NCBI RefSeq assembly: GCF_000723465.1
Contig: NZ_HF545616.1
Coordinates: 62,001-126,000 of the forward strand
Direction: 5' to 3'
DNA length: 64,000 nucleotides
Source of the DNA: Ruminococcus bicirculans (ex Wegman et al. 2014)
GTDB lineage: Bacteria; Bacillota; Clostridia; Oscillospirales; Ruminococcaceae
Positions 1 to 64,000 of the stretch are shown here, piece by piece. The notes under the pieces are model-generated. The model was not told the DNA's origin. It saw only the letters and a list, made by a program, of their open reading frames with translations, and did no database searches. The translations under genes were made by a program, and so were the position numbers. The stretch's first letter is position 1; each line of letters starts with the position of its first letter.

Positions 1-600
1 TTTGTATTTTGCCGCAAGCTTGCCAACGCCCTCCATAAGCTCCTTTTCGCAGGTGTATTCTGCATGGAAGCCAAGCATAAAGCTTATAAGAGGGTCTTTG
101 CCGTTGTATTTCAGATAGTTGTTTTCAAGCCTTTCAAGATTAGACTTGTCACCGCTCACCGCACCGCAAAGCACAGAGCGGAAGCCGCTTTCTATGCAGG
201 CTTTTACATAATCGTCAAGCTCAAAGTACATATCAAATGCCGCCGTACAGCCTGTTGTGAGATATTCAAGTATAGCAAGCTTCGTGAGCCAGTAAACTTT
301 CTCTCCGTCAAGCTTTGCTTCCATTGGAAAGATCTGCTTGAAAAGCCAGTCCTGCAAAGGCATATCGTCAGCATATGATCGCAGAAAAGTCATTGCCGAG
401 TGAGTGTGCGCATTTTTGAATGACGGCATAAGGAGATTTCCCTTGAGGTCATATTCACGTTCAAAAACCTTTCCGTCAAGCTCCTCAGCCTTAGGCTTGC
501 CAACGAAAACTATCTTTGAGCCTTCCGTCCAGACCTCTATATCCTGCGTTTCTATGCCGTTGGCAAGGGTCATTACCCTGCCGCCGAAAAATCTTATCAT
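1..600 (-). CDS. Amidohydrolase, MtaD/SAH-deaminase-like (3' part cut by window edge)
   Basis: The first 200 residues of a metal-dependent amidohydrolase are present; the C-terminal part lies beyond base 1. After an N-terminal beta-sandwich segment comes NAHTHSAM, the HxH metal site of the superfamily, followed by LRSYADDMPLQDWL and, about residue 186, LGFHAEYTC, which resembles the third metal histidine of this family. This layout is typical of 5-methylthioadenosine/S-adenosylhomocysteine deaminases and related cytosolic nucleoside or guanine deaminases; the exact substrate cannot be read from a partial sequence. The ATG at 598-600 is preceded by AGGGAGGA and lies 16 bp after the alanine racemase stop, so the two are probably cotranscribed. 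Confidence 0.85.
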   Translation of the reverse strand, partial: MIRFFGGRVMTLANGIETQDIEVWTEGSKIVFVGKPKAEELDGKVFEREYDLKGNLLMPSFKNAHTHSAMTFLRSYADDMPLQDWLFKQIFPMEAKLDGEKVYWLTKLAILEYLTTGCTAAFDMYFELDDYVKACIESGFRSVLCGAVSGDKSNLERLENNYLKYNGKDPLISFMLGFHAEYTCEKELMEGVGKLAAKYK

Positions 601-616
601 GGCTCTTTATCCTCCC

Positions 617-1780
617 TTACTCTATTTCAAGAACAGCCGTCTGCTCTCCATGGCGTGAGATAATTCTCGGCACTCTTGCAGATATTCCGCAAACTATCTC
701 GTAGCCTATAGTTCCTGTCATTTTGCCGATATCGTCGGCGGTTATCCTCTCATCACCCTGTGAGCCTATGAGGACAGCCTCGTCCCCTGCCTTTACGTCC
801 TCTACCTCAGTTACATCACACATGAACTGATCCATACATATCCTGCCTGTGATAGGGCATTTCTTTCCGTTGATAAGCACATATCCCTTGTTTGAAAGCG
901 CCCTTGGATATCCGTCTGCATAGCCTGCCGTAACAGTTGCGAGCTTTACTTTGCCATTTGCAGTGTAAGTCCTGCCGTAGCTTACGTCAGTGCCATTGTC
1001 TATGTATTTTACCTGCGCAACAGCCGCCTTAAATTCCATAGCAGGCTTTGGCTCAAAAGGCAGAGCCTTTGCAGGGTCAGGATAAAGTCCGTAAAGTATT
1101 ATTCCAAGCCTTGCAAGAGAGCTTCTCTCATTATAATAGTATACTCCGCCGGCTGAGTTGAGAAAATGCACTTTTTCAAGGTGAAGCCCCTCTGCTTCGC
1201 ACTTGTCAGCAACGGCAAGTATCTTCTCCGTCTGCGCCTTTGTGTATTCCTCGTCCTGATCTCTCAGGCTGTCAGCCACCGCATAGTGGGTGAAAATGCC
1301 CTCCAGCGCAATGTTTTCAAGTTTTGATATCTCTTTAAGCTCACCGTATATCTTGTCGGTTTCCCCGTGAAGACCTATCCTCGTCATGCCCGTGTCGATA
1401 GCGGCATGTATGCGTACCTTGCCGTCAGCATTTTCTGAAAGTGCTTTAGCATATGAAAGCTCTGTGCAAGCCTGAATGATGTCAAGCTTTGTGAGCCACT
1501 TCGCATTCTCAGGAGGTGTGTAGCCCAAAATGAGTATCTCGCCCTTTATGCCCATATCCCTGAGCCTGTGGGCTTCGTGTATGTTCGATACCGCAAACCA
1601 GCGAATGTCCATTTCGTTTTCAAGAAACGGAACTACCCCGTTGTCAAAATGTCCGTAGCAGCTCGCCTTTACAACGCACATTATCTCTGTTTTTTCCCCT
1701 ATGAGCCTGCGGTATTCTTTCAGATTGTATTCAATGCTGTCAAGATCTACCTCAGCCCATGCTCTCTTCAAAAAATCCAT
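617..1780 (-). CDS. alr: Alanine racemase
   Basis: A PLP enzyme interconverting L- and D-alanine for peptidoglycan. The protein has 387 residues, the usual family length. The PLP lysine is in CVVKASCYGHF near residue 36; most homologues have VKANAYGHG, so the two positions after the lysine and the last glycine are changed. The catalytic tyrosine lies in VSYGRTYTA, and TAGYADGYPR and GRICMDQFM are the standard C-terminal motifs. I chose the internal ATG at 1778-1780 because GGGAAG lies about 10 bases upstream and homologues begin close to RAWAEVDL; a longer frame to 1837 would overlap the divergent promoter. Transcribed away from the SLOG gene. Confidence 0.93.
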   Translation of the reverse strand: MDFLKRAWAEVDLDSIEYNLKEYRRLIGEKTEIMCVVKASCYGHFDNGVVPFLENEMDIRWFAVSNIHEAHRLRDMGIKGEILILGYTPPENAKWLTKLDIIQACTELSYAKALSENADGKVRIHAAIDTGMTRIGLHGETDKIYGELKEISKLENIALEGIFTHYAVADSLRDQDEEYTKAQTEKILAVADKCEAEGLHLEKVHFLNSAGGVYYYNERSSLARLGIILYGLYPDPAKALPFEPKPAMEFKAAVAQVKYIDNGTDVSYGRTYTANGKVKLATVTAGYADGYPRALSNKGYVLINGKKCPITGRICMDQFMCDVTEVEDVKAGDEAVLIGSQGDERITADDIGKMTGTIGYEIVCGISARVPRIISRHGEQTAVLEIE

Positions 1781-1843
1781 TTTATTTTTCTTCCCTTTCG
1801 GTTTTATAATTGTGCCTTTGCGCAAAATATTTGTCATTTTCTA

Positions 1844-1872
1844 TTGAAAAAGATAAATCAATGTGTTATAAT
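1844..1872 (+). promoter_or_regulatory. Sigma-A promoter of the SLOG gene
   Basis: TTGAAA at 1844-1849 and TATAAT at 1867-1872 are 17 bp apart, with TG one base before the -10 (extended -10). It lies about 50 bases before the GTG start at 1921. Confidence 0.8.
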
Positions 1873-1920
1873 GTTCTTATCATGGGCATTGTGTCGCCAA
1901 ATCTTTCAGGAGGCTTTGAT

Positions 1921-2517
1921 GTGAGTAATATCGTCCCCGCAGAAGAATTTTTCTGCAACCGAGATACCTCTTGCTGCTTTACAGGTCATAGGGACAGGGA
2001 TCTGCCTTTCGGCGGCGATGTCCATAAGCAGGGTATGAAAAATCTCCTGAGTATGCTCGTCCTTATGATAAGGGAAGCATATAGCGAAGGCTGCCGTACT
2101 TTTATATCAGGTATGTCAAAAGGTATCGACCTGCGCTGTGCTGAGATAGTCCACAGCCTTTCGGCTCAGCCCGAATATAAGGATATGAAGCTCGTGTGCG
2201 TTCTGCCCTATGCAGGCCAGCGTACAGAGATGAAAACACCCTTGGACAGCTATACATATTCGCTTATTCTGAACTCTTGCAGTGCGGTCGTGATAACAAG
2301 CCCCAAGTATGAAAACGGCTGTTATAAAAAGCGAAACAGCTTTATGGTGGAACATTCCTCTCGTCTGATCGGGGTCATAAAAGAGAAAGCCAAAGGCTCA
2401 GGCACTTTGCAGACCATAAACATGGCAAAGCGTGCAGGCCTTACGATGAACATCATATGCCTTGACGATAATCCTGTTTTTTATATCGACTCAGACTCAG
2501 ACAGCCGTCCTATTTAG
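1921..2517 (+). CDS. SLOG-superfamily protein (DUF1273/YpsA-like)
   Basis: A 198-residue protein. CCFTGHRDRDLPFGG near the N-terminus and FISGMSKGIDLRCAEIV in the middle match the nucleotide-binding Rossmann-like SLOG fold of the YpsA/DUF1273 family, and VLPYAGQRTEM fits the third strand. The family is related to DprA and LOG proteins and is thought to bind nucleotides or NAD-type ligands; no catalytic role is established, although YpsA of Bacillus affects cell division. I chose GTG at 1921 because AGGAGG ends 7 bases upstream; the open frame extends back to 1810 but that part overlaps the promoter. Monocistronic, divergent from alr. Confidence 0.8.
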   Translation: MSNIVPAEEFFCNRDTSCCFTGHRDRDLPFGGDVHKQGMKNLLSMLVLMIREAYSEGCRTFISGMSKGIDLRCAEIVHSLSAQPEYKDMKLVCVLPYAGQRTEMKTPLDSYTYSLILNSCSAVVITSPKYENGCYKKRNSFMVEHSSRLIGVIKEKAKGSGTLQTINMAKRAGLTMNIICLDDNPVFYIDSDSDSRPI

Positions 2518-2639
2518 TTTACACCTAAATTGCAAATTGTTCAATAGTTTTCGAGAATTTTTCCGAAAAAGTTTATATATGAAAATATGGCGGACAGTAT
2601 GCCTGCCTGTATATATTTGAAAGTAAGGAGATCAATAAC

Positions 2640-3557
2640 ATGGCTCAGACGAAAGCTCACAAGAAAAAAAGAAGATCTCAGGCTCCTATCGCTCTGGTCT
2701 ACTTCATAACGATGATAATATTCCTCTTTGTTATCGGCATGCTTGCACTGTATGCCCTCAGAGAGTTTGGTGTTATCGGCAATGATGACAGCGACAGCGA
2801 CGCAGGCATAAAAAGCCCGGTTTATAATACCCTTTTTGCAAGAGTGAACAGCAAGGGCGTTCTTGCAGACGCAACAGTCATAAGAGTTGCACCGGACGCA
2901 AAGAAGATAATCATAATGCCTGTTTCAGCGTTCACAGTGAGCGGAAGCCAGACAATGCGTGAGATACACGAAGAGGGCGGCATGGTGAAGCTTGAAGCAG
3001 CCGTTGCGGACACTTTCGGTATCACTATAGACAATTACGTTTCTCTCACAAATGACGCATTCGAGAATGCGGCGGATATTGTGGGCGGAATTACATATAC
3101 TCCTGATGAGGAGCTTTACTATCTCTCTCAGGATAATGACGAGAACGATATCGCTATCCCAAGCGGCGATCTGACTAACCTCAGCGGTCATCAGATAAGA
3201 CTTATCTGTCAGTATCCTGTTTTCAAAGAGGGCAGGAACGGTAATATGAAGTTTCTTGGAACTGCGGTGACAATGCTTATAAACAACGCTTTCCAGCAGA
3301 CGAATATCACTAAGGATAATCTTGATAACTTCTATAATATATTCACCGCAAACAGCGATACCGATTGGACAAGTGCACAGTATAAGGAAGAAAAGTCATA
3401 TCTCAAGGATATGCTGGATCAGAACCTTACTCCTGCAGAAGCTCTTGTGCCAGAGGGCGAGTGGACGGACGATTCTCACTTTAAGGTGTCTGATAAGTTC
3501 AAGGAGAGCGTTCAGACAATGCTCAAAGATACTGCACCGTCAGCAGCGGAGAAGTAA
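2640..3557 (+). CDS. LytR-CpsA-Psr (LCP)-like membrane protein
   Basis: A 305-residue protein with a lysine/arginine-rich cytosolic start, one membrane helix at about residues 17-41 and an extracellular domain. The stretch about residues 115-150 (EGGMVKLEAAVADTFGITID, then NYVSLTNDAFENAADIVGGI) follows the LCP pattern of a conserved beta-alpha unit. LCP enzymes transfer undecaprenyl-linked glycopolymers to peptidoglycan. The arginine-rich catalytic region of true LCP transferases is hard to find; only KEGRNGNMKFLGT remains near residue 200, so this may be a degenerate member without transferase activity. GTAAGGAGATC precedes the ATG. The PII-like gene follows 39 bases later. Confidence 0.6.
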   Translation: MAQTKAHKKKRRSQAPIALVYFITMIIFLFVIGMLALYALREFGVIGNDDSDSDAGIKSPVYNTLFARVNSKGVLADATVIRVAPDAKKIIIMPVSAFTVSGSQTMREIHEEGGMVKLEAAVADTFGITIDNYVSLTNDAFENAADIVGGITYTPDEELYYLSQDNDENDIAIPSGDLTNLSGHQIRLICQYPVFKEGRNGNMKFLGTAVTMLINNAFQQTNITKDNLDNFYNIFTANSDTDWTSAQYKEEKSYLKDMLDQNLTPAEALVPEGEWTDDSHFKVSDKFKESVQTMLKDTAPSAAEK

Positions 3558-3596
3558 AAACGTAAAGGCTGAAATTTTAACAGGGGGCGATATAAC

Positions 3597-3995
3597 GTGA
3601 AACTTCTGGTCATAATCCTTAATAAAACAGACGTGCTTGACTATTTGCTGGAGGGACTTTCAGCAGCAGGCATAAAGGGTGCGACTATAATCGAGTCGTC
3701 AGGTATGGCAATGACCCTTTCAAGACTTGACAGCAGCTTTCTCAGCGCCTCTATCCGAGGACTTTTCAGCGGTGAAGAGGATAACAGAACTATCCTGTCG
3801 GTAATAAAAAATAATCAGCTCGATACCGCACGAAAGATAGTTTATAATACTGTGGGCGATCTATCTCAGCCCAATACGGGAATAATGTTCACCGTTCCGC
3901 TGGATTTCGTCGAGGGAACAGTGAAGAAACCCGTGGATAAAGAAAAAGCAAAACCTAAGGATATCCCTGAGGAGAATGAAAAGAACGTCAGTTGA
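3597..3995 (+). CDS. PII-like (GlnB/CutA-fold) small protein
   Basis: A 132-residue protein that starts with GTG at 3597 after AGGGGGCGA. The predicted order is strand KLLVIILN, helix, strand GATIIES, a long variable loop at about residues 35-65, strand RTILSVI, helix QLDTARKIVYNTVGD, strand IMFTVPLDFVEG. That is the ferredoxin-like pattern of PII and PII-like trimers. The usual T-loop tyrosine and the nitrogen-sensing residues are not recognisable, so nitrogen signalling should not be assumed. The C-terminal 20 residues are charged (Lys, Asp, Glu, Pro). It probably shares a transcript with the LCP-like gene upstream. Confidence 0.5.
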   Translation: MKLLVIILNKTDVLDYLLEGLSAAGIKGATIIESSGMAMTLSRLDSSFLSASIRGLFSGEEDNRTILSVIKNNQLDTARKIVYNTVGDLSQPNTGIMFTVPLDFVEGTVKKPVDKEKAKPKDIPEENEKNVS

Positions 3996-4058
3996 CGAAA
4001 TGTTTACAGACTATTAACATAATATTTAATTCTTTTCATTAAAAACTTTTGAATGTCC

Positions 4059-4087
4059 TTGCAAAAAACTGTTTTGTGTGGTATAAT
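4059..4087 (+). promoter_or_regulatory. Sigma-A promoter of the rimP-nusA-infB operon
   Basis: TTGCAA at 4059-4064 and TATAAT at 4082-4087, spacer 17 bp. It leaves a leader of about 115 bases before rimP that contains two hairpins. Confidence 0.8.
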
Positions 4088-4108
4088 AATCACAATAGGC
4101 TTTTAATG

Positions 4109-4183
4109 AAAGACTGGAACTTGACTTCCGGTCTTTTGGTTTTGTATGGGGCTTTTTTTCATGGCAAAGCCTGATGGCTTTGC
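4109..4183 (+). promoter_or_regulatory. rimP leader with two hairpins (possible attenuator)
   Basis: AAAGACTGGAA at 4109-4119 pairs with TTCCGGTCTTT at 4126-4136 (11 bp with one wobble, loop CTTGAC) and runs into TTTTGGTTTTG. A second perfect 8-bp hairpin (GCAAAGCC, loop TGAT, GGCTTTGC) lies at 4164-4183 after GGGGCTTTTTTT. The first starts only about 15 nt after the predicted transcription start. The arrangement suggests early termination or antitermination, perhaps feedback by NusA; this is inference. Confidence 0.5.
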
Positions 4184-4210
4184 TTTGGGAAGCATTAACG
4201 GAGGTGCTGT

Positions 4211-4705
4211 ATGGAAGTAAAGAAAACTACGGTAGAAAAAGTAAGAGAGCTTGCACAGCCTATCGCAGACGAGCTTGGCTTTTTCCTTTGGGACGTAAGG
4301 TTTGAAAAGGAGGGAGCAACGTGGTACCTCAGGGTGCTTATCGACAAGGACGGCGGCATAGATATGGACGATTGCGAGGCTTTCACAAGACCGATGAACA
4401 AGGTTCTTGACGAGGCAGACCCTATATCTCAGAGCTATGTGCTGGAGTGCGGAAGTCCCGGACTTGGCAGAGAGCTTAGAAGACCCGAGCATTTTGAGGT
4501 CTGCATAGGCGACGTTATAAGAGTAAGGCTCATAAGACCTGACGAAAACGGCGAAAAAGAGTTCGTTGTGGGTCTTGTGGGATATGACAAGGATAAGATA
4601 CTTTGTCAGAAGCTGGACGAGGATATGAACGGCGTGGAGAATGTAGAGTTCAAGCTTGCAGATTGTGCTTATGTAAAGCTCAATGACGACGCAGACCTGT
4701 TCTGA
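4211..4705 (+). CDS. rimP: Ribosome maturation factor RimP
   Basis: A 164-residue protein needed for assembly of the 30S subunit. The N-terminal alpha/beta domain carries LGFFLWDVRFEKEG and LRVLIDKDGGIDMDDCEAFTRP; the centre has YVLECGSPGLGRELRRPEHF, the hallmark of RimP; the C-terminal small SH3-like barrel follows from about residue 100. The start ATG has GGAGG 7 bases upstream. It is the first gene of the nusA-infB operon, as in most Firmicutes. Confidence 0.95.
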   Translation: MEVKKTTVEKVRELAQPIADELGFFLWDVRFEKEGATWYLRVLIDKDGGIDMDDCEAFTRPMNKVLDEADPISQSYVLECGSPGLGRELRRPEHFEVCIGDVIRVRLIRPDENGEKEFVVGLVGYDKDKILCQKLDEDMNGVENVEFKLADCAYVKLNDDADLF

Positions 4706-4766
4706 ATGAAGAAATTTAATAAATATGGGCAAAGCCCGAATCAAGTGTGAAAGGATTGATCAGAAA

Positions 4767-5855
4767 ATGAATAAGGAAATGACCAGCAAATTTTTTGAAG
4801 CTCTGACAGATTTGGAAAAGGAAAATAATATTGGCAGCGATATACTTATTGAGAAAATAAAATCAGGTATTGAAAAGGCTATCAAGAAGGATTATCCTTA
4901 CTGCGAGAATATCAGAGTGGATATCGACCCTGTTACAGGAAAGCTCGATATAAGGATACTCAAGGAAGTTATGGACGTTATGTATGTTGACGACCCTGAC
5001 AACGAGATCTTCCTTGACGAAGCAAAGGTCTATGACCCTAACATCAAGGTGGGCGATATGGTGGAGATACCTCTCGACCCTGCAAAGTTCGGCAGAGTTG
5101 CCGCTCAGAATGCAAAGCAGTCTATCAAGCACGATATCAAGGATTTTGAAAGAGCAAGACTTATCGAGCAGTATCACGATAAGGAGCATGAGTGCGTTTC
5201 TGCCACAGTCCAGAAGGTCGAGCCTGCTACTCAGAACGCTATACTTACTATCGACAAGAACGAAGTTTATCTTGTAAGAAACGAGCAGATACCAGGCGAA
5301 ACACTCAAGGCAGGAGATATCATCAAGGTATATGTTGTGGGTATCGCAAATCCTGACAGAAAGCCTTCTATCAAGATATCAAGAACTCACAGAGAGCTTG
5401 TTAAAAGACTTTTTGAGCTTGAAGTTCCTGAGATAGCAGACGGCACTGTTGAAGTAAAGGCTATTTCAAGAGTTGCAGGCGCAAGAAGCAAGATAGCGGT
5501 TTATTCAAAGGACCCTAATGTTGACGCCGTAGGCGCTTGTATCGGTCCTAGAAAGTCAAGAATAACTTCTGTTGTGAACGAGCTTAAGGGCGAGAAGATA
5601 GACGTTATCAATTGGTGCGAAGACCCTGCACAGTTTATCGCAAAGGCTCTTGCTCCGGCTGAGGTAATAAACGTTGTTCTCAGCGAAGAGGAGGGCGTAA
5701 GAGAGTGCCGTGTTACTGTTCCAGATAACCAGCTCTCACTTGCTATCGGTAATAAGGGTCAGAACGCAAAGCTTGCCGCAGGTCTGACAGGCTATAAAAT
5801 AGATATCGTATCCGAAAGCTCTGCAAAGGCTGAGGCTGCTGATGATGAAAACTAA
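4767..5855 (+). CDS. nusA: Transcription termination/antitermination factor NusA
   Basis: A 362-residue protein that binds RNA polymerase and controls pausing and termination. The N-terminal polymerase-binding domain covers about residues 1-125; an S1 domain follows (GETLKAGDIIKVYVVGI), then KH1 with VGACIGPRKSRITSVV and KH2 with LAIGNKGQNAKLAAGLTGY. No C-terminal acidic repeats, as usual in Firmicutes. I chose ATG 4767, 11 bases after GAAAGGA, over an upstream ATG at 4725 that has no ribosome site; MTSKFFEA (ATG 4779) is also possible. Confidence 0.93.
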   Translation: MNKEMTSKFFEALTDLEKENNIGSDILIEKIKSGIEKAIKKDYPYCENIRVDIDPVTGKLDIRILKEVMDVMYVDDPDNEIFLDEAKVYDPNIKVGDMVEIPLDPAKFGRVAAQNAKQSIKHDIKDFERARLIEQYHDKEHECVSATVQKVEPATQNAILTIDKNEVYLVRNEQIPGETLKAGDIIKVYVVGIANPDRKPSIKISRTHRELVKRLFELEVPEIADGTVEVKAISRVAGARSKIAVYSKDPNVDAVGACIGPRKSRITSVVNELKGEKIDVINWCEDPAQFIAKALAPAEVINVVLSEEEGVRECRVTVPDNQLSLAIGNKGQNAKLAAGLTGYKIDIVSESSAKAEAADDEN

Positions 5856-6114
5856 GAAGATACCAATGAGAATGTGTCTTGGGTGCGGTGAAATGAAACC
5901 CAAGAGAGAGCTTATCAGAGTGGTGAAGTCAAAAGAGGGGGATATCTCCCTTGACCTCACAGGCAAAAAATCAGGCAGAGGCGCTTATATATGCAAAAGC
6001 GTCGAATGCTTTGAGAAAGCAAGAAAAGCAAGAAAGTTTGAAAGAAGCTTTTCCTGCATGATAAGCGAGGATATATATAACAGCATGGAGGGCGAGCTTA
6101 GGGAAAATGAATAA
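5842..6114 (+). CDS. ylxR: YlxR family RNA-binding protein (DUF448)
   Basis: A 90-residue basic protein with RMCLGCGEMKPKRELIRVV at the N-terminus and GRGAYICKSVECFEKARK in the middle, both typical of YlxR. The family is found between nusA and infB and has been linked to RNA binding and, in some species, to nucleoid-level regulation. The start overlaps the end of nusA by 14 bases and the stop overlaps the next gene by 8, so translation is probably coupled. Confidence 0.9.
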   Translation: MMKTKKIPMRMCLGCGEMKPKRELIRVVKSKEGDISLDLTGKKSGRGAYICKSVECFEKARKARKFERSFSCMISEDIYNSMEGELRENE

Positions 6115-6439
6115 TAAAATAGGGCTTGTTACAATGTGCAGAAAAGCAGGAAAGCTTGTAATGGGTATGGATATGGTGAAGGACGCCTGCAATACAGGCA
6201 AAGCCTGCGCAGTGTTTGCGGCAACGGATTTTTCACCTAAATCTCTTAAAGAGATAAAGTTCAACTGCTACAAAAACGGGATAAAGCTTTACAGCCTTGG
6301 CATGACAATGGACGATATCCATTTTGGCCTTGGCAAAAGAACAGGCGTTATCGCTATTTGCGAGGGAGGCTTCGCAAAGGCTTGCGCCAAAGGGCTTGAG
6401 GAGATCCCTATAGACGAAAATGAGTTTTATAGCATTTAG
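6107..6439 (+). CDS. ylxQ: L7Ae/L30e/YlxQ family ribosomal-like protein
   Basis: A 110-residue protein with the L7Ae fold, the kink-turn RNA-binding family. MCRKAGKLVMGMDMVKDAC near the N-terminus and CAVFAATDFSPKSLKEI fit YlxQ-type proteins encoded between ylxR and infB. It overlaps ylxR by 8 bases. Its exact RNA target is not known in this family. The C-terminus carries a GGFAKACAKGLEE helix. Confidence 0.87.
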   Translation: MNNKIGLVTMCRKAGKLVMGMDMVKDACNTGKACAVFAATDFSPKSLKEIKFNCYKNGIKLYSLGMTMDDIHFGLGKRTGVIAICEGGFAKACAKGLEEIPIDENEFYSI

Positions 6440-6467
6440 CATTTATTGAGGAGGTATTTTACAGCCT

Positions 6468-8996
6468 ATGAGTATGAAAACAACTAAATATAAGCTTAGC
6501 GATATGGCTAAGGATCTGAAAGTTACAAATAACGACCTTATCGAGTGTCTTGGCAAGCTCGGCGGAGAGCCAAAGAAAACACAGTCAGTGCTTACCCCTG
6601 ATGAGATCTCTTATGTTCTGGAGTATTATACACAGAACAATCAGGTGGACAGCTTTGATGCTTTCTATGCAAATAACGTAAAGCCTGTCAAGGAAGAAAA
6701 GAAGGCAGATAAGAAGCCTGTAAAGGCTGAGAAAAAGGAGAAAAAGGCTGAAAAGAAGCCTGAGCCTAAGCCAGCCCCAAAGGCGGAAGCAAAGCCTGAG
6801 CCTAAGCCTGAGCCTAAGGCAGAGCCAAAGGTGGAAAAGAAGCCGGAGGTCAAGGCCGAAACAAAACAGCCTGCACCTGAACAGAAGAAAAAGCAGCCAG
6901 CTCCACAGAAGCCAGCAAAGAAGAAAGAGCATGGCGTTCGTCAGCAGCTTGGCGGTTTTTCTGATAAGAAAGAAGCTTCAGGCGGATATACTATCTCTGA
7001 GGATAACGATTCGTTCGGCACACAGAGAACTATCGACACAAGAGGAAGCTATATAGAGCTTGATAAGTATAACGAGAAGTATGATAACCTTGCAAACTCA
7101 AAGCAGAACAAGAGCAAGGATAACTTCACAAAGAAGCAGAAGCTCACCCAGAAATCTCAGCAGAGAAAGAAACAGCAGTTCTCACATAAGAAGGAAACTG
7201 AGAGCGAAAAGCTCCGCAGACTGGAGCTTGAAAGAGCAAGAAAGCAGCAGCTCAAGGTCATGATACCTGACGAGATCGTTGTTTCAGAGCTTGCAAGCAG
7301 ACTTAAAGTAACAGCTACCGAGGTCATCAAAAAGCTTATGGGTCTTGGCGTAATGGCTTCTATCAATGAGGTGGTCGACTTTGATACCGCCGCACTTGTT
7401 GCAGAAGAGCTTGGCGCAAAGGTTGAAAAGGAAGTACACGTTACAATAGAAGAAAGACTTATCGAAACTGACGAAGATCCAGAGGAGAGCCTGCAGGAAA
7501 GATGCCCTGTCGTTGTCGTTATGGGTCACGTTGACCATGGTAAGACATCTATCCTCGACAGAATAAGAAACGCTCACGTTACTGACACTGAGGCAGGCGG
7601 TATCACACAGCATATCGGTGCTTATCAGGTAGAGTATCAGGGCAAGAAGATAACATTCCTTGATACTCCGGGCCATGAAGCTTTCACAGCCATGAGAGCA
7701 AGAGGTGCGAACGTTACAGATATCGCTATCCTCGTTGTTGCCGCTGATGACGGTATCATGCCGCAGACTATCGAGTCTATCAACCACGCAAAGGCAGCAG
7801 GCGTTTCAATAATCGTTGCTATCAATAAAATGGATAAAGAGGGCGCAGACCCTGACAGAGTTAAGCAGCAGCTCACAGAGCAGTCCCTCGTTGTCGAGGA
7901 ATGGGGCGGCGATGTTATCGCAGTTCCTGTTTCTGCTAAGACAGGTATGGGTATCGACGAGCTTCTTGAAAACATTCTCCTCGTTGCAGAGGTCAAGGAG
8001 CTTAAAGCTAACCCTGACAGACTTGCAAGAGGTACTGTTGTCGAGGCCAGACTTGATAAGGGTAAAGGCCCTGTTGCTACACTCCTCGTTCAGAATGGTA
8101 CTTTGAAGTCAGGCGACGTTATAATCGCAGGCACTTCTGTCGGACGTATCAGAACGATGACAAACGATAAGGGCAGAAGCATTAAGGAAGCCGGCCCGTC
8201 AACACCTGTTGAGATAACAGGTCTGGGCGAAGTTCCAAGTGCAGGCGACGTTTTCAACGCAGTTGCAGACGAAAAGCTTGCAAGAGAGCTTGTTGAGCAG
8301 AGAAAGCATGAAGCTAAGGAAGAACAGTTCCAGCAGCATCAGAAGGTAACTCTCGACAACCTGTTCAGCCAGATAGCTGAGGGAGAAATGAAAGAGCTTC
8401 CTATCATCGTCAAGGCTGACGTTCAAGGCTCAGTTGAAGCCGTTAAGCAGTCACTTGAAAAGCTTTCAAATGACGAGGTCAGAGTTAAGGTCATCCACGG
8501 CGGCGTAGGCGCTGTATCTGAAAGCGACGTTATGCTCGCAAACGCTTCAAACGCTATCATCGTTGGATTTAACGTTCGTCCTGACCCTGTTGCAAAGCAG
8601 AATGCAGAGCAGAGCGGCGTTGATATCAGACTTTACAGAATAATCTATGATGCAATAGAAGAAATAACAGACGCTATGAAGGGTATGCTCGCTCCTAAGT
8701 ACAGAGAGGTGGAAACAGCCCGTATCGAGGTAAGACAGGTCTACAAGATATCCAATGTTGGTACTGTAGCAGGTTCTTACGTTCTTGACGGTAAGGTGGG
8801 CAGAAATAACGAGATAAGAGTCGTAAGAGACGGTATCGTTATCGCCGAGGATAAGATGTCAAGCCTTAAGAGATTTAAGGACGACGCCAAGGAAGTTGCC
8901 GCAGGCTTTGAGTGCGGTATCACTCTTGAAAAGTTCACCGATATCAAGGAGGGCGACATTTTCGAGGCGTTCTATATGGAAGAATACAGAGATTGA
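6468..8996 (+). CDS. infB: Translation initiation factor IF-2
   Basis: An 842-residue GTPase that brings initiator tRNA to the 30S subunit. The N-terminal IF2_N module is followed by a low-complexity Lys/Pro/Glu/Ala linker at about residues 75-150 made of repeated KPEPK-type units, a second IF2_N module near residue 265, and the G domain with GHVDHGKT (about residue 355), [12 protein letters not shown] and SAKTGMG. Domains II to IV fill the rest. The ATG has GAGGAGG upstream. The linker gives long leucine/arginine-rich antisense frames that are not genes. Confidence 0.97.
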
Positions 8997-9061
8997 TAAT
9001 GATGCTTACGGGACGGACAGCCGCCCCGTAAGAGCATATTTAAGCAGGAGATAAAGATATT

Positions 9062-9442
9062 ATGGCAGGTTACAGAGCAGGACGTATGTCCGAAGATATA
9101 AGAAGAATAATATCGGGCAAAATGAGAGACCTTAAAGACCCAAGGATACACGGAGGAGATATGCTCACTATCGTCCGCTGCGACGTGGCAGGCGACGGCT
9201 CATTCTGTAAAGTGTATGTTTCAAGCTTTGAGGGCTATGAAAAGGCAAAGGAAGCCGTTAAGGGCTTTGAGTCGGCAACAGGATTTCTCAAAAGAGAGAT
9301 ATCAAACGTGCTGAAGCTGAAAAAATGCCCTGAGCTTAAATTTATCGCAGATAATTCTATCGAGCATTCAGCAAAGATAAACAAGCTTCTTAAAGAAGTT
9401 CTGCCCGAAGAAGAAAAAGAAGAGAAAGACGGCGAAGAGTAA
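9062..9442 (+). CDS. rbfA: Ribosome-binding factor A
   Basis: A 126-residue KH-type cold-shock protein for 16S maturation. RAGRMSEDIRRIISGKMRDLKDPRI at the N-terminus, DGSFCKVYVSSFEG and the SNVLKLKKCPELKFIADNSIE segment are characteristic. The last 15 residues are a Glu/Asp/Lys tail. The 65-base gap after infB contains a GC-rich inverted repeat (CTTACGGG with CCCGTAAG near 9004-9031) without a T-run, perhaps an mRNA-processing or stabilising hairpin. Confidence 0.93.
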   Translation: MAGYRAGRMSEDIRRIISGKMRDLKDPRIHGGDMLTIVRCDVAGDGSFCKVYVSSFEGYEKAKEAVKGFESATGFLKREISNVLKLKKCPELKFIADNSIEHSAKINKLLKEVLPEEEKEEKDGEE

Positions 9443-9460
9443 TAGAGGAGAAAGGATATT

Positions 9461-10408
9461 ATGACATTTCAGGATATTCTTAAAATATTTGAAGAAAATG
9501 ACAATTTTCTTATTTTAACTCATAAAAGCCCCGACGGCGATACGCTTGGTTCAGGCTTTGCCCTGTGCGCTTTTCTGAGAGATATGGGGAAAAAGGCTAA
9601 CGTTGTAAATTCCGACAGCTTTCCCGAAAGATATGATCTTATCTATGAGAGCTATTACCCTCAGGAATTTGATGTGAAGTACGTTATCGCAGTGGATATC
9701 GCAGACACAAATCTTCTTGGCAGCAACCTTTCAAAGTATGCCGAGGAGGGTGCGATCGACCTTTGCATCGACCACCACATCTCAAACAAGTATTTTGCAA
9801 AGCAGTCATATGTAGAAGCAGACGCTTCTGCCGCAGCACTTATAATGTATAAGATATTCAAAGCTTCAGGCAGAAAGATATCACGTCAGATAGCGAGATG
9901 CCTTTATACAGGCATTGCAACGGATACAGGCTGCTTTAAGTATGAAAACACAACTCCGCAGGCTCACATCGCCTGTGCAGAGCTTATGTCATATGGCATA
10001 GATTTTGCTTATATCAACAGAAAAATGTTTGATGTAAAAAGCAAGGGCAGACTTATGGTGGAGCAGTCCGTTACAGCGAATATGGAGTATTACTGCGGTG
10101 GCAAATGCTCTATGATAGTGCTTACAAAAGAGCTTATGGAGAAAAGCGGCGTTGACGCTGCCGAGTTCGAGGGACTTGCTTCTATACCATTGTCCGTTGA
10201 GGGCGTGAAAATAGGCATAACAGTTAAGCAAAGACACGAGAACGTCTTTAAAATATCAGTAAGAAGCGACGATGAGATAGACGCTTCTGCATTCTGCCGT
10301 GAGTTTGGCGGCGGAGGACACATAAGAGCCGCAGGCTGTGAGATAACAGGAAGCCTTGAAGAAGTAAAGGCTAAGCTTCTCAAGCAAGCGGAAAAGGTCT
10401 TGGGCTGA
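9461..10408 (+). CDS. nrnA: DHH-family nanoRNase / pAp phosphatase
   Basis: A 315-residue DHH/DHHA1 phosphoesterase. The metal motifs are HKSPDGDTLGSG near residue 21, AVDIADTN, and CIDHHISNKYF, the DHH triad; the C-terminal DHHA1 domain ends with EFGGGGHIRAAG, the substrate-binding glycine loop. NrnA degrades 2-5 nt RNAs and dephosphorylates 3'-phosphoadenosine 5'-phosphate. It follows rbfA by 18 bases and its stop overlaps the truB start (TGATG), the order found in many Firmicutes. Confidence 0.93.
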   Translation: MTFQDILKIFEENDNFLILTHKSPDGDTLGSGFALCAFLRDMGKKANVVNSDSFPERYDLIYESYYPQEFDVKYVIAVDIADTNLLGSNLSKYAEEGAIDLCIDHHISNKYFAKQSYVEADASAAALIMYKIFKASGRKISRQIARCLYTGIATDTGCFKYENTTPQAHIACAELMSYGIDFAYINRKMFDVKSKGRLMVEQSVTANMEYYCGGKCSMIVLTKELMEKSGVDAAEFEGLASIPLSVEGVKIGITVKQRHENVFKISVRSDDEIDASAFCREFGGGGHIRAAGCEITGSLEEVKAKLLKQAEKVLG

Positions 10409-11322
10409 TGAGCTTGGATAACAGCAAGGATAATATCTGCGGCATTTTGCCTGTAAAAAAGCCCGAGGGCTGGACTTCTTTTGACGTTATCGCAAAGCTC
10501 AGAGGCGTTCTAAGGATAAAAAGATTGGGTCATTCAGGGACCCTTGACCCTATGGCAACAGGCGTTCTGCCTGTTTTCGTGGGCAGAGCCACAAAAGCCT
10601 GCGATATTATCCCCGACAGACGAAAGGTCTATACCGCAGGCTTTCAGCTTGGGGTAAGCACCGATACCTTAGACAGCACAGGAAAGACGTTAAAAACAAG
10701 CGACAAGGCAGTTACCAGAGCCGACCTTGAATGTGCAAAAAGCAGTTTTGTAGGCGATATCATGCAGGTGCCGCCTATGTATTCTGCAATAAAAGTGAAC
10801 GGCAAAAAGCTCTATGAGCTTGCAAGAGCAGGCAAAGAAATAGAGCGTGAGCCGAGAGCTGTCCATATCGACAGCATTGATATAATAGAATATGACGAAG
10901 CTTCACGCAGGGGCGTAATGAAAGTTGATTGCGAAAAAGGTACTTATATACGCTCCGTTATCAGCGTTATAGGTGAAAAGCTTGGCTGCGGCGGAATGAT
11001 GACTTCTCTTGAGCGTTCCTATTCAGGGGGCGTCGATATAAAGGATTGCTATACCATAGAGGAGATAGCCGAAATTTGTGAGCAGGACAAGCTGTCACAA
11101 ATGCTTATCCCACTTGACAGAGCCTTTGTAAGCTACGAAAAAACTACCCTTGGACAGTGGGAAACAAAGCTTTATAGAAACGGAGTAAAGCTCAGACCTG
11201 AGCAGACAGGGATAAAAGATCTGTCAGAGGACAAGCTCTACCGTGTCTACGGCAGTGATAACAGCTTCCTCGGTATCGGCGCTTTTCATGAGGGCAGCTT
11301 CAGAAGCTTCAAAAATTTCTGA
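10408..11322 (+). CDS. truB: tRNA pseudouridine-55 synthase
   Basis: A 304-residue enzyme making pseudouridine 55 in the T-loop of tRNAs. LGHSGTLDPMATGVLPV carries the catalytic aspartate near residue 49; RRKVYTAGFQLGVSTDTLDSTG, the KVNGKKLYELARAG segment and CEKGTYIRSVI are the other family motifs. A PUA-like C-terminal domain is indicated from about residue 240. Translation is coupled to nrnA by a one-base stop/start overlap. Confidence 0.95.
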   Translation: MSLDNSKDNICGILPVKKPEGWTSFDVIAKLRGVLRIKRLGHSGTLDPMATGVLPVFVGRATKACDIIPDRRKVYTAGFQLGVSTDTLDSTGKTLKTSDKAVTRADLECAKSSFVGDIMQVPPMYSAIKVNGKKLYELARAGKEIEREPRAVHIDSIDIIEYDEASRRGVMKVDCEKGTYIRSVISVIGEKLGCGGMMTSLERSYSGGVDIKDCYTIEEIAEICEQDKLSQMLIPLDRAFVSYEKTTLGQWETKLYRNGVKLRPEQTGIKDLSEDKLYRVYGSDNSFLGIGAFHEGSFRSFKNF

Positions 11323-11348
11323 TAATTTGTTTTATTCGGAGGGATATT

Positions 11349-12278
11349 TTGACGGATATAACAAACAGCGGGTTTATCCCCAAAAAAAGGACAGTTTGCG
11401 CTCTTGGACTTTTTGACGGAGTCCACAGAGGACATCAGCTCATAATAACAACGGCTGTGAAAAAGGCTCAGAGCCTTGACGGACATTCGGCAGTTTTCTG
11501 TTTCAAGACCGACACAGTGACCTCAAAAGGTCATGACGGCAGGATAGAAATGCTTATGAGCGACGAGGAAAAGCATAAAAAAATGGCAGAGCTTGGGGTC
11601 GAAGTGCTTTTCTCACCTGATTTTGCAGAGTTCAAAGGAATGTCACCGGAGGATTTTGTGAAAAAGGTGCTGAAAGAAAGGCTCAATTGCAGCGGTGCAG
11701 TGTGCGGAAACGATTTTACATTCGGCAAAGGCGCACAGGGCAAGGCTGTTGACCTTAAAAGGCTCGGTGAAAAATATGATATAGATGTGGAAATAGTAAG
11801 TCCACTGCTCATGGGCGGCGAGGTCATAAGTTCCACTGAGATAAGACGATGCGTCCGTGAGGGCGAGATAGCCAAAGCAAATGAAATGCTGGGTTATCAT
11901 TTTGGATTCTGCCTTGAAGTGGAACACGGCTTTCAGCGTGGCAGAACGTGGGATTTCCCCACGATAAATCAGCAGATACCAAAGGGCAGGGTAATGCCGA
12001 AATTCGGCGTTTATTGCTCCGCTGTTGAAATAGACGAAAATAAGTATGCAGGCGTGACAAATATAGGCGTAAAGCCTACCGTCCATGTTGAAACAGCTCC
12101 CCTTGCAGAAACCTTCATCATGGATTATCATGGGGATCTTTACGGCAGAAAGCTAAAACTTGAACTGCATGAATTTCTCCGCTCCGAAAAAATGTTTGAC
12201 AGCTTTGACAGCCTCCGTGAGGAGATAGCAAAAAACAAAGAGCAGGCGGTCAGATATTTTAAGGAAAATAAAATATGA
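11349..12278 (+). CDS. ribF: Bifunctional riboflavin kinase / FAD synthetase
   Basis: A 309-residue protein that makes FMN and FAD. The N-terminal nucleotidyltransferase half has LGLFDGVHRGHQLII and GNDFTFGKGAQG, then SSTEIRRCVREG; the C-terminal flavokinase half has RGRTWDFPTINQ and the GVTNIGVKPTV segment. It starts with TTG at 11349, 6 bases after GGAGG. The end overlaps the RAYT gene as ATGA. The truB-ribF order is standard in Firmicutes; what normally follows is rpsO, here replaced by the RAYT gene and gltX. Confidence 0.95.
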   Translation: MTDITNSGFIPKKRTVCALGLFDGVHRGHQLIITTAVKKAQSLDGHSAVFCFKTDTVTSKGHDGRIEMLMSDEEKHKKMAELGVEVLFSPDFAEFKGMSPEDFVKKVLKERLNCSGAVCGNDFTFGKGAQGKAVDLKRLGEKYDIDVEIVSPLLMGGEVISSTEIRRCVREGEIAKANEMLGYHFGFCLEVEHGFQRGRTWDFPTINQQIPKGRVMPKFGVYCSAVEIDENKYAGVTNIGVKPTVHVETAPLAETFIMDYHGDLYGRKLKLELHEFLRSEKMFDSFDSLREEIAKNKEQAVRYFKENKI

Positions 12279-12814
12279 CAAGTGAAGATTTGCCAAGACG
12301 AAAGAAAATACGTCTTGAGGGTTATGATTATTCTGCAAACGGCTTGTATTTTGTGACGATATGTGTTACTGAAAAATACCAAGTCCTGTGGGAGAATGTA
12401 GGGGCGAACAGTGTTCGCCCGCTGACTGCAAATGAAATTCTGCACCCAAAACTTTCTGTTACAGGAAAACTTGTAAAGAGAAAACTCACAAAGATATCTG
12501 AGCACTATCCAGACGTTTTTGTAGAGATGTCTTGTATCATGCCTGACCATGTGCATATTATAATCAAAATTGAAAAACAGCCGAAAAACGGGCGAACACT
12601 GTTTGCCCCTACAAGTGAAACACCGACACTTTCAAGGGTCATAAAACATTTCAAAGAGGCTGTCACGAAAGAACTAGGTTATTCCATATGGCAAAAATCT
12701 TTTTATGATACGATAATCAAAAACAGAAAGCAACACGCAGAAATAAGGCAGTATATTGCAAATAATCCTGCGAAATATGTAAAAATTGCATTTGATGAGC
12801 AGGATATGAAATAA
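12275..12814 (+). CDS. REP-associated tyrosine transposase (RAYT, Y1 HUH family)
   Basis: A 179-residue single-domain Y1 transposase. GLYFVTICV forms the first strand, MPDHVHIII (His 92 and His 94) is the HUH metal site, and Tyr 144 in QKSFYDTIIKN is the likely nucleophile, followed by RQYIANNPAKY. RAYTs act on single-stranded REP hairpins and are single-copy, vertically kept genes in many bacteria. Two REP elements lie inside the coding region: bases 12397-12421 encode VGANSVRP (about residues 42-49) and bases 12589-12613, inverted, encode NGRTLFAPT (about 105-113). Both fall between core secondary-structure elements. The start overlaps the ribF stop by 4 bases, and gltX begins 27 bases downstream, so it is transcribed with housekeeping genes. 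Confidence 0.9.
   Translation: MTSEDLPRRKKIRLEGYDYSANGLYFVTICVTEKYQVLWENVGANSVRPLTANEILHPKLSVTGKLVKRKLTKISEHYPDVFVEMSCIMPDHVHIIIKIEKQPKNGRTLFAPTSETPTLSRVIKHFKEAVTKELGYSIWQKSFYDTIIKNRKQHAEIRQYIANNPAKYVKIAFDEQDMK
12397..12421 (+). repeat. REP type A copy 1, inside the RAYT gene
   Basis: Starts TGTAGGGGCGAAC; GGGCGAACA pairs with TGTTCGCCC as an imperfect palindrome. In frame with the transposase. 24 of 25 bases match the reverse complement of the copy at 12589-12613. Confidence 0.9.
12589..12613 (-). repeat. REP type A copy 2, inverted, inside the RAYT gene
   Basis: Ends TTTGCCCCTACA, the inverse of the TGTAGGGG end. With the first copy it brackets 167 bases that include the HUH motif codons. 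Confidence 0.9.
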
Positions 12815-12841
12815 GACTCTAATTTTGAAAGGAAGATATAA

Positions 12842-14290
12842 ATGAACAAGGTAAGAACAAGATTTGCACCTTCACCAACAGGTTATATGCACATAGGTAA
12901 CCTGAGAACAGCACTCTTTACCTATCTTATTGCAAAGCAGAACGGAGGAGACTTTATTCTCCGTATCGAGGATACAGACCAGGAGCGTTATGTTGACGGT
13001 GCTGTTGAGGTCATCTATAAAACACTTAAAGACGTTGGTCTTAATTGGGACGAAGGCCCTGATATCGGCGGACCTGTAGGTCCGTATATCCAGTCACAGA
13101 GAATGGGTATGTTCAAGAAATATGCCGAGGAACTCGTTGAAAAGGGCGAGGCTTATTATTGCTTCTGCGACAAGGAAAGACTTGAGGAAGTAAGAGCCAT
13201 TCAGGAAGCAAGCGGTATCGCTCCAATGTATGACAGACATTGCCGTAACCTCTCGCCTGAAGAGATAAAGGAAAAGCTTGACGCAGGTGTTCCTTATGTT
13301 ATCAGACAGAAAATACCTACAGAGGGCGAAGTTACTTTCCATGACGAGCTTTACGGCGATATCACTGTTGACTGCTCTACCCTCGACGACCAGATACTTA
13401 TAAAGACAGACGGTATGCCTACCTATAACTTTGCAAACGTCGTTGACGACCACCTTATGGGTATCACCCACGTTGTAAGAGGTAACGAGTACCTTGCTTC
13501 TGCACCTAAGTATAACCTGCTCTATAAGGCTTTCGGCTGGGAGATACCAACCTATATCCATGTTGAGCATATCATGAAAGATAAACAGCATAAGCTCTCA
13601 AAGAGAGACGGCGACGCTTCCTATGAGGATCTTATGAAGAAGGGCTATCTTAAAGAAGCCGTTATAAACTATATCGCTCTGCTTGGCTGGGCGCCAAAGG
13701 GCGAGAACGAGATATTCTCACTTGAAGAGCTTGTTAAGGAATTCGATATCCATGGACTTTCTAAGTCCCCTGCTATCTTTGACCCTGCTAAGCTTAAAGC
13801 TATCAACGGCAAGTATATAAAGGCTATGACCCCTGAGAAGTTTGCTGAGTATGCTATCCCTTATATCAAGCAGTCCGTTCATAGAGAGGACGTTGACCTT
13901 AACGAGATCGCAAAGCTCTTGCAGGCAAGAACAGAGCTTTTCACAGAGATACCTGAAATGGTAGACTTTATCGACGCTCTCCCTGAGTATGATATAGCTC
14001 TCTATACACATAAGAAGATGAAAACGAACCCTGAAAATTCTTTGGAATCTCTCAAAGAAGTTCTCCCTGTTCTCGAGGGCGTTGAGGATTGGACAGAGGA
14101 AAATATCCATGACGCACTCTTTGACCTTATCGGCAAGCTTGGCGTAAAGAACGGTATCGTTCTGTGGCCTCTTAGAGTTGCAGTTTCAGGTAAGGCGTTC
14201 ACTCCGGGCGGCGGTGTTGAGATATCATATCTCATCGGCAAGGAGGATACTCTTGCAAGAATAAGAAAGGGCATTGAGAAGCTGTCATAA
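12842..14290 (+). CDS. gltX: Glutamyl-tRNA synthetase
   Basis: A 482-residue class I aminoacyl-tRNA synthetase. [14 protein letters not shown] carries the HIGH-like motif at about residues 17-20, and HKLSKRDGD near residue 250 is the KMSKS loop. The C-terminal anticodon-binding helical domain ends with [35 protein letters not shown] precedes the ATG. It may be discriminating or non-discriminating; gatCAB is not in the window. It ends the operon that starts at rimP; a TGTAGGGG element lies just downstream. Confidence 0.96.
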
Positions 14291-14316
14291 TAAAAACTAC
14301 GAAAATGTTGAACGTG

Positions 14317-14391
14317 TGTAGGGGCGAAATAATTTCCAAACAAGTGGGATGTCGGATCTCTGCAAAGCAGAAATTGCACCGCTCCCCTACA
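14317..14391. repeat. TGTAGGGG-bounded element downstream of gltX
   Basis: A 75-bp element with perfect 8-bp inverted ends, TGTAGGGG at 14317-14324 and CCCCTACA at 14384-14391. The interior holds CTCTGCAAAGCAGA. Read from the right end it resembles the element at 42446. A further 9-bp inverted repeat, GAGCATTTT/AAAATGCTC at 14439-14482, follows in the same intergenic region. Confidence 0.7.
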
Positions 14392-14572
14392 AATTACATA
14401 GATACATCGCTTTTAGACAGATAAATAATTCAACAGCGGAGCATTTTGAGTATTTGCTACTTTAAATTTACTTAAAATGCTCTGTATTTCGTACAGCTAT
14501 CACTCCCCTGTCACATAAGTATTATAAAATTGTAAAGACTTATGAATGCTTTTCCTAAGAGGAGGAAATAAA

Positions 14573-15550
14573 ATGATAGAGGTTATAAACCTTACCAAGA
14601 GATACGGCGACAAAAAAGCTGTCGATAATATCTCTTTTAAAGCGGAGGACGGCGAAGTTCTCGGCTTCCTCGGTCCTAACGGAGCGGGAAAATCCACCAC
14701 CATGAATATCCTTACAGGCTACATATCCTGTACAGACGGCAAAGCCCTTATAGACGGCGTAGATATCCTTGAAGACCCTATCAAGGCTAAAAAGCAGATA
14801 GGCTATCTCCCTGAGCTTCCGCCTCTTTATATGGATATGATTGTAAAAGAATATCTCTATTTTGTCTATGACCTTAAAAAGTGTAAGCTTCCAAAGGTGT
14901 CACATCTTAAAGATATATGCGGACTTGTAAAGATAGACCATGTTTATAACAGAATAATCAAGAACCTGTCAAAAGGTTATAGACAGAGAGTAGGTCTTGC
15001 TCAGGCTCTTATCGGCAACCCAAAGGTTCTTATCTTGGACGAGCCTACAGTAGGTCTTGACCCTAAGCAGATAATCGAGATAAGAACTCTTATAAGAAAG
15101 CTCGGCAAAAATCATACCGTTATCCTTTCTTCCCATATTCTCTCTGAGGTGCAGGCTGTCTGCGATAAGATAATAGTTATCAACGAGGGCAAAGTCGTCG
15201 CAAACGATACAGAGGAACACCTCTCACAGAAGCTCTCAGGCGAGCATAAGCTCACTGCAAAGATACAGGGCGATAAGGATAAGATCGTCAGAGCAATGCA
15301 GGGCATAAAGGGCGTTGAGAAAGTTATCTGCGACGCAAGCCATAAAGACGGCGTGAACGATATAAGAATAGAGGCAAAAGAGGGCGTGGATATCAGACGT
15401 GACGTCTTTGAAACAGTTGTTAAAAACGGCTGGTATATGCTTGAACTTAAGACCTCCGAGCTTTCACTTGAAGATATATTCCTCAAGCTCACAATGGGCG
15501 AGGCTTTGCCTGCCCTTGAAAATACTTCCGATAAGGAGGGAAATGACTAA
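14573..15550 (+). CDS. ABC transporter ATPase (GldA-like)
   Basis: A 325-residue ATPase. Walker A GPNGAGKST lies near residue 37, the signature is LSKGYRQRVG, Walker B is VLILDEPTVGLDP, and SSHILSEVQAVCD holds the H-loop. The C-terminal 100 residues form an extra regulatory domain found in this subfamily. The ATG at 14573 is 7 bases after AGGAGG. It overlaps the permease gene by one base. The gene order ATPase, permease, GldG-like, DUF4340 defines a Gld-type export system; in Bacteroidetes related proteins serve gliding, while in Clostridia the cargo is unknown. Confidence 0.93.
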   Translation: MIEVINLTKRYGDKKAVDNISFKAEDGEVLGFLGPNGAGKSTTMNILTGYISCTDGKALIDGVDILEDPIKAKKQIGYLPELPPLYMDMIVKEYLYFVYDLKKCKLPKVSHLKDICGLVKIDHVYNRIIKNLSKGYRQRVGLAQALIGNPKVLILDEPTVGLDPKQIIEIRTLIRKLGKNHTVILSSHILSEVQAVCDKIIVINEGKVVANDTEEHLSQKLSGEHKLTAKIQGDKDKIVRAMQGIKGVEKVICDASHKDGVNDIRIEAKEGVDIRRDVFETVVKNGWYMLELKTSELSLEDIFLKLTMGEALPALENTSDKEGND

Positions 15551-16254
15551 TGGGCGCAATATTCAGACGAGAGGTAAGAAGCTATTTTACCTCACCTATC
15601 GGTTATATTTTCCTTGCAGCATTCTATGCCTATTCAGGCGTAATGTTTGCAAACTACAGCCTTGAAAGCGGCTATACAAGACTTGATTCCGTTTTCAGTG
15701 CGCTTCTTATAATCATAATAGTGCTTATACCTGTCCTCACCATGAGGACCATATCCGAGGAAAAGCGAACAAAAACAGACCAGTGTCTGCTCACCGCCCC
15801 TGTGGGCCTTGGCAGCATAGTTGTAGGTAAATTCCTTGCCGCTTTTCTTATCTATATCATAGCTATCGCTATCACAGGCGTTTTCGCAGTTATCGTATCC
15901 GCTTTCGGTACGCCTGACTGGAACGTCGTTGTGGGCAATATCGTCGCTCTGGCACTTGTTGGCGGCGCTTATATCGCTATCGGTATCTTCTGCTCATCTT
16001 TCACAGAAAACCAGATAGTTGCCGCAGTAATAAGCTTTATCGCACTTATCTTCGTGTCGTTCCTGTCAACTATAGGCAATCTTCTGCCTTTTGAATGGCT
16101 CACAACAGTGTGCGAAAAGGTGTCATTCGGCGAGAGATATTATTCATTCACCTATGGACTTTTTGATTTTTCTAACGTTGTGTTCTTTCTGAGTGCAATA
16201 GTGGCATTTCTTTTCCTCACGGTGAGAGTGCTTGAAAAACGCCGCTGGGGCTAA
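15550..16254 (+). CDS. ABC transporter permease (GldF-like, ABC-2 type)
   Basis: A 234-residue protein with about six predicted membrane helices. It starts with FRREVRSYFTSPIGYIFLAA, the usual opening of GldF/ABC2 permeases, and contains VLTMRTISEEKRTKTDQCLLTAPV, the cytosolic segment that contacts the ATPase. It ends in a short basic RVLEKRRWG tail. The ATG overlaps the ATPase stop; the GldG-like gene follows by 15 bases. Confidence 0.9.
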   Translation: MGAIFRREVRSYFTSPIGYIFLAAFYAYSGVMFANYSLESGYTRLDSVFSALLIIIIVLIPVLTMRTISEEKRTKTDQCLLTAPVGLGSIVVGKFLAAFLIYIIAIAITGVFAVIVSAFGTPDWNVVVGNIVALALVGGAYIAIGIFCSSFTENQIVAAVISFIALIFVSFLSTIGNLLPFEWLTTVCEKVSFGERYYSFTYGLFDFSNVVFFLSAIVAFLFLTVRVLEKRRWG

Positions 16255-16269
16255 AGGAGGGCTGTTTAA

Positions 16270-17994
16270 ATGGAAGAGAATAATAACGAAAAGATCTCTG
16301 TATCAGGAGCAGACCTGCTTAAAGACGTTGTAGCAGACGAAAAGGCAGCAAAGACCGCTCCAAAGGATACAGAAAAGGATAAAAAAGATAAAGACAAAAA
16401 GAAAGATAAAAAAGAGAAAAAGACAAAGGACGGCAAAAAGTTCAATGCCAAAAAGCTCAAGCATGGAACAATGGCAACAGTGTTCACCTGCGTTTTTGTC
16501 GCTCTGCTTGTCCTAGTGAATGTTGTCACAACAATGCTTTTTGACAGATATCCTATCACTATCGACCTGACAAGCAATAAGATATATTCAGTTTCAAACG
16601 ATACAGAGGATTATGTAAAGAAAGTGAACGTTGACGTTCAGGTAACTATTTTCGCAGACGAGAATACTTATACAAATTACAGCTCTTATAATAAGCAGGC
16701 TGTTGAGCTTTTGAAAAACTATTGTAAGCTCAATCACCATATCACATATCGTTTCGTTGATATCGACTCACACCCTGAGATCGTTAAGGAGTATACCGAT
16801 ACTATCAGCCAGTTCGATATGATATTTGAAACAAAAACAAAGGTTGACGGCAAAGAGATAAGCCGAACAAGAAAGCTCGGTATGCTCGACCTTCTTACAT
16901 TCACAGACGAGTTTGAGCAGAAGCTGTCACAGTCAGGCTACAGCATAGATACCCTTGCCCAGCAGGCAGGCGGCGACCTTTCTTTCCTGTCCTATTACGG
17001 CAGCTATGTTGAGTCCTCAAACGCAGAGCAGGCTTTCACTTCTGCACTTATGACAGTAACAGACCCTAACCCTGTCTATGTTACTGTCCTCACAGGCAGA
17101 AGCGAGCTTACACAGCTCACATATTTCCAGACGCTTCTTACAGCTAACGGCTATAACGTGAACACAGTGGATATAACCTCCGAGGATATCCCTGCCGATA
17201 CAGACGTTGTGGTTATCCCTGCTCCTAAGACTGACTATCTGGAGGAGGATATCAAAAAGGTCAGCGACTTCCTCAATAATGACGGAAATCTTGGCAAACA
17301 GCTCCTCTATATCGCTTCTTATGGTCAGGAGGACACCCCAAATCTTGATGAGTTCCTGTCAGAGTATGGACTTTCTGTCGGCAAGGGCGTTATCTGCGAA
17401 AGCGATTCAGGCAAGTATTATAACTCACCTTGCGTAACAGTTGCGTCAGATGTGTCCGATAACTTCACTCAGGACGTTTCTACAGATAAACCGGCTATCC
17501 TTTCAGCACTCTGCCGTCCTGTAAACACACTCTTTGACGAGCAGGATATGGTGTCTACAGACGCCTACCTCAAGTCCTCAGATTCTGCCTATACCGCAAA
17601 TGTTGATATATCACAGACCACAGGTCAGGTGAATATAGGCGATGCTCTGGTAAAGGGTCAGCAGAATTATATGGCTGTCGGCTCAAAGGCAAAATTTACA
17701 GACGATAACAAAACTCTCTATAGCAATGTTATCGCAGTAGGTTCAGAGGGTATGCTGTCTGATACCTACTTGCAGTATTCACAGTATCAGAACAGCGAGT
17801 ATTTCATAAGCGTTATAAACGGCCTTACCGGAAAGACCGCAGGTATCACTATCACACCAAAAACTATCACAGGCAATGTTTTCGACATCACTCAGCAGCA
17901 GAAAACAGTTCTTAAATGGACATTCTGCCTTGGCGTACCTGTTGTAGTTCTTATAGTGGGTATCGTTATCTGGGCAAGAAGAAAGAATAAGTAA
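16270..17994 (+). CDS. GldG-like ABC-system auxiliary protein
   Basis: A 574-residue membrane protein. A highly charged Lys/Asp-rich cytosolic stretch covers about residues 25-60; a membrane helix follows at about 70-90 (MATVFTCVFVALLVLVNVV), then DRYPITIDLTSNKIYSVS, the signature that opens the extracellular part of GldG proteins. A second helix lies near the C-terminus (FCLGVPVVVLIVGIVIW), with a basic tail. The extracellular domain probably cooperates with the permease. AAAGGAGGGC precedes the ATG. Confidence 0.85.
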   Translation: MEENNNEKISVSGADLLKDVVADEKAAKTAPKDTEKDKKDKDKKKDKKEKKTKDGKKFNAKKLKHGTMATVFTCVFVALLVLVNVVTTMLFDRYPITIDLTSNKIYSVSNDTEDYVKKVNVDVQVTIFADENTYTNYSSYNKQAVELLKNYCKLNHHITYRFVDIDSHPEIVKEYTDTISQFDMIFETKTKVDGKEISRTRKLGMLDLLTFTDEFEQKLSQSGYSIDTLAQQAGGDLSFLSYYGSYVESSNAEQAFTSALMTVTDPNPVYVTVLTGRSELTQLTYFQTLLTANGYNVNTVDITSEDIPADTDVVVIPAPKTDYLEEDIKKVSDFLNNDGNLGKQLLYIASYGQEDTPNLDEFLSEYGLSVGKGVICESDSGKYYNSPCVTVASDVSDNFTQDVSTDKPAILSALCRPVNTLFDEQDMVSTDAYLKSSDSAYTANVDISQTTGQVNIGDALVKGQQNYMAVGSKAKFTDDNKTLYSNVIAVGSEGMLSDTYLQYSQYQNSEYFISVINGLTGKTAGITITPKTITGNVFDITQQQKTVLKWTFCLGVPVVVLIVGIVIWARRKNK

Positions 17995-18013
17995 AACACA
18001 GAGGTAATCACAA

Positions 18014-34604: not shown

Positions 34605-37319
34605 TTATTTCTTTGTAGTGACAGTTTTTGTTGCCGACCAAGAACCGTAATACTTTGTGCCACCTACAGTTGTGTAAGATCTCACACGAACGTAATATTT
34701 CTTGTTGCCCGAAAGCTTTGAAACAGTGGTCTTGTCTGTCTTGTTGTTTGTTATAGCCACTTTCTTTGCACCAGTGAACTTTGAGTTGGTTGCATACTGA
34801 ATTTCATATCCCGTAGCAGAGCCTTTTTGCGCCCAATCCACAAAGAATGCCTTTGACTTAGCCGTAAGCTTCTGTATCTCCTGCTTTGCAGGATTTATCT
34901 TGAACGTCTTTGTGATAACTCCGCCATACTTGCCCTTGCCTGTTATCTTTACAGTAGCCTTGCCAACTTTTTTGTTGTTGGAGTATGAAACTGTGTAGTC
35001 AGTGCCGTTTTTAAGAACAGTGTTTCCCACCTTTACAGTTACGTTCTGTGTAATAGCCTTTCCTGTGAACGCCTTTGTGGAAATGCCCGAAACAGTAGCC
35101 TTTGTGATGTCGTTGTTAGCTGTCTTTATGCTCTTTATATCAGACCATGCGCCGTAGTATACCTTGCCGTTTACGTTTGTGTAAGAACGAACACGAACAT
35201 AATATGTCTTGTCCCCTGACAGACCGCTTACTGTCAGCGTGTCAGGCTTGTTTGCTGTCAAATGCTTTGACACTGCACCGCTCATGTTTGAGTTTACAGA
35301 ATACTCAATGTCATATCCCGTTGCAGAGCCTTTCTGCGCCCAATCAATATAGAAGCCCTTGTATTTTGTTTCAAGCTTCTGTATCTGCTGTTTTGCAGGA
35401 ACAATGTCGAACTTAGCGCTCAGAGAGCCTGAATAGTTGCCCTTGCCGTATACATAAACGTTTGACGTGCCAACGTTCTTGTTGTTTGAGTATGAAACTG
35501 TGTAGTCAGTGCCGCTTGTAAGCGTCCTGCCTGCTACCTTTACTGTAACTGACGGAGTAATATTGCTTCCCGTGAATGAAACGCTTGAAGCCACTGAAAC
35601 TGTTCCGCCTGCCATTGCACGCTTTGTGATAGTGAAGTTCTTTGATGTGTAACCTGTGTAGTCGCCCATGCCTGTCGCGATAACAGTTGTAACGCCAACG
35701 TTCAGATTGTTTCTGTATGAGATAGTGTAATCCTTGCCTTCCTGAAGCACCTTGCCGCCAAACGTAACTGTAGCCGCAGGCTTTTTGTATGTGCCGTCAT
35801 AAACATAGCTTGTTTCTGAAAGCGTAAGAAGTCCGTTGTTAAGGCTCTTCTTTGAAACAACTATCTTAACGTCCTTTGAAACGCTGTCATAACCGTTTGC
35901 AGAAGCCGTAATAGTAACATATCCTGTGCCTGTCCTGAGAGCGGTCACGTTTCCGTTCTTGTCAACAGTGCATATTGACGGAGTCGTGCTTTTGTATGTG
36001 AGAACAGCACCGCTTGTTGATGAGCTTGCGCCAATGTTCTTGCTCTGTCCCGCAACTATGGTAACGCTTGAAGAGCAGTTAAGATCTGCTTTTTTGCCGT
36101 AAGGCTTCATAAGAGCCTCGATAACGTCCTTTGCAGGGCTTGTAACAGTGTTGTTTTTTCTGTTTATGTAGCCGTGATATTCACTGTTGAGAACAATGCT
36201 GCTCCCGTTGTATACTGCAAAAGCATTGTTGTCCCACAGTACGCATGGAATGTTGTTCTTTTTTGCAAGCGCAGTGTAGTCTGTTGCCCACTTTACACGC
36301 TCCGCAGTGTTGTTCTTGTCTGTTGAGCCAAACTCGCCGATAACAACAGGTATACCCTTGTCACGGAAATTGCTTTTCAGCGTGCTGAAAAGGTCCCGAA
36401 GCTCACTCTTTATTGAAGATGTATATGTAGAGGTCGAGCCTGAACCAACATTCATTGCAAAGTTGTAAGGGCTGTAAGCGTGAACTGATACAGCGATGCG
36501 GTTTTTGTTGCCTGAGATATCTGTTGGAAGCTTGAAGCCTGAAACAGTTGCCCCGTCTATGGAAGCGTCGTAACCGGGACACATGATAAGTCTGCCCTTG
36601 TTGTTTGAGCCTGTGTTTCTTATGGTGTCAACAGCCTTCTGATTGAGCCTGTTAATGCAGTCGATAGCGTCCTTTACCTCTGACGGAATGCTCCACTTGT
36701 TGAACCACCACTCATAGCCTGTGCCAATAAGCCGAGGCTCGTTAAGGGTTTCAAATATAAGATGATAGTCATAATCCTTGAAATATTCTGCCATCTGTGA
36801 CCATACGCTCGTAACAAATTTCTCAGAGCTTGAATATGCAGAAGACCTTGGATAATATCCTGCTCCCGAAGCGCTTGCAGAAGACTTTGTGTCATGATGA
36901 ATATTCAAAATAACATACATATCGTTTTTGTAGCAGTAGTCAACTACTTCCTTTACTCTTGCAAGCCATGCTGAGTCGATAGTGTAGTTGTCACCCGATA
37001 CGTGCTTGCCCCATGAAACAGGCACTCTCACTGTGTTGAAGCCTAAAGACTTTACCTTGTCTATAAGAGCCTGAGTTGTTTTAGGATTGCTCCACGATGT
37101 TTCCGTGTCAAGACCTGAACCGCCTGTTGCGTCAAGAGAGTTGCCCAAATTCCAGCCCAGACCCATATCCTCAAGTATGGCTTCCGTGTCAGCGTTTTTG
37201 AGAGTATCTCCCGACAATGCCTGCGCATTTATATCCCCAAGGTCAAGACCAATAAATATGGTCATTGCCATTAAAAGAGATAAAATAAAGCTCAGGTATC
37301 TTTTTGATACTGATTTCAT
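34605..37319 (-). CDS. Secreted GH5 endoglucanase with Big2, repeat and FN3-like modules
   Basis: A 904-residue secreted enzyme. Signal peptide to about residue 34. GH5 domain about 45-375: GWNLGNSLDA, FNTVRVPVSWGKH, VILNIHHD, FETLNEPRLIG (acid/base Glu) and IPVVIGEFGSTDK (nucleophile Glu). Then a Big2-like domain (TYKSTTPSICTVDKNGNVTA), two beta-rich repeats with GKDYTISYRNN and GTDYTVSYSNNKNVG, an FN3-like module (YIDWAQKGSATGYDIEYS), a third repeat, and a second FN3-like module. No dockerin or sortase motif is visible, so attachment, if any, is through these modules. ATG 37317-37319 is 9 bases after GAAAGGA. Confidence 0.92.
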   Translation of the reverse strand: MKSVSKRYLSFILSLLMAMTIFIGLDLGDINAQALSGDTLKNADTEAILEDMGLGWNLGNSLDATGGSGLDTETSWSNPKTTQALIDKVKSLGFNTVRVPVSWGKHVSGDNYTIDSAWLARVKEVVDYCYKNDMYVILNIHHDTKSSASASGAGYYPRSSAYSSSEKFVTSVWSQMAEYFKDYDYHLIFETLNEPRLIGTGYEWWFNKWSIPSEVKDAIDCINRLNQKAVDTIRNTGSNNKGRLIMCPGYDASIDGATVSGFKLPTDISGNKNRIAVSVHAYSPYNFAMNVGSGSTSTYTSSIKSELRDLFSTLKSNFRDKGIPVVIGEFGSTDKNNTAERVKWATDYTALAKKNNIPCVLWDNNAFAVYNGSSIVLNSEYHGYINRKNNTVTSPAKDVIEALMKPYGKKADLNCSSSVTIVAGQSKNIGASSSTSGAVLTYKSTTPSICTVDKNGNVTALRTGTGYVTITASANGYDSVSKDVKIVVSKKSLNNGLLTLSETSYVYDGTYKKPAATVTFGGKVLQEGKDYTISYRNNLNVGVTTVIATGMGDYTGYTSKNFTITKRAMAGGTVSVASSVSFTGSNITPSVTVKVAGRTLTSGTDYTVSYSNNKNVGTSNVYVYGKGNYSGSLSAKFDIVPAKQQIQKLETKYKGFYIDWAQKGSATGYDIEYSVNSNMSGAVSKHLTANKPDTLTVSGLSGDKTYYVRVRSYTNVNGKVYYGAWSDIKSIKTANNDITKATVSGISTKAFTGKAITQNVTVKVGNTVLKNGTDYTVSYSNNKKVGKATVKITGKGKYGGVITKTFKINPAKQEIQKLTAKSKAFFVDWAQKGSATGYEIQYATNSKFTGAKKVAITNNKTDKTTVSKLSGNKKYYVRVRSYTTVGGTKYYGSWSATKTVTTKK

Positions 37320-37368
37320 TCTTTCCCGTCCTTTCATATATAAAATATTAACCTCATCAGTGTCTTTC

Positions 37369-37374
37369 ATTATA
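37369..37374 (-). promoter_or_regulatory. Extended -10 promoter element of the GH5 gene
   Basis: On the minus strand TGGTATAAT, i.e. TATAAT with an upstream TG; no good -35. The rest of 37375-37558 between the two divergent GH5-type genes is AT-rich with nothing else recognised. Confidence 0.6.
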
Positions 37375-37558
37375 CCACATCTCTGTTCAAATTAGAATAC
37401 GCTTATTAAACAAATAACATACATTCTTTTTGTGTATAAATCTCAAATGTTCATATTTTTAATCACTATATGAAAAATTGCCGATTATTAGAGCTAATAT
37501 AATTATACAATGTTAAAATTTTAGAGGATATTATCTGCAAAAAAATCAGATCTTGCTA

Positions 37559-37587
37559 TTGAAAATGGAGCAGTATTGTGCTATAAT
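37559..37587 (+). promoter_or_regulatory. Promoter of the GH5-like lipoprotein
   Basis: TTGAAA at 37559-37564, TATAAT at 37582-37587, spacer 17 bp. Confidence 0.8.
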
Positions 37588-37633
37588 CAAATGTGTTCAA
37601 AACTTTAGTCCAAAGAAAGGGAAGGTATATTTT

Positions 37634-38842
37634 ATGAAAGTTAAACAGTGGCTTGCATCATCACTTGCAGTGCTGATGCTTGTTTCGACCGTGGGCTGCG
37701 GAGATAATTCCTCAAGCTCAAAGGCTGAAAGCAAATCAAACAACAGCTCTGCCGTTGTTTCGGAAACTGCAATGCCTGAAAAGGATTATGCAACAACGAC
37801 CGACGGCTCAGCGAAAGTCAAGATCGACGGAACAAAATTCATGGTGGGCGACAAGGAGCTTTGGTTCAATGGAGTGAACGCTCCATGGGATAAGTGGAAC
37901 GACTTTGGCGGAGGCTTTAATTTTGAGTTCTGGCAGGATCATTTCCAGAAGCTTCACAATTCAGGCGTAAATGCCGCAAGGATCTGGATAATCTGCAACG
38001 GCGACGTTGGTATGGCTATCTCAGCAGACGGTACATTTGACGGTGCAACAACAGCTCATTGGGAGGATCTTGACAATCTGTTCTATCTTGCAGAGCAGTA
38101 TCAGATCTATATAATGGCAACAGTTCAGTCCTTTGATAACTTCAAGGATCAGAACCAGAATTATCAGGCTTGGAGAACGCTCATTCAGGACAGCGACAAG
38201 ACAGATATGTTTGTAGATAACTATATAGTTCCTCTCGTTCAAAGATACGGCAAGAGCGACTATTTCTGGTCTGTGGACCTTTGTAACGAGCCTGACTGGA
38301 TAGTTGAAAATGAAGAGTGTGGCAAGCTTGATTGGCTCTATCTGGAGCAGTATTATGCAAAGGCAGCCGCAGCTATCCATGCAAATTCAGACGTTCTCGT
38401 AACCGTGGGCATGGGTATGATAAAGTATAACTCCGACAGCCAGCAGGGCAACAAAATATCCGACAGCGCGCTTCAGGACGTTTTGAGCGGTGATAAGTAT
38501 GACAAGAGCCTTGCCTATGTTGACTTCTATTCAACTCATTGGTACACCTGGATGCAGGGAATGTGGGGATATCCTTTCAGCGAATCTCCAACAGACTTTG
38601 GCCTTGACGGTACAAAGCCTTGCGTTATAGGCGAATGCCCGGCCGTTGCAAGCGACAGCGATTTCGACATCACCTCAGCTTATGAGGACGCTTACAACAA
38701 TGGCTGGAACGGCGTGTTTGCATGGAAAACAAGCGGTCAGGACGACGGCTGCGGACTGTGGCTGGATATACAGCCTGCTATAGAGAAAATGGCAGGTATC
38801 TGCGAGGATAAGATATTCCCTAACGGCAAAAAAGCTGTATAA
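37634..38842 (+). CDS. Clan GH-A (GH5-like) glycosidase lipoprotein, mannanase-like
   Basis: A 402-residue lipoprotein: signal with lipobox STVGCG (Cys near 22) and a Ser-rich linker to about residue 45. The catalytic domain opens KVKIDGTKFMVGDKELWFNG and continues with NSGVNAARIWIICNG, SVDLCNEPDWI (acid/base Glu) and PCVIGECPAV (nucleophile Glu). This pattern with FNGVN at the start fits GH5 endo-beta-mannanases and related exo-enzymes; the exact linkage is uncertain. ATG 37634 follows AAAGGGAAGG. It is divergent from the secreted GH5 endoglucanase. Confidence 0.83.
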   Translation: MKVKQWLASSLAVLMLVSTVGCGDNSSSSKAESKSNNSSAVVSETAMPEKDYATTTDGSAKVKIDGTKFMVGDKELWFNGVNAPWDKWNDFGGGFNFEFWQDHFQKLHNSGVNAARIWIICNGDVGMAISADGTFDGATTAHWEDLDNLFYLAEQYQIYIMATVQSFDNFKDQNQNYQAWRTLIQDSDKTDMFVDNYIVPLVQRYGKSDYFWSVDLCNEPDWIVENEECGKLDWLYLEQYYAKAAAAIHANSDVLVTVGMGMIKYNSDSQQGNKISDSALQDVLSGDKYDKSLAYVDFYSTHWYTWMQGMWGYPFSESPTDFGLDGTKPCVIGECPAVASDSDFDITSAYEDAYNNGWNGVFAWKTSGQDDGCGLWLDIQPAIEKMAGICEDKIFPNGKKAV

Positions 38843-38865
38843 ACAAACTTTGATAAAATAATCAC

Positions 38866-38895
38866 AAAAAGAGCCGACTTTTGCGGCTCTTTTTT
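38866..38895 (+). terminator. Terminator of the GH5-like lipoprotein gene
   Basis: AAAAAGAGCCG pairs with CGGCTCTTTTT, loop ACTTTTG. Confidence 0.9.
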
Positions 38896-38929
38896 GTTGC
38901 TCTTTTTTGTGAACAAATTGTGCTGTCTG

Positions 38930-38958
38930 TTGACTATAGTGCGGCATAATGCTATAAT
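38930..38958 (+). promoter_or_regulatory. Promoter of the antiporter gene
   Basis: TTGACT at 38930-38935, TATAAT at 38953-38958, spacer 17 bp. Confidence 0.8.
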
Positions 38959-39062
38959 AAGATACGGAAAATCAATGACGATTTGCAGAGAGTAAAATGC
39001 TGTAGATCGTTATTTTTACGCATTAACGTCATATAGTGGCGGCGTGGAAAGGAAGTAAAATC

Positions 39063-40328
39063 ATGGAAGAATACAGCTACATATTGTTTATTGCACTTAT
39101 ACTGCTTTCGACCAAAATTCTCGGACTTGTAACAAAGAAAATGAAGCTGCCGCAGGTAGTCGGTGCGTTGTTGGCGGGCGTAATACTCGGACCTGCTGTT
39201 CTTAATGTTGTAAAAGAAACTGAGTTCATCTCAGAACTGTCAGAAATCGGCGTTATCGTGCTGATGTTCACCGCAGGACTTACAACAGACGTTAAGGAGC
39301 TTAAAAGGACTGGTAAAGCCTCATTCATAATCGCTCTTCTTGGCGTTATCGTACCAATGTTCGGCGGACTTGGACTTGCCGCTGCAATGGGCGTAGGCAA
39401 GGGCGATAAGCTCGCCTGCTCACCATTCCTGCAGCACCTCTTCATAGGCGTTGTGCTTACTGCAACATCAGTTTCTATCACAGTAGAAACTCTGAAAGAG
39501 CTTGGCAAGCTCTCTACAAGAGCAGGTAATGCCATTCTCGGTGCGGCTATCATAGACGATATCCTTGGTATCATCGCATTGACCCTTATCACAAGCCTTG
39601 CAGATACAAGCGTTCACGTTGCAACAGTTCTTATTAAGATAGTAGCGTTCTTTGCAGTGGCTATCGGCTGTACAGTCGTTTACCATGTCGTGTTCACAAA
39701 GTGGAGAAAAAGAGATAAAAAAGACCTTAGACGTCACGTTATCATTTCCTTCGTTTTCTGCCTGCTCATGGCGTATGTAGCAGAGCTTTTCGGCGTAGCA
39801 GATATCACAGGCGCATTTGTTGCAGGTCTTGCAATTTCAAGCGAAAAGGACGTAAAGTATATCTCAAACAGATTTGAAACACTTTCGTATATGTTCCTTT
39901 CACCAGTGTTCTTTGCAAGCATCGGTCTTACAATGAACGGTATCAACATGAACGGCAAAATGGTGCTGTTTACAGTTTTGCTCCTTGCTGTGGCAATAAT
40001 CACAAAGATAATAGGCTGCGGACTAGGCGCAAAGGTTTGTAAGTATACAAATCAGGAAAGCTTGCAGATAGCAATGGGTATGATCTCACGAGGCGAGGTC
40101 GCACTTATAGTAGCGGCTAAAGGACAGAAGCTTGGACTTATGGGCGACGAGGTTTTCGCACCTATCATCATCATGGTGGTTGCAACAACGATAATCACAC
40201 CGGTATTCCTGAAGTTTGTGTTTAAGGATAATCATGAAGAACACGTTGAGGACGAGCTTATGAAGTCTGTTGAGGGCTTCTCACAGTATGAACAGGAGCT
40301 GCAGGAACTCTCAAGAAAAGAAAAGTAA
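39063..40328 (+). CDS. Cation:proton antiporter (CPA2 / KefB-like)
   Basis: A 421-residue protein with about 12 membrane segments. KLPQVVGALLAGVILGPAVL near the N-terminus and ISELSEIGVIVLMFTAGL are typical of CPA2 exchangers; NAILGAAIIDDILGIIALTL carries the paired aspartates of the ion site, and MISRGEVALIVAAKG is the late conserved segment. No C-terminal RCK/TrkA domain; the protein ends in a short acidic tail. It probably exchanges Na+ or K+ for protons. GGAAAGGAAG precedes ATG 39063. Confidence 0.9.
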   Translation: MEEYSYILFIALILLSTKILGLVTKKMKLPQVVGALLAGVILGPAVLNVVKETEFISELSEIGVIVLMFTAGLTTDVKELKRTGKASFIIALLGVIVPMFGGLGLAAAMGVGKGDKLACSPFLQHLFIGVVLTATSVSITVETLKELGKLSTRAGNAILGAAIIDDILGIIALTLITSLADTSVHVATVLIKIVAFFAVAIGCTVVYHVVFTKWRKRDKKDLRRHVIISFVFCLLMAYVAELFGVADITGAFVAGLAISSEKDVKYISNRFETLSYMFLSPVFFASIGLTMNGINMNGKMVLFTVLLLAVAIITKIIGCGLGAKVCKYTNQESLQIAMGMISRGEVALIVAAKGQKLGLMGDEVFAPIIIMVVATTIITPVFLKFVFKDNHEEHVEDELMKSVEGFSQYEQELQELSRKEK

Positions 40329-40339
40329 TGAAAAAAAGC

Positions 40340-40372
40340 AAAGAGCGGAGCAAAAAACTCCGCTCTTTTTTT
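40340..40372 (+). terminator. Terminator of the antiporter gene
   Basis: AAAGAGCGGAG pairs with CTCCGCTCTTT (11 bp), followed by a T-run. Confidence 0.92.
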
Positions 40373-40376
40373 GTAC

Positions 40377-40524
40377 AAAAAATCCGCTGCCACGAATGAT
40401 AGCAGATATGGGTGCAGGGGCACGCTTTCATATTTTATCACAGCGTAAAAAATGATATGGGCGGCGATAAAAAAATCCGCTGCCACGAATGATAGCGGAT
40501 ATGGGTGCAGGGGCACGCCCCTGC
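40377..40524. repeat. Tandem direct repeat, 93-bp period, ending at the xylA stop codon
   Basis: AATCCGCTGCCACGAATG...GGGTGCAGGGGCACGC occurs at 40377-40424 and at 40469-40518, 93 bases apart with one mismatch in about 48 bases. The second unit continues into GCAGGGG-CACG-CCCCTGC (40507-40524), a perfect hairpin touching the xylA stop codon at 40525. Within each unit ATCCGCT pairs with AGCGGAT (AGCAGAT in unit 1). Confidence 0.85.
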
Positions 40525-41850
40525 TTAAAGATTGAACATGATCTGATTGAGTACGCTCTCCAGATATTCCTGTCTGCCGCTTGAAAGTGAGTCAGTAACT
40601 TCGCCCTTCTCAACTGCATACTTCTCAAGGCTCTCCATGTCAGCCTTACCTGCAATGATGTCTGCACCAATGCCTGTTGTCCAGCTTGCATATCTGTCAT
40701 CAACGAACTTGTCAAGTCTGCCGTCCTCAATGATCTTTGCAGCAGCCTTAAGACCAAGTGCAAATGTGTCCATACCTGCAATGTAGCTCAGGAAAATGTC
40801 TTCCATTGTGTATGAGCCTCTTCTTGCCTTAGCGTCAAAGTTCAGACCGCCGTTTGTGAAGCCGCCTGCCTTGAGAACTTCGTACATACAAAGTGTAGCG
40901 TCATAAGCGTTTGTAGGGAACTGGTCTGTATCCCAACCGAGCAGTGGGTCGCCCTGGTTAGCGTCGATAGAACCGAATACACCGTTATCTCTTGCAACTC
41001 TCAGCTCATGCTGGAAAGTGTGCTGGGCAAGTGTAGCGTGGTTAGCCTCGATGTTCATTTTGAAGTCCTTGTCAAGACCATATTTTCTCAGGAATCCAAG
41101 AACTGTAGCTGTATCGAAATCATACTGATGCTTTGTAGGCTCCTTTGGCTTTGGCTCGATGTAGAAATCACCAGTGTAGCCCTTTGAACGAGCGTAATCA
41201 ACTGTCATCTTCATAAGTCTTGCCATGTTGTCAAGCTCCAGACCCATGTTTGTGTTCAGAAGAGTCTCATATCCTTCTCTTCCGCCCCAGAAAACGTAGC
41301 CCTTACCACCAAGTTTGATAGTAGCGTCAACTGCGTTCTTGATCTGTGCAGCCGCATAAGCGAAAACATCAGCAGAAGGTGATGTGCCTGCACCATGCAT
41401 ATATCTTGGGTGATCGAAGCACTTAGCAGTACCCCAAAGAAGCTTCTTAGTAGGGTCAGCAGCCATTTTTTCAGCTATGTAGTCAACTACCTCAGCAAGC
41501 TTTGCGTTAGTGGTGCCGAGATCGCCGTACTCAGGAGAAAGGTCACGGTCATGGAAGCAGAAATAGTCGATAGAAAGCTTGTCCATTATCTCGAAAGCAA
41601 CATCGACCTTCTTCTTAGCTCTTGCCTCAGGAGCAGCCTCGCCCCAAGTCTTGTCAGTAGTGCCGCAGCCGAACATATCAGTGCCGTCGCCGCCCATTGT
41701 GTGCCACCATGAAAGAGCGAACTTGAGCTGTTCTCTCATAGTCTTGCCCATTACAACCTCATCTGGGTTATAGTACTTAAAAGAGAGGGGATTAGTTGAG
41801 TTTACACCCTCATACTTGATCTTTGGAATATCCTTAAAATACTCTGCCAT
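40525..41850 (-). CDS. xylA: Xylose isomerase
   Basis: A 441-residue class II xylose isomerase, converting D-xylose to D-xylulose in the cytosol. Metal and catalytic residues lie in [11 protein letters not shown] (His and Asp), [52 protein letters not shown] and [11 protein letters not shown]. Length is standard. No xylulokinase or xylose transporter is next to it, so it is a single-gene unit. TCGGAGGTCAAAATT precedes the ATG. Confidence 0.97.
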
Positions 41851-41892
41851 AATTTTGACCTCCGAATATATTATTGTTTGATCTTAACGATT

Positions 41893-41938
41893 AAACGATT
41901 ACAATACAATAATACACCAAATCGCACCCGTTTGTCAA
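41893..41938 (-). promoter_or_regulatory. Promoter and operator-like site of xylA
   Basis: On the minus strand TTGACA (41933-41938) and TATTAT (41909-41914), spacer 18 bp. AAACGATTACA at 41893-41903 covers the predicted start of transcription, and ACGATTA is repeated 8 bases further downstream. Same 11-mer as at the esterase gene. Confidence 0.75.
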
Positions 41939-42358
41939 CTGTTTTTTATCAAAATTGCATATATTGATATATATTAAAATTGTGGGATAACTGCATAGAC
42001 ACACTATTTTTTCCCGTATTTTCATCAATATTTCTGTAATAATTTTGTGTAATAACTGCACAAATTTTGACAACTAAACTTGTGCAAACAAATGATTTAT
42101 CTTTTAATTTGGCAACATTTCTGCAATTGTTGCATTTTTTATGCAACAAATTACCCCTTTTTCGGGATAAGTATAAGGGTATTATCCCAAATCGAATATC
42201 CTGCAAGGCAGCAGTGTATGAGGAAACATTTTGTCAACGTGAGTTAGGTGAACACGATGAGAGGTTCTGATCGCACAGAAAAGCACTTCCTGCACCTTGT
42301 TTGAAGCTTGAAAATTGAATAAAAATCGTACAAAACCACAAAATTACGGCAACAAAAC

Positions 42359-42383
42359 TGTAGGGGCGAACACCGTTCGCCCG
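42359..42383 (+). repeat. REP type A copy
   Basis: TGTAGGGGCGAACACCG followed by TTCGCCCG. Confidence 0.85.
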
Positions 42384-42445
42384 TCGAAGGAACAAGCCCG
42401 CAATTACAACACGGTTTGGCAACCGAAAAACTTGCCCACCGCACC

Positions 42446-42494
42446 TGTAGGGGAGCGACGCAATTCCTGTTTCACAGAAATGGGCGTCCCGTTC
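42446..42494 (+). repeat. TGTAGGGGAGCG element (type C)
   Basis: TGTAGGGGAGCGACGCAATT, then CTGTTTCACAG and GGGCGTCCCG. It resembles the right-to-left reading of the element at 14317-14391. Confidence 0.6.
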
Positions 42495-42590
42495 GGAGAG
42501 GTAACGCCGTGGTTTTGGTATCTTCGATGTTGAATTATTCGGGGTGACATTGTTGTGATAATCTCCGTTAATTCAATTGGTGAGGAATAT

Positions 42591-42618
42591 CGGGACGCCG
42601 AGGGCGTCGTCCCCTACA
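42591..42618 (-). repeat. REP type B copy, inverted
   Basis: CGGGACGCCGAGGGCGTCG followed by TCCCCTACA. Confidence 0.8.
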
Positions 42619-42794
42619 ATTATGGATACTGTTGATACGTATACCTCCATTGAATACATTTATTCCCACTCGAAAATCTGATTTCAGACCTGCAATACCC
42701 CACAATAAATTGTACAATATGCTTCTGAAATCAATTTTTAGCTTGATAGATATTGTGCAACCCTACAAAAATCACATAAATGACCTTAAATGAC

Positions 42795-42822
42795 TTGAAT
42801 TTTGCGAAAAAGGTGCTAAAAT
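42795..42822 (+). promoter_or_regulatory. Promoter of groESL
   Basis: TTGAAT at 42795-42800 and TAAAAT at 42817-42822, spacer 16 bp; TATAAT at 42822-42827 is an alternative -10. Confidence 0.65.
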
Positions 42823-42826
42823 ATAA

Positions 42827-42853
42827 TTAGCACTCAGAAAGACTGAGTGCTAA
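42827..42853 (+). promoter_or_regulatory. CIRCE operator (HrcA binding site)
   Basis: TTAGCACTC, nine bases, GAGTGCTAA: an exact CIRCE. It overlaps the transcription start of groESL, so HrcA represses the operon until heat stress. hrcA itself is not in the window. Confidence 0.97.
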
Positions 42854-42931
42854 CAATCCGATCGTGAGAGTGCTGAAAACATAGATGCGACCACGAAGGA
42901 TCTTAATTCAGTATATTAAAAGGTATCATAA

Positions 42932-43219
<288 letters not shown>

Positions 43220-43256
43220 TTTCACTGCATTTTAAATAGTATATAAACGGAGGTAA

Positions 43257-44906
<1,650 letters not shown>

Positions 44907-44940
44907 TAAGCTCCCATGACTAATATCTGATATAATTTAC

Positions 44941-44972
44941 AGCCTCCGTAGTTATCCTGCGGAGGCTGTTTG
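44941..44972 (+). terminator. Probable terminator of groESL
   Basis: AGCCTCCG pairs with CGGAGGCT, followed by GTTTGTAT; T-tract is weak. The remaining AT-rich 44973-45146 shows nothing recognisable. Confidence 0.7.
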
Positions 44973-45146
44973 TATGGAATGGGTAATATTTTATGACATG
45001 GTTTACAAAAATCAAATAATATCCTCAATGCTTTTGTAAGTAAAATCCAAAAGTATTGATTAATTAAATTAAATATATACATATTGTTGCAGACGTCCGC
45101 TTAAAATTGAAGCAAATTATGATATTTAATAAAAAATTAAATAAAT

Positions 45147-45179
45147 ATTCACACAATGGGTTTGTGAATTTGTTATAAT
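45147..45179 (+). promoter_or_regulatory. Promoter of the two-component operon with an inverted repeat
   Basis: TGTTATAAT at 45171-45179 is an extended -10. Just upstream ATTCACA (45147-45153) and TGTGAAT (45163-45169) form a 7-bp inverted repeat with a 9-base spacer over the expected -35, so a regulator may bind here. Confidence 0.6.
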
Positions 45180-45287
45180 ACTTATATCAATTTGAATAAT
45201 TATTGCCTTTTGTTCAAATTTTCAGAAGTGCGAAAATTTGAAATAATGGGCATGAAAAGAAGTAAATAAACGAAAGGAAGATGAAAT

Positions 45288-45992
45288 ATGTCGCTTGGAC
45301 GAGTATTGGTAGTAGACGATGATAAGAACATCTGCGAGCTGCTCAGGCTTTACCTTGAAAAGGAGGGCTATGGAGTAATACTTGCACATGACGGTGAGGA
45401 AGCAGTGGTAAAATTCAACGCTCTTAAGCCTGACATCATACTGCTTGACATTATGCTGCCTGGTATAGACGGCTGGCAGGTATGCCGTGAGATAAGAAAG
45501 AAGTCCAACGTGCCTATCATCATGATAACCGCAAAGGTAGAAACATTTGATAAGGTGCTTGGTCTGGAGCTTGGAGCTGACGACTATATCGTAAAGCCTT
45601 TCGATACAAAGGAAGTTATCGCAAGAATAAAGGCTGTTTACAGAAGAGTAGGTCAGTCATCAGGCGAAGCTGAGATAAAGGAAGTCAAGTATGACAAGCT
45701 TTCAGTTAATATGACAAGATATGAGCTGAGAGTAAACGGTCAGGTGCTTGATACACCGCCGAAGGAGCTTGAGCTTCTGTTCCACCTTGCTTCAAATCCG
45801 AACAGAGTTTATACAAGAGATCAGCTCCTTGATGAGGTATGGGGCTTTGAATATTACGGCGATTCGAGAACTATCGACGTTCACGTTAAGCGTCTGCGTG
45901 AGAAGCTTGAGGGCGTTTCTGACAAGTGGGCACTTAAAACTGTATGGGGCGTAGGATACAAGTTTGAAGTTGCTGAAACACCGCATGAGTAA
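45288..45992 (+). CDS. OmpR-family response regulator
   Basis: A 234-residue regulator. Receiver: VLVVDDDKNICELL (acidic pair), DIILLDIMLPGIDGW (phospho-Asp near 54), MITAK (Thr), DDYIVKPFD (Lys). The winged-helix effector domain has LTPKE-type ELRVNGQVLDTPPKELELLF, VYTRDQLLDEVWGF and RTIDVHVKRLREKLE. Cotranscribed with a histidine kinase and an HtrA protease; such sets in Clostridia usually respond to envelope stress. GAAAGGAAGATGAAAT precedes the ATG. Confidence 0.95.
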   Translation: MSLGRVLVVDDDKNICELLRLYLEKEGYGVILAHDGEEAVVKFNALKPDIILLDIMLPGIDGWQVCREIRKKSNVPIIMITAKVETFDKVLGLELGADDYIVKPFDTKEVIARIKAVYRRVGQSSGEAEIKEVKYDKLSVNMTRYELRVNGQVLDTPPKELELLFHLASNPNRVYTRDQLLDEVWGFEYYGDSRTIDVHVKRLREKLEGVSDKWALKTVWGVGYKFEVAETPHE

Positions 45993-47406
45993 TCGTAAAA
46001 GCATATTCTTTAAATACTTTGTAATTTGTTCAGCAGTAATACTTATAAGCTTTGTGTGCTTAGGAACGGTATTACTGCTGGTTTCTTCAAGGTATTTTAT
46101 TGATGAAAAAAAGAGCCTGTTGGAGAAAAACACCAAGGCTCTTGCTTTATATACGCAGGAAGAAATGCTGGCTCAGCCTGCCGACTGGAAAAAGTCGGTG
46201 ACAGATGAGATGATGCAGTATTCAATGGCGTGCAACGCTGATTTTATCTTGTGCGACTCTACGGGAGCAGTGCTTGTGAACTCCAGTAAGGATCCTGTGT
46301 GCAGCCCTCATAATATATCTGTCCATGAGCTTGAAGCTTTTTCTGACAATTGCGAGTATGTTTATTCGGATCTCGGAGGAGCTTTCGATGCTATATATCA
46401 TGTGATAGGTAAGTCGTTCAAAGCGAATGGACCTGAATATTATGTGCTTGCATTCAGCTCAAAGGCGGCTCAGGACGACTACACCTACAACATAATGGAA
46501 ATATTTATAGTTTCCGCTATAATAGTTTTGGTCATAGTAATGTTTCTGGTATATTTCATGACGCTGAAGCTTACAGAGCCTATAAAGGAGATAGCGGAGG
46601 TGTCAAAGAAGATAGGAGCAGGAGATTTTTCTGTCACGCTGCCTGATTATTCTACCTCGGAGCTTGAACAGCTCAGCAACGCTTTCAACGATATGGCTGC
46701 CAGCCTGAAAAGCTATGACACCATGCGAAATAGCTTCCTTGCGAACGTTTCTCATGAGCTTAGAACGCCTATGACGTCTATAGGCGGTTTTGTGGACGGT
46801 CTGCTTGACGGCACCATACCAAAGGAGCAGGAGAGATATTATCTTAAGATAATTTCCTCTGAGGTACACAGACTTGCAAGGCTCGTAAGAAGTATGCTCA
46901 ATCTTGCAAAGATCGAGGCAGGCGAGCTTAAACCTAATTTGCAGTATTTCTCTGTGCTTGAGCCTATAGTCGATACCCTTGTGACTTTTGAGCCAAGGCT
47001 TGAGGAAAAGCAGATAGAGATAAGGGGTCTTGATGTTGACAGAGTGACCCTTTATGCGGATAACGACCTTGTTCATCAGGTCATGTATAACCTCATAGAG
47101 AACGCCATAAAGTTCGTTGACAAGGGCGGTTATATAGAGTTTCACTTTGAGCCTGAGGGCAATATGACAAGCATTTCTATCAGAAACAGCGGTGAGGGTC
47201 TGTCTGAGGACGAGCTTCCGCTGGTGTTCGACAGATTTTATAAGACCGATAAGTCAAGAGGACTTGACAAGACGGGCGTTGGATTGGGACTTAATATCGT
47301 GCGTTCTATCATAAAGCTCCACGGGGGCAAGATAATGGTACGAAGCGTTAAGAACGAGTATACGGAATTTGTGTTTACGCTGCCTAACAAGGCGGAGGGC
47401 GACTAG
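45985..47406 (+). CDS. Sensor histidine kinase
   Basis: A 473-residue membrane kinase. Helix 1 is at about residues 8-32 and an extracellular sensor of about 140 residues follows; helix 2 lies at about 172-192 (IFIVSAIIVLVIVMFLVYF). HAMP begins LTEPIKEIAEVSKKIGAGDF; the H-box is FLANVSHELRTPMTSIGG; N-box NLIENAIKF; G-boxes FDRFYKTDKSRG and TGVGLGLNIV. ATG 45985 overlaps the regulator stop by 8 bases; a TTG at 45964 in the same frame is an alternative start. Confidence 0.93.
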   Translation: MSNRKSIFFKYFVICSAVILISFVCLGTVLLLVSSRYFIDEKKSLLEKNTKALALYTQEEMLAQPADWKKSVTDEMMQYSMACNADFILCDSTGAVLVNSSKDPVCSPHNISVHELEAFSDNCEYVYSDLGGAFDAIYHVIGKSFKANGPEYYVLAFSSKAAQDDYTYNIMEIFIVSAIIVLVIVMFLVYFMTLKLTEPIKEIAEVSKKIGAGDFSVTLPDYSTSELEQLSNAFNDMAASLKSYDTMRNSFLANVSHELRTPMTSIGGFVDGLLDGTIPKEQERYYLKIISSEVHRLARLVRSMLNLAKIEAGELKPNLQYFSVLEPIVDTLVTFEPRLEEKQIEIRGLDVDRVTLYADNDLVHQVMYNLIENAIKFVDKGGYIEFHFEPEGNMTSISIRNSGEGLSEDELPLVFDRFYKTDKSRGLDKTGVGLGLNIVRSIIKLHGGKIMVRSVKNEYTEFVFTLPNKAEGD

Positions 47407-47415
47407 GAGGCTCAT

Positions 47416-48726
47416 ATGGAGCAGTTTGAAGAGCAGCCTTGTCTGCATGATGAAAATGAAGATACAGCCCAAGAAACTGGGCATTACAAGCTGCCTGAGG
47501 GAGCGGTAGCCGCTCACAAGGTGGACGAAGATTTTTGGTCGGCTGTTGATTCGGCAAGAAAAAGAAGCTGCCACAGAGAGCGTATGCGCCATGCAGTTGC
47601 AAGGCTGTGCTTTATGGTGCTTTTTGTAGGCATCGGAATAGCCATATCAATAACCTCCATAAGGGGAAGCGGCTGGGTGAGAAATCTTGTTACAGGGGAC
47701 GAGAAGATAAGCTTTACGCTTCCTGTGGCTGACAAGCCGAAGCTTGACGATGAATTTTATCAGGCTGACGGAAGATACACTGCCGAGGGTATCGCAAAGG
47801 GGTTTTCTCCTGCTGTGGTATCTATAGAGGTTTACAAAAATTCGGGTGGATATGTTGCGGCAGGTCAGGGCAGCGGTGTTATAATGTCTGCTGACGGATA
47901 TATCGTCACAAACGCTCATGTTGTAAATGCGGCGGAGTCGGGCATAAAAGTTGTTCTAAGCGACAATTCGGAGTATGAAGCCAAGGTGGTGGGGCAGGAC
48001 CCTGCCACGGATATAGCGGTGATAAAGATACAGGCGCAGGGCTTGCAGGCGGCTGAGTTCGGTGATTCAACTCAGGTGAATGCAGGGGAAGATGTAGTCG
48101 CTATCGGCTCACCGGCTGGCTATTATGGCACTGTGACAAAGGGTATCGTGTCAGGTGTGAACCGCAGGATAAGGCTTGAAAACTCGTCAACAATAATGAA
48201 CTGCATACAGATAGACGCAGCCATAAACCCCGGTAACTCAGGTGGAGCACTGTTCAATATGTGGGGTCAAGTCATAGGGATAACCTCATCGAAGCTTGCT
48301 TCAAGCGATTATGAGGGCATAGGCTTTGCGGTATCTATAGACGAGGCGAAGCCTGTTATTGAGGAGCTTATGGAAAAGGGCTATGTGGCAGGCAGAGTAA
48401 AGATAGGTGTGACTTATTATGCTGTCAGCGACACCACTGCTGAGATATACGGCATAAAGCCGGGCATTTGTATTGTGTCCATAAATCCTGATTGTGACGT
48501 TGCCAACACAGACCTTGCGGAGGGCGATATTATCACGGAAATAGACGGAAAGTCCACCGCAGGAGAGGTGGATATAGCGTCGCTGTTTTCAGGAAAGCAG
48601 GCAGGAGATGAAGTCGTCTGCAAGGTATATCGCAAGACGGACAGCGGTGATGAGAAAGAGTTTGAGATAAAATTCAAGCTTATGGCGGATAGCGGCGGTC
48701 TGGTGGCAGACAGTCAGGCGGAATAG
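47416..48726 (+). CDS. HtrA/DegP-like serine protease with PDZ domain
   Basis: A 436-residue membrane-anchored S1C protease. A cytosolic acidic N-terminus of about 60 residues precedes the helix RLCFMVLFVGIGIAISITSI. The trypsin-like domain has VTNAHVV (His), PATDIAVIKI (Asp) and INPGNSGGALFN (Ser); the oxyanion segment is normal. One PDZ domain follows from about residue 330 with EGDIITEIDGKSTAG. It degrades misfolded extracytosolic proteins; its place after the two-component genes suggests it is their target. AGGAGGCTCAT precedes the ATG. Confidence 0.94.
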   Translation: MEQFEEQPCLHDENEDTAQETGHYKLPEGAVAAHKVDEDFWSAVDSARKRSCHRERMRHAVARLCFMVLFVGIGIAISITSIRGSGWVRNLVTGDEKISFTLPVADKPKLDDEFYQADGRYTAEGIAKGFSPAVVSIEVYKNSGGYVAAGQGSGVIMSADGYIVTNAHVVNAAESGIKVVLSDNSEYEAKVVGQDPATDIAVIKIQAQGLQAAEFGDSTQVNAGEDVVAIGSPAGYYGTVTKGIVSGVNRRIRLENSSTIMNCIQIDAAINPGNSGGALFNMWGQVIGITSSKLASSDYEGIGFAVSIDEAKPVIEELMEKGYVAGRVKIGVTYYAVSDTTAEIYGIKPGICIVSINPDCDVANTDLAEGDIITEIDGKSTAGEVDIASLFSGKQAGDEVVCKVYRKTDSGDEKEFEIKFKLMADSGGLVADSQAE

Positions 48727-48750
48727 ATAACAAAAGTAGATAAAAAAGAA

Positions 48751-48784
48751 AAAAGCTGTGGTAAGAAAGGGTACCACAGCTTTT
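48751..48784. terminator. Bidirectional terminator after htrA
   Basis: AAAAGCTGTGGTA pairs with TACCACAGCTTTT (13 bp). Confidence 0.92.
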
Positions 48785-48873
48785 TTCTTAGGGGATTAAT
48801 AAAATATGTGATGATATTATAGAATTACTATAATACTATTATTATATATTCCCCTTAGTTTCATGTCAACATA

Positions 48874-48914
48874 AAAGTGTGACAGCTATTTCAAAAAAAT
48901 CTGTCACACTTTTT
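48874..48914. terminator. Second terminator-like hairpin
   Basis: AAAGTGTGACAG pairs with CTGTCACACTTT (12 bp, 15-base loop), followed by TT. Lies between the htrA terminator and that of the lipoprotein. Confidence 0.75.
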
Positions 48915-48942
48915 GTCACTGGAAAGATGTATAAAAATACAA

Positions 48943-48971
48943 AAGAGCAGACCATATTGCGGTCTGCTCTT
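48943..48971 (-). terminator. Terminator of the 48987 lipoprotein
   Basis: AAGAGCAGACC pairs with GGTCTGCTCTT (11 bp); the T-tract on the minus strand is TTTTG. Confidence 0.88.
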
Positions 48972-48986
48972 AGTTTTCATGAAAAA

Positions 48987-49829
48987 TTATTCAGAAAGAC
49001 CCTCGATAGAGAATGTAATCTCAAGGCTGTCCTCAAATGCAAGATTGTCCTTGTCGATAGGAGAATCCTTAGCTGTATCGCCGTAATCGTTGTAGATCTC
49101 GATTCTGTAGCAGTTGTTGTTGTCCTCGATGTTGCCATACTTAATCTTAGCTTTATCGAATGCAACTTCCTGACCGTCAGCCTTGATAGACTTAAGTTCT
49201 ACCTTGAGATCGTCAGCATTGTACTTACCTGGAGTTTCCTTATCAGTCTTAGGATCGCCTGTGCCCTTGAGTTTTTCGCCGTTAAGAAGACCGATGATAT
49301 CAACGCACATTACTACGCAACCCTGAGCGCCAACAGCATAGTCGCCGTCAAGAGCGATCTGTGGGTTGATGCCCTCGTCCGGATCGTCATAAGAGATAGA
49401 AGCGTTTGTGATAGAAACTGTGTACTCACCGTCGCCTGTTATGTCAGCGTCAACGCCGAATGCTTTAGTAGCTTCAGGTTCGCCCTGACCTTCCCAGTTG
49501 CCCCAGAGCCACTCTCCGTCACCGAACATAAGGAATGCATCATAGCCCTCGAATGTCTTTACAGGTGTGTAATCAGAGTCACCGCCTGTTGTCTTTGAGT
49601 CAGCTGTGCTGTCTGCTGCTACAGCAGAGTCGCCTGCTCCGCCGCCTGTTGCAGCAGAATCGGCTGCGGCTGTAGTTGTTGTTGCTGCAGTTGTAGTTGT
49701 AGTAACGGCTGTAGTTGTTGTTGCGGCAGCAGTAGAGCTTGAAGAATCAGCTGAATCGCCGCATGATGCGAATACTACTGTTGTCAGAGAAAGAGCTGTG
49801 ACAGCAGCAAGAATTTTTTTAGCTTTCAT
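48987..49829 (-). CDS. Lipoprotein with Thr-rich linker, unknown function
   Basis: A 280-residue lipoprotein. The signal ends at VVFASCG (Cys near 23). A Thr/Ala/Ser/Gly-rich linker spans about residues 27-85, coded by runs of ACT/ACA. The C-terminal 190-residue domain is acidic and beta-rich: GYDAFLMFGDGEWLWGNWEGQG, DADITGDGEYTVSI, YAVGAQGCVVMCVDIIGLLNG and RIEIYNDYGD. This GDGEWxWGNW pattern suggests a ligand- or carbohydrate-binding sandwich, but I do not recognise a named family. The promoter region carries a variant of the LacI-type site. AGGAGGTTATTATA precedes the ATG. Confidence 0.8.
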   Translation of the reverse strand: MKAKKILAAVTALSLTTVVFASCGDSADSSSSTAAATTTTAVTTTTTAATTTTAAADSAATGGGAGDSAVAADSTADSKTTGGDSDYTPVKTFEGYDAFLMFGDGEWLWGNWEGQGEPEATKAFGVDADITGDGEYTVSITNASISYDDPDEGINPQIALDGDYAVGAQGCVVMCVDIIGLLNGEKLKGTGDPKTDKETPGKYNADDLKVELKSIKADGQEVAFDKAKIKYGNIEDNNNCYRIEIYNDYGDTAKDSPIDKDNLAFEDSLEITFSIEGLSE

Positions 49830-49954
49830 TATAATAACCTCCTGAAAAAATAATGGCAGTTACACTGCCCCTAAGATAGAATATCTCTAATAAATATGAT
49901 ACAAAATTTTCGCATTTTTTTCAAGATACTATTTTAACAAATTTCCTTATGATA

Positions 49955-49970
49955 AATCGTTTACATTATA
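49955..49970 (-). promoter_or_regulatory. -10 element and operator-like site of the 48987 lipoprotein
   Basis: On the minus strand TATAAT (49965-49970) is followed at once by TGTAAACGATT (49955-49965), related to the sites at xylA and cellobiose phosphorylase and placed over the start of transcription. Confidence 0.55.
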
Positions 49971-50118
49971 CAAAACTTGTTGAAACTATATAAAAATATT
50001 AACCTTACAGCAACATATTGACCAAATTATGCGAAAAAAGTGCAGTTAAAAAAATGAATAAGCATTGATTTTTGAGGAACAATAGGTGCAAACATGATAG
50101 AAAAAAGGAGCGAAAGAA

Positions 50119-50565
50119 ATGGATATAAATTTAAGCAAGGCGCAATACAGCGAGATGTACAAGGAGGCTTCACACGGGACTAAGTGGTGGGTGACCATAC
50201 CGAAGGCGTTTTTATTTGGCGGACTTATATGCGTTATTGGGCAATCGCTTATGGATATGTATTTATATTTAGGTTTATCCAAGGATAACGCCTCAATGTC
50301 GGTATCAATAACTTTGATATTTTTATCGGCTCTTCTCACAGGTCTTGGCTGGTATGACCGCATAGCGAAGCACGCAGGTGCAGGTACGCTTGTACCCATA
50401 ACAGGTTTTGCGAACTCTGTGGCGGCGCCTGCTCTTGAGTTCAAGACGGAGGGATATATTCTTGGGCTTGGGGCGAAAATTTTCATTATCAGCGGACCTG
50501 TTATTCTTTACGGCACTTTGGCTAGTGTGCTTTACGGGCTTATTTATTATTTGTTTTTGAGGTAA
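50119..50565 (+). CDS. spoVAC: Stage V sporulation protein AC (SpoVAC)
   Basis: A 148-residue membrane protein with about four segments. KAFLFGGLICVIGQSLMDMY near residue 32 and YDRIAKHAGAGTLVPITGFANSVAAPALEFKTEGYILGLG are hallmark SpoVAC sequences. In sporulating Firmicutes it forms the dipicolinate channel with SpoVAD and SpoVAEB. Here it stands alone: spoVAD and spoVAE do not follow. AAGGAG lies 8 bases before the ATG. Confidence 0.9.
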   Translation: MDINLSKAQYSEMYKEASHGTKWWVTIPKAFLFGGLICVIGQSLMDMYLYLGLSKDNASMSVSITLIFLSALLTGLGWYDRIAKHAGAGTLVPITGFANSVAAPALEFKTEGYILGLGAKIFIISGPVILYGTLASVLYGLIYYLFLR

Positions 50566-50628
50566 CAAGCAGCGAGGTCTGTTTGTCGAAAAAAATGATG
50601 TTGGTGGGCTACCGAAAAATAATATCAG

Positions 50629-50654
50629 CGGGCGACCTCAGGTCGCCTCTACAT
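50629..50654 (-). repeat. Divergent REP type A-like copy, inverted
   Basis: CGGGCGACCTCAGGTCGCC followed by TCTACAT; the central AACA..TGTT is replaced by ACCT..AGGT, so the stem is kept with other bases. Confidence 0.65.
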
Positions 50655-50689
50655 AGAAACACCACACTGGATATGTTTTAGGCAGAATA

Positions 50690-50717
50690 AAAGGGCAGCG
50701 AATTTGCTGCCCTTTTT
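50690..50717. terminator. Bidirectional terminator
   Basis: AAGGGCAGC pairs with GCTGCCCTT; T-runs on both strands. Separates converging spoVAC and the YkgJ gene. Confidence 0.9.
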
Positions 50718-50718
50718 A

Positions 50719-51234
50719 TCATACAAGTGTATCTTTATATTTCTTGCCCTCTACCACCAATATTGGATAGCCGTCAAGATACGGTTTCACGGCTTCCGGA
50801 TTTTCGTCTGCATACTCAAATATCTGATCTGCCAGCTCGTTAGCCGTTTTCGTCAGCTCCTTTATGGACTTTTCATTCATAGTAGGACAGACCGGCGACA
50901 ATGTTATTACCTTAGTTTCATTCAGTGCCATTACTCTCAGCGGCCATATCCTGCAGTCGAACGGTTTGTCGTCGCCTAATATACAGCCCTTCTCGTTATC
51001 CAGCATTGGGCAATAATACAGGTCTGCATTCTGTTCCTTATCCATTTTGAACAAGAAATGGTTTTCCTTCTTTATAAATTCCTGTTTAGGGGCATATTCC
51101 TGCAATATCTTGCTTGCAAGCGTTTGTGAGATATATGGTGTTTCCCATATATCATAGCTGTCAAAGCAGCAGCATATCCTGCACTTTGCACATTCCTCTT
51201 TTGACAATATTTTTGAAAGCATTTTTTCTGTCAT
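50719..51234 (-). CDS. YkgJ-family cysteine cluster protein
   Basis: A 171-residue protein. CAKCRICCCFD near the N-terminus, YYCPMLDNEKGCILGDDKPFDCRIWPL in the middle and SPVCPT later give the cysteine pattern of the Zn/Fe-cluster CxxCxxCC family. The role is unknown; some members are linked to metal handling or methylation. The start is uncertain: ATG 51234 has GGGGG about 20 bases upstream, with a hairpin GCCTGC-AAAC-GGCAGGC between, which could bring the ribosome site closer. Confidence 0.8.
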   Translation of the reverse strand: MTEKMLSKILSKEECAKCRICCCFDSYDIWETPYISQTLASKILQEYAPKQEFIKKENHFLFKMDKEQNADLYYCPMLDNEKGCILGDDKPFDCRIWPLRVMALNETKVITLSPVCPTMNEKSIKELTKTANELADQIFEYADENPEAVKPYLDGYPILVVEGKKYKDTLV

Positions 51235-51401
51235 GCCTGCCGTTTGCAGGCATTTCCCCCTTTCACGTCTATGGTATGTTAGCCACACTTTTGTGGATTG
51301 TATGTTTTTACTAATTATAACACGTTTCTTTGATAAAATCAATAGTGGCTTACTTTTTTCTACATAGGGAGCTATCTGTTTTATGTAAATTAATGAATTA
51401 T

Positions 51402-52754
51402 TTACATTTGTTCTGCCGTATTGGGGATATTCTCTTTACGGAAGGTCTTATTTGCGGCAAAGCCTATGCCGAGCATCACTGCCATGCCTGCCCACACAAG
51501 GGGTTCGCTTATCATGATGCCGAAATATCCCATGCGTGGGGCGAGTATCATTGCCACTGCGAACTTGCCCAAAAGCTCTATTATGCTTGAAGCTATAGGT
51601 GTTATCTTATCTCCTACGCCCTGAAGTGCGTTTCTGAAAACTATTACTATGCCGAGGATAAAGTAAAATGCTGTGTTTATTTTCATGTATTTTTCCACTG
51701 TACCCACTATCTCAGGGTCGCTGATACCTGTGATAAGGTGTGCGAAAAATGGTGTGAAAAGCCATGTTGCGGCTATTACGATAACAGACCAGCCCCATGT
51801 TATGAGGGTCGCTTTTTTCACGCCCTCTTTTACTCTGTCTATCCTGCCTGCACCGTAGTTCTGGCTTGAAAAGGTTGCTGAAGCTGCACCGAAAACTGAT
51901 ATAGGAAGCATATAGATCTCAGATATTTTTCTTGCGGTGGTGTGGGCGACTATTATGTCAGTGCCGAAGATATTTATTGCGCCCTGCATTATAACAGTGC
52001 CGATACCAACGAGAGATATCATAAGTCCCATTGAAACTCCTGTTGCATACATATCTCCTGCGAGCTTGAAGTTAAAGCGGAAGTCGCTTTTTGATGGGAT
52101 AAGGAATTTGTGTTTTTTAATGATGTATATTATACAAAGCACAACTGAGATACCCTGTGCGATAAGGGTGGCATATGCCGCACCCTCAACACCCATGCCA
52201 AATCCTAGGATAAAGAGAAGGTCAAGCCCGATATTAGCGATAGTTGATATTATAAGGAAGATAAGTGGCGAAACAGTGTCGCCGACTGCACGGAGGATAC
52301 CTGCGCAGATGTTATAGAACATTGATATTATCATTCCTGCAAGGATTATGACTATGTAGGTTTTTGCCTGCTTGAAGATGTTGTCTGGCGTGTTCAACGC
52401 TCTCAGCAGTGGGTCGATAAAGGCAAGGCTGAGGGCAGTGAGGGCTATTGCCGTTGCGATACCTAGGGTAAGGGCGTGGGCAACGGACTTTTTCAGGCGG
52501 TCAAACTCTTTTGCACCGAAAAAGCGTGCTGTCACAAGGGCAAAGCCGTTTGTAAGACCGTTCAGAAAGCCTATTATGACGGTGTTCACTGATGAAGTTG
52601 CGCCAAGGGCGGCTATGGCGTTTTTGCCTAGGGTCTGACCCACGATACGGGTGTCGGCAAGATTATAAAAAAGCTGAAAAATGTTGCCAAGCAGAAGGGG
52701 CAGGGAAAACATCAATATCAGCTTTGTGATATTTCCTTTCGTTAGGTCTTTCAT
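51402..52754 (-). CDS. MATE family efflux transporter
   Basis: A 450-residue protein with 12 predicted membrane segments in two related halves. LILMFSLPLLLGNIFQLFYN, LGKNAIAALGATSSVNTVI and FNGLTNGFALVTARFFGAKE match the DinF/NorM-like MATE pattern; the second half has YMLPISVFGAASATFSSQNYGAG. It probably exports cationic drugs or metabolites with Na+ or H+. AGGAGAAAGAATT precedes the ATG. A stand-alone gene; AAAACGTTTT at 52899-52908 lies upstream. Confidence 0.9.
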   Translation of the reverse strand: MKDLTKGNITKLILMFSLPLLLGNIFQLFYNLADTRIVGQTLGKNAIAALGATSSVNTVIIGFLNGLTNGFALVTARFFGAKEFDRLKKSVAHALTLGIATAIALTALSLAFIDPLLRALNTPDNIFKQAKTYIVIILAGMIISMFYNICAGILRAVGDTVSPLIFLIISTIANIGLDLLFILGFGMGVEGAAYATLIAQGISVVLCIIYIIKKHKFLIPSKSDFRFNFKLAGDMYATGVSMGLMISLVGIGTVIMQGAINIFGTDIIVAHTTARKISEIYMLPISVFGAASATFSSQNYGAGRIDRVKEGVKKATLITWGWSVIVIAATWLFTPFFAHLITGISDPEIVGTVEKYMKINTAFYFILGIVIVFRNALQGVGDKITPIASSIIELLGKFAVAMILAPRMGYFGIMISEPLVWAGMAVMLGIGFAANKTFRKENIPNTAEQM

Positions 52755-52911
52755 AATTCTTTCTCCTATTTATGTCTTATATTTATTCCTAAAACCATAT
52801 TATTTTAGCACAAACAGAGTTTCAATTGGTTATATTACTGTGAACATTTATTGTACATACTATACAATTTGCGGTGGTTTTATTTGTGTGCAATAACGAA
52901 AACGTTTTAGC

Positions 52912-52944
52912 AAAAAAACGCCCGACAGAAATTTATCCGTCGGG
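52912..52944 (-). terminator. Terminator of the sigma/propeller operon
   Basis: CCCGAC pairs with GTCGGG (52921-52926 with 52939-52944); seven A before it give the T-tract on the minus strand. Confidence 0.8.
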
Positions 52945-52970
52945 TGCTAAAGGGGAAGTTTGGTGTAATG

Positions 52971-55442
52971 CTATTTAACTATGTCTACTCTTTCAGTGGG
53001 TTTTGAGAGATCGGCATAGCTGTATGAGCGTATCTGTCTGTCGGAGAAGATATAAATATATCCGTCCTGAACGAATGCACTGCGGTAACGATCTCTCTGG
53101 TCATTGTCGTTGACCATAGCCGTGATCTCGTCTTCGCTAGCCTGATCGAAATAATCGTCAAAATAATCTGTATATTCGTCAAGCTTTATAGTTCCATACT
53201 CGCTGAAAGTTTTGGTTTCTATGTTATATTTCATTACCAGAATTTTTTCAATAGTTTTTTCATAATAGGTATATTCCCAATTGTCGCCGTCATCGGTCTT
53301 GCCTACTGTGGTTATGTCATAGAATGGTATGGCTATATATCCGTTTTCGTTGTCTGTTATTATTGAATTTGAAAAAACAGTGCTGGCGGATCTTTGGGTC
53401 ATATCCTTTCCGTCAACTGTTGTTCCCATTTCTTTCTCGTGATATTTGTATTCCTGTATAGTCTTGAAGAAGTTGAATTTCTTTACTACCTCTGTGTCAT
53501 AGACCTGCACCTGATCCACTGTGCCGTTAGCATTCGCTATGCCCTTGCCGCTTGAGCCGTATAAAAGCGTTTCTTGCTTTTCTGTTTTGCTCTTGTCGAG
53601 TATCTTTACGCTGAAAGAGTCAAATGACGTGCTGTCGGTGCGCACTGCAATATCATCGTTATAGTTCGTCAGGCTGTATTGAAAAGATACTCTTGACGCT
53701 GAGTCTGACACTGCTATAATTTGATCGTCAGTTTTCACCTGAGTTATCTTGTTAGGGTCTGAGAAATCGTATGTTTCTTCAAGCTGGATATCGTTCGCTG
53801 CCTGATAAGTGTCATCCATGCTGTATGCAAATGAATATTCTCTGTAAACATACAGCATGGAATGATAGAATGTGCTATACCTTGCGCTTTCGAAGTCGAT
53901 ATCCTCGTATGTGAGGGTCTTTTTCACAGGGACGCCAAGGTCATTGTCAAAAAGCCACAGGGTGCAGATATTAATGCCGCTATAATAGGTATTGTGTGTG
54001 CTGATATCGTAAATGTTTGCAGAGTCGTTTGAGAACAGCGACAATCTGCCGTTATACTCATCTCCTGATATGGCGTGGCTTATATGCTCGGCGTCTGCGC
54101 CTGTGACGGTCTGGGTTTTGTTAAGCTCCATGTCGCCGCCACCGTAGTTTATTCTTGTAATAAGCGCTCTTGTTGGCACTGTGCTGTAATCATCGTCTGT
54201 TTTTTCAAAGCCATATGCTCTTAAAATATAAATGTTGTCTGTTCCCATTAAGATGCTGCTTTCACCGCAGGCGATAAGCTTTGAAGCCATGTATGAGCCT
54301 TGATTTTTTCCGTCAAAGGACGAAAGCAGGATCATGGACGGTGTATTATCTCTGGCTGTGATATACATTTCACTTTCTTCAAAAAGCTGTTTTTCACCAT
54401 TGATGTATCGCACTGGTGCGATATCCTCGGGCTTTTGGTCATCTAAGAGCAGTGAAGCCGCTCGGGTGTAGCGTGACACGATGAAAAATTTTCCGTCAAC
54501 TTTTCTTATGCTCTCCAGCACGCCGGGCTGTTCAAACTCGCTTATGAGCTTGATATTCTCAGGGTCGCTCACGTCAAACATGCACATTCCGCAGTATTCG
54601 ATATCGAGGTTTTTCTTTCCTGCCTTCACGGGTAAGATAAAGTCGAAGAAAGCGTAAAGCTCGTTATTATCCAAATACATTGCAACAACGCTTGGAGCAA
54701 ACTTACAGCCGTACTGTTCGTATTCGGCAATGTCAACAAGACCTTTTTTAAGGAAGGTTTCCGCAAAGATATCCTGTTCTGACTTTGTGATATTTCCGTT
54801 TTGGGTAATATAAACGTCGATACCGCCATTGTCAGTAATGAAATGGGCATTTCCGTAGGTTATGTTTGTTTCCAGCTCATCTATGCTGGTTGTGGGGGTG
54901 ATATCCACGCCTGAGCGAGTGAGCTGTATATCAGCGGGGTTAGGGGTGAGCTGGTGATCTCTAAGTGCCTGCTTATACAAAGCCACATGGTCATCGTCAT
55001 CAACAGTCAAAGTGTCGATGTTTTTGAATATATAGCTATTGTCAACTATAAAGTCCTCTATGTTTTTGCTGTTGCTATTTATATAGTTGTAAAGACCCTT
55101 ATAGGTCGTTCCACGGAGGCCGTCAAGACCTGAGGCGTCAGCGGACTGTGAAGAAGCGGAATTGGGGTATTTTTTGACGAACTGGGTATTGCTGAACCTA
55201 AGCACAGCAAATCCGCCTACCACAAGGACGAAAGCCGCCACCACAGCCAGACATCTCAGGGCGTTGCTTCTGCCGCTGTTTATTTTTATCTCTGCACTAT
55301 TTGGAGTATTTTCGATAACGGGTCTGAAGCCTGCCACGTCCAGCATATCTTTTATTTCCTGGGGCATGAGCTTATCAGGAATTTTGTTTGCCTGTTCCAT
55401 TTGTCTGATAAGCTTTCTGCGTTTTCTTAAATTTCTCATCAT
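52971..55442 (-). CDS. Membrane-anchored beta-propeller protein, likely sigma-factor partner
   Basis: An 823-residue protein. The cytosolic N-terminus (RKRRKLIRQMEQANKIPDKL) is followed by about 40 more residues and a helix at about 62-82 (LRCLAVVAAFVLVVGGFAVL). The large extracellular part shows the Beta_propel pattern with repeated blade-like segments, for example VVAMYLDNNELYAFFDFIL, GMCMFDVSDPENIKLISEFE, SIRKVDGKFFIVSRY and GYIYIFSDRQIRSYSY. It overlaps the ECF sigma gene by 4 bases (ATGA), the usual layout of an anti-sigma factor, so the short cytosolic part may hold the sigma factor. This is inference; no zinc-binding anti-sigma motif is visible. Confidence 0.8.
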   Translation of the reverse strand: MMRNLRKRRKLIRQMEQANKIPDKLMPQEIKDMLDVAGFRPVIENTPNSAEIKINSGRSNALRCLAVVAAFVLVVGGFAVLRFSNTQFVKKYPNSASSQSADASGLDGLRGTTYKGLYNYINSNSKNIEDFIVDNSYIFKNIDTLTVDDDDHVALYKQALRDHQLTPNPADIQLTRSGVDITPTTSIDELETNITYGNAHFITDNGGIDVYITQNGNITKSEQDIFAETFLKKGLVDIAEYEQYGCKFAPSVVAMYLDNNELYAFFDFILPVKAGKKNLDIEYCGMCMFDVSDPENIKLISEFEQPGVLESIRKVDGKFFIVSRYTRAASLLLDDQKPEDIAPVRYINGEKQLFEESEMYITARDNTPSMILLSSFDGKNQGSYMASKLIACGESSILMGTDNIYILRAYGFEKTDDDYSTVPTRALITRINYGGGDMELNKTQTVTGADAEHISHAISGDEYNGRLSLFSNDSANIYDISTHNTYYSGINICTLWLFDNDLGVPVKKTLTYEDIDFESARYSTFYHSMLYVYREYSFAYSMDDTYQAANDIQLEETYDFSDPNKITQVKTDDQIIAVSDSASRVSFQYSLTNYNDDIAVRTDSTSFDSFSVKILDKSKTEKQETLLYGSSGKGIANANGTVDQVQVYDTEVVKKFNFFKTIQEYKYHEKEMGTTVDGKDMTQRSASTVFSNSIITDNENGYIAIPFYDITTVGKTDDGDNWEYTYYEKTIEKILVMKYNIETKTFSEYGTIKLDEYTDYFDDYFDQASEDEITAMVNDNDQRDRYRSAFVQDGYIYIFSDRQIRSYSYADLSKPTERVDIVK

Positions 55443-55972
55443 GTCACCTCCTTTCCAAACAGCTTACTGCGTATTTTTGCTTTACCTCTGGATATATGGG
55501 AACGGACTGTCGTATCTTTAATACCTGTTATCTCCATTATCTCCCTGCCTTTGTAGCCTGCTATACAGTGAAGTGATATACAGAGTCTTTCCGCTTCACT
55601 GAGATCAGCAAACTCTTCTAAGATCTCGCACCGCTCGAATCCGTTTTCGTCCTTGATTATTGCGTCGCTTTCATTAATATAATCGAGGTTAGAGCGTCTT
55701 TGGGCGTATTCCTTTTGTTTTTGTTTGATCTTGGCGACCAGAATTTTGAACATCCAGCTATCGAAAGCTTCGCTTTTCCGCAGCGAGGAGATGCTCATAT
55801 AGCCGTCCAGCACAGCGTCCTGCACTGCATCGGCGGCGTCCTCGGCATTTTGCAGGTTAGCGAGGGCGTAATAATAAAGCTCCTTATATATCTCTCCATA
55901 GAGCTTAGAAAAGGCGTCCGTATCGCCGTTCACCGCAAGTTCTGCGAGCTTTTTTCTTCCCTTTTTGTCCAA
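55439..55972 (-). CDS. ECF-type RNA polymerase sigma factor
   Basis: A 177-residue sigma factor. Region 2: FSKLYGEIYKELYYYALANL and AEDAADAVQDAVLDGYMSI; region 4: SEAERLCISLHCIAGYKGREIMEITGIKDTTVRSHISRGKAKIRSKL, a normal helix-turn-helix. It starts with TTG at 55970-55972 after GGGGGGATCAGA. Translation is coupled to the propeller gene. Upstream lies a perfect 10-bp inverted repeat at 56012-56039 that may take part in autoregulation. Confidence 0.9.
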   Translation of the reverse strand: MDKKGRKKLAELAVNGDTDAFSKLYGEIYKELYYYALANLQNAEDAADAVQDAVLDGYMSISSLRKSEAFDSWMFKILVAKIKQKQKEYAQRRSNLDYINESDAIIKDENGFERCEILEEFADLSEAERLCISLHCIAGYKGREIMEITGIKDTTVRSHISRGKAKIRSKLFGKEVT

Positions 55973-56011
55973 TCTGATCCCCCCTGTCGTCCGTCATAAT
56001 ATAAGTGTATA

Positions 56012-56039
56012 TTTTTCACTGAAATGTTGCAGTGAAAAA
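56012..56039. promoter_or_regulatory. Perfect inverted repeat upstream of the ECF sigma gene
   Basis: TTTTTCACTG and CAGTGAAAAA, 10-bp arms with an 8-base spacer AAATGTTG. On the minus strand the spacer gives TGCAACA, which resembles -35 elements of some ECF promoters; a clear ECF -10 is not seen. Confidence 0.5.
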
Positions 56040-56052
56040 AATTTTTTGAATA

Positions 56053-56080
56053 AAAAAATCGGGGACGAGGTGGTCGTCCC
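56053..56080 (-). terminator. Terminator of the PH-domain operon
   Basis: GGGACGA pairs with TCGTCCC (56062-56068 with 56074-56080); the A-run at 56053-56058 gives a T-tract on the minus strand. It lies about 280 bases after the stop at 56362, with the repeat block between. Confidence 0.75.
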
Positions 56081-56104
56081 TGATGATATTTGTTTATTAA
56101 ACTG

Positions 56105-56274
56105 TGTAGGTGCTGGCGTCCTCGACAGCCCATTTCCTATTTGCCTGTACGAGCTTGCGTTATCCGCACAAAGTTCGGCGCAACAATTCACAACATTGTC
56201 TGCTTCTTTTCATTCGTGAAAATTCCAAGCTTAGCCGCTTCGATATCGGGCTGTCGAGGGCGCCAGCCCCTACA
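56105..56274. repeat. Inverted pair of REP type B elements
   Basis: Forward TGTAGGTGCTGGCGTCCTCG at 56105-56132, inverted at 56247-56274 (CGGGCTGTCGAGGGCGCCAG then CCCCTACA). The 114 bases between contain TTGCGTTATCCGCACAAAG and no gene. Confidence 0.85.
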
Positions 56275-56366
56275 CCAAAGTTCTACCGCTGCAAAATCGC
56301 TTAGCTCGGTGCTGAGGGGGTAACTTTGGTCTGCTATGCTAATTCCTCATTCCTCATTTTTTCACA
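56247..56366 (-). repeat. Long structured repeat, copy 3 (inverted, internally deleted)
   Basis: On the minus strand: GGAATGA heptamers, AGCATAGCAGACCAAAG, AGCACCGAGC, AGCGATTTTGC, then TGTAGGGG of a type B REP. These are the left and right ends of the long repeat at 26881 joined, with about 220 bases of interior missing. Confidence 0.75.
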
Positions 56367-57849
56367 CCGCATACCCATTCCTGTTCAACAATTTTATGAC
56401 CTTATCATAATTAAGTCCCTTTACAGTATGATAGTCTGTACTCTCCGAATTGGTATAAACTCTCACGGCACAAGTATGGCTTATCTTCTGAAACGGATTT
56501 TGCATGACAGTTACCATTGACACTCTGTCAAGTGCGGCTATTGATTTATGAAAGCTATACCATTTACAATATGACAATGTACAATACCCGTTTTCAAAGC
56601 CTATTGACGTTGTGAACGCTGCCGCCGCCTTGACCATCACGAGCCACAGCAATGGTATGGTAGTTAGTATAACAAGTATGGTTATTTCTCTTTTCCAGTT
56701 AGGAAAAAAGTAAAGCGTTCCTCTTCCTGATACGATAGGTATAAACGTGCATATGAGCGGTATCGTTATAAATCTGCCAAGGTCGGCTTTTCCTGTGGAG
56801 ATGTCGCTTTTCACCGGCGGTATTTTCGGCATGAGCATCTTCAGGGAGCGGTCAACCTGTCCGTTTGTCGTTATCGGTATAAGTGCTGATATTTCAAGCC
56901 GTCTTTTTCCGTATCCTGTACAGTGGGCAGACACAGAGGTTATTTTGCATATCTTCATAAGCAATGATTGTCTTAGGTCGATATAGTTTACTCTATCTCT
57001 ATAGAGGACGTGTCTGCGTCTTGTGCCTATCCCGCTTCTGATTATGAAAAGGTCGGCACAGCGTGTGCAGGAAAAATTCCAGTGGCGCATTAGATTCGAC
57101 AGAAATGATATGAGCCAGCCTCCTGCCAGCACACCGCCTGCGATAAGGATATATTCAGGCACTTCTGCAAGCACCGGAACTTTTGCTATCTCCGTATTCA
57201 CTCTGCGGAGTATTTGTTCCTCCGCCTCTCGTCCTACTATCCTATATGCTTCGTAAAGTACCGACAGAACGATTATCATGCCTGACAGAGTTGATGAAAA
57301 GATAAGAGAGAATATAACGAGCAGGCTTTTCTTTGAGTTGTAGACATATTTAGGTTTGTTTTTGCATTTGGCAGTGGCAAAATGATAAAGCTCAAAGGCT
57401 CGTTTTTTTGTAAGGGTGAGCATTATATCTGCATTTTGCAGTGATTTTGCATCGGTGTCTATGTATACGGCACAGGAATGTATAAGTCTGGAAATATATC
57501 CTTGTGACAGTGACAATGAGCTTATCTCGGCAAAATAGACCTTAGTTCGTGTTATGCCGAAATAGCCTGTGTGGGCTATGATGCAATCTTCTTCAAGCTC
57601 ATAGTAGACAAATATCCAACGCAGGAAAGCGTAGCCGAAGATAAATGTGATAGTGAGGATATCGACCCAATGTGCCTGAAACCAGCTTTGAAAGTTGAAT
57701 TTTGCGGCTATGAGATACTTGGCAAGAGGGATAGCAAGAAGCCACATATATTTAGTTGTATAAGATAATATCATTATAGGGTGCTGGCGGTGGGTGAAGA
57801 AATTCTTCAGCCAGCTTCTTTTTTCCTTGATAGTTTCTCTGCGGCTCAT
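56362..57849 (-). CDS. PH-domain membrane protein, YdbT-like
   Basis: A 495-residue protein with about six membrane segments and three bacterial PH-like (bPH2) domains: one after the first helix pair (YYELEEDCIIAHTGYFGITRTKVYFAEISSLS), one in the middle (RCADLFIIRSGIGTRRRHVLYRDRVNYIDLRQS), one at the C-terminus (YCTLSYCKWYSFHKSIAALDRVSMV). This matches the YdbT family, made with YdbS, which in Bacillus protects against some antimicrobial peptides. It follows the YdbS-like gene by 24 bases. AGGAAAGGTTTAA precedes the ATG. Confidence 0.85.
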   Translation of the reverse strand: MSRRETIKEKRSWLKNFFTHRQHPIMILSYTTKYMWLLAIPLAKYLIAAKFNFQSWFQAHWVDILTITFIFGYAFLRWIFVYYELEEDCIIAHTGYFGITRTKVYFAEISSLSLSQGYISRLIHSCAVYIDTDAKSLQNADIMLTLTKKRAFELYHFATAKCKNKPKYVYNSKKSLLVIFSLIFSSTLSGMIIVLSVLYEAYRIVGREAEEQILRRVNTEIAKVPVLAEVPEYILIAGGVLAGGWLISFLSNLMRHWNFSCTRCADLFIIRSGIGTRRRHVLYRDRVNYIDLRQSLLMKICKITSVSAHCTGYGKRRLEISALIPITTNGQVDRSLKMLMPKIPPVKSDISTGKADLGRFITIPLICTFIPIVSGRGTLYFFPNWKREITILVILTTIPLLWLVMVKAAAAFTTSIGFENGYCTLSYCKWYSFHKSIAALDRVSMVTVMQNPFQKISHTCAVRVYTNSESTDYHTVKGLNYDKVIKLLNRNGYAV

Positions 57850-57873
57850 TTAAACCTTTCCTGTCTTTGGTAT

Positions 57874-58395
57874 CTAGTCTTCTTTGCGTTCTCTGTTTCG
57901 TATGGAGCTGTTTACTATGGCGGATATTTCCATGGCATCACGGCGGCTCATAAAAGGTATAAGAAGTCTTGCGCCCAAGGCGTTTAAGACAACGAAGTTA
58001 AGTCCTGTTATACTGCCCAGTGGGGTTATGATAGTTGTGACGGATTTTATTGCCGAGGTGGGCATAAAATGCCGCATGGTAAAGAAAAGCCCTGTAAAGG
58101 CGGTGACTTCTTTTGAGCTGACGGTGAAATAAGATCTGATGAAGTAAAAGGGAAGCACCAGCAGGCAAAAAAGTGCGGCGATTATCCACAGTGGCATAAG
58201 GATATAATTCACGGAAAATGGGATAAGTTTTTCTATGAGATTGACCGCATAGCGGATAAGAAACAATATTACCGCAAGGATAGCCCAGAAGATAAAAAGC
58301 GGTATTTTTGAGGGCTTATATCTGTGCATTTGAGGACGTTCACCTCGCTGTTTGTTTTTTTGCGTATTTGTATGTATGGTTATCTCAGTTTTCAA
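57874..58395 (-). CDS. PH-domain membrane protein, YdbS-like
   Basis: A 173-residue protein with a hydrophilic N-terminus, two membrane helices (IPLFIFWAILAVILFLI and YILMPLWIIAALFCLLVLPFYF) and one bPH2 domain (YFTVSSKEVTAFTGLFFTMRHFMPTSAIKSVTTI). It is the small partner of the YdbT-like protein downstream. The start is TTG at 58393-58395, about 6 bases after GGGAGAT; ATG 58329 is possible but lacks a clear ribosome site. Confidence 0.83.
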   Translation of the reverse strand: MKTEITIHTNTQKNKQRGERPQMHRYKPSKIPLFIFWAILAVILFLIRYAVNLIEKLIPFSVNYILMPLWIIAALFCLLVLPFYFIRSYFTVSSKEVTAFTGLFFTMRHFMPTSAIKSVTTIITPLGSITGLNFVVLNALGARLLIPFMSRRDAMEISAIVNSSIRNRERKED

Positions 58396-58471
58396 GAATT
58401 AATCTCCCTTTTATATCATATCATTTATAAGGCAATTATTTGCACGAAAAAAGTGTTTTCGGGGGAAAGCT

Positions 58472-59764
58472 ATGGAACTTACGGCTATAATAAACAAGAT
58501 AAATTCGTTTTTGTGGGGCGTTCCGCTTTTGATACTTTTGCTTGGGGGCGGAATATATCTGAGCATAAAGCTTGGATTTCCACAGATACACATTTTAAAA
58601 ATAATGAAGAAAACGGTTTTTACGCTGTTTAAAAAAGAAAGCTCCGAAAGCGATTCTCTCTCGCAGTTTCAGACATTTTCCACGGCGCTTGCGGCAACTG
58701 TAGGAACAGGCTCGGTGGTGGGCGTGGGGGAATGTATCAGGATAGGGGGCGCAGGCTCGGTATTCTGGATGTGGGTGTCTGCATTTTTCGGAATGGGGCT
58801 TGCTTACTGCGAAAACTATCTGGGAGTGAGATGCTCTGACGGAAAGCTTTGCGGTGCGGCGTCTTATCTCGAAAAGATAGGCAGAACGAAGCTCACGGCT
58901 GTTTTGTTTGCAGTTTTTACGGTGGGTGCGTCCCTTGGAATGGGCAACATGGTGCAGACGGGTTCGGCGGCTGCGGCTGCCCGAGAGGGGTTTGGGATAC
59001 CCTCATATATATTTGCACTTGTGGTGCTTATTTTCGTATTTTTAGTAGCTGTGGGAAAAAACTCAGCAGCTTGTCTTTGCGAAAAGCTTGTGCCGATAAT
59101 GGCGGTGCTTTTCATAGGCGGCAGTTTGGGAGTGATAATATTTCACCCATTAAAAGCCGCAGGAGCGATAGCAATGATAGTAAAAAACGCCTTTTGCCCC
59201 ACAGCCTGCATAACAGGCTCGGTGGCAGGGACGATAATATTTTCCATGGTGGAGGGGTTAAAGCGTGGAGCGTTTTCAAACGAAGCAGGCTTAGGCTCGA
59301 CGGTGGCAGTACACAGCTCGTGCAGGATAAAGTCGCCTGAATTGCAGGGAACATGGGCAATGGCTGAGGTTTTTATAGATACCTTTGTCATATGCACTTT
59401 GACGGCTGTGGTGATAATAATAAGCGGCACTGACCTCACGGGGGAGGACATGGCAGTGCGGGCTTACAATGCTGCTCTTTGTGGAGCGGGGAAGTATTTC
59501 ATGTCAGGTTCGCTGATACTTTTTGCATTAGCGACAGTGGCAGGGTGGTTTTTCATTGGAGAGAGGGCTTGGAGATACCTTTTCCCTCGAAGTGATATGA
59601 TCTATAGGATCATGGCGATAGCTTGTGGGTGCATTGGAACGATGTGGAGCATGGAGCTTGTGTGGGGAGTGTCGGATATTTTCAATGGACTTATGGCAGT
59701 GCCGAATGTTATCGGGGTGTTGGTGTTGTGGAGAAAAGAGGTAGGAATGAGGAATGAGGAGTGA
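58472..59764 (+). CDS. Alanine:cation symporter (AGCS family)
   Basis: A 430-residue transporter with about 11 membrane segments. FLWGVPLLILLLGGGIYLSI at the start, FQTFSTALAATVGTGSVVGV, GAGSVFWMWVSAFFGMGLAY and GAFSNEAGLGSTVAVHSS are AGCS hallmarks. It takes up alanine, glycine or related amino acids with Na+. The last residues, MRNEE, are encoded by GGARTGA heptamers of the long repeat at 59744, and the stop codon falls in the third heptamer. The original C-terminus may therefore have been replaced. Confidence 0.92.
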   Translation: MELTAIINKINSFLWGVPLLILLLGGGIYLSIKLGFPQIHILKIMKKTVFTLFKKESSESDSLSQFQTFSTALAATVGTGSVVGVGECIRIGGAGSVFWMWVSAFFGMGLAYCENYLGVRCSDGKLCGAASYLEKIGRTKLTAVLFAVFTVGASLGMGNMVQTGSAAAAAREGFGIPSYIFALVVLIFVFLVAVGKNSAACLCEKLVPIMAVLFIGGSLGVIIFHPLKAAGAIAMIVKNAFCPTACITGSVAGTIIFSMVEGLKRGAFSNEAGLGSTVAVHSSCRIKSPELQGTWAMAEVFIDTFVICTLTAVVIIISGTDLTGEDMAVRAYNAALCGAGKYFMSGSLILFALATVAGWFFIGERAWRYLFPRSDMIYRIMAIACGCIGTMWSMELVWGVSDIFNGLMAVPNVIGVLVLWRKEVGMRNEE

Positions 59765-60182
59765 GGAATGAGGAGTGAGGAATGAGGAGTGAGGAGTGAG
59801 GAATTGGCAAAGCTGACCAGAGTGGGATATCCAACATCGAGCGGAGCGAGAGGTAAAACGCAGGCTCAAGCCCGGCGTAAGAGGGCTTGCAGGGTCAAGG
59901 GACAGAGTCCCTTGCGGAGTTTGAGGCAGAGCCTCATTCGGCGTAAGCCGACTAGGTGCAGATTTAATGAGAAAAAAGCATATGAAAGTCCGATATTAAA
60001 CAAATGTGATATCGGAGCAAAAATCTGCACCGTTTTCCCTATCCCTTAGCAAATGTAAATCCGCAAAGAGCGGAGCGATTTTGCGGCGGAAGAACTTGCC
60101 CGAATAAGATGTAGGAGCTTGTTTGATAAATAATAAGATGTGCGTGCTGTGGAAAAGGCGGGTGAACACTGTTCGCCCCACA
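59744..60182. repeat. Long structured repeat, copy 2
   Basis: Eight heptamers GGAATGA or GGAGTGA at 59744-59799, then GAGCGGAGCGAGA, hairpins CAAGCCC/GGGCTTG, CAAGGGAC-AGA-GTCCCTTG (59896-59914), GAGGC-AGA-GCCTC, TCGGC-GTAA-GCCGA, outer stem GGTGCAGATT/AATCTGCACC (59955-59964 with 60022-60031) around TCCGATAT/ATATCGGA (59989-60016), then CCGCAAA/TTTGCGG (60061-60086), ending near TGTAGG at 60110 and an inverted type A REP at 60159-60182. The block 59915-59964 matches copy 1 (27064-27113) in 48 of 50 bases. The 426-base gap between the symporter and fumarase genes consists of this repeat. Confidence 0.85.
60159..60182 (-). repeat. REP type A copy, inverted
   Basis: CGGGTGAACACTG followed by TTCGCCCCACA. 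Ends 9 bases before the fumarase stop. Confidence 0.75.
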
Positions 60183-60190
60183 TTATGCCC

Positions 60191-61033
60191 TTATATCTCT
60201 CCGCTTGCGTGTCTTGTCACATGACAGCCTACGTTCACTGACACCGGCAGGCCTGCGATATGGGTCGGTGCTTCTTCTATATTTACTGCAAGACAGGTCT
60301 GTGTGCCGCCAAAGCCTTGTGGTCCTATGCCAAGGAGGTTTATCTTCTCCAGCATTTTCGCTTCAAGCTTTGCATAACGTTCCTTTGGATTTCTCTTTGA
60401 TACGCTTCTGCACAGTGCTTTCTTTGCAAGGTATGCGCACTTCTCAAAGTCGCCGCCTATGCCTACGCCTATGACTATTGGCGGACATGGGTTAGAACCT
60501 GCTTTTGCACACACTGACACTACCCAATCCACTATCTCGTCCTCGGTAACTGACGGGGTCATCATTTTAAGCTGTGACATATTTTCGCTGCCAAAGCCCT
60601 TTGGTGCCACCATTATTTCTACCTTTTCGCCCTCTGCTATTTTAAGATGCACAACAGGCGGTGTATTATCCCCTGTGTTTACTCTTTCCAATGGGTCGGA
60701 TACTATGGAACAGCGCAGTCTGCCCTCGGTGTAGCCCCTTGCTACACCTTTATTTATGGCTTCATTCAGCGAACCGCCTACAAAATGCACGTCCTGTCCT
60801 ATGGTCATGAAGATAACTGCCATGCCTGTGTCCTGACAGATAGGGATAGTTTCTTCTCTTGCTACTCTCATATTGTCAAGGATATCAGCAAAGACGTTCT
60901 TTCCCACCGGGGACTGCTCTTTCTTGGCGTTGCACTCTATACAGCTTTCCATATCCTCAGGAAGATACAGATTGGCTTTTATGCACAGATCTCTTACAAG
61001 TTCTTCTACTTCTGAAACGTTTATCTCTCTCAT
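60191..61033 (-). CDS. Fumarate hydratase, class I, alpha (N-terminal) subunit
   Basis: A 280-residue iron-sulfur hydratase subunit. The cluster cysteines are in ICQDTGMAV, GSNPCPP and GGTQTC; FGSENMSQLKMM and VGIGIGGDFEKCAYLAKKAL are family segments; the end VNVGCHVTRHASGEI is complete. The two-subunit type needs a beta subunit of about 185 residues (C-terminal domain) that normally follows directly. Here a repeat block follows instead. L-tartrate dehydratase alpha is an alternative. The start is 2 bases after the cheW stop, so it belongs to the chemotaxis transcript. Confidence 0.9.
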   Translation of the reverse strand: MREINVSEVEELVRDLCIKANLYLPEDMESCIECNAKKEQSPVGKNVFADILDNMRVAREETIPICQDTGMAVIFMTIGQDVHFVGGSLNEAINKGVARGYTEGRLRCSIVSDPLERVNTGDNTPPVVHLKIAEGEKVEIMVAPKGFGSENMSQLKMMTPSVTEDEIVDWVVSVCAKAGSNPCPPIVIGVGIGGDFEKCAYLAKKALCRSVSKRNPKERYAKLEAKMLEKINLLGIGPQGFGGTQTCLAVNIEEAPTHIAGLPVSVNVGCHVTRHASGEI

Positions 61034-61035
61034 TT

Positions 61036-61500
61036 TTATTTATCCTTTCGCTCTGTATTTGCTACCTTTTCACGGTCGCTGAGCTTTATTACTTTTTCGC
61101 TGTCAAGGACATAGCATGGCTTGCCCTCCAGAAGAAATTCTCCTTTTAGAAAATCTGCGCAGGCTTCTTCGTTGACGTTTGGGGCTTTACACAGCTTATC
61201 CTCGGGAATATCCGTGAAGCCTGCTACGTTGTCGCACAAAAGCCCTACGGAAACTTCTTCGCCCATTGTGATTATTATGCAATCTCTGTCGGAGATCTCT
61301 TTTGGCTCATAGTGGAAACGTCTGCGCAGGTCTATGACAGGCACTACCTCGCCCTCGTTCACCACTGTTCCCGGCACATAGTCGGGAAAATCAGGCACGG
61401 GAGTTGGGGTCTGCGCCGCTATGATTATTTTTATATCCTCAAAGGGCAGTGAAAAGCTTCGCCCTGCTGAGGTGAAAATGAGATATCTGCTGTTTTCCAC
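61036..61500 (-). CDS. CheW-like chemotaxis coupling protein (second copy)
   Basis: A 154-residue single CheW domain: RYLIFTSAGRSFSLPFEDIKIII, VPDFPDYVPGTVVNEGEVVPVIDLRRRF and a late VSVGLLCDNVAGFTDI. It differs strongly from the CheW at 63374, so it may serve another receptor or act as a CheV-like accessory without receiver. It starts with GTG at 61498-61500 after AAGGAGGG and lies between cheB and the fumarase gene. Confidence 0.85.
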   Translation of the reverse strand: MENSRYLIFTSAGRSFSLPFEDIKIIIAAQTPTPVPDFPDYVPGTVVNEGEVVPVIDLRRRFHYEPKEISDRDCIIITMGEEVSVGLLCDNVAGFTDIPEDKLCKAPNVNEEACADFLKGEFLLEGKPCYVLDSEKVIKLSDREKVANTERKDK

Positions 61501-61525
61501 AGCTATCCCTCCTTGTTATATTTTA

Positions 61526-62515
61526 TCATAAGCCGTTGTCGATGCGATAATGTATCTCCTGTGCTATCTTGTCAAGGGGACACTGCTTTGACACTGAGCC
61601 GTTTTCATATGCGGCTTTGGGCATACCATAGACTATGGAGCTTTCTGCGTCCTGTCCGATATTATATGCTCCCATTTTCTTCATGTTGAGCATACCCTTT
61701 GCACCGTCACAGCCCATGCCGGTGAGGATAACGCCTATAGCGTTACGCTTTGCGCTGTATGCTACAGAGTCAAAAAGCACGTCAACTGACGGACAGTGAC
61801 CTGAAACCTTTACACCTGCTTCAGAGGTGACAAAATAGCCTTTTTTATCCCTGAACAATCTAAGGTGCTGACCGCCCTGCGCTATTACCACCATGCCTTG
61901 GCTGAGATACAGACCGCTTTTGGCTTCCACAACGTTGTGACCGGTTTCAGTGCATAGCTGTTCGGCATATATCCTTGTATAGCCCGCAGGCATATGCAGG
62001 ACTGCCACTATAGGGGGCAGGTCGTGGCGGAGGTCTTTAAGGATAGCTTTCAGGGCTTCCGTTGAGCCTGTTGAACCGCCTATGGCTATTATTCCGGAGG
62101 TATTTATGGCAGGTATATGCACAACAGAATTAACTCTTGCTTTTTCAAGGCGCTGTATGCTTTCGGCAAAGCGTTTCTGAAAACGCTCGTTATCAGACGG
62201 AGTGCCGTCAGGTTTATATACGACGTCTATGGCACCTGCCTGCATCATGGGATATTTATTGTTGTGCTGAATGGTAAGATAGATTATAGGCACAGAATAT
62301 CGTGGGGCAAGGCTTATGATGTAGTCGTCCATATTGTTTTGGCAATCACCGTCGAGAAGAACATAGTCGGGAGAAAGGGCAGTGACGCTTTTTCTGCCGT
62401 TGCTAAGGCAGGCTGAGGCAAGCTTTGAGCTTTGGAAGCCTGCGTTTGTAAGGGATTTTCTGCAAAGCTGTGCAAAGGCTTTGTTTTCGGTTATCACAAG
62501 AAAGAGAGGCGTCAT
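61526..62515 (-). CDS. cheB: Chemotaxis methylesterase CheB with degenerate receiver
   Basis: A 329-residue protein. The C-terminal methylesterase has the triad IGGSTGS (Ser), VLHMPAGYT (His) and TGMGCDGA (Asp). The N-terminal receiver keeps YVLLDGD (phospho-Asp), YLTI (Thr) and VYKPDG (Lys), but the acidic pair after strand 1 is replaced by ITENKAF, so Mg-dependent phosphorylation may be weak or absent. CheB removes methyl groups from receptors and deamidates glutamines. The start overlaps the cheR stop by 4 bases. Confidence 0.92.
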   Translation of the reverse strand: MTPLFLVITENKAFAQLCRKSLTNAGFQSSKLASACLSNGRKSVTALSPDYVLLDGDCQNNMDDYIISLAPRYSVPIIYLTIQHNNKYPMMQAGAIDVVYKPDGTPSDNERFQKRFAESIQRLEKARVNSVVHIPAINTSGIIAIGGSTGSTEALKAILKDLRHDLPPIVAVLHMPAGYTRIYAEQLCTETGHNVVEAKSGLYLSQGMVVIAQGGQHLRLFRDKKGYFVTSEAGVKVSGHCPSVDVLFDSVAYSAKRNAIGVILTGMGCDGAKGMLNMKKMGAYNIGQDAESSIVYGMPKAAYENGSVSKQCPLDKIAQEIHYRIDNGL

Positions 62516-63348
62516 TTTTTATCCCCTCCCAGCTTGCGGTATATTGCAGGGGCAACTTTTACAAAAGGCATATACTTCGGCACTGATTCTGCGTGACCGA
62601 TATAGAAATAGCCGCCATCCTCCATTGCGTCATAGAATTTTCTGCATATCTCGGCTTTTGTATCGTCGTCAAAATATATCATGACGTTACGGCAGACGAT
62701 AAGGTCGAATTTCTTTTTGAAAGTGAAATCATCCATAAGATTGTGGTAACGAAACTCAACATTCTGCCTTATTGTATCGCTGACCTGCCAGAGATCCTTT
62801 GTGTTTGAATATGGGTGAAAATATTTTTTACGCCAATCTTCGGGGATATTCTTTATGGACATACTGGTATAAATGCCGTTTTTGGCAGAACGCAGTGCGT
62901 TAAGGGAGATATCCGTGGCAAGTATTTTCAAGTCCCAGAAACGGCGGTCAAAGCCGAAATAATCGTCCATACACATGGCAAGATTATATGGCTCGTTGCC
63001 GAATGAGCAGCCTGCACTCCATATACGCATATCATGATCGAGGACGTTTTTTTCGGCATAGGGGAGAAATTTCTCCATGAAGTGTTGGAAATGGTCCGTT
63101 TCACGCATGAAATATGTATGGTTGGTAGTAAGGCGGTTTATAAGGTTGGCAGTTTCTCTGCCTGTTTCATCGCTGTAGACGGCGCTGAGATATTCTGAAA
63201 AGCTGTTGAAGCCGCAGTCCAACACATAGTTGCTCAGCCTGCTTTCAACGATAGACTTTTTCCTTGCAAGGTCAAGACCGTATTTTTCTTTTATGAATGC
63301 AGTAAGCTCGTCAAAGTCTGACTGAGAGATCTCAAGACGTGACAGCAT
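62512..63348 (-). CDS. cheR: Chemotaxis receptor methyltransferase CheR
   Basis: A 278-residue S-adenosylmethionine methyltransferase. The N-terminal helical domain ends near LINRLTTNHTYFMRETDHF, the catalytic domain has IWSAGCSFGNEPYNLAM (SAM site), KILATDISLNALRSAKNGIY and DLIVCRNVMIYFD. It methylates glutamates of chemoreceptors. No TPR domain. AAGGAGGAAGAGG precedes the ATG. Confidence 0.95.
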   Translation of the reverse strand: MLSRLEISQSDFDELTAFIKEKYGLDLARKKSIVESRLSNYVLDCGFNSFSEYLSAVYSDETGRETANLINRLTTNHTYFMRETDHFQHFMEKFLPYAEKNVLDHDMRIWSAGCSFGNEPYNLAMCMDDYFGFDRRFWDLKILATDISLNALRSAKNGIYTSMSIKNIPEDWRKKYFHPYSNTKDLWQVSDTIRQNVEFRYHNLMDDFTFKKKFDLIVCRNVMIYFDDDTKAEICRKFYDAMEDGGYFYIGHAESVPKYMPFVKVAPAIYRKLGGDKK

Positions 63349-63373
63349 TCCTCTTCCTCCTTGTTATTATGTT

Positions 63374-63817
63374 TTACCTGTTTGTTCTGACCAGAATATC
63401 AGGGTCAAGCAGGGATATGTTTTTGTTGTTTGCGTTTATAAAGCATTTTACAAGGCTGTTTTTTACGGGCGACACGGCGGTCTGCTGGGGGAGGATATCC
63501 TCAACGTCCAAGACCTTATCGCATATTATGCCAGCCTGATTTGAGCCGACTTCTATCACTATGGTACTGCTTCTGTTGTCATACTCTCCTTCGGGTAGTC
63601 CAAGGCGCAGGCGGAGATCTATCACGGGAACGGCTTTTCCTCGCAGATTTATAACGCCTTTTATGAACTTTGGTGTTTTCGGGAGCCTTGTGACGGGGAG
63701 AAGCCCTATTATATCGGTGACATCTTTTACCTCAAAGGCGTAATATTTTTCATCAGAAACAAAGGAGAGTATTTTTCCACCCTTCTGACAAAATTCGTTT
63801 ATATCCTGTTCTGACAT
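63374..63817 (-). CDS. cheW: Chemotaxis coupling protein CheW
   Basis: A 147-residue CheW domain that links receptors to CheA. KILSFVSDEKYYAFEVKDVTDIIG, LPKTPKFIKGVINLRGKAVPVIDLRLRLGL and GIICDKVLDVEDI are typical. It is 1 base from the cheA stop, with an AAGGGTG ribosome site inside the end of cheA. Order on the minus strand: cheA, cheW, cheR, cheB, cheW-like, fumarase alpha. Confidence 0.95.
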   Translation of the reverse strand: MSEQDINEFCQKGGKILSFVSDEKYYAFEVKDVTDIIGLLPVTRLPKTPKFIKGVINLRGKAVPVIDLRLRLGLPEGEYDNRSSTIVIEVGSNQAGIICDKVLDVEDILPQQTAVSPVKNSLVKCFINANNKNISLLDPDILVRTNR

Positions 63818-63819
63818 CT

Positions 63820-64000
63820 TTATTCACCCTTTCGGAAGTCATAATTGCCGAGAAATTCTTTCATATCCAGTATTATGGTTATACTGCCGTCACCGAGGAC
63901 CGAACAGCCTGCCATGCCTGATTCTTTGAGGGGATAGGCGTCAAGGAGTGGTGAGAACGGTTTTACTACCACCTGCTGGTCAACTGTTATCCTGTCTGCC
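63820..64000 (-). CDS. cheA: Chemotaxis histidine kinase CheA (C-terminal end only)
   Basis: The last 59 residues and the TAA stop are present; the rest lies beyond the window. QQVVVKPFSPLLDAYPLKES followed by GMAGCSVLGDGSITIILDMKEF is the end of the CheW-like P5 domain of CheA, where GDGSITIILD is nearly invariant. The gene order confirms the call. Confidence 0.92.
   Translation of the reverse strand, partial: ADRITVDQQVVVKPFSPLLDAYPLKESGMAGCSVLGDGSITIILDMKEFLGNYDFRKGE

Follow-up and report, generated by a model that had tools for sequence, protein, structure and literature searches.

RAYT transposases and REP sequences have been found together in several arrangements. A RAYT gene flanked by two inverted cognate REPs has been described as a REPtron (Nunvar 2010, PMC2817692), the inverted REP doublet has been described as a REPIN (Bertels and Rainey 2011, PMC3116915), and RAYT groups have been argued to co-evolve with their REPs (Corneloup 2021, PMC8266576, in the accessible text of which a word search found no mention of internal REPs). 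Palindromes inside genes are also on record. Intragenic REPs have been reported in other genes (Di Nocera 2013, PMC3733652), and Rickettsia palindromic elements (RPE) are palindromes inserted in frame in genes and tagged CGTC, repeats with which, according to the same source, no transposase is associated. Closest to our case, the main text of Quentin 2018 (PMC6006769) describes tnpAREP genes of subclass 2.4 that hold in-frame REPs, generally between HuH and Y, and notes that an inverted REP dimer could give rise to a double-foot REP by losing its centre. REPs within the reading frame of RAYT genes are thus already known, and the original prediction, which took REPs inside a RAYT gene to be undescribed, was mistaken in this respect. 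Two questions are open in this field: what keeps a REP family matched to a single transposase, and from what source new REPINs arise.

In this work, we have analysed a 64,000-nucleotide stretch of the Ruminococcus bicirculans genome (the window; NZ_HF545616.1, positions 62,001 to 126,000), which holds a RAYT-like gene with two REPs in its reading frame. The gene shares with subclass 2.4, as described in PMC6006769, the in-frame REPs within tnpAREP genes and the presence of long canonical and double-foot REPs; what we found described there does not include a second inverted copy before HuH, matching to the REPs of the genome or free copies of the segment between REPs. As in a REPtron, a RAYT is accompanied by two inverted cognate REPs, but here they lie inside the ORF and none is found within 600 nt on either side of it. 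As in a REPIN, there is an inverted REP doublet, but its spacer is the coding sequence for the catalytic HUH motif. As with RPE, the palindromes sit in frame in a gene, but the tag is GTAG and not CGTC. Our literature search, from which many journals and the supplement of PMC6006769 stayed outside, returned no title that deals with cognate REPs paired at two loops or with free copies of the bracketed segment, and a word search of PMC12306157 found neither RAYTs nor transposases. As far as this search extends, the paired, oriented and largely genome-matched arrangement, and the behaviour of the segment as a block, are new detail. We rather favour the explanation that the gene is a RAYT-kind HUH transposase carrying an embedded REPIN, that is, a cognate substrate linked to it in cis.

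A RAYT-like gene with two inverted REPs in its reading frame

The features of the gene are as follows.

12275–12814, plus strand: RAYT/TnpAREP-like HUH transposase ORF, 179 aa (Y1_Tnp, REP_Tyr_transpos, alignment, fold)
12397–12421, plus strand: loop-1 REP, with GTAG tag at 12398–12401 and hairpin at 12402–12420; codes for VGANSVRP
12589–12613, minus strand: loop-2 REP, inverted, with hairpin at 12590–12608 and CTAC (tag) at 12609–12612; codes for GRTLFAPT
12397–12613, plus strand: REP-to-REP bracket, an embedded unit resembling a REPIN, with the HUH motif encoded in its spacer (arms, folding)
12548–12556, plus strand: HUH codons H92-V93-H94, inside the bracket; both His invariant in the alignment
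12704–12706, plus strand: catalytic Tyr codon Y144, outside the bracket; invariant in the alignment

The ORF matches Pfam Y1_Tnp (E 4.4e-8) and scores 49.3 bits against NCBIfam REP_Tyr_transpos, below the curated cut-off of 80, so that we regard the protein as a divergent member and call it RAYT-like. It has the HUH and Tyr residues of a RAYT, H92, H94 and Y144 being invariant across 53 aligned sequences (window protein included). The predicted model has a mean pLDDT of 87.7, and its best PDB fold match is 4er8_A, a RAYT with a REP hairpin. In this model the REP-coded stretches, VGANSVRP at residues 42–49 and NGRTLFAPT at residues 105–113, are modelled with lower confidence (ten-residue means 70, 67 and 75) and without assigned secondary structure, which agrees with the proposal that the REPs lie as loops between core elements.

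The two 25-nt arms are complementary at 24/25 positions (96%), inverted and separated by 167 nt; coordinates, ORF and arm match all bear out the two in-frame REPs as originally described. On its tagged strand (GGGCAAAC) the stem of the loop-2 REP contains one mismatch. Each site has the form of a GTAG-type REP, a 5' GTAG directly before a GC-rich hairpin present in many copies, and, like the two halves of a REPIN, the sites are inverted and able to pair into a hairpin. The loop-2 REP lies between residues 94 and 144, and hence between HuH and Y, the position of the in-frame REPs of subclass 2.4. The 19-nt REP core, allowing up to three mismatches, occurs at 8 places in the window versus 0.01 expected. 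Chance or an assembly artefact was considered for these sites and excluded by the core counts, the genome copies and the second sample of relatives described below.

The start of the gene overlaps the 3' end of the upstream ORF, which we take to be ribF-like, by 4 nt (12275–12278), and the next ORF, presumably glutamyl-tRNA synthetase-like, begins at 12842 after a 27-nt gap; the RAYT thus sits inside an apparent housekeeping operon. No RAYT at E <= 1e-10 was found in the 8 other listed genomes of the same family.

Two REP families in the window genome

In the 2.97-Mb genome we counted 101 forward and 99 reverse matches to GGGCGAACANNGTTCGCCC with up to two mismatches, palindromic places being counted on both strands, versus 0 for the control. 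Exact tagged copies of the window REP type number 60, of which 59 lie outside the gene, so the expectation that the gene carries its own genome's REP type held. By their sequence, the loop sites are paired, oriented REPs of the genome's own type. Elsewhere in the window this type occurs at the following places.

30359–30381, plus strand: scattered REP of the window-gene type, with a REP of the second RAYT's type at 30307–30332 (minus strand)
42360–42382, plus strand: scattered REP of the window-gene type
27260–27282, plus strand: scattered REP of the window-gene type, degenerate (core search)
19553–19575, minus strand: scattered REP of the window-gene type, degenerate (core search)
34492–34514, plus strand: scattered REP of the window-gene type, degenerate (core search)
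60160–60178, plus strand: REP core of the window-gene type, one mismatch (core search)

One further RAYT, 38% identical to the window protein, is present in the genome. It carries a different REP type, again inverted and at two similar places, and this type has 32 genome matches (up to two mismatches), two of them inside that gene. Since each RAYT has its own pair and its own scattered family, two REP/RAYT systems coexist in this genome. At 30307–30381 in the window, a mixed doublet joins a REP of each RAYT type across a gap of 26 nt. Among the REP places fetched from the genome there are also three doublets, 88–95 nt apart, oriented like the window pair.

The oriented pair in related RAYT genes

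Two samples of relatives were assembled. The first comprised 79 loci matched by the window protein plus paralogues from 15 of their genomes, and gave 113 distinct ORFs, of which 82 were full length and 31 were dropped. The second was drawn from 147 genomes of the order, 31 of which had a RAYT at E <= 1e-10, and gave 45 loci with 48 ORFs; 21 were full length and 27 were dropped, later-fetched fragments staying outside these counts. The dropped ORFs of both samples were truncated, open-ended, short or interrupted by in-frame stops, and some were pieces of one gene.

In 56 of the 82 full-length ORFs of the first sample a plus REP precedes the HUH codons and a minus REP follows them, and the same outward-tagged pair is present in 19 of the 21 full-length genes of the order-wide sample. 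When same-orientation flanking REPs within 200 nt are counted, the bracketed genes of the first sample rise to 67/82. The opposite orientation is rare inside ORFs (a minus REP before HUH in 3 genes, a plus REP after it in 5). After codon shuffling, an earlier set of 78 ORFs had 0.018 REP-like sites per ORF at a stricter threshold, and the second set had 0.048 per ORF at the final threshold.

REPs outside the gene are commoner where the loop REP is absent. An upstream plus REP accompanies 8 of 17 genes without a loop-1 REP versus 3 of 61 with one (p 1.2e-4), and a downstream minus REP accompanies 10 of 17 genes without a loop-2 REP versus 14 of 61 (p 0.0075), while the cross comparisons are not significant (p 0.14 and 0.70). 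In the orientation controls, upstream minus REPs were also commoner without a loop-1 REP (p 0.02), and the corresponding value for downstream plus REPs without a loop-2 REP was 0.11; the effect is therefore not purely oriented. Tree-independent contrasts, on a tree with many unresolved forks, pointed in the same direction and were not significant (median p 0.25; 5 and 8 supported contrasts). The order-wide sample is uninformative on this point, since 19 of its 21 genes hold both loop REPs.

Matching of the hairpins within genes and with the genome

The two hairpins of one gene agree at 0.947 of their positions versus 0.656 when shuffled (n = 50, 0/10,000), and the match persists in 40 genes under 70% identity (0.945 versus 0.644, 0/10,000) and in the second sample (0.928 versus 0.598 permuted, n = 19, 0/5,000). 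The stricter scan missed the window pair on account of its mismatch, so the sequence of this pair was entered into the test directly.

For the comparison with genomic REPs we used 43 genomes, the window genome and 42 chosen by eye from the 79 fetched loci, mostly those with GTAGGGG-type REPs. In 33 of the 43, the gene holds exactly one of three counted REP types. In five of these 33 the pair is kept and no counted type occurs outside the gene and the 600 nt flanking it on each side; in 21 of the remaining 28 the type of the gene is the commonest of the genome, and the observed score was not attained in any of 100,000 permutations. Seven genomes do not fit (G008, G009, G016, G028, G031, a tie, G036 and G041). 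The idea that loop REPs follow the genomic REPs across relatives thus held as a tendency better than chance, with exceptions. Of the earlier ideas on function, that of keeping element and gene matched fits best with this agreement of loop and genome types.

Paralogues account for some of the other types. In G029, and with a broken gene in G041, the other scattered type is that of a second RAYT (15 genomes were searched for paralogues), the three copies of the other type in G006 belong to a second RAYT and its edge, and paralogous RAYTs of other genomes likewise carry differing REP pairs. REP populations for which no matching RAYT was found comprise at least 10 copies in G016, G004, G034, G007, G024, G023 and G011, and are smaller in G028, G032, G005 and G030 (paralogue search in 15 genomes), and they speak against the matching of gene and genome; these genomes being all drafts, the RAYTs may be missing from them, or may have been lost while the REPs stayed. 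In G034, GAAC-type and GCAC-type REPs repeatedly form mixed doublets with starts about 46 nt apart (C39:1125, C39:1171, for example), and in this genome neither type was found in an intact RAYT.

Two related RAYT copies in G032 (C100:7691/7862 and C91:1540/1714) each have an identical REP pair, and a pattern search found the exact REP sequence of each in that copy only, a sign of the two loops changing together. Unlike loop REPs (GCAC/GCGC) are found in L101 and L129, and in their genomes close doublets joining the GCAC and GCGC types with tags inward occur, two in G042 and one in G024. In the asymmetric cases G119 and G154 the searched REP types are confined to the RAYT locus or nearby; with these counterexamples, we make no general claim of mirrored asymmetry.

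We propose that the RAYT would recognise the loop hairpins in single-stranded DNA as it would the scattered REPs, the gene acting as a cis-linked master copy of its own substrate. The internal pair would keep enzyme and REP family matched upon transfer or duplication of the gene, and would let gene and genome REPs exchange sequence; flanking REPs may do the same job in relatives without internal ones. Occasional use of the internal pair could remove or copy the HUH segment. A coding sequence with a cognate REP pair would be a direct answer to the question of how REPs and transposase stay matched, and comparison of the many natural REP/RAYT pairs, including cases of several different pairs in a single genome, could serve to map REP recognition.

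Copies and losses of the HUH-coding segment

A DNA search for the bracketed segment covered 31 genomes. In one relative, G183, the segment stands alone outside the gene, in two REP-to-REP copies (C19:23352-23558 and C25:73380-73585) that are 97.6% identical over 206 nt. The other long matches in this genome are RAYT copies (C25:73900-74065 and C20:62971-63171) and a contig end (C1). About 120 nt separate the C25 copy from the end of a RAYT copy whose loop-2 REP is lost, and because of this proximity the C25 copy may be a local duplication. The C19 copy is on another contig than that RAYT copy. With this bracket masked, one RAYT match was left in the locus (E 0.002), in the opposite direction and more than 500 nt away, and the surroundings are similar to those of an ordinary REPIN at C42 in G183 (93% on the left, 80% on the right), as if the interior of a REPIN had been swapped for the RAYT segment. 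G183 alone of the 31 genomes has full free-standing brackets, and none is present in the window genome. Derivation of the window genome's REPINs from the window bracket was considered and found no support, matches extending at most about 17 nt beyond the REPs among the matches listed. Rfam returned three matches, none near its gathering score.

Partial copies and losses were also found. In L206 the gene is partly duplicated, with one duplicate ending about 10 nt beyond the loop-2 REP, and a REP-bounded, internally deleted copy of the bracket lies downstream of the RAYT. A scan for partial copies gave eight middle-only places away from locus ends, of which three were accepted (L214, L220 and L206); the other five were rejected as overlapping the N-terminal part, antisense or too short. 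In the RAYT remnants of L105 and L209 the HUH segment is replaced by one REP with GTAG and CTAC ends, although that of L209 may have been double-ended from the start; L102 lost the segment and kept CTAC at the junction. The deletions in L148 and L159 left no clear REP scar. At L209 361-730, L102 4996-5300 and L159 1501-1960 the RAYT remnant is still an open reading frame that retains the C-terminal Tyr region, although the HUH segment is gone.

These observations bring up a further-reaching possibility, which we put forward tentatively: in RAYT genes of this group the HUH-coding middle would be a mobile cassette, the cargo of a giant REPIN embedded in the gene. The cassette could be copied out into REPIN loci, be excised with a double-foot REP left behind, and give rise to new REPINs after shrinking. 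If the cassette were copied out and shrunk, the gene would be the source of its own non-autonomous elements. The losses could also come from plain recombination, since the inverted copy of a palindrome is nearly a direct repeat too; ordinary recombination explains the copies at other places less easily. Bracket copies that lie apart from the gene suggest a route, open to testing, by which new REPINs may originate.

Possible passive insertion into tolerant loops

Near the published view, the REPs could be passive arrivals that land where they are tolerated, the RAYT loops being both tolerant and near the enzyme, and the copies being functionless; we consider this unlikely. The loops are indeed variable and without assigned secondary structure, extra loop REPs occur in L036, L041 and L087, for example, and the main text of Quentin 2018 (PMC6006769) places the variable region away from the DNA and the active site. 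Against mere tolerance stand the two fixed sites with a single orientation, both occupied in most genes, the pairs that persist without other copies of the counted types, and the hairpins preserved through paired changes. Moreover, 33 of the 39 REP places fetched from the window genome lie between ORFs of at least 100 aa (some overlap; the window gene is included).

Hairpin, messenger RNA or peptide

Self-control through the mRNA, in which an arm-arm stem, or a complex of RAYT and hairpin, would restrict translation or bring about cutting by RNase III, seems to us improbable. The long stem of the original prediction is the predicted minimum-energy RNA fold in 75 of 75 paired genes, an outcome expected from repeats that are inverted and near-identical, and the window segment has a folding z-score of -7.3; translation, however, would open the stem. 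Among the 38 genes whose REPs are 23 nt long, the two copies are identical in 24 and differ in 14, in six of these solely in the apical loop. Of the remaining eight, with stem differences, five have both hairpins fully Watson-Crick, two contain a G-T pair and one, the window gene, has a single mismatch, counts that lean REP-like because detection needs a GTAG tag and a hairpin. Those five genes, two of which are close relatives, keep their local hairpins and spoil the arm-arm match. The kept unit therefore looks like the single REP hairpin rather than the long stem.

That the encoded peptides carry a protein function, the DNA match being secondary, can practically be dismissed: the REPs are in frame, as expected from choosing ORFs without in-frame stops, but the REPs of loop 1 occur in two reading frames (52 and 13) and those of loop 2 in three (52, 11 and 2), with about 50 distinct 9-residue peptides per loop (each peptide window slightly overrunning the REP), so that the peptide is not the thing kept. 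Similarity by codon position is 0.62/0.61/0.62 inside REPs versus 0.57/0.69/0.37 outside (981 gene pairs), a contrast part of which carries the detection lean just mentioned. The loop REPs of the relatives are thus conserved as nucleic acid and not as peptide.

Similar elements were also seen farther afield. RAYTs in records titled Patescibacteria, Moranbacteria and Roizmanbacteria (L078, L084, L096 and L097) have REP-like palindromes after HUH; L078 and L084 have two each, both after HUH. RAYT matches were also obtained in four plasmid records and one phage record, at 28–35% identity, among them a RAYT-like protein (H5, MT839559.1 124-585; 35% identity) in a 4.8-kb record from human faeces labelled Bacteriophage sp.
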